IMG/VR virus record: IMGVR_UViG_3300045970_001343
Coordinates: 1 to 38,730 of that record
Reading direction: 5' to 3' (one strand)
DNA from: a virus
Length of the DNA: 38,730 nt
Both the position numbers and the translations under genes were made by a program. A model generated the notes under the pieces. It did not search any database, had not been told where the DNA came from, and worked only from the letters and a program-made list of their open reading frames with translations. Positions 1 to 38,730 of the stretch are shown here, piece by piece. The number at the start of each line of letters is the position of its first letter. Position 1 is the stretch's first letter.

Positions 1-492
1 TTACTTCAAGGCTTCGCGGGCTGCGTTGTAGGCAGCCTGGCACTGGGCAAGCTGTAATCTGAGCTTATCGGCTCGGGCACTTTCCCGGACAAGAAACTCT
101 GAATCTTGTCGGAGAAGGTTGGCTCCAGTAGCGCCGACGGCTGCTCCAGTGGCGGGATCGCGGGGCACACTGCCTGCACTATCACGTGCGGGGCGGTTTG
201 ACAGCCCGCTAACAGCGCGGGCAACAGTAGCATTGAGAGTCGCGATTTGTGCATTGGTGTCCGTCCTTTGGGCTTCGATGGTTGTGGCCAGGGTTTTGGT
301 TGTCGCCAACGCATCGGCGGCGACTTTGGCTGATTGGGTCTGTATCTCATTCTTTTCCTTGTCCCACTTGGCTTGCACGGACTGAGCGCCACGGTCATAG
401 ACCACGTTGTAGCCGTACCAGCACGCGCCCGCGATGATTGCGGCGATAGCCAGCTCAAGCCAAACTTTAGGATTGATAAGAGCGAGGTTCAT
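1..492 (-). CDS. Rz: Rz-like inner-membrane spanin (i-spanin)
   Basis: Predicted inner-membrane subunit of the spanin complex, which joins inner and outer membranes in the last step of Gram-negative lysis. The 163-aa product has one N-terminal membrane segment (about residues 8-28), then a long charged, Ala-rich and Gln-rich periplasmic region that should be largely helical. This is the usual i-spanin plan. I chose the ATG at 492 (MNLALINPK) over a GTG 12 nt upstream because a GTGAAGG Shine-Dalgarno precedes it and it overlaps the upstream stop as ATGA. The assignment rests mainly on the lipoprotein gene nested inside it in another frame, the hallmark of Rz/Rz1 pairs. It is the last late gene in the window. 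Confidence 0.85.
   Translation of the reverse strand: MNLALINPKVWLELAIAAIIAGACWYGYNVVYDRGAQSVQAKWDKEKNEIQTQSAKVAADALATTKTLATTIEAQRTDTNAQIATLNATVARAVSGLSNRPARDSAGSVPRDPATGAAVGATGANLLRQDSEFLVRESARADKLRLQLAQCQAAYNAAREALK
6..254 (-). CDS. Rz1: Rz1-like outer-membrane lipoprotein spanin (o-spanin), embedded in Rz
   Basis: An 82-aa open frame lies wholly inside the Rz gene in a different frame. It starts at an ATG giving MHKSRLSMLLLPALLAGC. That is a basic start, a hydrophobic stretch and a lipobox (LLAG-C) with the lipidated cysteine at residue 18, so the mature protein has 65 residues. The mature part is Pro-rich, as in Rz1. The open frame continues upstream of this ATG, but the upstream part has no signal sequence. 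A fully embedded o-spanin is the lambda arrangement. Partner: the i-spanin encoded by the same DNA. Automated callers usually miss this gene. Confidence 0.83.
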   Translation of the reverse strand: MHKSRLSMLLLPALLAGCQTAPHVIVQAVCPAIPPLEQPSALLEPTFSDKIQSFLSGKVPEPISSDYSLPSARLPTTQPAKP

Positions 493-779
493 GCCTTCAC
501 CCACTTTCCGCCAGTTATGAACCCGTGATCACCACAGGCACGGCACGCAAGGCTTGGCGATAGTGTCACAGGGTTGTCGGAGACAAGCTCCCAGCTTTGA
601 TCTGGTATGCCGCTCTTGAACTCTGCCACCCACGAATGCCACCGAAACGAAATGCTACTCTCGCAAAGGTTTCCTGCGGGCGTTTTATGTGTGACGATTG
701 CACCGGCCCGGTCGTCACCCTTGTAGCTGGTGAACTCAATTGTGTGGTCATCACCAAGATCAATTACGTGTCCGCTCAT
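489..779 (-). CDS. hypothetical phage protein in the lysis cassette
   Basis: A 96-aa soluble protein whose start and stop overlap both neighbours by ATGA, so it is translationally coupled within the lysis cassette. The C-terminal third has a CRACGDHGFITGGKW segment after a VTLSPSL stretch. This loosely resembles the short Cys/His-containing tail of DUF6527-type phage proteins (sequence impression only). There is no signal peptide or membrane segment. A lysis-accessory or superinfection role would be guesswork. Confidence 0.7.
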   Translation of the reverse strand: MSGHVIDLGDDHTIEFTSYKGDDRAGAIVTHKTPAGNLCESSISFRWHSWVAEFKSGIPDQSWELVSDNPVTLSPSLACRACGDHGFITGGKWVKA

Positions 780-970
780 TTGGCACTCTCGCCTTCATGT
801 TTGCGTTGCATCACATTGCCGGTGATGTACGCCGCAACCGTTGCCCCGATAGTCAGCCCGTAAGCCGTACCTGCAAGGTCGAGTTTCCCGAACCACTGGA
901 GCAGATCGGCGCTGATAAGTGATGCAACAGCAAGCGCAAATCGTCGTCCGCCAACAATGTCGAAGTTCAT
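776..970 (-). CDS. small membrane protein, probable holin
   Basis: A 64-aa protein with two hydrophobic segments (about residues 10-27 and 34-55) and a short charged C-terminus (MQRKHEGESAK). The GGRRF start, the LQWFGKL core and the AYITGN motif match small phage proteins commonly annotated as holin-like. Holins open the inner membrane at the set lysis time. It sits two genes before the spanins and overlaps both flanking genes by a few bases, consistent with a lysis cassette. Small membrane proteins are hard to assign without functional data, and another cassette member could be the true holin. Confidence 0.65.
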   Translation of the reverse strand: MNFDIVGGRRFALAVASLISADLLQWFGKLDLAGTAYGLTIGATVAAYITGNVMQRKHEGESAK

Positions 971-1170
971 TCCAATTCTCCAAAATCCGTTACGTCAATG
1001 TCCAACTTATGCTCAAGGAACACGCTTGCCACCAGAATCAAAGCCGCCGCTATCCCATGAGCGTTCGCCACCCTGTTTTGCATCAGGTAGTAGTCACGCT
1101 TGCGCTGGAGTATGGAAATCACGTCCGCTTGCTCGTGCGTCCAAACTGGGTCGCTTGGGTCGATCTTCAT
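967..1170 (-). CDS. small single-pass membrane protein of the lysis cassette
   Basis: A 67-aa protein with a charged N-terminal helix (residues 1-35, rich in Asp, Glu, Gln and Arg) and one hydrophobic segment (about 38-53), then an acidic tail ending in GELE. The start overlaps the stop of the preceding gene. It could be a holin partner, an antiholin or an accessory protein. No family is recognised with confidence. The position between the DUF5675 gene and the holin candidate argues for a role in lysis. Confidence 0.6.
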   Translation of the reverse strand: MKIDPSDPVWTHEQADVISILQRKRDYYLMQNRVANAHGIAAALILVASVFLEHKLDIDVTDFGELE

Positions 1171-1610
1171 GCTGTCATCAAAGCGTTTTCGATCTCAATC
1201 CACACTTCATCGCCAGCGTCGATAGCGTCCCGTACAAGCCCTTTGATAAGCTCAACTGCCGGGCGCGATGTGCCTCCAACGAGCATTGATGCAGAGGCCT
1301 GCATACCAAGCAAAACGCAGCCTTCGGTGTCCGCCGATATATTGCCTGCGTGCATGCGGATAGACGTAAATCCGGGCACATCGTTGATCGTCAACGTGTC
1401 AGGCCCAAAGCGTTGGGATAGCTCAAGAGTGACTTTGTAGCGGCCCTCTGGAATAGCTGTTGCGCGGGGTACTTTCCAGTTTGCCACGGGTATGCCTTTT
1501 TGCTCGCGTACCTCGTCTTCGAGGGTGTAGCAGCGGCGCACACCATCGACAAAAAGAGAGCCGATAGTCGCGTAGGCGTAGCTGGGACGGCGTTGGATTG
1601 AGAGGTTCAT
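1167..1610 (-). CDS. DUF5675-family protein, candidate lysis enzyme
   Basis: This 147-aa protein matches the DUF5675 pattern: a Cys-Tyr-Thr-Leu-Glu-Asp segment, IPEGRY, a Ser-x-Arg-Phe-Gly run, VPGF-x2-IRMHAGN, DTEGC and a Gly-rich loop. The conserved His in the IRMHAGN segment and Cys in DTEGC resemble the His...Cys layout of YkuD-like L,D-transpeptidases. DUF5675 proteins are common in phage lysis regions, but their biochemistry is not settled. No conventional endolysin (lysozyme, amidase or transglycosylase) is visible in the cassette, so this is the best candidate for the wall-cutting enzyme. That role is inference. Confidence 0.75.
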   Translation of the reverse strand: MNLSIQRRPSYAYATIGSLFVDGVRRCYTLEDEVREQKGIPVANWKVPRATAIPEGRYKVTLELSQRFGPDTLTINDVPGFTSIRMHAGNISADTEGCVLLGMQASASMLVGGTSRPAVELIKGLVRDAIDAGDEVWIEIENALMTA

Positions 1611-2060
1611 TTACTTCTTCTCGACATTGGTGATGCGAGAGTCCAACCGTGCGTCTGTAATCGCCAGTGACGACAAGACAGCCTGAGTTGAAGAACTGTT
1701 GTTGTAAGCTGCACCGGCCAAGGCGATGCCTACTGTTTGAGCGAAACCAAGCATCCAGACAATGACCCTGTTTGAGCCTGCTTGCTTGTTTTGTTCAGCC
1801 TCCAACTTTGTGATCCGAGCGGAGTGGCTATCCATCTTTTCGCTACCGTCAGAAAGTCGTGAGTTCATCACCGCTTGCCTTTCCTCAATGCGAATCAGAG
1901 CTTGCAAAGCATCATTGATGCGATCCACTTTGCCTTCGATGCGCTCAAACGCACCACCGAGGCTGTCTACCCGCGCCTCAACTGTAGAGATTTCTTTACA
2001 TGTCTCGTGGTTTTTGCGCTGGTCAGGCACATAGATGCGCTGGATTTGTTCATCAGTCAT
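1611..2060 (-). CDS. coiled-coil protein with one membrane segment, holin-like
   Basis: A 149-aa protein. Residues 20-95 have heptad-like hydrophobic spacing (VEARVDSLGG, IEGKVDRI, ITKLEAEQ) typical of a coiled coil. A hydrophobic segment follows (about 99-118, VIVWMLGFAQTVGIALAGA), then a Ser/Thr-rich and helical tail. This coiled coil plus C-terminal transmembrane plan is frequent in phage holin/antiholin-like proteins, so it may be the second membrane component of lysis. It is the first gene of the lysis cassette after the tail genes, with 36 untranslated bases before it. Confidence 0.62.
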   Translation of the reverse strand: MTDEQIQRIYVPDQRKNHETCKEISTVEARVDSLGGAFERIEGKVDRINDALQALIRIEERQAVMNSRLSDGSEKMDSHSARITKLEAEQNKQAGSNRVIVWMLGFAQTVGIALAGAAYNNSSSTQAVLSSLAITDARLDSRITNVEKK

Positions 2061-2096
2061 ACAGTCACTTCAGTTGGTTAAAAAGCAGTTAATTGA

Positions 2097-2465
2097 TCAA
2101 ACAACCAAAATTTTGGTGCCACTGCAAACAACCACTTTTGTGGCTCCAGCAGCTACCGTGGGCGGCGTGGTTTGCCCCGCGCACTGGATCGTGACAGCGT
2201 GCGCACCGCCGTTGATAAACACCCACACCTTGGGCACCGCCTGGATCGTCAAAGTGCAGGCGGCAGTGGTTGCGGTCACTTGCAAAATCATGTTTGTTGA
2301 TTCTGTGGGTGTCACATTGAGGGTGGTCAAACCCGTGAGGTCTAGCGCAGCCAGGCCTGCGACGGCACTGTCCAGCACATCAAGCGCCTCATTTACCGTG
2401 ACATGCGCTGCCTCCTGCCCTTCAACGAGCTTTGTGATTCCGATGTTTGTGGTGTACGTTGGCAT
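2097..2465 (-). CDS. short tail-fibre-like protein (DUF2793-like N-terminus)
   Basis: A 122-aa protein. The N-terminus (MPTYTTNIGITKLVEGQ, then HVTVNEALDVLD) resembles the HVTVNEAL signature of DUF2793-type phage tail proteins. The rest is Thr/Val/Gly-rich beta-type sequence ending in a GTKILVV segment, as in small fibre tips. The ATG at 2465 is chosen over a start 78 nt upstream because AAGGAAA lies just before it. The extra upstream residues would also overlap the previous gene. It probably binds the tail tip encoded just upstream. Confidence 0.7.
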   Translation of the reverse strand: MPTYTTNIGITKLVEGQEAAHVTVNEALDVLDSAVAGLAALDLTGLTTLNVTPTESTNMILQVTATTAACTLTIQAVPKVWVFINGGAHAVTIQCAGQTTPPTVAAGATKVVVCSGTKILVV

Positions 2466-2478
2466 GGGTTTCCTTTTT

Positions 2479-4707
2479 TTAAATGGTTGCGGTGCTTGTT
2501 CTGCCCGAGCCGTAAAGCGCAGAGATTTGAGAAATACGGACATTGGCTGCCGTCAACGTGTAGCCAAAATCCGCAATTTGCTGTGCTTCTGAGTAAGTCA
2601 CAGTGCGTCCGGCCACCACCATTGACCGCATGACAGTCAAGCCGTCACCGCTCATGATTTCAACCAGGTAAGTTTCTGGCGCACAGTCCAGCGGGATGTC
2701 CGCACGGTTTGGCAGCGCACTGCCTAAGCGGGATCTGCGCCACCAGGTCAACGTCAAGTCAAGCCATGGGTCATTGCGCGTGCCCCGAATGCGCATCGGG
2801 GCCCAAGGCCTCAGTATTTCTCCCGTGCACACAAATGCAATCTCTGGCTCGGTGGTAATGTCCCCCCCGATGGGCACCACCTTGTACTTGCGTGTTGACC
2901 CAATGCTGGCAATGGGCAGCTCAACAAACGTCACCGTGTCCAGCAAGGTAAACGCCTCCCAAGCCACGTGGCTGGCCATGGCATCCTCTGTCGACTTCAC
3001 CCCGCGCAGCAAGTGGCTCAGCGTATAAGTCCCTGCACTGACCAATGTGGCGGTGCCGTACTGGATGATTTCACCCCCCACCATTGCCCGGTTTGCCCCG
3101 CCTAGCAGCATCTCGTCTGTGACGCTGGTCAGTTGGCCTTTGATCACCGTCACCACCACCGTGCTGACGTTGTCAAAGTTACAAGCACCAATCTTGTCCG
3201 GCGGTGCGGCCAATATGGTGCTGCACTCCCCCATGACCGTATAGACTGGCAGCGTGGCCAGGGTGTTCCAGCTCACCCCGCCGTCTGGCGACTCATACAG
3301 CAGCGCAGAGCGCCAGGCAGACGACGCACCAATTGCCGCCGCATAAAACCCGAACGTGTTGGCGTTGGCAGCGGCCAAGGGCGGCAGGTTAAGCAGCCGC
3401 GCCACTGTTGCTCCCAGCCCGACGCTGGGTGTTGGTGTAAAGCGCCCAGCCTCCCCCACCACATAACTGACCGCATTGGAGCCTTCATAAGCCACACCAG
3501 AGGCCTGCACAGAATAATCACTGCCAATAGACACCGTGGTCAAGCGCAGGGTGTGCAGGTTGCCAAGATCATCAGTGGCTTGCACAACGTGGCCGGGGCG
3601 CAACCCCAAATACTGTGGCCCAAGTTTGATAGCTCCGAATGAAGTGCCCTCAATCCAGGTGCGGTACAAAAGCCGGTCTGCAATCTTGCGAGCCATGGTC
3701 GCATCCATCAAAAAATCATAGGTTTCGCTGGTCTCGTTTTTGCTGTTGACGGTCGTGCGCATCACGGTTTGAGCATTGCTTAACCCATCGCGCGCAATGT
3801 CCTGGTACTGCACCGTCATCTTGGCCGGAAGCGAATACTCGTCGGGCATCCTCATGGGCAACAAGGATGTATCCCCCGCCGCTGCACCTGTGCTGCCAGC
3901 ACCCATATCAGTGCTCACAATAGTTCCGGCGATAGAGAGCAAGTCCGTCTCATAAAACACAAGCGTTCCCGCATCGTCGCGCGCGCCAATGCCAAAAGCC
4001 TTGCCTATTTTTTGCATGGCGCTCAAAAAGTCGTCTTCAACATTCCAGCCATAAACCGACTGAGTAACCGCACTCACATCCACCGCGCCACTACTGATGC
4101 CCGAGCGGGTACACATGTCCGTGATGATGGCCGAAAGCTCTACTGGCAAGGGGTCTATGCGGGTGCCGGTGATGGTTGCGGTTTGGCACACCTCAACCTG
4201 CAGCGTGGGAAACCGGTTGCTAAATTTTTCTGACAAATCGTAGTCATTGAAAATAACCAGCACCTGCCCACGATGCGCGGGGGTCAATGCAGCGGTTTGT
4301 GCCTGCATAACCGGGCTAGCCACCTGGGTCTCAGACCCCAATAAAAAGCTGATGCTGTCGGTATTGGTGCCGGTAATAGCGTCCCCGCTGGCATCATAAA
4401 TAAGCTGGCCACCAGCCCATATTTTGCGAATACCTTGCACCGGCCCGGCGCATACCATGTAAGCCATGCTGCATGAATAGGTGTAGGTAATGCTCGTTTG
4501 CGAGCTTCCGCCGCCGCCGCCTTTGCCGCCGCTGTTTTGTGTCGTGGTGTGGCGGTGTTCAGTGGGTGTACCCACCCACACCAAATTGCCAGGCAAACGG
4601 TTTGTCCCGTAAACAATGCGCACCTTTTGGCCATAGGTGCTTGACCCCATGGTCAAGGTGTCAAGGTGTGGGCTTTCGCTGACAGTGTTCTGGCTGGCTC
4701 CAAACAT
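2479..4707 (-). CDS. tail tip / host-specificity protein (gene-transfer-agent gp15 / Phage-tail_3 type)
   Basis: This 742-aa protein forms the distal tail baseplate. Near the N-terminus is a segment typical of the GTA gp15 and phage-tail_3 family: YGTNRLPGN, a Gly-rich loop (GGKGGGGGSS), TYTYSCSMA, then GPVQGIRKIWAGG. A beta-rich central part follows, and the end carries fibronectin-like strands. RcGTA gp15 is about 1300 residues and has an N-terminal TIM-barrel domain. This homologue is much shorter and seems to lack it, which is notable because a GH18-like barrel is fused to DUF2460 two genes upstream. It closes the DUF2460, DUF2163, NlpC/P60, gp15 series, the canonical GTA tail-tip order. 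Confidence 0.85.
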   Translation of the reverse strand: MFGASQNTVSESPHLDTLTMGSSTYGQKVRIVYGTNRLPGNLVWVGTPTEHRHTTTQNSGGKGGGGGSSQTSITYTYSCSMAYMVCAGPVQGIRKIWAGGQLIYDASGDAITGTNTDSISFLLGSETQVASPVMQAQTAALTPAHRGQVLVIFNDYDLSEKFSNRFPTLQVEVCQTATITGTRIDPLPVELSAIITDMCTRSGISSGAVDVSAVTQSVYGWNVEDDFLSAMQKIGKAFGIGARDDAGTLVFYETDLLSIAGTIVSTDMGAGSTGAAAGDTSLLPMRMPDEYSLPAKMTVQYQDIARDGLSNAQTVMRTTVNSKNETSETYDFLMDATMARKIADRLLYRTWIEGTSFGAIKLGPQYLGLRPGHVVQATDDLGNLHTLRLTTVSIGSDYSVQASGVAYEGSNAVSYVVGEAGRFTPTPSVGLGATVARLLNLPPLAAANANTFGFYAAAIGASSAWRSALLYESPDGGVSWNTLATLPVYTVMGECSTILAAPPDKIGACNFDNVSTVVVTVIKGQLTSVTDEMLLGGANRAMVGGEIIQYGTATLVSAGTYTLSHLLRGVKSTEDAMASHVAWEAFTLLDTVTFVELPIASIGSTRKYKVVPIGGDITTEPEIAFVCTGEILRPWAPMRIRGTRNDPWLDLTLTWWRRSRLGSALPNRADIPLDCAPETYLVEIMSGDGLTVMRSMVVAGRTVTYSEAQQIADFGYTLTAANVRISQISALYGSGRTSTATI

Positions 4708-4710
4708 GGC

Positions 4711-5133
4711 TTAGCCCTCCACCAGAAAGTTGGGGCGAAACACAAACATCACTTTTTCGCGCATCCAGTGGGCAAAGTTGACCTCCACCACGCCCGTCGT
4801 TTCTGTGCAGTGGATGATTTGCCCTGCCTCTGAAACAATGCCAAAGTGCTGTGGCTCACGCGCAATGCGCATGTAAACGATGTCACCCGGCAGCGCCTGC
4901 GCAAACTCAATCGGCTCGCACTCCCCCGAGTCGCGTATTCCCTGCAGGGCAATCGCCGGGCTGGGGTAGCGCCCGTAATTGATGGGGGCCGTGATGTGCC
5001 GGCCGGTGGCCTCAGACACCAGCCCAACAATGTAGCCAATGCAATCAGCCCCCACACCTTTAAGGCGCGCCTGGTCGTGGTAAGGCGTACCAATCCAGGT
5101 GCGAGCCAATTCAATAAATTCTGAACGTTTCAT
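4711..5133 (-). CDS. NlpC/P60-family tail-associated peptidase (GTA gp14-like)
   Basis: A 140-aa cysteine peptidase predicted to cut peptide cross-links of host peptidoglycan during DNA entry. The catalytic Cys is C31 in GADCIGY. The general-base His is H96 in QHFGIV and the third polar residue is H108 in IIHC, the usual Cys-His-His arrangement of the family. GTPY precedes the Cys, and LPGDIV is in its usual place. It overlaps the DUF2163 gene by ATGA and is followed 3 nt later by the tail-tip gene. It is distinct from the lysis cassette, so it most likely acts at infection and not at exit. Confidence 0.9.
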   Translation of the reverse strand: MKRSEFIELARTWIGTPYHDQARLKGVGADCIGYIVGLVSEATGRHITAPINYGRYPSPAIALQGIRDSGECEPIEFAQALPGDIVYMRIAREPQHFGIVSEAGQIIHCTETTGVVEVNFAHWMREKVMFVFRPNFLVEG

Positions 5134-5966
5134 ACAAAGTTCTTCTGGTTTTCAGTCATCGAATCAGCGCCGGGCAAATACGGCTCACCCCTGAAATTGA
5201 CCACGTTTGAGAATTTGCTGTTGCATGTGGCAATGGACAAGTCGCAGCCAGGCAAGAGCTGCACCACATCGCCCAAAGCAACGTCGTAAGGCATGGGTAA
5301 ATAAAGCTCAATGCCCGTGCCCGTTTGCTGTGCTTTTATCTCCATCGACCGCCCAACATTCGCGCCACTGGTAAATTTGCAAATGCCGTATTGCAGGTGG
5401 CCAATGGCTGACGTGGCAGCCACTGTAAATTCGCGCCTCGACGTCACTACCGCCACCGTGGTGGTAATGGTGATGCTTGACATGACTACCTTGCAGCGTG
5501 CATCGCCCAGCCGCGCACGGCACAGCGGCGTGGTGGCCTCCGCGGATTTGCGGTTGATCAGGTAAGTCATGCCCGAGAGCTGGATTTTGAAACCCAGCCT
5601 GTCTCTGGCAAATTCACCAATGCCACCCACCAACAGCCACATCACGGGTTCAGTGGGGTCTTTCCAGTCAGCCAGCCCTAATTCGACCTTGGCCATGTTG
5701 TATTTGCCAGCCAAATAATCAGCCACCGTGATGCCGCTGCTGTCAAAGATGCCCGTTACCTCCATGTTGGGAGGTTCCAGCCCCTCAACCAGCTCAATGG
5801 CCGAGCACGCCAACCCGCACGACGCACTGAACAACACGGCGTTTGCGATGACAGCACTGTCGTTATCCGTGAAGCGCAGCACCGTGCCGTCCGCTCGCGT
5901 GATACGCCAGACCCGGCACAGCGTCACCATGCCCGATGCCAGCTTGGTCTGCAGGCTGGGTGTCAT
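5130..5966 (-). CDS. DUF2163 / phage_BR0599-family baseplate hub protein (GTA gp13-like)
   Basis: A 278-aa structural protein of the tail tip. The N-terminal half carries the DUF2163 pattern (RITRADGTVLRFTDND; then GLEPPNMEVTG). The C-terminal third has the BR0599 signature: LLPGCDLSIATC, then KFSNVVNFRGEPYLPG. In GTA-type tails this protein is part of the hub and contains conserved cysteines; those seen here include the CRARLGDARC pair and the C-terminal CDLSIATC pair. The length is typical. It overlaps both neighbours by four bases, so the tip proteins are made in fixed ratios. Confidence 0.9.
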   Translation of the reverse strand: MTPSLQTKLASGMVTLCRVWRITRADGTVLRFTDNDSAVIANAVLFSASCGLACSAIELVEGLEPPNMEVTGIFDSSGITVADYLAGKYNMAKVELGLADWKDPTEPVMWLLVGGIGEFARDRLGFKIQLSGMTYLINRKSAEATTPLCRARLGDARCKVVMSSITITTTVAVVTSRREFTVAATSAIGHLQYGICKFTSGANVGRSMEIKAQQTGTGIELYLPMPYDVALGDVVQLLPGCDLSIATCNSKFSNVVNFRGEPYLPGADSMTENQKNFV

Positions 5967-6592
5967 GACTGGCGCACCTCATCAAACCCCATGGTTGACC
6001 ACGAGTAGGTGCCGTAACTTTTATCGACCGCAACCTGCAGGTCATCGTTGGCAAAGCGCACCGGCACGTCAAATTCAAACGCGGCCGCCATCACAATGGC
6101 ACCGCTGGCCGGGGCTGTCACAAACGACACCAACCCGGTGCTGGTGTTGACAGACCAGCCGCTGGCCTGCACCACGCCATTGAGCTTCATGCTCAGCGTG
6201 CCAGGCACCGGCTTTTTGATAACCCGGGTGATGGTTTGCGATACGCCCGTCACGCTGTCTGCAAAGGTGTATTTTTTGCTTAGCTGAAAATTGGTAGTCA
6301 GCCCATCGCCGGCGCCAATGGTCTCGGATGCGCCCTTGTAATCCATCCAGTCCTTGAACCTAAACCCTGTTGCACGCCCCCCCATGAGCCGCCAGAAAGC
6401 CAGCAGCTTTTCATGGTCAACCTGGTTGTAAAGGTCGCGCGTGAGCTTGTAAGTACACAGCGGAAATTGCCACGTCTGCACACGGGCCTCATCACCACTA
6501 TCGGTGGCAATCACATGGGTTCTGAATTTGGGGCCGCCCGATGCGCCCCACGAATACTCCACAGGAAAGCGTTGCTCTACAAATGCGACCAT
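5963..6592 (-). CDS. possible separately translated DUF2460 domain (GTA gp12-like)
   Basis: Within the giant fusion an ATG at 6592 begins MVAFVEQRFPVEYSWG, which is how free DUF2460 proteins normally start. GGAG lies 8 nt before it, and another ATG two codons earlier lies 2 nt after the GGAG. The product would be 209 aa, the usual family length. DUF2460 is a distal-tail hub component needed in several copies, so a nested start would give surplus hub subunits besides the enzyme-bearing long form. The site is seen in the sequence; its use is inference. Confidence 0.45.
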   Translation of the reverse strand: MVAFVEQRFPVEYSWGASGGPKFRTHVIATDSGDEARVQTWQFPLCTYKLTRDLYNQVDHEKLLAFWRLMGGRATGFRFKDWMDYKGASETIGAGDGLTTNFQLSKKYTFADSVTGVSQTITRVIKKPVPGTLSMKLNGVVQASGWSVNTSTGLVSFVTAPASGAIVMAAAFEFDVPVRFANDDLQVAVDKSYGTYSWSTMGFDEVRQS

Positions 6593-9500
6593 GTTCATAA
6601 CTCCAAGTTGTCTGTGCGTGGGGAAGAATTCCTCAATGTCGCCATCGTCCAGTTTCCAAAGCCCCAACCCGCCGAAGCCACTTTTAGCGGCCTCCAGCAG
6701 GCTGCGCTCCAGCGTGGCCGGGGTGCCGCACCAGGATGTAAGCGTGCCATTGCCCCAGCCAATTTCCGTGTCAAGCAGCTCGATGTTTTTCCCGTACCCC
6801 AGCGCGTTCTGAATACACTGGTGGTAGGTGACGTAATCCGCGTTAACCGTATCGCCCGCCGTCCACATGTGGCCAAACGCCCGGCAACCGCAAAACACGC
6901 GAGGCCAATACGGCTCGGGCACCACGCGGCGCGTGTAGTCATAAACCTGATCCCAAAACCACTGTGGTGCGGCTGGGCCGGGGTCGCTGCCGGGGCCACT
7001 CTCTGTATAGCTCATTACCTTGATGGCATCGCACACCTTTGCCAGTGCCGCGTGGTCGCACCAGCCCGTCCACCACAGCGCGTCGTAACTCGTGCCCGTG
7101 GTAGCAGGCACCGTGGCATGCAGCAGTTTGCCTGCGGTGTGCATCGCCACAGCCAGCAGTTGGTAAAAGTTGGTGGCCGCTGCGCGCGCTGTCTCAGGCA
7201 GCCCCTCAAGGTTGCAAGTAATGCCGTCCCACGTAGCAGCCACAGCCACAATTTTGGGGATGTACACGCTGGGGTTGTTAACCACATGCTCCCCAGCCAC
7301 GGGGTCAGGCTCGCCTGTGCCTGCGTTGTTGTTGATGATCAGCGTGCAGCGCACCCCGCGCGCCATTAGCCAGGCGCGGTCATCGGGGTAAGTCACGCCA
7401 GCATAAGTGCCGCCGTCGTTACAGTCATTGCCAACGATGTTGCCCGCGCCGTCAAAATACCAGGCATCAAAAGCCACAAAATCCAGAATGTCGGTGCGTT
7501 GGCGAATGGTGGCGTTGCCCAAAATGTCAGCCTCCATGCTCACTTGCCACTTGACCCCATGGTGGCGCGCATCCGGCAACAAATAGCCGCTGTAGGCTGC
7601 TAAATTGTTTTGACTCACTGCGGGGGCTTGATCCCCATAAATCAGCCAGCGCCCAAGGGCATACGGCGTTTGGCGCAAGTCAGGCTCGCGGAATTCTGCG
7701 TCAGTCACATTGCGCACGGGCTGAATGGTGTAGCCGTGGGTCAGGCCGCGCCCGGCAAAGACGGTTTTTAGCCCGGCACTGACGTCCTTGAAGCCTGGTC
7801 TTTGCAGCACCACGCCATCGCCGTCTGAGTAATAGGAGCCAAAGGGGTACACGATCTGGTCGGGCGCCACTGCACCGGTAGCGGTGCTGCGCTGGCCAAG
7901 GCTCATGCTGGTGGCTGCCCAGCGCGTGCGCTGTTCTGTGCCCACGGTAGGGCCGGGGTTGATGGGGTCAACCAAAATCCAGTTAATGCCAGCAGCCAGC
8001 GTTGTGGGGGCAATGTCGATGCTGAGCTTTTTTGCAATGCGCCAGATAGCACCATCACCCACATGCACAAACCCAAGCCCGCTGTTTGCAGAGCAGGCGT
8101 AAATTCCAAATGCGGCCGAGTAACTTCGTTGGGCAGCATCGTCAGCAAGCGCGCCGGGTATCCAGCCGTCACCGCCGGGGAAGTACTCGGCGTTCCCGAT
8201 CTTGAGAATCAGGGTTTCGATGGACATCGGCGCGGCCAAGTCGACCTTGAACAACGCATGCACGCGCGTGGGATTGTTCCAGCCCATGATGTGCGACTTG
8301 TCAGCCGCCCCAATCACCGTGATGTTGCTTGCACCTGCAGGCAATGGCGGCGTGATGTTGGTGATGGTGTCGCCGTTGGTGATGCCTGACCAGGTGTAGG
8401 TGGTGGCACCTATTAAAAAAGTCCCAGCCGCAAGGGTGTGCGACATAAGCCCCGGCACCACAAGGCTGGTGCTGCCAGCAGGCACAGTGGCCACCAGGTA
8501 GGCGATGTTGTGGGGAGTAGCCGCGTCCACCTCCACCAATGGCACGGTGGTAAATGTCCAGGACGCATCAAGGTAATCTGCAACCGCCTGCTGAAAGCGG
8601 TCGCAATCTTGCGCTACATAGCCTTCATATTCAAGGGCGGTGGCAGCGCGCCCGGTGCCGGTGGCCAGAATCAGGCACGGCTTGATTGGCCACGACGTGT
8701 TGGCCGCATAGTCGGTGTACTGCCACACCCGGTTTGGCGCGCCTTGGGTGTCATGAAAGAACAAGCCCCGGCTGTTTGTCTCGCTGTGAAAATTGGCAAT
8801 GTCACTGGTAGCCAGCCCATACAAAAGCGCCGCGCCATTGCCCACATTCGATGTGGTGAATTTAAGCGTGAGGCTTTGGCCAGCCACCACAGCAAAGCGG
8901 GTTGTGAGCGTGATTGAGTAAAACTCGCGCTCAACCCATTGGGTGCGTGTCTCGTACACCTTGGGGTAAATGATGCCAGACCATACCGTTGTGCCATTGG
9001 CCTGGATGGTGACCGCAGCGTCATAGCCCGAGCCAGACGGCTTGCTAAGCGTCATCCACAGCCTCAGCACAGCCACAGAGCCGGTCATGCGCGGCACCAT
9101 GGTCAGGCTGGTAACGATGGGCGTTACCGCATCAAACGGGTCTGTGCCCCACAGCGGAATGCCCAGCGTGGTGGTGTCCACATGGCTGAATTCCCAAAAC
9201 CAGCGAGCATCGCCCGTTTCGCGGTACACCACTTCGCCGTCGTCAAGCCAGCAAGGGGCTTCCAGCACCGGGCCGGTAACAATCGCGCCCGCCCCCGCGT
9301 CATAGATCGTCGTCAGGTGGTGCATGTTGTGGGTGTGGCTCATGGTTTCCACCAGGCCAGTGGCCACCCACGCCTTAAGAAGGCTCCAGCGCGAGAACCC
9401 GTCCTCGGGGTCATAAGCGCCAAGGCGGCGACTGATGATGGCAATGCCGCACGGTACGCCTTGCTCAATCATCCACGGGATGATCAGGTTTATGGATTCC

Positions 9501-9760
9501 AAGCAATCGTCAAAATGGATACACGTCACCGGCTTTGAAAATGTTTGCGTGCCAGCCTGCCAGGCCTTGTATTGGCTTGGCAAAACAATCTGGTAGCCTG
9601 CACTTGTGAGCGAGCGAATGTGCGACTTGATGTCCGCCATCGCCTCCCGAAACGTGAGCGTTTGCGCCCGTATTTCAGCGCAGCCGTGGTAACAGATGCA
9701 AGTGGGGTACAGGCGGCGTTTTGTAGCCGCTGTTTGCCCGCCAAGCAAGCCGGTGAACAT
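5963..9760 (-). CDS. giant tail-tip fusion: polysaccharide-deacetylase-like + GH18-like + DUF2460
   Basis: A 1265-aa protein with three recognisable parts. Residues 15-150 look like a NodB/CE4 polysaccharide deacetylase: IHFDDC at 81-86 (Asp84/85) corresponds to the TFDDG motif, and SHTHNMHH at 141-148 to the metal-binding H-S/T-x2-H motif. Residues 730-1050 resemble a GH18 barrel: AWYFDG, then WDGITCNLEG at 844-853 (DG-x5-E, proposed acid E852; the middle Asp is Asn), VMSYTE at 915-920 and GLGLWKLDDGD at 1031-1041. Residues 1057-1265 are DUF2460 (VEQRFPVEYSWGASGGP, FRFKDWMDYKG). Ordinary DUF2460 proteins are about 200 residues. Residues 180-720 are beta-rich and may be carbohydrate-binding or jelly-roll modules. 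Likely role: deacetylating and cutting a capsule or exopolysaccharide at the tail tip (inference). An internal start at 6592 could yield free DUF2460. Confidence 0.8.
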   Translation of the reverse strand: MFTGLLGGQTAATKRRLYPTCICYHGCAEIRAQTLTFREAMADIKSHIRSLTSAGYQIVLPSQYKAWQAGTQTFSKPVTCIHFDDCLESINLIIPWMIEQGVPCGIAIISRRLGAYDPEDGFSRWSLLKAWVATGLVETMSHTHNMHHLTTIYDAGAGAIVTGPVLEAPCWLDDGEVVYRETGDARWFWEFSHVDTTTLGIPLWGTDPFDAVTPIVTSLTMVPRMTGSVAVLRLWMTLSKPSGSGYDAAVTIQANGTTVWSGIIYPKVYETRTQWVEREFYSITLTTRFAVVAGQSLTLKFTTSNVGNGAALLYGLATSDIANFHSETNSRGLFFHDTQGAPNRVWQYTDYAANTSWPIKPCLILATGTGRAATALEYEGYVAQDCDRFQQAVADYLDASWTFTTVPLVEVDAATPHNIAYLVATVPAGSTSLVVPGLMSHTLAAGTFLIGATTYTWSGITNGDTITNITPPLPAGASNITVIGAADKSHIMGWNNPTRVHALFKVDLAAPMSIETLILKIGNAEYFPGGDGWIPGALADDAAQRSYSAAFGIYACSANSGLGFVHVGDGAIWRIAKKLSIDIAPTTLAAGINWILVDPINPGPTVGTEQRTRWAATSMSLGQRSTATGAVAPDQIVYPFGSYYSDGDGVVLQRPGFKDVSAGLKTVFAGRGLTHGYTIQPVRNVTDAEFREPDLRQTPYALGRWLIYGDQAPAVSQNNLAAYSGYLLPDARHHGVKWQVSMEADILGNATIRQRTDILDFVAFDAWYFDGAGNIVGNDCNDGGTYAGVTYPDDRAWLMARGVRCTLIINNNAGTGEPDPVAGEHVVNNPSVYIPKIVAVAATWDGITCNLEGLPETARAAATNFYQLLAVAMHTAGKLLHATVPATTGTSYDALWWTGWCDHAALAKVCDAIKVMSYTESGPGSDPGPAAPQWFWDQVYDYTRRVVPEPYWPRVFCGCRAFGHMWTAGDTVNADYVTYHQCIQNALGYGKNIELLDTEIGWGNGTLTSWCGTPATLERSLLEAAKSGFGGLGLWKLDDGDIEEFFPTHRQLGVMNMVAFVEQRFPVEYSWGASGGPKFRTHVIATDSGDEARVQTWQFPLCTYKLTRDLYNQVDHEKLLAFWRLMGGRATGFRFKDWMDYKGASETIGAGDGLTTNFQLSKKYTFADSVTGVSQTITRVIKKPVPGTLSMKLNGVVQASGWSVNTSTGLVSFVTAPASGAIVMAAAFEFDVPVRFANDDLQVAVDKSYGTYSWSTMGFDEVRQS

Positions 9761-9762
9761 GC

Positions 9763-10032
9763 TTAGAACCCCTGCCCAATGACCATCACATGCGCGCGCT
9801 TACCCACCGCGCCCGCATCAAACGTGAGCTGCACATTTGTATAAACGCTGCCCAAATCGCCCATGCTGGTAGGGCTGGCTGTGATGGTGACGTTGGTTGG
9901 CGCGCCGCTTACCGTCACAAGCACCACAGGCTCTGTTACAAGGTATTGGCCAGCCGGGAAATCAAGCGTGATGGGCGCTGTGCTGGTAATCGCCAGCGTT
10001 ACAAAGCGCAAGGCGCGGGGGTCGAGTGCCAT
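9763..10032 (-). CDS. small beta-rich tail protein, unknown function
   Basis: An 89-aa Thr/Val/Ala-rich protein (TLAITSTAPITLDFPAG; VLVTVSGAPTNVTITA) with alternating hydrophobic residues typical of beta strands and no cysteine. It lies between the tape measure and the giant fusion, 2 nt before the latter, a place where phages carry small minor tail or fibre-attachment proteins. No family is recognised. It may be a small structural subunit of the tail tip. Confidence 0.68.
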   Translation of the reverse strand: MALDPRALRFVTLAITSTAPITLDFPAGQYLVTEPVVLVTVSGAPTNVTITASPTSMGDLGSVYTNVQLTFDAGAVGKRAHVMVIGQGF

Positions 10033-10044
10033 GGTGTGGTTCCT

Positions 10045-12441
10045 TTAGCGGTTAAAGGCCAAAGCCTGGGCACGTTCAATTTGCCGCTGGCTGCGCCTGA
10101 AACTGTCGGCATTGGGGGTGTTGATGTTCATGATCACCGAACCGCCGCCACCACCCGGTCCGCTGTTGGCCAGGCCACGAATCACATCGGCATGTTTGGC
10201 AGGCAAGATCATCTCGCGTGCATGCGTCTGCACAATCGGGTTGACGCTGCCTGGTATGTCGTAGCCGCCCTCAGCTGAGGCCATGCTGCCAAACGCCATC
10301 ACGCCAGCGTAAGCCACACCCGCCGCAATCGGAGCCAAAAAGGGGCCAACAACAGGGATTCCCGCCACCGCTTTATAAGCCGCGCCCGCTGCTGAGACCG
10401 CATTGTTGTTGCTCTCAGCCAGTGTGGTCTGCTTGGATGCCAGGCGCATCTTGATCTGGTTTATGAGCCAGTCTGATGCAATCTTGGCTGCAGTTTGCGC
10501 CAGCGTCTGACCAATCGAGGCAAACAAACCCTTGATACCCGCGCTGGTGATCTTCATGCTGGTCAGCATGCTTTGCAGCGAGTTTTGCAGGTTGCCCTGC
10601 ACACCCTGAAAAAACTGTGTCTGGTACCGAGCCGACTCTACCGTGGTCTGTTGGCGTATCTGCCCCAGGCGCAACTGGTGCGCACGCTCTAGCGCTTCTT
10701 TGTCAGAGTTGAGTTTTTCAATCGCGACCCTGTTCTTGTCGGGGTCAAGCAAGGCAATATCTAGGCGCTCTTGCAGGGCGGCGCGGGCAATTGCATTAAG
10801 CCGCTGTTCAAACTGTGCCTGGGATGCAAGCACCTGCTCTTGGTTCACCAGCCCCAGCTGTGCAGCGGTCTGCATGGTCTGTTCTTCCAGGGCGATGGTT
10901 TGCAACTGCGCATCACGCCCGGCCTGCACCCGGCTTTCCTTGATGGCCCGCACCTGCTCAGCCGCTTGGCGGTCGATCTCCACCATGCGCTTGGCCGACT
11001 CTTCGTACTGCTTGGTGCCTTGCTGGTATTTGGCCTGGATTTCCAGCTCGATGCGCATGCGCTCTTCGGTGTTGTTCTTAAAGGCGGCGGCTTCGGCCTG
11101 CAGGGTGGCTACCTTGACTTCAAAGGTATTTTTAATGCCGGCCATTTCAGTCTCTGCGGACTTGCGTGCCAGCGCAATGCGCTCAGCATCACTCAAACCT
11201 TGCTGGCTCTTTATGTCGTCCCAATACTTTTGCTCTTCAGCCTTGCTCATTTCACGGAACTGGCCTTCGAGCAGGCCTTGGCGCTCCAGTGTGGCTTTTC
11301 TTTGCGCGAGTTGGGCTTCCCAATCTCCCATGCGCGACGGGGCAGCCGCACCGGTAGCATTGGCATCTACGGCTTTTTGCTTGAAGTGGTATTGCGGCCC
11401 TTGCCCGCCTGCTTCAGCAGGCTTGATGGCCGGGGCAATGGGTTTGCCAAAATTGGCCTTCATCTTTTCATAAGCAGCCTCGTTCTTGGCTGCCTCTTCG
11501 TCACGCGCTTTGCCAATGGCTTTGAAGCCATCGAGGTCACCACTGAGCAGGGCTGCACCTTGCGCGGCAATGGCCCCAATCGAGTCGCCCATGTCTTTCA
11601 GCGCCAGCCAAACCGACGCCGCCGCAAAGCCAATACCCTCCAGCACCGTGGCAAACACCTGCCCCATTTGGGGGCCTTCCTCGCTCATGAATTTACCCAT
11701 GCGGGTAAAGGTGGGCAGCAGCGCATTGCCAAACTGCATCTCCAGGCTTTTGCCCACCAGGTTCAGGTCGCGCATTTGCTCGCTGTACTGTTTGCTCATG
11801 GCCACGCCTTCGGGGCCAACAATCAAACCCAACTGTTTGGCGCGTATTTCAGCCTCGCTCATCACACCCGATGTCAGTTTCAAAATGCCGCGCACTTCCG
11901 CCCAGCCTTTGCCGTATACCTGTTGGCCAGCAATGTTTTGTTCAATCGGATTTTTGATCTCAAGCAGCTTTTGGTTCACTTCGCCCATGAGTTCAGTCAC
12001 CGGGCGGTAGGCACCAGAGGCATCACGGGTTTTAACGCCCAACACCTCAAACGCCTGCGCGTTGCTCTGGATGTTCTTGCTCATTTTCATGGCCGCGTCG
12101 GTGTACGCGCTGGACTCAATGCCCAGGTGGTTCAGCGCCACATTCAGCACACTGGCCTGCTGGGTGGTCACGCCCAGCTGCTTGCTCATCTTGCCCGCTT
12201 CACTGTTCCAAGAATTGGCGTCGGTAATGAATTTTTTAAGCGCACCGCCGCCTGCCAATACCGCTGTGAAGCCCGCCACGTATTTGGTGATGGAACTGAA
12301 GGTGTCGCCAATGCGTTTGAATTCGGTATCAATCGTTTTACTGGCGTCCGCCGCCGCCTTGGCAGCTTTTTTCATACCCGCCTCAAACTGCGACGGGTCA
12401 GCGGTGATGTCGGTTTTAAAGTCTTTACCGTCAGAGGCCAT
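10045..12441 (-). CDS. tail tape measure protein
   Basis: A 798-aa tail length ruler and DNA-ejection protein. The N-terminal 70 residues are Ala/Lys-rich helix (FEAGMKKAAKAAADASKTID). A region with GALKKFITDANSW, then SKQLGVTTQQASVLNVAL and GIESSAYTDAAMKMSKNIQ follows, typical of phage tape measures. The middle (about 390-620) is a long charged coiled coil rich in Glu, Gln and Arg. The C-terminus has hydrophobic segments (about 690-740: AAGAAYKAVAGIPVVGPFLA) and a Gly-rich tail. It follows the G/GT genes directly, as in lambda (gpH). At about 0.15 nm per residue the tail would be near 120 nm (inference). The T frame overlaps its start by 11 nt. Confidence 0.92.
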   Translation of the reverse strand: MASDGKDFKTDITADPSQFEAGMKKAAKAAADASKTIDTEFKRIGDTFSSITKYVAGFTAVLAGGGALKKFITDANSWNSEAGKMSKQLGVTTQQASVLNVALNHLGIESSAYTDAAMKMSKNIQSNAQAFEVLGVKTRDASGAYRPVTELMGEVNQKLLEIKNPIEQNIAGQQVYGKGWAEVRGILKLTSGVMSEAEIRAKQLGLIVGPEGVAMSKQYSEQMRDLNLVGKSLEMQFGNALLPTFTRMGKFMSEEGPQMGQVFATVLEGIGFAAASVWLALKDMGDSIGAIAAQGAALLSGDLDGFKAIGKARDEEAAKNEAAYEKMKANFGKPIAPAIKPAEAGGQGPQYHFKQKAVDANATGAAAPSRMGDWEAQLAQRKATLERQGLLEGQFREMSKAEEQKYWDDIKSQQGLSDAERIALARKSAETEMAGIKNTFEVKVATLQAEAAAFKNNTEERMRIELEIQAKYQQGTKQYEESAKRMVEIDRQAAEQVRAIKESRVQAGRDAQLQTIALEEQTMQTAAQLGLVNQEQVLASQAQFEQRLNAIARAALQERLDIALLDPDKNRVAIEKLNSDKEALERAHQLRLGQIRQQTTVESARYQTQFFQGVQGNLQNSLQSMLTSMKITSAGIKGLFASIGQTLAQTAAKIASDWLINQIKMRLASKQTTLAESNNNAVSAAGAAYKAVAGIPVVGPFLAPIAAGVAYAGVMAFGSMASAEGGYDIPGSVNPIVQTHAREMILPAKHADVIRGLANSGPGGGGGSVIMNINTPNADSFRRSQRQIERAQALAFNR

Positions 12442-12799
12442 TTACTTCTCCAAAAAATAGGCGTTCCAATGCAGCCAGTGCGGCTGCAGGCGTGGCAGCG
12501 GTTGCCAGCCCTTCGGGCGCTGGCATGCTTGTGCCCATGCCAGACAGCCATTGCGGGCGACCAGCCGTGGAGTCTTCAGACTCCTCGGCATCCTGCACCT
12601 CCGCCGGGGGCGGCTTGTACTCCAGGTACGCTGCCGCCAGGTGATGCACGGGCGGGTGTTGCCGCCACTCATCTTCCATCGCGCGCAGCGTGGGCAGGTC
12701 TACGTGGTTGCGGACGTAGTCCCAGCTCCATCCGGTGTTGGCACAAATGCGGGCAAAGAGTCGGGGCCAAGAAATTGGCTCTTCGCCCGGGCGTTTCCC
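12431..12799 (-). CDS. T part of the G-T frameshift tail-assembly chaperone
   Basis: The open frame in the -1 register relative to G. It is reached from the slippery heptamer GGGAAAC and then reads RPGEEPISWPRLFARICANTG and on to GEVNGL. The T segment adds 120 residues to the first 107 of G, giving a GT protein of about 227 aa. As in lambda, G and GT are expected to chaperone the tape measure and recruit tail tube subunits without entering the virion. The frame has no good Shine-Dalgarno of its own, and an ATG at 12850 in this frame gives a Cys-rich out-of-frame leader, so frameshifting is the likely route. The C-terminal end is Ala-rich. Confidence 0.85.
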   Translation of the reverse strand, partial: GKRPGEEPISWPRLFARICANTGWSWDYVRNHVDLPTLRAMEDEWRQHPPVHHLAAAYLEYKPPPAEVQDAEESEDSTAGRPQWLSGMGTSMPAPEGLATAATPAAALAALERLFFGEVNGL

Positions 12800-13113
12800 C
12801 GATCGGCCTCTTGCGCTTTGCGGCGCACACCAGCAGCATCGAGCAGGCACTCGTACACGTCGGCAATGTTGGACACGTCCAACAGCTCACCCACTTCCTG
12901 CACCGTGATGTCGGGGTAGTTGCGCTGCAGCGCCAGGTGGGCGGCCTCGATCATGGTCTTGACGGCCACCGGGTCGATGCTGCTGAGCGTGGGCAACGCT
13001 GCCAGGCGGTCTTGCATTAACTGCAAGGCACCCAATGACAGCGGTGCAATCATGTACACCCGCCCGCCCCCGAAGTCGTATTCAACCCCGGGAATCATCA
13101 GGCGTGCACTCAT
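12700..13113 (-). CDS. G-like tail assembly chaperone
   Basis: A 137-aa protein, the shorter product of the G/GT pair. A beta-rich start (MIPGVEYDFGGGRVYMIAPLSLGAL) is followed by a helical part (DPVAVKTMIEAAHLALQRNYPDI, VQEVGELLDVSNI). This matches phage tail chaperones upstream of tape measures. The ATG at 13113 is chosen because it overlaps the tube-protein stop as ATGA; an in-frame ATG lies 9 nt further upstream. Translation in the normal frame passes the slippery site at codons 106-107 of this start and ends at TAG. Most ribosomes should make G, a minority GT. Confidence 0.88.
   Translation of the reverse strand: MSARLMIPGVEYDFGGGRVYMIAPLSLGALQLMQDRLAALPTLSSIDPVAVKTMIEAAHLALQRNYPDITVQEVGELLDVSNIADVYECLLDAAGVRRKAQEADRGNARAKSQFLGPDSLPAFVPTPDGAGTTSATT
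12793..12799 (-). promoter_or_regulatory. programmed -1 ribosomal frameshift site (GGGAAAC)
   Basis: In the G reading frame the codons are CGG GGA AAC, so the heptamer G GGA AAC fits X XXY YYZ exactly. Slippage by -1 puts the tRNAs on GGG AAA and continues in the T frame. Lambda uses GGGAAAG at the same place in its G gene. A G/C-rich stretch follows (CGCCCGGGCGAAGAGCC), but I did not work out a definite pseudoknot. Confidence 0.88.
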
Positions 13114-13865
13114 GTCTGGCACCAGTACCCAGCAGAGCCTGTGCCGTCATCGAGCGCGACAAAGCCAAAGTCGCCAATCACAAAATCTTCATTCTTGAAG
13201 GGCAGGGCTAGCTTGTCGCTCTGGCAGTTGTTGAGCTTCAGGCCCAATTTGTTGCCCTTGGTGTCGTTGTACAAAATGACCGAGAAGCTGGGGCTGTAAC
13301 CCATGAGCTGGTTGGTCATGGGCACAATGATGCCGCCGGTGGATGCGCTGTATTCGCTGCTGATCAGCATGGCCTTGCCCGTGTCCACAGCGGCAAAGGT
13401 GTAAATGCCACCGGTGACCGAATACTGCCCCGTGGTGGGTGCCGAGGCCACGCGGGTGTAGTTGTTGCCCGAGGTGTCAGTCACGCCCAGGTCTGCCACC
13501 CAGGTGCCGCTGCCGGGAATGGTGGGCGTCAAGGCAAAAGGCGTGGTGGGCACGGTGCCTGCCCAGTCAAGCTGCGGCAGTTTCAAACCAATGGTGGGCA
13601 CAACCCCAAAATGCAACGCGGCCAAGGCCGTGGCGTTGATGTCTGCGGTTTTGGCGCTGAAGGCCAGCTTGGCTTTGCCCCGGCCCTGGTCTACCGGCAG
13701 TTGGCCAGAGCCGTACAGGGGCTTGGTCTCAAAACTGAAGTCGGTCGATACATCTTGCAAGATGCCCAGGCGGTAGGCTTGCGGTACGGCCAGGGTGTTG
13801 CCCAGGGCGTCGGTGCGGCTGCTGGCGATCAATACGCCAACACCAAATTTTTGTTTGGTACTCAT
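13110..13865 (-). CDS. major tail tube protein
   Basis: A 251-aa beta-rich protein placed directly before the G/GT chaperones, the position of lambda gpV. The first 100 residues fit a tail-tube fold: an early strand pair, a variable loop (SSRTDALGNTLA), then VSTDFSFETKPLYGSGQLPVDQGRG, KAKLAFSAKTADIN and a helix (ATALAALHFG). A Gly/Thr-rich central part (about 115-185) could be an Ig-like surface decoration. The C-terminus includes a YNDTKGNKLGLKL strand pair. It is made in many copies. A good AGGAAACG site precedes the ATG. Confidence 0.82.
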   Translation of the reverse strand: MSTKQKFGVGVLIASSRTDALGNTLAVPQAYRLGILQDVSTDFSFETKPLYGSGQLPVDQGRGKAKLAFSAKTADINATALAALHFGVVPTIGLKLPQLDWAGTVPTTPFALTPTIPGSGTWVADLGVTDTSGNNYTRVASAPTTGQYSVTGGIYTFAAVDTGKAMLISSEYSASTGGIIVPMTNQLMGYSPSFSVILYNDTKGNKLGLKLNNCQSDKLALPFKNEDFVIGDFGFVALDDGTGSAGYWCQT

Positions 13866-13893
13866 GAGGAAACGTCCTTAAAGTGAAGGGTGG

Positions 13894-14061
13894 TTAAACA
13901 GTGGCGTCCACCGGAGCCGGATCAGTTTCCGGCACAGGGTCAACACTGTTGGGGTTGGCGGCAGCAACGTCTGAGTCGAGTTCGATCTCCTCACCTGCGG
14001 TTTTGACGCTGCCGTCTGGCAGGCGAAAACTTGCGCCGGGGCGCACGATGTACTTGGGCAT
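13894..14061 (-). CDS. small structural-region protein, KYIVR type (55 aa)
   Basis: A short gene easily missed. ATG at 14061 is preceded by TATAGGAGCC, a strong ribosome site, and encodes MPKYIVRPGASFRLPDGSV, then TAGEEIELDSDVAAANP and an Asp/Pro-rich acidic tail. It resembles the first half of the 105-aa protein encoded at 14802-15119 (KYIVR-x-G at the start; a Gly-Glu-Glu-hydrophobic-x-Leu-Asp-x-Asp-x-Ala segment later). The two look like paralogues. It lies between the tail terminator candidate and the tube gene. The function is unknown; small decoration or stopper proteins are possible. Confidence 0.72.
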   Translation of the reverse strand: MPKYIVRPGASFRLPDGSVKTAGEEIELDSDVAAANPNSVDPVPETDPAPVDATV

Positions 14062-14070
14062 AAAAGGCTC

Positions 14071-14487
14071 CTATAAAGTGTTTTCTGGAATGGTGAAGGT
14101 GATGCGGTAGCGGTTGATCTTGTCCAACGCGGTGACGTCCGCTTCGACTTCTGCAAAGGTGGACGACTCGATACGGATGCTGTCCACCAGGGCGTGCAGC
14201 GCATCGTCGTCAACCAAGGGGCTATGAAATGACTCATGCACCACTTCAGCCGCCGGGCTGGGCGGGTCGGCACGCACGTAAATGCGCACCTCAATCGACA
14301 CCGTGTGTTTGTCGGTCTCGCGGCTAAAGGACTCAATGGCAACTTCAGCGGGCTTGACGTTGACCGACGGTGCCTCGGCACGGCTCTCGGCTTCGGTGCG
14401 CTCTCTGAAAACCTGACACCCAGCGGGCACCTTGGTTTTGAGCAAGGCATCGATGCGGTCCAAGATTTGACTCAAGCGCGTGGCCAT
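14071..14487 (-). CDS. tail terminator-like protein (lambda gpU position)
   Basis: A 138-aa protein. It starts with a helix (RLSQILDRIDALLKTKVPAG), then beta strands with SIEVRIYVRAD, a helix (PSPAAEVVHESFHSPL, LHALVDSIRIE) and a final strand pair (DKINRYRITFTIPEN). This is the alpha/beta plan and length of siphophage tail terminators such as gpU (131 aa), which cap the tube next to the head connector. The gene order (joining protein, this gene, tube protein, G/GT) agrees. No single motif proves the family, so the call is partly positional. It overlaps the upstream gene by one base. Confidence 0.68.
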   Translation of the reverse strand: MATRLSQILDRIDALLKTKVPAGCQVFRERTEAESRAEAPSVNVKPAEVAIESFSRETDKHTVSIEVRIYVRADPPSPAAEVVHESFHSPLVDDDALHALVDSIRIESSTFAEVEADVTALDKINRYRITFTIPENTL

Positions 14488-14798
14488 CAGGACACCTTGC
14501 TGAGTTTGACGGTGCTGAACACACCGTCATCTTGTTGAACCAGATCGGTGCGCAGTTTGTACACACCGGTTACGCCATTGCGGTAGATGGACACCAGTTC
14601 GCCACGCTTCAAACCTACCCAGGCGGCTGTTGCCAGCGTCAGGGTGTACTCACGACTGATGTGCTGGCCACCTTCGGCCCCGGTGTCAGCTTCGTCAAAA
14701 AGTACCGCCCCACTGGGCGTGCTGCCGCCTGTGCTGGGGGACCAGCTCAGGCTGACACCATAGTCATCCAGAAAGGTTGATGCGTCTTCGGCAAACAT
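14487..14798 (-). CDS. head-tail joining protein (lambda gpFII-like)
   Basis: A 103-aa beta-rich protein placed between the capsid genes and the tail terminator, where lambda has gpFII (117 aa). Its start (MFAEDASTFLDDYGVSLSW) is typical of FII-type stoppers, which begin with a short helix followed by strands. The rest alternates strands and turns (AVLFDEADTGAE, HISREYTLTLATAAW, GVYKLRTDLVQQDDGVF). Expected role: to form the ring joining connector and tail. Sequence similarity is weak, so context carries the call. Confidence 0.7.
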   Translation of the reverse strand: MFAEDASTFLDDYGVSLSWSPSTGGSTPSGAVLFDEADTGAEGGQHISREYTLTLATAAWVGLKRGELVSIYRNGVTGVYKLRTDLVQQDDGVFSTVKLSKVS

Positions 14799-14801
14799 GG
14801 C

Positions 14802-15119
14802 TTAGAGTGCAGGTGTTTGTGCCGGTGCAGCAGCGGCCACGCCTTGGGCTTGCGCCAGGGCAGCCACCAGCGATTGCACCAGCGCGCCGGGGTCGTTGCC
14901 AGCCAGGGCGGTCACGTTGGCGGCTTTTTCTGCAGCCAGTGCGGCGTCGCGGTCTTTTTGGGTGGCGAATTCGAGCTTGTGGGCGTGACGCGCTGCGTCT
15001 TCGTCGTCCAGGCTGACCTCTTCACCGCCGGTGTAGGTGCGCTCGTGCTTGTCGCCCTTGGGGCCGACGATTTCAAGGAAGACGATAAAGCCTTCACGAA
15101 CAATGTATTTTTTGGCCAT
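14802..15119 (-). CDS. small head-region protein, KYIVR type (105 aa)
   Basis: A 105-aa protein. The first 45 residues (MAKKYIVREGFIVFLEIVG, then TYTGGEEVSLDDEDAARH) resemble the 55-aa protein encoded at 13894-14061. An Ala-rich helical C-terminus follows (DRDAALAAEKAANV, then an Ala/Gln/Pro tail). It lies just downstream of the capsid gene, where lambda-type phages carry gpFI-like packaging accessory or connector proteins. No firm family. A Shine-Dalgarno (TAGGAGCC) precedes the ATG. The intergenic stretch before it has a weak terminator-like hairpin, so it may have its own expression level. Confidence 0.65.
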   Translation of the reverse strand: MAKKYIVREGFIVFLEIVGPKGDKHERTYTGGEEVSLDDEDAARHAHKLEFATQKDRDAALAAEKAANVTALAGNDPGALVQSLVAALAQAQGVAAAAPAQTPAL

Positions 15120-15135
15120 GACTGGCTCCTAAAAA

Positions 15136-15165
15136 AGTAAAACAAAACTAAGGGGAAACCCCCGC
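15136..15165 (-). terminator. weak intrinsic terminator or attenuator after the capsid gene
   Basis: On the minus strand GGGG-TTT-CCCC forms a short G/C hairpin, followed by TTAGTTTTGTTTT. The U-rich tail is right for an intrinsic terminator but the stem is only 4-5 bp. A second imperfect pairing (AACCC with GGGTT) lies just upstream. It might reduce expression of head-tail genes relative to capsid. Under Q-type antitermination it would be read through. Confidence 0.35.
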
Positions 15166-15205
15166 ACCACAATGGCACGGGTTCTAGGGGTTGACCGGTT
15201 AAGGA

Positions 15206-16651
15206 TCAGGGTGTCAGCGCGTCAGACATCAAAGAGAACGATGCCGCGTGGCGCACCCCAATGTCCAGCGACTGCAGGGCGCGCAGCAACACGCCGCCGC
15301 TCTTGTAGGCTTCTGCCGCGTAGGGGTTGGGCACAATCTCCAGCACACCCCATTCGCCAATGAGCAGTTCGCTCCAGGCACCAAAGAAGATTTCAGAACA
15401 CACCGCGACGCTGGTGCCTTTGGTAAGCGTTGAGCGCGCCTGGTTGGAGCGAGCTACCGGGTAGCCATTGATTTCACCCGGCGTGCCAGACTGGGCACCT
15501 ACGGCAGAGCCCGTCCACAGGTATTGACCGGTGGTGGATTTCAGCTTTTTGGTGGAGCCGACCACTTTGGCATTGGTCAGGTAAGCCAGGTTGGTTTCGG
15601 GCGCATTGGCTGCAGTGACCTGGGTTTCCAGGTCAATGTAGTTGTCAATGCTCACTGCCAGGCCGTTGGTGCCGCCCACTACCGAGCCAATGCCCGACAC
15701 GTTGGCAATACCGCGCGGTGTGGCACCGGTACCGATGCCCGAGAGCGCGGCCAGGTCAATACCCAGCGCCATGGCGGCCAGCATGTCAGCGCGGGCAATC
15801 ATGTCGATGTCAGGCGTGGCTTGCATCAGCATGTTGCGTGTGATCAGCGACCAGGTGCCAATGCTCTTCATGGACAGGCTGACTTTGTCAAAAGTAGCTT
15901 CTGCCTCGGTGGTGTCCACGCCTTCAGCCACCCAGAAGGTGCTGGTTTGGCCGGTTTGGCGGGGGATGTCCACATTGCCTACCAGGCCACTGAGCACGGT
16001 AGCGCCCAGCTGCATCACGCGGGCCTTGTTGCGCAGCACTTCAATGAAGTTGCCCGCCAGCAAGTTGGTGGCCACCATGGTGCCGCCGGTAGTGCCTGCA
16101 CCCGCCGTGCCCACGGTGTAAGCCGCACGCAGGTTGGTGGGCACAAAGAAGCCCATCTTGTCAGTGGCCACGCGCCCGGTGCGTTTGGCAATTTCGTTGG
16201 AGCACTCCAGCTCAAACCCGGCTTTTTTCCAGTCGCCCGTGATGGCCGCATTGACCGCGCGGATCATGCTGTAGTTGGCCTTTTCTTTGGCATTGAGGTC
16301 GGGGTTGTTGGTTTCGCCAAAGTCAGCCACGGCGGTACCGGCCTTGCGGCTGCGCTCCAGCACCACGTCGGCAGCGGTCAGGCGTGCCTGTTCGATGGAT
16401 GCGCCGCGCTGGATCATTTGCGTGCGCAGCTCACCACTGAGGTCGTATTTGCGGCAAAGCGCATCAATCTCTGTCATGCGCTCGCGCTCGGCCAAGGCAG
16501 AGTTTTGCGGCTGGGTTGCTGTAGCGCGGGCAGAGTCGCCGTTGCTGACCGTGGTGGCTGGCAGGGTGGTGCCAGTGGTGGTTTGACCGGTGCCAGAGGC
16601 GGTTGCCTCGCCCGTGACCTGCTGTAGCAGGCGTTGTTTACGTAAGTTCAT
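15206..16651 (-). CDS. possible separately translated major capsid protein
   Basis: ATG at 16651, residue 208 of the fusion, begins MNLRKQRLLQQVTGEA. It is preceded by AGGAG with a 6-nt spacer, one of the best ribosome sites in the late region. It sits exactly at the junction between protease and scaffold/capsid parts. The product would be 481 aa: scaffold helix plus HK97 fold. A virion needs hundreds of capsid subunits but few proteases, so an internal start would solve the ratio. Use of the site is inference. Confidence 0.55.
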   Translation of the reverse strand: MNLRKQRLLQQVTGEATASGTGQTTTGTTLPATTVSNGDSARATATQPQNSALAERERMTEIDALCRKYDLSGELRTQMIQRGASIEQARLTAADVVLERSRKAGTAVADFGETNNPDLNAKEKANYSMIRAVNAAITGDWKKAGFELECSNEIAKRTGRVATDKMGFFVPTNLRAAYTVGTAGAGTTGGTMVATNLLAGNFIEVLRNKARVMQLGATVLSGLVGNVDIPRQTGQTSTFWVAEGVDTTEAEATFDKVSLSMKSIGTWSLITRNMLMQATPDIDMIARADMLAAMALGIDLAALSGIGTGATPRGIANVSGIGSVVGGTNGLAVSIDNYIDLETQVTAANAPETNLAYLTNAKVVGSTKKLKSTTGQYLWTGSAVGAQSGTPGEINGYPVARSNQARSTLTKGTSVAVCSEIFFGAWSELLIGEWGVLEIVPNPYAAEAYKSGGVLLRALQSLDIGVRHAASFSLMSDALTP

Positions 16652-17272
16652 AGATTGCTCCTGGGGTTGATGAACGGGGACTATTTGCGCCACAGGCGCG
16701 GGGTTTTCGACTGCTTCTCGTTGGAGTTGCACGCCGTTTGCAACGTCAGTGCTGGCATTACGGCCAACTCCAACGGTGGGGTCCGCTGGCACGGTGACCA
16801 GCGAGATTTCGTAAGGCTCCCAATCGACCGCGGTAACGGTGTCGGCCTCGGTGTCTTCAAGCCATTTGAAGACGCGGTACATGAAAGACACATTGACCAG
16901 AATGCCGTCGTTGACTTGGCCCATGGCCCACGCGCCGCGCTCGTCTTTGCCAAAGCGCACGGTGGCGCGGCCTGTGGCGTCGGAGCCAATTTCTATGCTT
17001 TGCACCACACCCAGCAAGTCGTCAGCGCAATGGTTGAACAGCAGTGGCATGGTTTGCTGGCGTACACCCGTGCGCATGGCACCGGGCGCGTGGCTCAAAA
17101 TCTCATTGCCGTACCACATGCTGACCGGCTCCTCAGAGCTAAAGGCCAGTTGCGTGGTGCGGGTCACGTCGTCAACCGAAGATGAGCGCTGGCCGTCAGC
17201 AGCGGCCACCAGGCGAATGGTGGCGGTGCGCACTTGCGGCGTGAGCGCGTCGGGTAGTGTTTTTTTGCTCAT
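15206..17272 (-). CDS. fused prohead protease (S78) and HK97-type major capsid protein
   Basis: A 688-aa fusion. Residues 1-170 are an HK97-family prohead protease: MPLLFNHCADD with the proposed catalytic His81, VNVSFMYRV with the proposed nucleophile Ser129, and the YEISLVTVPADP strand that ends the fold. A Gln/Pro/Thr-rich linker leads to a helical delta-type scaffold region (about 255-310) and an HK97-fold major capsid domain (about 340-688: FFVPTNLRAAY, STFWVAEG, TPRGIANVSGIG, NGYPVARSNQ). Cis or trans cleavage should release the scaffold and protease. In lambda and HK97 these are separate genes. The portal is not adjacent: four fibre-type genes lie between. An internal start with a strong ribosome site occurs at residue 208. 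Confidence 0.93.
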   Translation of the reverse strand: MSKKTLPDALTPQVRTATIRLVAAADGQRSSSVDDVTRTTQLAFSSEEPVSMWYGNEILSHAPGAMRTGVRQQTMPLLFNHCADDLLGVVQSIEIGSDATGRATVRFGKDERGAWAMGQVNDGILVNVSFMYRVFKWLEDTEADTVTAVDWEPYEISLVTVPADPTVGVGRNASTDVANGVQLQREAVENPAPVAQIVPVHQPQEQSMNLRKQRLLQQVTGEATASGTGQTTTGTTLPATTVSNGDSARATATQPQNSALAERERMTEIDALCRKYDLSGELRTQMIQRGASIEQARLTAADVVLERSRKAGTAVADFGETNNPDLNAKEKANYSMIRAVNAAITGDWKKAGFELECSNEIAKRTGRVATDKMGFFVPTNLRAAYTVGTAGAGTTGGTMVATNLLAGNFIEVLRNKARVMQLGATVLSGLVGNVDIPRQTGQTSTFWVAEGVDTTEAEATFDKVSLSMKSIGTWSLITRNMLMQATPDIDMIARADMLAAMALGIDLAALSGIGTGATPRGIANVSGIGSVVGGTNGLAVSIDNYIDLETQVTAANAPETNLAYLTNAKVVGSTKKLKSTTGQYLWTGSAVGAQSGTPGEINGYPVARSNQARSTLTKGTSVAVCSEIFFGAWSELLIGEWGVLEIVPNPYAAEAYKSGGVLLRALQSLDIGVRHAASFSLMSDALTP

Positions 17273-17288
17273 GGGTTTCTTTCTGGGG

Positions 17289-17573
17289 TTAGCGCGCCGC
17301 TACCTGCAGGGTGATGGTGCGGGTGTCGATGCGTGGCGGGGTGTCGTTGGTGGTGATGTGGCAGGCAATGGGCAGCAAGGTGCCCACGGCAGATTTGCGG
17401 GTCAGCGACACCCACACGGTGACCACACCAGCGAGCTGGGTCTGGTTGCTCAAAGCCACGCCCGAGGGGGGTGTGATGGTGACGCTGGCAATGGCAGATG
17501 TGCCCAGCCAGGCGCTCCAGTCCCAGTCCAGGTTAAGGTTGGCATCTTGGCTAAACGGTAAGGGTTGTTGCAT
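17289..17573 (-). CDS. fibre-tail adaptor-like beta protein
   Basis: A 94-aa protein with the pattern of small phage fibre-tail adaptor proteins: FSQDANLNLDWDWSAWLG near the start, then ASVTITPPSGVAL, a strand with VVTVWVSL, and an end with ACHITTNDTPPRIDTRTITL. This reads as one Ig-like or beta-sandwich domain. It lies between the Ala-rich repeat protein and the capsid gene, part of the four-gene fibre insert that separates portal from capsid. Confidence 0.68.
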   Translation of the reverse strand: MQQPLPFSQDANLNLDWDWSAWLGTSAIASVTITPPSGVALSNQTQLAGVVTVWVSLTRKSAVGTLLPIACHITTNDTPPRIDTRTITLQVAAR

Positions 17574-17582
17574 GGGGGTCTT

Positions 17583-18695
17583 TCATTCGGCTAAGACGCT
17601 TAGGCGACGGGACTCAAGGGCGACGCTTTCAATGCGCGGATCGGCAGCAATCACTAGGCCCCGGGCTTCTGCACCAACGGCATAGCTGCGCGGTTGCGCT
17701 GCAATCACCAGGCTTCTGGTTTCTGCGCCCACTGTGAAGGTGCGCGCGGTGGGAACAAATACATAGTTGCCAACCGTCAGGCTGGCAGTGCAAGCCGCTT
17801 GAGCCGAGGCCTGGGCAGCCAGCACGATCTTGGTGGCCAACACTGCAGCCGATGCTGTGGCCGCTGCATTGCTGGCAGACCATGGCGCACTACCCGCCGT
17901 TAAATTGGCGCTGCCACCGGTAGCCGCTGCCACGCTGGCTGACAACTTGATGACGCTGAGCAACTGCGCCGTGGCACTGGCCGCTGCGCTGTTGGCTGCG
18001 GCCATGGCCACCGAGGTGCTTAAGTTGGCCGTGCTGCCTGTGGCTGCCAAATTGGCGGCTGCCAGGGCGGCACCGGCGACGCCTGCGCTTAAGGATGCGC
18101 TGCTTGCGGGAGTGGCTGCATTTGTGGCTACTGCGCGGATTTGTGTGGACAAGGCAGCGCTGGCATTTGGCACGGTTGCGGCGCTGGCTTGCAGTGCAAT
18201 GGCGGTGCCTAGCGTGGCTGTTTTGGAAGTGATGGCTGCATTGCTGGCTACCAGTGTGGCACTGGGGGCGCTGGTGGTGAGCGTAGCCGTGCTGGAGGTG
18301 GCGGCTTGCGTGCTGGATTGCAGTGCAATGCGTGTGCCTAGCGCGGCTGTTTTGGCAGGGGTAGCAGCATTGCTGGCTACCAGTGCGGCACTGGGGGCGC
18401 TGGTGGTGAGTATGGCCGTGCTGGCAGTGGCCGCTGTTGCGCTGGCCTGCAGTGCGATGCGCGTGCCTAGCGCGGCTGTTTGGGTTGGGGTAGCAACATT
18501 GCTGGCTGCCAGCGCGGCACTGGGTACGCTGGCAGTGAGCGTGGCGGTGCCGACCGTAGCTGCTGCTGCGCTGGCTTGTAATGCAATAACGGTGCCAAGC
18601 GTGGCTGTTTGGGCCGGGCTGGCGGCATGGCTGGCGACCAGTGCGGCGCTGGTTGCGCCGCCACTTACGGGCTGAAAAAGTAGCAGCAAAGACAT
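17583..18695 (-). CDS. Ala/Ser/Thr-rich tandem-repeat structural protein
   Basis: A 370-aa protein of very low complexity. Residues 16-187 are about four repeats of 43 residues, each near SAALVASNAATPAKTAALGT followed by an IALQ core and a Thr/Ala-rich end. A further Ala/Ser-rich stretch follows to about 300. The last 55 residues hold three 17-18-residue units of the form Pro-Arg-x3-Val-Gly-Ala-Glu-x-Arg. The regular small-residue pattern suggests an extended fibre, beta-solenoid or collagen-like rod, not an enzyme. Its neighbours are fibre-type genes. The C-terminal units resemble short proteins often found beside fibre-tail adaptors. Probable virion fibre or head decoration (inference). Confidence 0.75.
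   Translation of the reverse strand: MSLLLLFQPVSGGATSAALVASHAASPAQTATLGTVIALQASAAAATVGTATLTASVPSAALAASNVATPTQTAALGTRIALQASATAATASTAILTTSAPSAALVASNAATPAKTAALGTRIALQSSTQAATSSTATLTTSAPSATLVASNAAITSKTATLGTAIALQASAATVPNASAALSTQIRAVATNAATPASSASLSAGVAGAALAAANLAATGSTANLSTSVAMAAANSAAASATAQLLSVIKLSASVAAATGGSANLTAGSAPWSASNAAATASAAVLATKIVLAAQASAQAACTASLTVGNYVFVPTARTFTVGAETRSLVIAAQPRSYAVGAEARGLVIAADPRIESVALESRRLSVLAE
18135..18650. repeat. tandem 129-bp coding repeats, about four copies
   Basis: DNA encoding the 43-residue units of the Ala-rich protein. The units are diverged at DNA level, and the three middle ones share the 'GCACTGGGGGCGCTGGTG' region on the plus strand. In-frame length (129 = 3 x 43) means copy-number change by recombination would keep the reading frame. 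Confidence 0.75.
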
Positions 18696-18696
18696 A

Positions 18697-19446
18697 TCAG
18701 GCTACCGCTGTGTACTCAGTCCAATCCGCGCTGACAATCCACATGTCTGTGACCGGGTTTTGCGTTGCCAACACATAGTCCAACACGCAGACAACGCCTT
18801 CGCCTTCGCGCAAAACGACGTATTCGTCAGGGCCGTCCATCAGGCTGATTTTGCTGATCACATCGAACCCTGCTGCGGTGATCATGCGGGCGGCAAATTG
18901 CGCGGTTAATGCCCCGGCAACAGGGGTGGCAGTCAAAGCCGTAGCGCTAGCTGTACCGTCTGCCGATGCGTCAAAGAGGATAGCCACGCTGGCACTTGAG
19001 GTTTTTGACGAGTTTTTGGGTTGCTTGAGTGCCGCCGTGCCGTTGGTTGGCGCAGCGGTGACTCGGTACAGGCGCACCATGGGGGGCAACACGGTGACGG
19101 CTTTGATGACAGTGGCTGTGAGGTGGACGTGTACCTCTTCTAATTTCACCAACAAGCCAGAACCGGCGGTGTTGAAAATGCTAAAAATCTTTTGTCCTGC
19201 TGTACCTGCTCTGCCAGGCATACGAAAGCTGCTAGCGCGGCCATCGTAGGAGACCAGCTCGTCACCTTCCATGGTGACAGGCAAGGGGAAAGCGCCCGAT
19301 ACGTCTCGAAACACTCCGTCTGCCCCGAAACCGGCTTTGACACGCTGCGCCTTTTCACCAGTAGCAACAGCGGCACCATTAAGTGTGACCAACTGGTCAG
19401 TCGATACGATTTCGCCAGTGCCGGGTAATGTGGTGTTGTCTGCCAT
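18697..19446 (-). CDS. virion structural protein of the fibre insert
   Basis: A 249-aa protein beginning MADNTTLPGTGEIVSTDQLV, a start shared by many phage structural proteins of the form 'MADN-TLPGTG'. The first 100 residues have short strands (GEKAQRVKAGFGADGVFRDV). The remainder is a beta-sandwich-like region ending with EGEGVVCVLDYVLATQNPV and a Trp/Tyr-rich tail. No enzyme motif. It lies two bases from the next gene and is part of the fibre-type block. Possible head-fibre or decoration protein. Confidence 0.72.
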   Translation of the reverse strand: MADNTTLPGTGEIVSTDQLVTLNGAAVATGEKAQRVKAGFGADGVFRDVSGAFPLPVTMEGDELVSYDGRASSFRMPGRAGTAGQKIFSIFNTAGSGLLVKLEEVHVHLTATVIKAVTVLPPMVRLYRVTAAPTNGTAALKQPKNSSKTSSASVAILFDASADGTASATALTATPVAGALTAQFAARMITAAGFDVISKISLMDGPDEYVVLREGEGVVCVLDYVLATQNPVTDMWIVSADWTEYTAVA

Positions 19447-19448
19447 GG

Positions 19449-20087
19449 TTAGCTGTCAATCGATGCCGTGAGCGCCGCTGCTGCAAAGGTAGGCGCGGGG
19501 TCGGCGGGGTTGATGGTTTTGACGGTGGCCAATGGCTCAATCATCAACATGTTGCCCGCCGTGGTGGCATCAAAAAATGCCGCTGCCCACACGTAAGCCA
19601 CCGCGCCGGTGTTGGTGGTGCCAAAGGTCAGCACGCCGTTGTTGCTGGTGGTGGGTATGCCGGTACCCGAGCTGGCCACGGTGCTGGCAGCGGCTTGGGT
19701 GCCTGCCCAATTGGCCAGCGATGCGGCGGTGTTGGAGCGGGCGTAGCCGGTGTAACTGGCTTCCACCACTATGCCGGCACGCTGAGCAACGGTTTGCTCA
19801 GTGAAGGCTGCAGTGCCGTCAGTGATGACTTCGCTGTTGACACCGGGGTAAAGCGCTGCCTGCGCCGCTGCGCTGGTGCCAGCAGTGGTGCATTTGTACA
19901 GGTGGGTTTTGCCGTCGTTGGCAGCCAGACTGATGGTGTCGTTGAGCGCATACAACGTGCTGTTGCCACGCGGGCCTTTGGTGCTGGTGAGCAGGCCAAT
20001 GGACAGCGTGGCTGTAGGCGGGCTGTAGGCTTGCGCACGCAGCAGCCAGTCGACCAGTTTGTTGGCCAGGTAGGTGGTGTAAAGCAT
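19449..20087 (-). CDS. tail-fibre-family protein (GYARS type)
   Basis: A 212-aa protein of the phage tail fibre family in which the N-terminus is a helix of the form YLANKLVDWLLR-x2-AYSPP followed by SIGLLTS. Then come a GYARSNTAASLANW segment and a conserved end with VAYVWAAAFFDATTAGNML and VKTINPADPAPTFAAAALT. These are characteristic. Such proteins form beta-rich fibres or their base. The residue 35-110 region (TLYALNDTISL, HLYKCTTAG) looks like an inserted carbohydrate-binding-type domain. It starts 2 nt after the portal stop, so it is co-translated with head genes and not the distal tail. Confidence 0.78.
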   Translation of the reverse strand: MLYTTYLANKLVDWLLRAQAYSPPTATLSIGLLTSTKGPRGNSTLYALNDTISLAANDGKTHLYKCTTAGTSAAAQAALYPGVNSEVITDGTAAFTEQTVAQRAGIVVEASYTGYARSNTAASLANWAGTQAAASTVASSGTGIPTTSNNGVLTFGTTNTGAVAYVWAAAFFDATTAGNMLMIEPLATVKTINPADPAPTFAAAALTASIDS

Positions 20088-20089
20088 GG

Positions 20090-21808
20090 TTAGTCCTTGG
20101 TTGGGGTTTTGGTTGCGGGTTTGGAGTCAGGGGCATCGTCAGCGGGGGCATCGTCAGCCGGGGCATCACCATCGGGTGTGCCGTCTTGGGGTGGCGTGGT
20201 TTCGCCCGGTGCCGGGGCAGCAGACCCCTGCTCCAGGCCTTTTTCGGTGACTTGCGCCGGGTTGGTGTCAAACACCAGACCCATGTCGTCAGCCATGTCA
20301 AGCTCTTCTTCACGGCGTTTGAAGGTGTCTTCCACGTCGCTGTCGGGGCTGGTCTGGGCAATCACATCGCCCACGGTCATAAAGCCCGAGCGCACGGCCA
20401 TCTTGTAGGCAGACACTTCTTTAGCCGGGTCGATCCAGCTCCAGCCGCGTGGCTTGTAGCGCACGGCCTGGTACTTGGCCGGGTTGGTGAAATAGTCACC
20501 GCCCACCTTGATCTGCCCCACCAGCACGGCAGCATCCATAAATTCTTTGTGGATGTCTTCGCGCAGGTTGCGGCAAAAAAAGCCTTGCGCCACGCGGTAC
20601 AAGTCACGGTCGTCAAGCAGGGCCATGCGGCTGCTGCTGTAGTTGCTTTGGCTGTAGTCGCGGCTCAGGCTCTCGTAACTGACCCCCACACCGACTGCCA
20701 TTTTGCGCAGCATGTAGCGCAGGAACGGGTCCACCGCCGGGTTGGGGGTGTTGGGGGCGTAGCCTGAAACCTCTTCACCAGGCAGCAGGGTCTGCCAGGT
20801 GCCGGGCTCGGTGTCGATCACCCGGCGGCCATTGGCAACGCCGTCAGCGGCCAGCGGCTCGGGGCAGCGGATGAATCCGACGATGTTGGCACTGGCGCGG
20901 GCCTTGACGATTTCAGCGTCTTCATAACCGCCCACGTTGTGCAGGGTTTTGAGCGCGGCATGAAACCACGGCTCACCCCGGCTTTGTGGCCAGCGCTCGA
21001 TGATGTACAGGTGGATGATGTCCTGCGCCGGTACCCGCACAAAGCGCGAGGGCTCGAAGGTGGTGAACTGGTAGTCACCCGGGTGTTTGGGGCTAAACCA
21101 GTAGGCTACCGGGCGGTGCCATTCGTCAATCTCCACCCCCATGCGGATGGCGTTGCCGTTGGGTGCGCGGGCGGTCTGCCAGTTGTCCAGCAGCAAATCG
21201 GCCTCCATCACTTCCAGCGCCAAGGGAATGTTGCCGCCGCCAAAGGGGGTGCGAATCTTGCGCACAATGGCTTCACCCGCTGTGACCAGCTGCACCATGC
21301 ACAGGCGCTCGATCTCGGCAATGTTCAGCAGGCCTGCGGTGTGGCAGGTTTTCTTCTTAGACCACTCGGCCCAGACGGCTTCGATGTTGTCATTGACCTT
21401 GCCCTGCAGCTTGCCACCCGCACTCATCACTTGCGCTTGCATGCCAATGCCGTTGCCCACCACGTTGTTGGTGATCACGCGCACGGCATGTTTGGCGTAT
21501 TCGTTGTCGCGTACCAATTGGCGGCTGCGCGCGCGCAGGATGCGCAGGCTGGTCAATATTTCACTGTCAGCACTGGTGTTCAGGGCAGACCAGTCGCCAT
21601 TGAGCCGGTTGACTGCCGCGCCTCCGTAAGAGCGCTCTTGCTGCGCCAGGCGGTCGCGCTGCACAGCCAGGCCTCGGGCGGCTTGGCGCTTGGCGTTCCA
21701 CTCGGTCAGCACCACGCTGCGCTTGACCTTCAAGTCAGGCACCACATTGCCAGTGGGCAGAGCTACACGCGCGGCGGTCTGCCAGTTGGGTGAAGGGGCG
21801 TTGTGCAT
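20090..21808 (-). CDS. phage portal protein, lambda type
   Basis: A 572-aa portal forming the dodecameric DNA channel at one capsid vertex. Motifs of the lambda gpB family: SLRILRARSRQLVRDNEYAK, then VITNNVVGNGIGMQAQV; ITAGEAIVRK-type strands; RPVAYWFSPKHPGDY; IIHLYIIERWPQSRGEPWF; and SYESLSRDYSQSNYSSSRMA. The last 60 residues are a Pro/Ala/Asp-rich tail. The open frame extends 345 nt upstream of the chosen start, but that part reads as His/Arg-rich nonsense antiparallel to the connector gene. ATG at 21808 has GAGG before it and overlaps the upstream stop by one base. Confidence 0.92.
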   Translation of the reverse strand: MHNAPSPNWQTAARVALPTGNVVPDLKVKRSVVLTEWNAKRQAARGLAVQRDRLAQQERSYGGAAVNRLNGDWSALNTSADSEILTSLRILRARSRQLVRDNEYAKHAVRVITNNVVGNGIGMQAQVMSAGGKLQGKVNDNIEAVWAEWSKKKTCHTAGLLNIAEIERLCMVQLVTAGEAIVRKIRTPFGGGNIPLALEVMEADLLLDNWQTARAPNGNAIRMGVEIDEWHRPVAYWFSPKHPGDYQFTTFEPSRFVRVPAQDIIHLYIIERWPQSRGEPWFHAALKTLHNVGGYEDAEIVKARASANIVGFIRCPEPLAADGVANGRRVIDTEPGTWQTLLPGEEVSGYAPNTPNPAVDPFLRYMLRKMAVGVGVSYESLSRDYSQSNYSSSRMALLDDRDLYRVAQGFFCRNLREDIHKEFMDAAVLVGQIKVGGDYFTNPAKYQAVRYKPRGWSWIDPAKEVSAYKMAVRSGFMTVGDVIAQTSPDSDVEDTFKRREEELDMADDMGLVFDTNPAQVTEKGLEQGSAAPAPGETTPPQDGTPDGDAPADDAPADDAPDSKPATKTPTKD

Positions 21809-22374
21809 CAGGGCCTCACAAATCGGGTGTAAAGGTTGCGCGGGTTGCCCAGGCCAGAGGCAATGGACTGGGCAGAGCCTTCGGCCATCACTTTGGCTTT
21901 CCAGAAACTGTGCAGGGTCATGAGGTCGCCAATGGTTTGAAACTCCATGGTTCGCCCTGCAATCTCGTAGCGTTTGACCTTGCCGCCGGTGGCGTTGAAG
22001 GTGGCCATGGCGGACTCGCAGGCCTCCAGTGCAATCTGGGCTTTGCTGCGCGGGTCGAACACGCCGCCCTGTTGTGTCACGTCCGGCGTGATTACCAACT
22101 GGCCAGAGCCGATGGTGATGCGCTCTAGCCCACTGGTAATGATGGCCGTCCATGCGTAGTTGCCTGCACCCAACAGGGCGCTGGCAACGGCAGTCAGGGT
22201 GGTGCTCCAGGACTGGTTGGATGCAGTGGCCACCAGGTCAAGCGATGATTGGCCGCGCAGGTAATACGTCATGACCCAACTGGACGCATCAGCCGTGCGG
22301 CCATCAGGCAGGGTGACAGCGTCATCCAGCCAGGTGGCACTGTCACCTGAAGGCAAGGTTGTAAAGATGTTCAT
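21808..22374 (-). CDS. small head protein between terminase and portal (gpW-like C-terminus)
   Basis: A 188-aa protein occupying the slot of lambda gpW between the large terminase and portal. The N-terminal 100 residues are beta-rich (SWVMTYYLRGQSSLDLVATAS). The C-terminus has a helix pair (FDPRSKAQIALEACESAM, then KVKRYEIAGRTMEF and LMTLHSFWKAKV) resembling the two-helix plus hairpin core of gpW-type connectors. This fused form is common in Betaproteobacterial phages. Likely role: connector or stopper at the portal vertex, or part of the packaging machinery. The assignment is moderate. Confidence 0.68.
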   Translation of the reverse strand: MNIFTTLPSGDSATWLDDAVTLPDGRTADASSWVMTYYLRGQSSLDLVATASNQSWSTTLTAVASALLGAGNYAWTAIITSGLERITIGSGQLVITPDVTQQGGVFDPRSKAQIALEACESAMATFNATGGKVKRYEIAGRTMEFQTIGDLMTLHSFWKAKVMAEGSAQSIASGLGNPRNLYTRFVRP

Positions 22375-22377
22375 GGC

Positions 22378-24543
22378 TTACCAGTTTTTTGCACTCCAGC
22401 CGCTGCCGCGCGGTGCTGGGTTGTGCGGTTTCTTGGCCTGCTGAGCAGGGCGTGCAGACGTCTGCACTGGGGTTGAATCAACGGTTTCGGGCTCACCAGA
22501 CCCTGGGTTAGCCGTTCCCTCTTTCAGGCTGTTGCCAGCCTCGGTTTCGCGGGGGGGGGTATCCGCGACCGATGGCGGTAAGGCCACCGGCACAATGGGT
22601 TCACCAAACAGGGCGGGCTGTTGGATGGCAGACTCTTCAGCCTCCCAGCGTTCAGACCGCCATAGATTCACTTTCATACTTCGCGCAGCGTGCAAGGCGT
22701 ACACCTCGCAGTCCAAGGCCTCGTTGCGCCGGCCAGATTTGCACTGCCACACCAGCCGACCACGCACGCTTTTGTGCGGTACTTTCACCTCAGCCGTGAG
22801 CTGGTCGTAATAGTCGGGGCGCACCACCCGCATCCAGTGCATGCGCCCGGGGCCGGAGCCATCGAGCTTGATGCGTCCGCCTTGTGCGTCCACACCCAGG
22901 ATCAAATCCTTGGCGGTTTGCGTGCCCACCATGTAGGGGCGAATGCCTGACGGGTGCGGCTTGTGGCGGCCATTGGTGTCCACACTGATCTTTGGTGCGC
23001 TGAAAACATCCTTACCCACGTCCACCGAGTGGCCTTTGACGGCCATGAAGCCCCGTGCCAGGCGGCGACGCACGTAGCTGTAAACGGCATCTTGTGTCTG
23101 CCCGTCTGAGCTGTCGATGCTGACCGCGCGAATCCTGAGCATCGCGCCGCTGGCATGCGGGAAAGCACCCGACAACAATTGATCCAGATCCCACCAGGCA
23201 CCGGACTGTTTTTGATTCAGGCCGCCGTCATCGTCCCAGTGAACCATCAGGGTGCGGCCAGGAATTTCACCCCACCACACCAACCAACTTTCTTCACCCC
23301 GACCCCAGGCGCGAATCACAATAGCCAGACGATCATGCTGCACGTCAACGCCTGCGGTAAGCACCACACCACCCCATGGCACAGTCAACTCTGCATAGTC
23401 CTTGGCACGTTGGCGCAGCTTCTCGATATCCGGTACCGTGCTTTGGTAGGCATAAGCCAGGCCTTCAGTGTTGTTGCGAAAGCTGCGCAACTTGGTGTCG
23501 TCGCCCTGCGCCATGGCGTGTTTGGCAGTGAGGTATTTTTCAACCAGGCGTGGCATCAGTGAGCCGGGGAACGGGCTGTAAAGCTCGTTGATGTAAAAGC
23601 CTGCGATGCCGTGGAATGCAGCGGCCGCTTTCCACTCACCCACGCGCACCGCACGTGTTTTGTCTGCATCGTTCCATAGGCCGCCACAGTGTGGGCAGCA
23701 ATACCGGGCCGACTCAGGCACCGCATCGCCAAACACTTCGTGTCGCTGGCTGGCATCGTGCGTCCAGCGCACTTGCTCCCAACTCAGCACCTGGTGCTCA
23801 CCACAGGATGGACACGGCACCCAGAACTGGCGCTGGTCGCTGGACTTGTAAGCGGCATCGATCCGGCTGAAACCTTCCACCGTAGGCGTTCCACCGAAGA
23901 TCACTTTTCGCCGCGTGTACGACTTGGTCCGCTCTTCGAGCAGTGTGATGGTGTCGCCCTGATCCTTGACGTTGGTGTTGCAATCGTCCGGTTCTTCGAC
24001 GGCGACCACAGGAGCCGGGGTTGACTTGACTGAGCTGGGGCTGTTGGATCCCACCAGTTTTAAAAATCCTCCTGGAAACGATTTGAAATCCCACCGGTTG
24101 TCACGATCGCGCACTTTATGGATCGGAATGCGTACCGCCAGCCGGGGTGTGACCTCAACCATCGGTGTCAACTTTTCGTCGTTGAACTGCTTGGCTGCCT
24201 CGGTCTTTGCGAACATCACAATCATCGGCACCGGGTCAATGTCAACCCGCCGCCCGATGTAGTTCAGCAGCACACCGTCAGTCCACGCCACTTGCGCCGA
24301 CTTGCGGCATACCACCTTGAAAACCTTTGGATCATCCAGCGCTTCATGGATGCCCTGCACCCACGGCGTGATGTTCGGGTTATAAATGCCCGGCTTAGCC
24401 GACGCTTTGCTTGACATCCTCCGATACCGCCGCGCCCAATCCGTGGTCGACAACTTCTCCTGGGGGGCGAGCACCTGCACCACACGGCGCACCAGCGCCG
24501 CGCAACTCTGGGTCGTATCGAGCAAGTTGGGAGAGGGAGTCAC
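22378..24543 (-). CDS. terL: terminase large subunit, GpA family
   Basis: The ATP-driven DNA packaging motor and nuclease. Recognisable segments: LSTTDWARRYRRM near the start; KVVCRKSAQVAWTDGVLL, the GpA version of the Walker A region; FAKTEAAKQFNDEKL; VAVEEPDDC with the Walker B acidic pair; two CxxC pairs (CPSCGEHQ and CCPHCGGLW) typical of GpA; and a Pro-rich C-terminus with a 9-base G/C homopolymer that keeps frame to the end. The start is uncertain. The open frame reaches 24597 (TTG/ATG without ribosome site); I chose the GTG at 24543, about 9 nt after GAAG. Either way it overlaps the small subunit by at least 149 nt. Confidence 0.92.
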   Translation of the reverse strand: MTPSPNLLDTTQSCAALVRRVVQVLAPQEKLSTTDWARRYRRMSSKASAKPGIYNPNITPWVQGIHEALDDPKVFKVVCRKSAQVAWTDGVLLNYIGRRVDIDPVPMIVMFAKTEAAKQFNDEKLTPMVEVTPRLAVRIPIHKVRDRDNRWDFKSFPGGFLKLVGSNSPSSVKSTPAPVVAVEEPDDCNTNVKDQGDTITLLEERTKSYTRRKVIFGGTPTVEGFSRIDAAYKSSDQRQFWVPCPSCGEHQVLSWEQVRWTHDASQRHEVFGDAVPESARYCCPHCGGLWNDADKTRAVRVGEWKAAAAFHGIAGFYINELYSPFPGSLMPRLVEKYLTAKHAMAQGDDTKLRSFRNNTEGLAYAYQSTVPDIEKLRQRAKDYAELTVPWGGVVLTAGVDVQHDRLAIVIRAWGRGEESWLVWWGEIPGRTLMVHWDDDGGLNQKQSGAWWDLDQLLSGAFPHASGAMLRIRAVSIDSSDGQTQDAVYSYVRRRLARGFMAVKGHSVDVGKDVFSAPKISVDTNGRHKPHPSGIRPYMVGTQTAKDLILGVDAQGGRIKLDGSGPGRMHWMRVVRPDYYDQLTAEVKVPHKSVRGRLVWQCKSGRRNEALDCEVYALHAARSMKVNLWRSERWEAEESAIQQPALFGEPIVPVALPPSVADTPPRETEAGNSLKEGTANPGSGEPETVDSTPVQTSARPAQQAKKPHNPAPRGSGWSAKNW

Positions 24544-24952
24544 GAATATGTTCTTCAAGCAGCTGCACGTCCAGATCAATTCCGTACAGCGCATCAATTT
24601 CTGTTTTGAGTTTGTCGCCCAGTGATGTCAGCTCCACACGAAATGCGCCAACCATCTGGATCAACATGGGTTCGAGCTGTTCAAGATTGACCACCTGCCC
24701 CTTCTTTTCGGCCAGCATGAACATCTTCAGCTCACGATCGACGCGCTCTGTCTGGGCACGCTCACGAGTCAGATCCATCTCTCCATCGTTGGAGGTATGT
24801 CCAGCTGCAGCGCCCCGCAACTTTCGGATGTACGCTACGGTGATGTCATCCAGGCTGGTGGTTTTCCAAGCAATGCCAAGTTCCGTCATATGCTGGCTGA
24901 CTGCCTGCTGAGACAGATCAAGGCGCTTGGCAATTTCTTTTTGAGTGGGCAT
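24395..24952 (-). CDS. terS: terminase small subunit, Nu1-like
   Basis: A 185-aa DNA-recognition subunit. It begins with a helix-turn-helix of Nu1 type (PTQKEIAKRLDLSQQAVSQHM, then ELGI), followed by TVAYIRKLRGAAAGH, a charged helix (DLTRERAQTERVDRELK), LAEKKGQVVNLEQLEPML and a long helix (RVELTSLGDKLKTEIDALYG), the usual layout. GGAAAG precedes the ATG. The last 50 residues overlap the large-subunit frame and become Gly/Ala/Pro-rich. It binds the packaging site, which should lie close by. Confidence 0.9.
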   Translation of the reverse strand: MPTQKEIAKRLDLSQQAVSQHMTELGIAWKTTSLDDITVAYIRKLRGAAAGHTSNDGEMDLTRERAQTERVDRELKMFMLAEKKGQVVNLEQLEPMLIQMVGAFRVELTSLGDKLKTEIDALYGIDLDVQLLEEHIRDSLSQLARYDPELRGAGAPCGAGARPPGEVVDHGLGAAVSEDVKQSVG

Positions 24953-25079
24953 AACAACTTTCCAGCAGGGCCAAGGTCACACAGACCTTACGTTTACAAC
25001 CCCCCTACAACTCTGAAAACTAGCCGAATTTCGGGGTCATGGACTGCGCGTTTTCTGCGGGTGGGGAGTACCTTGGAAT
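24953..25079. other. non-coding gap before terS, candidate cos/packaging region
   Basis: 127 bp with no open frame of note. It holds an inverted repeat AAGGTC-ACACA-GACCTT (24982-24998), a C6 run and a G-rich GGGTGGGGAG tract. A phage with Nu1/GpA terminase should have a cos site near terS. This gap and the 25671-26008 gap are the two candidates. I cannot identify the nicking site. Confidence 0.3.
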
Positions 25080-25670
25080 TCAGCGGCTGAGGTAGGCGAT
25101 CTCATGCTTGAGCCGGTCAGCGAACGTTGACCTGATCATCTCTTCCATGATCTTCTGTATGCGATCAGTAGAGTACGCACCACCAATGCTGGGGCCATAC
25201 AGCTTACGGATAGGGAAGTCATGCCAGCCGCCACGACTGCCACGCTTGTACTGCTTGGAATGGCGCACCACTGTCTTACCAGCGCTCTTGTCTTCTACAT
25301 ACACACCCTGCCTGCCATTGTGCAACTGACCTATGAATGCGCCCTTGATCAACTTCTTTTGACCGTGCACCTTGACAGTGACACCAGCCTTGGACTCACG
25401 TGGGCTGAACTGCATCAGGCTCTTGACCTTGCGCTTGACCTTGATGCTGGTAACCAATCGGCCTTGTGTTGCTCTAAACAAACTCATTGCTTGTTTAATT
25501 TCAGCCGCTGTGAAGTTATACCCATCATCACGCATACGACGTGATGCCTCAGTGCGTGCCATCTCACCTGTACGGTTGAGTGCGCGAGGGATGGCTTTGT
25601 CTACTACATCGCGTGAGTAGCGCTCCATGCCGGCCAGCACTTCATTGATATTGCTGCGGACATCGATCAT
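25080..25670 (-). CDS. minor tail protein Z-like (GPZ family)
   Basis: A 196-aa protein of the prophage minor tail protein Z family (lambda gpZ, 192 aa). The N-terminus has a helix with VVDKAIPRALNRTGEMARTEASR, typical of the family. A basic middle (SIKVKRKVKSLMQF) and VKVHGQKKLIKGAFIGQL follow, then GSRGGWHDFPIRKLYGPSIG near the C-terminus. gpZ helps attach the tail to the head and is needed for DNA entry. Lambda has Z between FII and U. Here that slot is empty and the gene stands first in the late operon before the terminase. Confidence 0.82.
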   Translation of the reverse strand: MIDVRSNINEVLAGMERYSRDVVDKAIPRALNRTGEMARTEASRRMRDDGYNFTAAEIKQAMSLFRATQGRLVTSIKVKRKVKSLMQFSPRESKAGVTVKVHGQKKLIKGAFIGQLHNGRQGVYVEDKSAGKTVVRHSKQYKRGSRGGWHDFPIRKLYGPSIGGAYSTDRIQKIMEEMIRSTFADRLKHEIAYLSR

Positions 25671-25824
25671 GGGGTTTCCCCATAAATGGGTTGATGGTGA
25701 CAGGGAGTTGCTTACCAGCTAAATCCGCATAACGCCCGTTGTGAAGAGACGCTGGGTATTGCCTGGGTATCTAGGCCAGTGATGCCCGTCTATGCGCGAT
25801 GCGTTCGGTTTGCTTTATCACCAG

Positions 25825-25867
25825 CACACAAACCGACTGTTCATGCATAGTGCAATCGGTTTGTGTG
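25825..25867. repeat. 12-bp perfect inverted repeat in the late leader
   Basis: CACACAAACCGA (25825-25836) and TCGGTTTGTGTG (25856-25867) are perfect complements with a 19-nt centre that includes ATGCAT. A third copy of TCGGTTTG occurs at 25805-25812. It lies just downstream of the terminator in the late transcript, so it could be a second terminator stem, an antitermination structure, or a binding site such as part of cos. Confidence 0.6.
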
Positions 25868-25878
25868 AAAGCAAAAAC

Positions 25879-25916
25879 AAGCCCCAGCAGGTGGTGTTGG
25901 GGGGCTGCTGGGGCTT
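25879..25916 (-). terminator. intrinsic terminator between Q and late genes (tR'-like)
   Basis: On the minus strand AAGCCCCAGCAG pairs perfectly with CTGCTGGGGCTT across a 14-nt loop, followed by GTTTTTGC. A 12-bp G/C-rich stem with a U tract is a strong intrinsic terminator. Its place after the Q-like gene and before all late genes fits a terminator overcome by Q antitermination. Confidence 0.75.
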
Positions 25917-26008
25917 GGGGCTGAATCACTCGAACTACTGAGATAACACCAGTCAAGGCAAAACCACAGCATGCCGTAATTTATCAAAAACGTTTTACTG
26001 TGCGAAAT

Positions 26009-26350
26009 TCATTTTTCGGCAATTTCATGGCGCCGGGTGTAAGCCACTTGCAGGCTATGCAACTTTGCGTACAAGGTGCGCGTGCTCATTTTCAGGACAC
26101 GGGCATTGTCAACAGCGGTGTGCGGTGTGCAATACACCTCAAACATGATTTTCTGATCATCCACCGGCAAAGCTCGCACCCAATCATCTGTGCGACTGTC
26201 TTCAATGCTTTTGATCGGAATAAACGCTGTACGAACATTGCTTCGACCGACCGTTCCCCATGATGCAGATAAACCCGCACTGCCCATTCCACGCCCCATC
26301 TGCAGCCAGCAACCCCAACGGCTAAATCGATCGTCAACCCAATTAATCAT
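26009..26350 (-). CDS. Q-type late antiterminator
   Basis: A 113-aa protein predicted to load on RNA polymerase near the late promoter and let it pass the downstream terminator. The start MINWVDDRFSRWGCWLQMG, the WGxW core, the IEDSRTDDWVRALPVDDQK centre and a C-terminal HTH-like segment (ARVLKMSTRTLYAKLHSLQVAY) follow the phage antitermination protein Q pattern. ATG at 26350 is chosen over an upstream start because it overlaps the previous stop as ATGA. Immediately downstream lies a terminator and then the whole late operon, as expected for Q. Confidence 0.8.
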   Translation of the reverse strand: MINWVDDRFSRWGCWLQMGRGMGSAGLSASWGTVGRSNVRTAFIPIKSIEDSRTDDWVRALPVDDQKIMFEVYCTPHTAVDNARVLKMSTRTLYAKLHSLQVAYTRRHEIAEK

Positions 26351-26652
26351 GTCGGCAACTCCGCTTCTTTCCAAATGCAGACGTATGTACAGCCGAACGT
26401 CACCATGTACTGCGCAACGTCACGAGTGACCTCTACCAAGGTAAATGGCGTGCCGACCACTCTGCCTTCCTCAAACGCATAAAAGCAATTGGCTTCGCCG
26501 CGTAAGCCACGGCGTACCAGGACAAACGCTTCATTGCCAATTTGCGCCGCCTTGGACTGGATGGATTTATAGGTCTCAGGCATGTGACGCTTGATCAACT
26601 CAATCTGACTGTTGACATCCACTTTTGCCGTCGGTGCTGTCCTAGTGTCCAT
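26347..26652 (-). CDS. hypothetical early phage protein
   Basis: A 101-aa soluble protein. A helical start (NSQIELIKRHMPETYKSIQS) is followed by an alpha/beta part (EAFVLVRRGLRGEANCFYAFEEG; DVAQYMVTFGCTYVCIW). No known motif. It sits directly before the Q-like gene and overlaps it, so it should be co-expressed at the early-late switch. Its start codon lies inside one of the TGGACAC repeats, suggesting that expression could respond to whatever binds there. Confidence 0.72.
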   Translation of the reverse strand: MDTRTAPTAKVDVNSQIELIKRHMPETYKSIQSKAAQIGNEAFVLVRRGLRGEANCFYAFEEGRVVGTPFTLVEVTRDVAQYMVTFGCTYVCIWKEAELPT

Positions 26653-26869
26653 GTGTCCATCCTTTTATATAGAGTATGTAGAGAGAGGGCGCAGGCTCAG
26701 GTGCGCGAGCGCGTATGTGCGCCTGCCTGCGCCTGCCTGCACAGTAGAGGCAGACGACACAGACCCAATATCCGGTAGGCAATGCAGCAGCTCCAACTTG
26801 GTAAAAGCTGCTATTTGGTGTCCATACAGAATCTATGCAAAACCGTGGACACCATGGACACTTGGACAC
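26645..26869. repeat. six iteron-like TGGACAC heptamers
   Basis: TGGACAC occurs at 26846-26852, 26855-26861 and 26863-26869 on the plus strand. Its complement GTGTCCA occurs at 26645-26651, 26653-26659 and 26818-26824. Spacing within clusters is 8-9 bp, and the two clusters point at each other across about 190 bp. Chance would give far fewer than one copy in 225 bp. The array lies just past the primase-helicase gene and could be a replication origin or an operator. Confidence 0.6.
26688..26738. repeat. inverted repeat and tandem decamer in the non-coding gap
   Basis: GGCGCAGGC (26688-26696) is complementary to GCCTGCGCC (26725-26733), and GCGCCTGCCT occurs twice in tandem (26719-26738). Between them the sequence alternates GCGC. 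It sits between the two TGGACAC clusters and might form a stem or a DNA-unwinding-resistant element of an origin. Confidence 0.5.
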
Positions 26870-26907
26870 TTTTCGTCAGGTCATAGGCCCATGCGCTGAC
26901 TTCCCCG

Positions 26908-27052
26908 CTACCGCACCGCAATGAAAGGGGCGATGTTGCACGCAGCCTTCCAGTCCTTCGGACCCACTACTGCCAATCTTGCGTCTGGTAGTGCTTGCAG
27001 CACGGCGCGTTTGTTGCACCGTGAGCGTTTCTATTCGCTCAAAACGGGGCAT
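26908..27052 (-). pseudogene. possible frameshifted small gene after the primase
   Basis: An ATG at 27052 overlaps the end of the primase gene and starts MPRFERIETLTVQQTRRA. In that frame the sequence then becomes Ser/Arg/Gly-rich and runs to 26876. In another frame from about 27000 it reads LQALPDARLAVVGPKDWKAA and stops at 26908, which looks more like a real protein. A single-base change would join the two into a 48-residue protein. It may be a broken gene, a sequencing error, or an intact 58-aa gene (26876-27052). Confidence 0.3.
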
Positions 27053-29795
27053 CGTCACCATCCTGTATTGTTGGTTCAATCGGGGCTGCAGCGGCCGCTG
27101 TGGGCGCTGCACTCATGTCCTGGACATCATCTACCGGGGGCCAGTCCACCGGGCGCTCATAGCCCCATGCACGCGCCCCGTTGACTTGTTTCTTGATACG
27201 CTTCCAGCCCTGATGGTCAAGCCAGCCACGGATCTGAGCCTCTAGCCCTGCCGTGCTCTTTGCAGCATCCACACCCAGCGCCAAGGCCAGCTGCGCAATC
27301 GTGACAAAGTTGGTCAGCTCATTGACCATCGCGCCGATCAATGTGGCAGAGGGACTGCGCGTTAACACATGCTGCAACTCACTGACTACCGCAGTCTCCT
27401 GCAAACGGCTTTCCTGCATCGGCACAAACAGCCGGCGCTCCTGGTCTGGCGTTGGCGTGTACTGCAAATGGGGATCTTGTTGGCACAAGTGATATGCCTC
27501 AGCCATCAGTTGATCACGGTACTTTTGCACCCATTCTGTATTGATCATGTAGCGAACAGGAATAGGCAAAAACCGCCGGTTGCCAGTACGGTCTCGCAGA
27601 TACGTATTTTCATTGGTTGTTCCCACCAGCACGCACTGTCGTGGATATGCGCCCACAGTGGTTCCATAAGCCACCCGGTAGCGGTCCACCTTAGAGCTGA
27701 TAAAGCCCTTGATGGCCCCGACCTCCGCTTTATTGAAATTGCTCAATTCGGCAATCTCGTAAAGCCACACGCCCTGCACTTGTTCTTGGGCTTCTTTGCC
27801 GTGGCCAATTTCAAACGGTGTATCGCTGTAAAACTTGCCACCGGCCAGCAGCTCGACTAATGTGGATTTTCGTAGACCGCCCACACCCTCCAGCACCGGG
27901 CAATAGTCAAACTTGCAGCCCGGCTCCAGTGCGCGCTTGATCATGCCCAGCACCCAATACCGCCCGACCAGCTGCAAGTATTCGACCATGGCCGGGAGCA
28001 AGGTTGCGGGCTGGGTCACACCGTCTGCATCAACCCATTCAGCAGGCTTTTCACCCATGGCGAAGATCAGCCACTTATCAAGGCGCAATTTGCCGTCCCA
28101 TTCAAGCCCCTGCAGATACTCACGTATCGGGTGAAAGCGCCGCGTGTGTGCCACCGTTTGGATTGCCTCAATCAATGCGGCCCTGGGGATGCTTGGCAAG
28201 CCGTATTTGTCTGACAAGTACTTACCCAGCATCAGGTCAACGGCATCAGTCACATCGCCAGCTGGTGCGTGTGGCCACGGCCATGCAGTGCGACTCTGCA
28301 CTGTGTTTGACAACTCGTTATAAGACAACACCCGTTTCAAATCCGCATCACGCTCAAGAATATGGATCACCATCTTGCGCGACGTGTTCCAGCGTTTTTT
28401 GGAATCATCAAAGTAATACGCCAACCAGTCCGGTATCGCCCGGCCATTGATCACTGACGTGCCGCAGTCGTCAGAATCCTCGCTCTCAGTGCCAACGGGG
28501 CTATCGATTTTTTTTCCCGCGATCGGTGTAGCCGGGTCGGACACAAGTGCCTGTGCTGTCGCAAAAAATGCCAGCACCCGCGCACCATCCCAACCATCGG
28601 TGGTGATGGCATCGGCGCAGTCCCAACCATCAGACACCACCATCGGCTCAGGAATGGGCAGCATCGACACCTTGCAGCTCTGCGTGTCACGCAGCATGGC
28701 ACCAATGCCCAACATCGCTTTCATGCCCGGCTGCTTGGCCGCTGGAAGCAATGGCTTGGCAGCTTGCGCAATGTCCCGCGCAGCATCATCGGCACAGGCT
28801 TCGCGCTCGGCCTTGGTCAAAGGCACCCGGTGCGCATCGCAATCTGCCCACAGCAGCACATCCGTGCCAGCCAGGGGCAACCAGTCAGCCTTGGGCCAGC
28901 TATTGCAGCCACCAGACCACGAGGCCACCACATACACACCAGGCATGAACGCCTGCAGCAAATCATGCAGGATGCTGGCTTTTCTTTCACCCTCTACCAA
29001 CACCACCGTTGGCACAGAGCCGTCCGCACCACCAGCCGCCAGGGGCGATGCGCCACCCGGCAAATACAGAGGACGCGGATCGTCCCATTGTTTCCAATGC
29101 CACTTGTACGCGCCGTCTTTGGCACTCAGGCACCAGGTGTAGGGCAATGTTTCTTTTTTGCCGCTGCTGGTTATAAAGCGCACCACATAGCCAGCCAGCT
29201 TTCCATCAATCACATACTTGGCAAGGTGATCAATAGGGTCTTTGTTGGTTTCGCAGTTGCGGTATGGGTGCCAAAACGTGGGCTCAGGCGCAAAGTCCGG
29301 CACCGGCACCACCGTCGTCCACCCTTCACTCATCCGGGGCTTTGCTGCAGCCACCTGGGGCGCGGGGGGTGTCGGGCTTGCCAAAGGTTGCACGGTGCCA
29401 TTGGCCTTGCGCACACCCGCCACATCTTCAAGGCCCAGCTCCTGCGCAAGCTGCACAGCTGCTTTGCCCATGCTCAAACCATGAATCGCGGCGTAAAGCC
29501 CCACAAGGTCACCACCCTGCTCATCGCCGCCATGATCGCGCCACATGCCAGCTTTGGCACCTGACATCTTGACACTCAGGCTGGGCGTTTTTTCACTGCG
29601 CCAAATGCTGTGAACAAAATATTCACTGTTGCGCACCACACCGCCCGGAAGCCAAGCTGGCACCAGTTGGTCGATCCGACCCAGCAGAGCCTCACTAAGC
29701 GCGGAAAAGTTTATAGGAGGGAGATCATTAGAACCAGACAATTGCCCCCCCCCCAATGCGCCACTAATTGCGCACAGCAGCACCACACTGCCCAA
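27039..29795 (-). CDS. TOPRIM primase / VirE-type helicase replication protein
   Basis: A protein of up to 918 aa combining primer synthesis and unwinding. The N-terminus has DQLVPAWLPGG and TPSLSVK, as in phage primases. A TOPRIM domain follows: VVLVEGERKASIL with the catalytic Glu (about 269) and VLLWADCDAH with the metal-binding D-x-D (318-320). The C-terminal half is a VirE/D5-type ATPase: LEGVGGLRKSTLVELL (Walker A near 637-645, with Arg where Gly is usual before the Lys), VWLYEIAELS (Walker B), then LVGTTNENTYLRDRTGNRRFLPI. The start is unclear. The listed TTG has no ribosome site, and a run of ten G follows that may hide the true ATG at 29808. Confidence 0.9.
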   Translation of the reverse strand: MGSVVLLCAISGALGGGQLSGSNDLPPINFSALSEALLGRIDQLVPAWLPGGVVRNSEYFVHSIWRSEKTPSLSVKMSGAKAGMWRDHGGDEQGGDLVGLYAAIHGLSMGKAAVQLAQELGLEDVAGVRKANGTVQPLASPTPPAPQVAAAKPRMSEGWTTVVPVPDFAPEPTFWHPYRNCETNKDPIDHLAKYVIDGKLAGYVVRFITSSGKKETLPYTWCLSAKDGAYKWHWKQWDDPRPLYLPGGASPLAAGGADGSVPTVVLVEGERKASILHDLLQAFMPGVYVVASWSGGCNSWPKADWLPLAGTDVLLWADCDAHRVPLTKAEREACADDAARDIAQAAKPLLPAAKQPGMKAMLGIGAMLRDTQSCKVSMLPIPEPMVVSDGWDCADAITTDGWDGARVLAFFATAQALVSDPATPIAGKKIDSPVGTESEDSDDCGTSVINGRAIPDWLAYYFDDSKKRWNTSRKMVIHILERDADLKRVLSYNELSNTVQSRTAWPWPHAPAGDVTDAVDLMLGKYLSDKYGLPSIPRAALIEAIQTVAHTRRFHPIREYLQGLEWDGKLRLDKWLIFAMGEKPAEWVDADGVTQPATLLPAMVEYLQLVGRYWVLGMIKRALEPGCKFDYCPVLEGVGGLRKSTLVELLAGGKFYSDTPFEIGHGKEAQEQVQGVWLYEIAELSNFNKAEVGAIKGFISSKVDRYRVAYGTTVGAYPRQCVLVGTTNENTYLRDRTGNRRFLPIPVRYMINTEWVQKYRDQLMAEAYHLCQQDPHLQYTPTPDQERRLFVPMQESRLQETAVVSELQHVLTRSPSATLIGAMVNELTNFVTIAQLALALGVDAAKSTAGLEAQIRGWLDHQGWKRIKKQVNGARAWGYERPVDWPPVDDVQDMSAAPTAAAAAPIEPTIQDGDDAPF
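29745..29754. repeat. G10/C10 homopolymer at the start of the primase gene
   Basis: A run of ten C on the plus strand (ten G on the coding strand) lies near the 5' end of the primase frame. With one additional G, the ATG at 29808 would read straight into the primase frame; this ATG overlaps the upstream stop as ATGA, like most junctions here. With ten, that ATG runs to a stop after 32 residues. Confidence 0.8.
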
Positions 29796-29805
29796 ATGTT
29801 ATTGA

Positions 29806-30090
29806 TCATTTCCAGACGCGCATCAAGTTGGCCAGCGGCATCGCACCACAAGCATAGTCAGCCCGTGCATACACTGCTACCGGGCGTTTGGCCTCTGGCA
29901 CGCGCATCGAGTCAATCACTCTGATGTCACCCGCACACATTGCCCGGCGCAGTACCTGGTTAGAGTCAGTCAGCGGCCACCCCAACGAACGCGACATTTG
30001 CCCCATCGTGAAAGAAGGGTTCTGCTGTGTCCACGTATCCAGCATTTTACGCAGCTCACCACGTGGGCGACCACGCGTACCGATCGTCAT
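29806..30090 (-). CDS. small DNA-binding-type protein of the replication module
   Basis: A 94-aa basic protein. The start MTIGTRGRPRGELRKMLDTW is Arg-rich; then SFTMGQMSRSLGWPLTDSNQVLRRAM resembles a winged helix-turn-helix, followed by a strand pair (IRVIDSMRVPEAKRPVAVYA). Similar small proteins are often found before phage replication genes and may load helicase or act as regulators. It overlaps the CII-like gene by ATGA at its start. No family name is certain. Confidence 0.72.
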   Translation of the reverse strand: MTIGTRGRPRGELRKMLDTWTQQNPSFTMGQMSRSLGWPLTDSNQVLRRAMCAGDIRVIDSMRVPEAKRPVAVYARADYACGAMPLANLMRVWK

Positions 30091-30458
30091 GCACCACCAC
30101 CCATCAGTACACGCCTCAAAGCCGCGTTTTCCTCGCGCAGCTGGCGGTTAACCTTCTCAGTTTCACTCTCCAACTTACGCACAGAATGCAGGTCATAGCC
30201 ACGCTGGTGCAGCATCCACATCAGCGGCGCGTCATTGCCACAGGCATCCATCAGCTTGGAAAACTTAGGCCACACAATGCCCTCTTGGCCCGACGACCAG
30301 CGGCTGAATTGCGCCTTATCCACACCCAGGCGCTGCTGCAGTTCCTTGTCCAGGGCGAACCCGGCCAACTCAGCACACATCTGAATTGCGTCTCCCAAGC
30401 TGTGCTTGCGTGCCACCTCTTCAGGGCGAATATCTACAGGTAAGGCGACTTGGTTCAT
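30087..30458 (-). CDS. CII-like HTH regulator with C-terminal coiled coil
   Basis: A 123-aa protein. A Leu/Gln-rich HTH (LQQRLGVDKAQFSRWSSGQ), then PKFSKLMDACGNDAPLMWML and HQRGYD, ends with a heptad-like helix (LESETEKVNRQLREENAALR). This type is found downstream of Cro in Burkholderiales prophages. By position and by HTH plus oligomerisation helix it corresponds to CII, an activator of lysogeny genes, though it is not a close lambda CII relative. ATG at 30458 has GAGGG before it and overlaps the upstream stop by ATGA; the frame continues to a TTG four codons upstream. Confidence 0.72.
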   Translation of the reverse strand: MNQVALPVDIRPEEVARKHSLGDAIQMCAELAGFALDKELQQRLGVDKAQFSRWSSGQEGIVWPKFSKLMDACGNDAPLMWMLHQRGYDLHSVRKLESETEKVNRQLREENAALRRVLMGGGA

Positions 30459-30670
30459 AGACCCTCGCAACTTTGTTGAGAGCTGTTGTGTGGCTCAAAC
30501 GGACAAAAAAAACGACCATCGGTCGCATGAAAGAAAGCACCACCCACCGCACCCGCTGGCAAACTGCTGCGCACTGCATTCAAGCGCGCATCAATGGAAG
30601 CCAGGGAGGAGACCTCTGCAGAAAGACAGGCCAGACGGATATCGCGGTGGGTGGCTGTAAAAACCCGCAT
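30455..30670 (-). CDS. small early protein between Cro-like and CII-like genes
   Basis: A 71-aa protein (MRVFTATHRDIRLACLSAEV, ASIDARLNAVRSSLPAG, then FFHATDGRFFCPFEPHNS) with two central helices and an aromatic C-terminal half. No HTH or membrane segment. It starts 3 nt after the Cro-like stop and overlaps the CII-like start by ATGA, so it is a true member of the early leftward operon. Function unknown. Confidence 0.65.
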   Translation of the reverse strand: MRVFTATHRDIRLACLSAEVSSLASIDARLNAVRSSLPAGAVGGAFFHATDGRFFCPFEPHNSSQQSCEGL

Positions 30671-30673
30671 GTG

Positions 30674-30919
30674 CTATGCCTTTGCAGCTACAAGAGTAGT
30701 AGCGCTTTGCGGTTGATTTGCGGGGGCTGGAGCCAGTTCTGGCACTTGCATAACCTCATACAACCGGTTCAATGTGGCATAGCCGGGGTTGGTGATGTGG
30801 CCATTGACAAACTTGCTCAGCCACGAATAACTGACACCGGAATCGGCCACCACTCTGGGCCAATCGCCCTTTCGGGCTTTCAACAATTCAAGGACGCTTT
30901 GGTCAAGTTTGGTGTTCAT
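30674..30919 (-). CDS. Cro-like HTH repressor
   Basis: An 81-aa DNA-binding protein. Residues about 18-55 form a lambda-repressor-type HTH (DWPRVVADSGVSYSWLSKFVN, GHITNPGYATLNRLYEVM). It diverges from the larger repressor gene with only the operator region between them, which defines the immunity switch. Three in-frame ATGs exist (30931, 30928, 30919). The first two lie in the predicted -10 of its own promoter, so I chose 30919, which would put the ATG almost at the transcript start. The Ala/Pro-rich tail is probably flexible. Confidence 0.8.
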   Translation of the reverse strand: MNTKLDQSVLELLKARKGDWPRVVADSGVSYSWLSKFVNGHITNPGYATLNRLYEVMQVPELAPAPANQPQSATTLVAAKA

Positions 30920-30922
30920 GGG

Positions 30923-30950
30923 TTGCATCATAGTAAGGTTTTACTATGAA
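30923..30950 (+). promoter_or_regulatory. weak candidate promoter of the repressor gene
   Basis: TTGCAT (30923-30928) and TATGAA (30945-30950) with a 16-bp spacer. The spacer is filled by operator 1. Transcription would begin near 30957, downstream of the ATG at 30946, supporting the start at 30988 for the repressor. Match to consensus is poor, as is usual for maintenance promoters that need activation. Confidence 0.4.
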
Positions 30951-30955
30951 TGCAA
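30927..30955 (-). promoter_or_regulatory. candidate leftward early promoter (Cro-like operon)
   Basis: On the minus strand TTGCAT (30955-30950), a 17-bp spacer, then TATGAT (30932-30927; five of six match the -10 consensus). Operator 1 lies over the spacer and -10, and operator 2 over the -35 side. Predicted start near 30920, next to the Cro-like ATG at 30919. Confidence 0.6.
30932..30945. promoter_or_regulatory. repressor operator 1 (AGTAA-N4-TTACT)
   Basis: AGTAA-GGTT-TTACT. The symmetry extends to 8-bp arms (30929-30948), taking in the CAT/ATG of both divergent frames. It is one of four sites of the same form in the window. Confidence 0.8.
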
Positions 30956-30968
30956 GTAACACATTACT
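30955..30968. promoter_or_regulatory. repressor operator 2 (AGTAA-N4-TTACT)
   Basis: AGTAA-CACA-TTACT, exactly 23 bp from operator 1, about two helical turns, so two dimers would sit on the same DNA face. Confidence 0.75.
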
Positions 30969-30987
30969 ATTCGAAGCAAACACACTG

Positions 30988-31368
30988 ATGGACATGGAGA
31001 AAAAATCTATCAATGACGTGTTTGCTGAAAATCTGGCAGCTTTAATGCTGCGCAAAGATGTGAATCAGCCGACCTTGTCAGCTATGAGCAAAGTCAGCCA
31101 AAAGACAGTCAGCAATTATTTGAACCCAGGTCAAAGGGTCGTTGGATCCAACGGGAAGCAACCCTCAGCCAAATTAACTGAATTGGAAATGATTGCCACA
31201 GCGTTAGGCGTTGATCCGTGGCAATTGTTGAGGCCGCTGAACTCTGATCAACGGGCGGCTTACGAAGCCATTGAGGCCGCATTTAAGGCTCTCCAACCCA
31301 AAACAACACTACCCCCACCAGTCCTGGTTTCAAGCAAAAAGAAACCTAGATCAGCAAATGGAGCGTAG
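30988..31368 (+). CDS. CI-like HTH prophage repressor, short form
   Basis: The rightward repressor of the immunity switch, 126 aa from the chosen ATG (140 aa from the ATG at 30946, which lies inside operator 1). An XRE-type HTH spans about residues 10-70: INDVFAENLAALM, then QPTLSAMSKVSQKTVSNYLN with the recognition helix, an inserted loop (GQRVVGSNGKQPSAK) and LEMIATALGVDPWQLL. The C-terminal 45 residues are helical, then Lys/Pro-rich. No Ala-Gly cleavage site or S24 peptidase domain is present, unlike lambda CI, so SOS self-cleavage is not expected. A terminator follows. Confidence 0.8.
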   Translation: MDMEKKSINDVFAENLAALMLRKDVNQPTLSAMSKVSQKTVSNYLNPGQRVVGSNGKQPSAKLTELEMIATALGVDPWQLLRPLNSDQRAAYEAIEAAFKALQPKTTLPPPVLVSSKKKPRSANGA

Positions 31369-31414
31369 GTACATCAAAGCCGTTCAAACTTTACCTTGCG
31401 GTGAACAATCTGTG

Positions 31415-31436
31415 AATCCCCCAAATGGGGGATTTT
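31415..31436 (+). terminator. intrinsic terminator after the repressor gene
   Basis: AATCCCCC and GGGGGATT form an 8-bp stem with the loop AAAT, ending in TTTT. It separates the repressor transcript from the BRCT gene. Confidence 0.6.
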
Positions 31437-31510
31437 GAGAAAATAGAGCCACTCAGTGGTCACTTGATGCGTTGGAAACTGTATCAAAAAACTTCTAAGT
31501 AGGAAATGAC

Positions 31511-32140
31511 ATGAATTGGGACAACTCCCGCCGCCGAGAGATTGAGCAAATGATCGGCCTGGCCACAGGAATGATTGCCGATGGCGACTTGTCGGACATG
31601 GAAATCAAGTACTTAAGTACTTGGCTATCAGAACATCATGAAGTCACTACCGATTGGCCCGGCAGCGTGGTTGCGCATCTAGTGAAAGAAATATTGGCTG
31701 AAGGCACCATCAGTGAGAGTGGACGCACTAGGCTTATGAAGATGCTGACCGATTTGTCAGGCTCTGATTTCTCCGAGACCGGCTCTGTAACCACCAGCCC
31801 CATTGCACTACCGCTTGACGACAAGTGCACAATTTCTCTGCAAGATGCCCATGTTTGCCTCACGGGTGAATTTTTGTTTGGCCTGCGCTCAGTATGCGAA
31901 GCCCTGGCTGCAGAAGCGGGATCTATTGCGCACAATATCGTTACTAAAAAGATTGACTACTTGGTGATTGGGCACAACGTGTCGCCCAGTTGGGCGCACA
32001 CCTCCTATGGCCGAAAAATTGAACAAGCCGTTGCACTGCAAGCCAAAAGGCACCCCATAAAAATCATTTCAGAACAACGGTGGCTTGAAACAATCGCAGC
32101 TCAGTCTAAATCGCTGAAGACTGCTCCAGGCTTGGTTTAA
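31511..32140 (+). CDS. BRCT-domain protein with TerB-like N-terminus (cargo gene)
   Basis: A 209-aa protein. Residues 1-85 are helical with acidic residues (ATGMIADGDLSDMEIKYLS, EILAEGTISESGRTRLMKML), resembling TerB-type helical domains. Residues 108-195 form a BRCT domain like that of bacterial DNA ligase: AHVCLTGEFLFGLRSVCEAL, then IAHNIVTKKIDYLVIG and KIISEQRWLE, with the Gly and Trp positions conserved. BRCT domains bind DNA ends or phosphopeptides. The gene lies in a lower-G+C patch between repressor and early operon, behind its own ribosome site (AGGAAATGAC), so it is probably expressed in the lysogen as cargo. A defence or DNA-repair role is possible but unproven. Confidence 0.75.
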   Translation: MNWDNSRRREIEQMIGLATGMIADGDLSDMEIKYLSTWLSEHHEVTTDWPGSVVAHLVKEILAEGTISESGRTRLMKMLTDLSGSDFSETGSVTTSPIALPLDDKCTISLQDAHVCLTGEFLFGLRSVCEALAAEAGSIAHNIVTKKIDYLVIGHNVSPSWAHTSYGRKIEQAVALQAKRHPIKIISEQRWLETIAAQSKSLKTAPGLV

Positions 32141-32579
32141 CTAACTGCCATGCCATTAACCCCGATTTGCTTTCAGCAAGGTCAAATCCTCGCGCGGCCA
32201 CTGGCAACACGCCTGTTTGCAGCCACGTTGCCAGATCACTTTGCGTGGTCAGCCACCCAGATGTAGTTGTTTCTGGTGCGTGAAGATGCCCCTCAAACAC
32301 TTCAATTCCAAACAGGTCTTGTTCTATGCCAACTTGCAAAAAATGGGCAGGCTCCGTGCGATCATAAAAAACATAGCCCTGGCAAAAGTTGTAATCTGGC
32401 GGGGTCATATAAGCCCAACTTTGATACCTAACTTTTTTCACAACAAAAGTCTTCAACTCTAGGCCCAATGTCCAATAGTGATGCGGTTCAATGACAAAGT
32501 GCCATTGTGAAAAATACAACATCGGGTCGTCAATCTTGGTTGATTTCGCCTTCTTGGATATCTGATTTTCTGATTTCAA
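32106..32579 (-). CDS. unknown cargo protein convergent with the BRCT gene
   Basis: A 157-aa protein with a Lys/Ser-rich start and an aromatic-rich body (MLYFSQWHFVIEPHHYWTLG; YQSWAYMTPPDYNFCQGYVF; LQTGVLPVAARGFDL). No family recognised. The TTG at 32579 is preceded by AAGGA at a 9-nt distance and is preferred; an ATG at 32522 would shorten it by 19 residues and has no ribosome site. The last 35 bases overlap the end of the BRCT gene tail to tail. Lower G+C and position suggest acquired cargo, perhaps paired with the BRCT gene. Confidence 0.6.
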   Translation of the reverse strand: MKSENQISKKAKSTKIDDPMLYFSQWHFVIEPHHYWTLGLELKTFVVKKVRYQSWAYMTPPDYNFCQGYVFYDRTEPAHFLQVGIEQDLFGIEVFEGHLHAPETTTSGWLTTQSDLATWLQTGVLPVAARGFDLAESKSGLMAWQLVKPSLEQSSAI

Positions 32580-32644
32580 TTGAGGCCCATCCTTGGGTAT
32601 ATCCTATCTGATCGTGTGCAGCGTAGAACAATTTTCATAGTTGT

Positions 32645-32658
32645 AGTAATTATTTACT
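32645..32658. promoter_or_regulatory. repressor operator 3 (AGTAA-N4-TTACT)
   Basis: AGTAA-TTAT-TTACT, the same form as operators 1 and 2. It ends on the first base of the -35 box of the rightward early promoter. Confidence 0.75.
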
Positions 32659-32686
32659 TGACGGTCTAGTAAATTGTTACTAGACT
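32658..32686 (+). promoter_or_regulatory. rightward early promoter of the integrase operon
   Basis: TTGACG (32658-32663; five of six), a 17-bp spacer and TAGACT (32681-32686; four of six). Operator 4 fills the spacer and operator 3 abuts the -35, a layout expected to block polymerase when repressor is bound. Start predicted near 32692. Confidence 0.62.
32664..32685. promoter_or_regulatory. repressor operator 4 (extended AGTAA-N4-TTACT)
   Basis: Perfect 9-bp arms GTCTAGTAA and TTACTAGAC around ATTG. The core (32668-32681) is exactly 23 bp from operator 3, repeating the pitch of operators 1 and 2. Confidence 0.8.
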
Positions 32687-32688
32687 TC

Positions 32689-32723
32689 CACTCCAACCCG
32701 ACACCTCACGTCGGTTTGGAGTG
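32689..32723 (+). promoter_or_regulatory. leader hairpin covering the ribosome site of the first early gene
   Basis: CACTCCAACCCGAC pairs with GTCGGTTTGGAGTG, 13 of 14 positions, around a 7-nt loop. The 3' arm contains GGAG (32718-32721), the only Shine-Dalgarno for the ATG at 32728. The transcript start is predicted near 32692, so most of the stem would be at the 5' end of the mRNA. Confidence 0.6.
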
Positions 32724-32727
32724 AAAA

Positions 32728-32946
32728 ATGCCCCCACCCATCAGGAACATTGGCCCCGGAGAATATGCGCTGATTGCCGTGTTGACCCGCATCGTCATAG
32801 AGACGATGCACTTCAGCCCAGCGCCTCGGTACGACTCTGATAGTTTTTTACCCGAGCAGCTGCTCGAAGACGCACAGCGCGTTTTGAACGAATACGGGGC
32901 GCGTGTGCAGCCTGACCCGTCCATGATGGCAGGCGGTGCAGCATGA
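32728..32946 (+). CDS. first small protein of the rightward early operon
   Basis: A 72-aa protein (MPPPIRNIGPGEYALIAVLT, RIVIETMHFSPAPRYDSD, FLPEQLLEDAQRVLNEYGAR). It has two helices; the second is amphipathic. No HTH or membrane signature strong enough to name. It begins just after the leader hairpin and overlaps the next start by ATGA. As the first product after induction it could be a regulator or host-takeover protein (inference). Confidence 0.65.
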   Translation: MPPPIRNIGPGEYALIAVLTRIVIETMHFSPAPRYDSDSFLPEQLLEDAQRVLNEYGARVQPDPSMMAGGAA

Positions 32947-33230
32947 CCATGCACCGCATCACAAACTTGGCACTAGCCGCCCTCATTGCCCTGCTGCTGT
33001 CCTGCAGCTACTTGCTAGACCTGCCAAGTGACCTGCAAGAGATCACCGACGGTGCCATGGCATTGCAAGATGCCCAACAAGCCGCCAGCGCCGCCGTGCG
33101 CTTTGACCGCGCCGCACGGCAAATCTGCGGTGGAGAAAACGCCCAGTTTGACATCCTGGCCGATGGTGCCGTGCAGTGCCGTACCAAACGTGGGCGCAAG
33201 ACCATACAAATTGCGCAGGTGACGCCATGA
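32943..33230 (+). CDS. small exported or membrane-anchored protein, possible lipoprotein
   Basis: A 95-aa protein. The N-terminus (TMHRITNLALAALIALLLSC) is a signal-like stretch ending in LLLSC, a weak lipobox with the Cys at residue 21. The rest is a soluble Ala/Asp-rich helix (ITDGAMALQDAQQAASAAV) and a short basic end. A periplasmic lipoprotein or single-pass anchored protein is plausible, maybe for superinfection exclusion. It overlaps both neighbours by four bases. Confidence 0.62.
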   Translation: MTMHRITNLALAALIALLLSCSYLLDLPSDLQEITDGAMALQDAQQAASAAVRFDRAARQICGGENAQFDILADGAVQCRTKRGRKTIQIAQVTP

Positions 33231-33871
33231 TGTGCTGTGACGATTACGGCCGCTGCACCCAGGGTGCACATTGCGCCGCCCGTAAAACCGACGCTTGCGT
33301 GCCCGAGTGCACCAAGGCACCCCGCCCACCGTGGATGGACGGTGCGCTGCAAAACACCATACCTGCAGAGGCAGGCACCTGGCATGTGATCGACCCTGAT
33401 GATGCCCACGACCTGGCCAATCAGGATGGTGATGTGCTTTGGGTGCTTGTGCTGTTTATTGGCTTTTTTGTGCTTGGGCTGGCCATGATTTCGTTTGTCA
33501 TGGGTTATGGCTGGGTGTATCTGTTTGGCTTGTCGCTCCAAACCCCCACCAATCAACCGCTCATGGAGTACAGCGGCGTGCTGATCCAAGCCGCCGAGGC
33601 ACGCATGCGCGCCGATGGTCAGTCCGCCGCCATACCCGTGATCTGCATGGACATCGAGCTGGACAACTCGACGCACAACATCATGCACGTCGAGCAGCCC
33701 TTCCCGCCCGACCAGTACGACCAATCCCACGCGGCCGCACATCGCCTCAAAAAAGGCACCCACGTCACCGTGCAGGCCCCCCTGCTGGACTTGCGGCTTG
33801 TCGCCCGCAATGCCGCCCACATTCATGTCATCAAAAAACCCCAGGAGCAACCAACGTCATGCCAAGCGTAA
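33227..33871 (+). CDS. Cys-rich, membrane-spanning protein with OB-fold-like end
   Basis: A 214-aa protein of unusual build. Residues 3-28 hold six cysteines (MMCCDDYGRC, QGAHC, DACVPEC), a likely zinc-binding knot seen in other phage early proteins. Residues 68-102 form a strong membrane region (VLWVLVLFIGFFVLGLAMIS and on). Residues 115-205 have strands and a helix (VLIQAAEARMRADGQ, PVICMDIELD, AAAHRLKKGTHVTVQAPLL, LVARNAAHIHV) that recall single-stranded-DNA-binding OB-fold proteins of phages. ATG at 33227 is chosen for the ATGA overlap. It could be a real fusion of a membrane protein and an SSB-like protein; the call for the third part is tentative. Confidence 0.62.
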   Translation: MMCCDDYGRCTQGAHCAARKTDACVPECTKAPRPPWMDGALQNTIPAEAGTWHVIDPDDAHDLANQDGDVLWVLVLFIGFFVLGLAMISFVMGYGWVYLFGLSLQTPTNQPLMEYSGVLIQAAEARMRADGQSAAIPVICMDIELDNSTHNIMHVEQPFPPDQYDQSHAAAHRLKKGTHVTVQAPLLDLRLVARNAAHIHVIKKPQEQPTSCQA

Positions 33872-34140
33872 CCATCACCATCACCGACACGCCCTCTGGC
33901 GGTGTCTGCGTGCACAGCAACTACGTGCCCGCCATTGGCAAAAACACCAGCACGGCCCAGGCGGCTGCGTTGGACATCATCAACCGCACATGCCGCGAAT
34001 ACGGCCTGCCCAATCCGCTAAAAAGCGTCACCATGGCCCTGCGCGATGGCGTGGATATTGATGCGGTGCACCGTACGCGCGACAACGTGATCGCCGAATT
34101 GAAAAAGCTGCCTCCCATGGGGCCGGAGCGTGGCCGATGA
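33859..34140 (+). CDS. hypothetical early phage protein
   Basis: A 93-aa protein (MPSVTITITDTPSGGVCVHS, STAQAAALDIINRTCREYGL, then DAVHRTRDNVIAELKKL). A short beta start like those of phage proteins that read 'VTITDTPSGGV' is followed by two helices. The start is the ATG at 33859, within the tail of the previous gene; the frame is open much further upstream but that part is shadow. AGGAG lies 12 nt before. Probably a small DNA-associated protein of the recombination or replication type; function unknown. Confidence 0.7.
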   Translation: MPSVTITITDTPSGGVCVHSNYVPAIGKNTSTAQAAALDIINRTCREYGLPNPLKSVTMALRDGVDIDAVHRTRDNVIAELKKLPPMGPERGR

Positions 34141-34385
34141 ACCAAACCCGCCTTGGCTCCCTCATTGAGGCGCTGTTCAACGTGGCCATCGGCTTCGCCA
34201 TCAACTTCGTGGCCAACATGGTCATCCTGCCGCTGGTCGGGTTTCACATCACGGCCAGTCAAAACCTCTTCATTGGCGCGCTGTACACGGTCATCAGTGT
34301 GTGCCGCAGCTACATCATTCGCCGCTGGTTTAACCAGCGCCTGCATACCACCGCACAACGCCTTGCCGAAAGGGCCATAGCATGA
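34137..34385 (+). CDS. DUF7220-like small membrane protein
   Basis: An 82-aa protein. MNQTRLGSLIEALFNVAIGF is followed by a hydrophobic stretch (AINFVANMVILPLVGFHI), a second segment (LFIGALYTVISVCRSY) and RRWFNQRL, the pattern of DUF7220 phage membrane proteins (two segments, Arg-rich C-terminus). The role is unknown. It overlaps both neighbours by ATGA. Confidence 0.72.
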   Translation: MNQTRLGSLIEALFNVAIGFAINFVANMVILPLVGFHITASQNLFIGALYTVISVCRSYIIRRWFNQRLHTTAQRLAERAIA

Positions 34386-36460
34386 GCAATGAATTCGCAA
34401 ACATCGGGCTGGATCTGATCGCCAGCAGTCTGACTAACCCCCGCAAGAACTTCAACCAGGCAAAACTCGCAGAGCTGGCTGAAAGTATCAAAGCAGACGG
34501 AGTTCACCAGCCGGTGCTGGTGCGCCACATTCCGGCAGACCGCGTGCCCGACACCGATCGGCAAGTAATTTATGAACTTGTGTGCGGCGAGCGCCGTCTA
34601 CGTGCAAGCCGCATGGCCGGTGTGTCTACCATCCCCGCAATGATCCGCAACCTGACCGATGCCCAGGTGCTTGAGATCCAGATCATCGAAAACTTGCACC
34701 GTGATGACTTGACTGAGCTGGAGGAAGCTGAAGGCTACGAAGCCCTGATGCAGCATGCCAATATCACCGCCGACCAGGTAGGTGAAAAGATCAAAAAGAG
34801 CCGCAGCCATGTGTATGCCCGTCTCAAGCTGTTGGATCTGTGCACCGAGGCACGTGCCAGCCTGCGCGATGGCGACATCGATGCCAGCCGCGCACTGGTC
34901 GTGGCCCGCATCCCCGACCACAAGTTACAGATCAAGGCCATGAAGGAGATCGTCGCAGGCCAAGGCTACAGTTCGCCCCGCGAGCCCATGACCTACCGCC
35001 AGGCACTCGATCACGCGCAGCGCAACTACATGCTCAAGCTGAGCGATGCCAAGTTCAAGATCACCAGCGTGGATCTGGTGCCCGCTGCCGGCAGTTGCAA
35101 AACCTGCACCAAACGCACCGGCCATGCGCCCGATCTGTTCAGCGACGTGAAGGGTGCAGATGTCTGCATCGACCCGCCTTGTTTCCACAAAAAAGAAGAG
35201 GCCCACTCCGCTGCCATGGTGAAAGAAGCCAAGGACAAGGGCCAGACAGTCATTGCAGGAAAGGAAGCTCAGGAGCTACGGGCCCAAAACAGCTACTACG
35301 ATAAGTTTGTCGGGTACCGCCGCCTGGACAGCGTGGACGACAGCCCAACCGACCAGCCGCTGCGCAAACTCATTGGCCCGCTGATGAAGACCGAGGGCAT
35401 CAAGCCCGTGCTGATCGAGGGCACCCGCAACAAGGGTGAACTGGTGGAATGCCTGCCCAATGAAGTGGCGCTCAAGCTGCTCAAGATGGCCGAGCAACAG
35501 GCCGCTGCAGCCAGTCAGCAGACCACCAATGCGCCAAAAATCTCCAAGGAAGTTCAGAAGCTGGTGGATGAAAAAAAAGCCAAGGATGAGGCCAAGGCCA
35601 AGGCTCAGTACGAACAAGATTGGCGAGACCAACTGGTGCAGCGCACCTGGGATCTGATACAGCGATCTGAAGGCTTCACCGAAGACTTCAACACAGAAGT
35701 GCACCGCTACGTTGCGCTGCGAACCGCTCACAACCTGAGTTCTGACGACCTGGTTAAAGTTGCCCAGCTGCTTGGGCTAGGAAAAGTCGGAGCACACAGC
35801 GCAATACAAGATCACATCAAAATCAGCGAACAGCCCGACGTGATCCACCTGCTGATGATCATGGTCAAAGACAGCAGTGCCAACGACTTCAGCTACAGCG
35901 ATCGCATTGCCAACGAAGGCATGCACCTGGTCGCGGGCATTGTGCATGGCGGAGGGCTCAAATCCACACTCAAAGACCTCCAGGCCAACTCGCTGGCCAA
36001 GTTTTTCCCAAAAGTCAAAGTAGAAAAAGCAAAACCCACTAACGCCCCTGCTGCGCAAGCCAAGGGGAGCGGGGTGGGCAAAAAGCCCAAGACCACGGCT
36101 CAGGAAGCCAAAGCCCAAATCGCCGCCGCGATGCAAGCGCAAGAGGGAACCAATCCAGGCGCTGACGCGCCGGGCATCGTGGCCAACGACGTGATCCAGC
36201 CAGTAGCCCCGCCCGGTGCTAGCGCACCGACCGCGTCTCAGGCTGTGGGCGAGTTTGAGGTAGGCCAGCGAGTGCGCGTTACCACCGATGACAACAAGCT
36301 AGGCCCAATCGCTCGCAAGTGGAGCGGAAAAGAAGGCACCATAACCAGGCGCGAAGACGGTGGCGGCTACTGGTGCGTAACGTTCAAGGGCCGCAATGGC
36401 GGCATGGCCCTGTTTGCCGAGGATCAGATCGAGGTGGTTGCAGTGGCGGTGGCGGCATGA
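34382..36460 (+). CDS. ParB/RepB-like protein with Cys cluster and SH3/KOW-like end
   Basis: A 692-aa protein. Residues 5-110 are a ParB N-terminal domain: LTNPRKNFNQAKLAELAESI, CGERRLRA at 68-75 (CTP/phosphate-binding motif) and EIQIIENLHRDDL at 98-110. An HTH domain follows (NITADQVGEKIKKSRSHVYA, RLKLLDL). Residues 239-267 contain C-x2-C ... C-x4-C, a likely zinc site. A long Lys/Ala/Gln-rich helix spans about 380-425. Residues 635-690 are an SH3/KOW-like barrel (VGQRVRVTTDD, GKEGTITRREDGGGYWCVTF). There is no ParA in the window, so true partition is doubtful. A CTP-switch DNA clamp, regulator or nuclease-like role is possible. Confidence 0.85.
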   Translation: MSNEFANIGLDLIASSLTNPRKNFNQAKLAELAESIKADGVHQPVLVRHIPADRVPDTDRQVIYELVCGERRLRASRMAGVSTIPAMIRNLTDAQVLEIQIIENLHRDDLTELEEAEGYEALMQHANITADQVGEKIKKSRSHVYARLKLLDLCTEARASLRDGDIDASRALVVARIPDHKLQIKAMKEIVAGQGYSSPREPMTYRQALDHAQRNYMLKLSDAKFKITSVDLVPAAGSCKTCTKRTGHAPDLFSDVKGADVCIDPPCFHKKEEAHSAAMVKEAKDKGQTVIAGKEAQELRAQNSYYDKFVGYRRLDSVDDSPTDQPLRKLIGPLMKTEGIKPVLIEGTRNKGELVECLPNEVALKLLKMAEQQAAAASQQTTNAPKISKEVQKLVDEKKAKDEAKAKAQYEQDWRDQLVQRTWDLIQRSEGFTEDFNTEVHRYVALRTAHNLSSDDLVKVAQLLGLGKVGAHSAIQDHIKISEQPDVIHLLMIMVKDSSANDFSYSDRIANEGMHLVAGIVHGGGLKSTLKDLQANSLAKFFPKVKVEKAKPTNAPAAQAKGSGVGKKPKTTAQEAKAQIAAAMQAQEGTNPGADAPGIVANDVIQPVAPPGASAPTASQAVGEFEVGQRVRVTTDDNKLGPIARKWSGKEGTITRREDGGGYWCVTFKGRNGGMALFAEDQIEVVAVAVAA

Positions 36461-36957
36461 GCAAGAAAAACGGCAGACCCTACCGCCCACGCCCTGTAAC
36501 GGCTGACACCATGGCCGTGGCGCTACACCAGGCAGCCAAACCAGCAGACGCCTGCACTGAGCTCCTGGACAAACTCGCTGCTTGCCTCAAGGCGCTGCGC
36601 GAAGGTGTAGCCACCGAATATCAATGGAGTGTTGTATCAGGCAGCGTGGCACTGGCGCTGGCCATCGAGCAACGCGGCATTGTGCGCGGCCTGAAAGAAC
36701 ACCTGGTGAGCGCTGATTCGGCAATGGTGACCATCTACGATCGCGCACTTCGATCTGGTGGCGGCCGATGGGTGCACGTCACGCTGATGTATCAAGAGAT
36801 TGATGCATTGCATGCGTTTTTGAACCTGCACACGTTCCAAATACGCCAACTGGCCCGGTGCGAATTGTTGGAGGCCATTGCGGCCGCGCAAAAGGCAATA
36901 CGTGCCAAGGGTCACACCGTGACAGTGGAGCGTGAACAGGAAAGGATGGCAGCATGA
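36457..36957 (+). CDS. hypothetical helical phage protein
   Basis: A 166-aa largely helical protein (MSKKNGRPYRPRPVTADTMA, ELLDKLAACLKALREGVA, VSGSVALALAIEQRGIV, YQEIDALHAFLNLHTFQI, ELLEAIAAAQKAI) with a basic Pro-rich N-terminus. Proteins of this form occur in Burkholderiales prophages without assigned function. ATG at 36457 overlaps the ParB-like stop as ATGA. The frame is open upstream but that part is Arg/Gly-rich shadow. Confidence 0.72.
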   Translation: MSKKNGRPYRPRPVTADTMAVALHQAAKPADACTELLDKLAACLKALREGVATEYQWSVVSGSVALALAIEQRGIVRGLKEHLVSADSAMVTIYDRALRSGGGRWVHVTLMYQEIDALHAFLNLHTFQIRQLARCELLEAIAAAQKAIRAKGHTVTVEREQERMAA

Positions 36958-37280
36958 CCTTCCCCGCCGATCTGGCCAAGATGTACGTCAAACAGGCTGG
37001 GCAGCCCTACCAGCCCAGCAATGGCACTGAGGGCGATATCTTCATATCCGAGTGGTGCAGCAAGTGCGCCAAAGACAAAGCCATGCGTGAGGGCGAGCCT
37101 CTGGATGAATGCGATGACGATGAGGTCTGCCAGATCCTGGGCGCATCGTTTCGTGGTGAGGCCAAAGAGTGGGTGTACGGCCCTGATGGCCAGCCTATGT
37201 GCACCGCATTCCATGAGCCTGGCACACCCGAACCCTACCGCTGCCCGGCGACCCCCGACATGTTCGGATCCGTATCGTGA
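36954..37280 (+). CDS. small Cys-rich phage protein, probable zinc binding
   Basis: A 108-aa protein with the pattern EGDIFISEWCSKCAKDKAM, then ECDDDEVCQILGASF, EWVYGPDGQPMCTAF and a Pro-rich end with YRCP. The C-x2-C pair, the later Cys residues and the WxYxxDGxPxCTAF motif recur in many phage hypothetical proteins. A structural zinc site is likely; biological role unknown. Both ends overlap neighbours by four bases (ATGA, GTGA). Confidence 0.75.
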   Translation: MTFPADLAKMYVKQAGQPYQPSNGTEGDIFISEWCSKCAKDKAMREGEPLDECDDDEVCQILGASFRGEAKEWVYGPDGQPMCTAFHEPGTPEPYRCPATPDMFGSVS

Positions 37281-37678
37281 TTGCCAAACGTGGCCTGACC
37301 CACCAGGAAGCCATGGAATACGTGGGCGTCAAACGCCGCACCTTCGATGAAGTATGGCGGCCGCAGTTGGTGGCCATGCGTCAGGGTGCGTGCGTGGTGT
37401 TTGACCGGCTGGATCTGGACCGCCTGTTCGACCGCTTCAAACAAGAGGCATCCGGCCAGCCACAAGCGGCCAACGATTCGACAAGCCCGGCGTTCACGGC
37501 GCACAATGGCGGCCGGAACGAACGGCCCATCAAACCGAAAGGAGTACATATATGGGCCAAAACACACGGGGAATCTACCCCGAAGACAACGGGCTCTGGC
37601 AGGTTGACAAGTGGAAGCGAGGCACTCGATTTCGCCAGCGCGGTTTCGAGAGCTTTGACGAAGCGGAACGCTGGCTGA
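37277..37678 (+). CDS. xis: excisionase-like winged-helix protein
   Basis: A 133-aa protein starting at GTG (GTGA overlap). The first 55 residues (GLTHQEAMEYVGVKRRTFDE, VWRPQLVAMRQGACVVFDRL, DLDRLFDRF) match the excisionase / MerR-like HTH_17 plan: helix, turn, helix, a basic loop, a strand and 'D-x-D-x-L'. Such proteins bend DNA at attachment sites and set the direction of integrase. The C-terminal 45 residues are Ser/Thr/Gly-rich and read over the first 127 bases of the integrase gene in another frame. It is directly upstream of integrase, as expected. Confidence 0.72.
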   Translation: MIAKRGLTHQEAMEYVGVKRRTFDEVWRPQLVAMRQGACVVFDRLDLDRLFDRFKQEASGQPQAANDSTSPAFTAHNGGRNERPIKPKGVHIWAKTHGESTPKTTGSGRLTSGSEALDFASAVSRALTKRNAG

Positions 37679-38730
37679 TCACTCAGCTGGCCGACCAGCG
37701 GGAAGTGCTGGTGCATGGGCAGCGTGCCACATACACGTTTGACCAGGCATCGGCCCACTACATCAGTCTGCACGAGCAAAAGGCCTCTCTTGAAACCGAG
37801 ATATTCATGCTCACAAGCGTTATGCCCTATATCGGCAAGCTCGAACTGCACCAGGTGCATGATGGCTCGCTCGCGCCCTACCAGACCGCAAGGCTGGCAG
37901 ACGGCCGGGCGCACAAAACCATCAACCTAGCGCTGGGCGTAGTGCGCCGAATACTCAACCTGGCGGCCACCAGCTGGCGGGATGAGAGCGGCAAGACGTG
38001 GCTGGAGCAAGCGCCGAAGATCACATTGCTGCCCCTGGTTGGTCACCAGCGCGAACCGCGCCCGATCACCTGGGGAGAGCAACGCACCCTGCTACCCAAA
38101 CTGCCCGACCATCTGGCACGTATGTCGCTGTTCACCCTGAACACCGGCGTGCGTGACGATGTGGTCTGCAGCCTGCGGTGGGAATGGGAAATCAAGGTGC
38201 CCGAGCTGGGAATATCGGTGTTTGAGGTGCCACGTGAGCATGTCAAAGGGCGCAAAAAATCGCGGGTGGTGATCTGCAATAGTGTGGCGCAGTCGGTGAT
38301 CGAATCCGTGCGTGGCCAGCACAAGGACTTTGTCTTTGTCTACCGGCGCGAACGGGTAAAAAACACCGACCAAGCGCCCAAAATGCCTTACCGACGCATC
38401 GGGACCATGAACAACACCGCCTGGCAGACCGCACGCAAGGCCGCTGGCCTGGGCGATCTGCACGTGCACGACCTACGCCACACCATTGGCATGCGTCTGC
38501 GCGAGGCGGGTGTGGCTGAAAGCACCATCTCCGACATCCTGTGGCACAGCACCAAGACAATGACCCAGCATTACAGCGTGGCTCAGATCGTGGAGCTGCA
38601 CCAGGCGCTGGAGAAGGTGAAGGACGATGCAGGCCGGTGGAATAAGAGCCTGGCAACGCTCAAACGCGAGCAGGCGGGGGATTTCGGGGAGGCCACTCCC
38701 CCAAAAGTCCCCCAGGTGAAGGTAGCGTAG
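37552..38730 (+). CDS. int: phage tyrosine integrase
   Basis: A 392-aa site-specific recombinase. The N-terminal part (about 1-60) resembles an arm-binding domain; about 65-160 is the core-binding SAM-like domain. The catalytic domain has R201 in LNTGVRDDVVCSLRW, a Lys-rich hairpin (EHVKGRKKSRVV, proposed catalytic Lys near 232), H306-x2-R309 in VHDLRHTIGMRL, H332 in LWHST and nucleophile Y341 in MTQHYSVAQI. All expected residues are present, so it should be active. GGAG precedes the ATG by 8 bases. It reads out of the prophage, so attP-derived sequence is expected just beyond the window. Confidence 0.94.
   Translation: MGQNTRGIYPEDNGLWQVDKWKRGTRFRQRGFESFDEAERWLITQLADQREVLVHGQRATYTFDQASAHYISLHEQKASLETEIFMLTSVMPYIGKLELHQVHDGSLAPYQTARLADGRAHKTINLALGVVRRILNLAATSWRDESGKTWLEQAPKITLLPLVGHQREPRPITWGEQRTLLPKLPDHLARMSLFTLNTGVRDDVVCSLRWEWEIKVPELGISVFEVPREHVKGRKKSRVVICNSVAQSVIESVRGQHKDFVFVYRRERVKNTDQAPKMPYRRIGTMNNTAWQTARKAAGLGDLHVHDLRHTIGMRLREAGVAESTISDILWHSTKTMTQHYSVAQIVELHQALEKVKDDAGRWNKSLATLKREQAGDFGEATPPKVPQVKVA

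Follow-up and report, generated by a model that had tools for sequence, protein, structure and literature searches.

Two pairs of palindromes in a phage immunity region as predicted CI operators of a mirror-image lambda-type switch

In the annotated record of phage lambda, two operator clusters lie 2.3 kb apart with cI, rexA and rexB between them, and neighbouring operators are spaced at pitches of 23 and 24 bp in OR and of 24 and 20 bp in OL. The S24 domain gives lambda CI its cooperativity, and lambda uses it for looping. The repressors encoded in the lambdoid immunity region of Gifsy-type lambdoid prophages are small (136 aa) and non-cleavable, and these switches are induced by LexA-controlled antirepressors (PMC3121763). 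In PY54, the cI and cro mRNAs were found by experiment to be leaderless (PMC4488713). The paper on the phages vB_BaM-IFTN4/5/8 describes no operators, and superinfection immunity was reported to be lacking (PMC10269795).

We analysed an IMG/VR virus record, from here on the window, over its whole length of 38,730 bp. The palindrome AGTAA-N4-TTACT occurs in it with zero mismatches at 30932, 30955, 32645 and 32668 only, and the scan of the record confirmed both these coordinates and the exact pitch of 23 bp in each pair that a first-pass annotation had given. The sites of a pair are separated by 9 bp, and flanking T/A lengthens the palindrome at most sites, for example to CATAGTAA-GGTT-TTACTATG. 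When up to two mismatches were allowed, six more sites were found, scattered over the window; the reversed pattern gave 0 matches in the 38,730 bp. Pair 1 lies between divergent cro-like and cI-like genes and overlaps PR, and pair 2 lies beyond cI, on the promoter of an operon that ends in excisionase and integrase genes. Each cluster thus holds two operators, compared with three in lambda. The sites and promoters are:

OR-A, predicted operator, 30932..30945, unstranded: AGTAA-GGTT-TTACT, edge on the first base of the PR -10, from family alignment
OR-B, predicted operator, 30955..30968, unstranded: AGTAA-CACA-TTACT, edge on the first base of the PR -35, from family alignment
OL-A, predicted operator, 32645..32658, unstranded: AGTAA-TTAT-TTACT, ends on the first T of the PL -35, from family alignment
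OL-B, predicted operator, 32668..32681, unstranded: AGTAA-ATTG-TTACT, occupies the PL spacer and ends on the first T of the -10, from family alignment
PR, predicted promoter for cro, 30927..30955, minus strand: TTGCAT-N17-TATGAT, read directly from the sequence, same register in relatives
PL, predicted promoter, 32658..32686, plus strand: TTGACG-N17-TAGACT, overlapped by pair 2
Candidate PRM -10, 30981..30986, plus strand: CACACT, 7 nt ahead of the ATG of cI; most relatives have nAnnnT at this offset

The promoters were called by consensus matches together with their conserved register; PR was missed by an automatic promoter scan because its -35 is too weak. With PR and PL so placed, the sites overlap predicted promoters at both places, as first noticed, and the proposal that the second pair controls an operon with ParB-like, excisionase and integrase genes agrees with the position of pair 2 at the predicted promoter of that operon. 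The genes of the switch and its two operons are:

cro-like gene, 30674..30919, minus strand: 81 aa, ATG at 30919, PHROG repressor match (4.3e-9), conserved site-to-ATG spacing
cI-like repressor gene, 30994..31368, plus strand: 124 aa, HTH only (HTH_26, 2.7e-4), start from homology
PR operon past cro, 27039..30470, minus strand: CII-like regulator (30087-30461), small ORF, VapE-type primase/helicase
Terminator-like hairpin in the gap between cro and the CII-like gene, 30512..30526, minus strand: consensus match, regional count not above chance
PL operon, 32728..38730, plus strand: overlapping same-strand genes up to the record end
Genes of the PL operon, plus strand: small ORFs, ParB-like (34382-36460), excisionase-like (37277-37678), integrase (37552-38730)

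Neither a domain search nor the structure model revealed an S24 domain in the window CI. The AlphaFold (AF2) model (pLDDT 88.5) places the HTH helices at residues 25-32 and 36-43, of which 36-43 is the recognition helix, beginning with Gln36-Lys37; confidence is low in the C-terminal tail beyond helix 84-100. Searches of the PDB matched just general XRE-type HTH proteins and other HTH-bearing proteins. The match of the CII-like regulator is weak (E 0.0004-0.004). An exact LexA box is absent from the window, which has scattered one-mismatch matches only, and an antirepressor gene was not identified.

We consider it very likely that the four sites are the CI operators of a lambda-type immunity switch, laid out as its mirror image. 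Dimers of the 124-aa CI on OR-A and OR-B would shut the leftward PR (cro, the CII-like gene and the VapE replication gene), and dimers on OL-A and OL-B would shut the rightward PL with its ParB, excisionase and integrase operon. Since OR-B reaches into the upstream portion of the candidate cI promoter, its occupancy could tune cI; Cro would probably compete at this site. Induction would take a route other than self-cleavage of CI.

The same wiring is found in about 35 related phages and prophages, which share the two-cluster layout. An exact double-site scan of 2.9 million viral contigs returned four stretches. In L018, one of these stretches, which the motif alone had picked out, a 23-bp pair is flanked by homologues of cro and cI, and a second pair, of pitch 33, lies 2.06 kb off; the remaining three AGTAA matches (L019, L020, L021), in which a cI/cro pair is missing, look like chance occurrences or repeats of an unrelated kind. 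When 84,980 species genomes were scanned for the double site, with either C or T allowed at base 3, 26 loci emerged; 12 of these, representing 11 prophages, have a homologous cro and/or cI at the site. Their hosts include Variovorax, Pseudorhodoferax, Polaromonas, Advenella, Comamonas, two Bordetella, Gallionella and Methylobacter; in G001, G002, G006, G009 and G011, OL is followed 5-14 kb downstream by integrase genes of the same strand. Three genome-scan loci (L032, L035, L048) consist of tandem AGYAA-N4-TTRCT-like arrays at 23-bp pitch, with no cI/cro homologues found adjoining, and are probably unrelated repeats. Unrelated copies of the motif in plenty had been named at the outset as speaking against shared operators; the 11 host genomes of these relatives measure 2.7-7.2 Mb each, and in them the double site, at pitches of 23-33, was confined to the prophages, where it occurs twice each, once in one fragment, and the reversed-pattern control gave zero. 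These counts refer to the genomes of relatives, the window itself being a virus record.

A search with a Cro protein motif, blind to operators, recovered 53 viral loci, which partly look like copies of the genome-scan matches (e.g. L068, L041). An OR pair is present in about 27-29 of the 53, with a pitch of 23 bp, or of 24 in two loci, and in most it ends 11-12 nt ahead of the cro ATG. There is one more such pair in nearly all of the loci with an OR pair, invariably on the cI side and mostly at pitch 23 or 24; with the half-site reversed as a control, one pair turned up in 30 loci. The distance between OR and OL is 506-3,417 bp, with a median of about 1.7 kb (36 loci with a located OL). Within a locus the half-site type is alike in both pairs, AGTAA in the window and L018 and AGCAA in most others. 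Single-protein searches with the window CI (viral and genome collections) and the window Cro (viral collection) found no relatives, which were recovered instead by motif, alignment and ParB searches. Among the CI homologues detected by HMM, several distant ones are without the sites.

Named relatives are the Bordetella avium phages vB_BaM-IFTN4/5/8, which have a CI (47.7%, counted over its HTH part) and a Cro (44.6%) homologous to those of the window. In IFTN4 the two genes are adjacent and divergent, and four AGCAA-N4-TTGCT predicted operators form two pairs. IFTN4 differs from the window in its CI of 312 aa with S24 and in an OL pitch of 24, and it has this full-length CI and the four predicted operators despite the reported lack of superinfection immunity. 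Compared with IFTN4, a Bordetella-genus prophage with a close CI (L060) apparently lacks exactly one operator unit of 23 bp, a loss that takes the PR -35 with it; this is perhaps a natural operator deletion that leaves the prophage locked. A third operator in OR was rejected as a general feature, a degenerate copy abutting OR-B in some Bordetella loci only.

The interval between cI and OL (47 to 2,963 bp) differs in gene content at nearly every locus, and would serve as a cargo slot, comparable to lambda rex. In the window it contains:

BRCT-type protein gene (PHROG 3989), 31511..32140, plus strand
ORF without known family, 32106..32579, minus strand

Candidate defence families with strong matches occur in this interval (PDC-S42, 2.9e-90, in L046; PDC-M18A, 1.2e-41, in L080), and the BRCT protein of the window has a weak PDC-S48 match (3.3e-5). 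In the window and L046 the BRCT-type gene occupies the position of lambda rex, and is possibly an exclusion or defence gene. BRCT-type proteins of PHROG 3989 are found alongside unrelated repressors in the window, L046 (3060-3734), L002, L005, L013 and Vibrio phage K139.

The pitch of the pairs is computed to be in register with the promoters. In 31 of 36 loci, the first OL site runs up to and includes the opening T of the PL -35 (TTRCT+TGAC), and the second likewise ends on the opening base of the -10; the five exceptions have pitches of 30-33. PR shows the same register on the opposite strand in the window and its relatives. Since the operators abut the hexamers, the pitch equals the distance between these, 23 bp being a 17-bp spacer plus 6 and 24 bp an 18-bp spacer plus 6. 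One dimer of each pair would abut the -35, and its partner would extend over the spacer and onto the opening base of the -10. The 23-bp pitch had at first been read as lambda-like placement on one DNA face. The pitch itself stands, but it is best explained by the distance between promoter hexamers; lambda OR likewise has 23 and 24 bp.

As every operator stops at the opening base of a promoter hexamer, short dimers could repress without dimer-dimer contacts or loops. We regard it as plausible, if somewhat short of probable, that promoter geometry alone sets the spacing, that short dimers shut the two operons in this way, and that the operator set can be swapped within its slot. A switch that additionally uses lambda-type looping, in which CI tetramers would join OR and OL across the 1.7 kb of cargo for cooperative repression, we think unlikely. 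It would account for two distant clusters for the same repressor, conserved at 0.5-3.4 kb, and the lambda clusters are 2.3 kb apart; but the window CI and 24 of 36 CIs of the family (<170 aa) are too short for S24 while the two-cluster layout persists, and the tail of the window CI past helix 84-100 is modelled with low confidence. S24 is present in the long CIs tested (L022, L069, L087). All 11 long CIs (235-324 aa, S24-like, confirmed in these three) go with an OL pitch of 24, and a pitch of 23 is found with the CI of L076 (246 aa, no S24) and with most short CIs; shared ancestry may explain the link of pitch 24 to long CIs.

Most loci have 6-7 nt between the -10 and the cro ATG (7 nt in the window). 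A weak -10 (nAnnnT) lies 6-7 nt ahead of the cI ATG, which in most loci is 24-26 nt past OR-B. From these short distances we infer that both the cro and the cI mRNAs are probably leaderless. In L071 and L037, the boxA-like sequences CGCTCTTTAAC and TGTTCTTTAAAAA are found soon after PL, which suggests antitermination in some members.

The first-pass annotation had proposed to compare the sites of relatives with the recognition helix of the repressor, and the half-sites indeed co-vary with the CI helix. The helix begins with QKT in the window, L018 and L074, where the half-sites are AGTAA or AGGAA (T or G at base 3), and QTT, QRT, QTS and QNT occur with AGCAA. L063, found by CI homology alone in another host order, combines QKT with AGTAA sites, as predicted. 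CIs in which Pro replaces Gln (L076, L095) have CGCAA half-sites; L097 is an exception, the conserved Gln missing and AGCAA kept. The association of helix and half-site has a Fisher p of 1.8e-4, which is overstated because the loci are not phylogenetically independent. The Cro helices are near identical (YSWLSKF) across AGTAA, AGCAA and ATCAC phages, that of L018 differing. As the CI helix tracks the half-site and the Cro helix does not, CI is the likely reader of the sites. Of the two binders suggested initially, the short repressor is thus the better supported and Cro is the weaker candidate, although both may bind. It seems improbable that the sites are mainly Cro operators, with CI acting elsewhere or only partly via them: cro genes flank the sites everywhere and a Cro search recovers them, but it is the CI helix that changes with the half-site type. 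Family-wide conservation and this co-variation support the original idea of shared operators of an immunity switch with a half-site of their own.

Two loci show further variation of the half-sites. The outer half-sites in both OR and OL of L074 are AGTAA and the inner ones AGGAA, in mirror order in both pairs, which hints at non-equivalent subunits within the symmetric pair. L113 combines the usual Cro helix with a different CI and ATCAC-N4-GTGAT operators (OR pitch 23, OL pitch 30), an apparent replacement of CI with operators changed to match.

No AGTAA sites are present in 16 phages with a ParB 39-82% identical to that of the window, and those of sufficient length keep the layout. A de novo scan detected two-pair quartets with other half-sites in 7 of 12 ParB relatives, and none in 20 shuffles of each: TAGCG-N1 in L001 and L014, ATCAC-N4 in L002, TACCT-N2 in L005 and L009, and AACAC-N5 in L011 and L015. 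At least four other half-site types are seen in the same slot among relatives, and one conserved leader hairpin follows them all:

Leader hairpin, 32690..32723, plus strand: directly past PL, pairs the GGAG ribosome-binding site of the first gene (z -3.9)

The hairpin is found once in each of the 16 ParB relatives (L001-L016), whatever the operator type, with compensatory change at two base pairs. A covariance model built on ten members finds the window at 1.3e-15 and held-out members at E 2e-10 to 0.035; among other loci, only L105, a CI/Cro locus, scores clearly, and the region has no Rfam match. That the hairpin is common to the whole CI/Cro family was rejected (p 0.19), and it belongs to the ParB phage group. 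Translation control, antitermination and 5' stability are candidate roles.

Since the operon behind pair 2 encodes ParB, excisionase and integrase, centromere-like (parS) or Xis/Int arm sites for these proteins could be suspected. We hold this to be very improbable: the AGTAA sites are absent from the 16 ParB relatives, IFTN4 has four AGCAA sites and no annotated ParB, and the sites go with cI/cro, not with ParB. A chance set of AT-rich palindromes is, despite the short AT-rich half-sites, a negligible prospect refuted by the comparative data, as the sites are conserved at homologous positions in dozens of loci, and simulation gave 0 occurrences of exact AGTAA-N4-TTACT in 300 Markov windows of the same composition and 0 cases of two equal-pitch pairs with any 5-bp half-site in 60 windows.

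The predicted CI operators extend the lambda OR/OL design to a mostly betaproteobacterial phage group, and map those of the Bordetella avium phage IFTN4. They also provide a search rule, namely palindromes fused to the -35 and -10, hence the 23/24-bp pitch. The natural series of CI helices with matching half-sites makes a DNA-recognition code testable (K37 with T at base 3), and the occurrence of short and S24-bearing repressors in the same two-cluster layout makes the need for looping testable.

As in lambda (OR-cI-rexAB-OL), divergent cI and cro genes have operators between them, a second cluster lies past cI at the second early promoter, accessory genes fill the cI-OL interval, and the pitch of 23/24 matches that of lambda OR. 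As at lambda PR and PL, the -35 is overlapped by one operator, and its neighbour extends over the spacer and -10. The cro operon continues into CII-like and replication genes, with the terminator-like hairpin in the same position as lambda tR1, and the PL operon has xis/int, so that the window corresponds to the lambda immunity region mirrored, with replication on the cro side and the integration genes behind PL. Unlike lambda, it has two operators per cluster instead of three, another half-site, a 124-aa CI without S24 and a cro message that is probably leaderless. The short CI without a cleavage domain resembles the Gifsy-type repressors. The immB regions of N15, phiKO2 and PY54, which are linear plasmid prophages, differ in having other proteins and operators, PY54 with one operator (PMC4488713).
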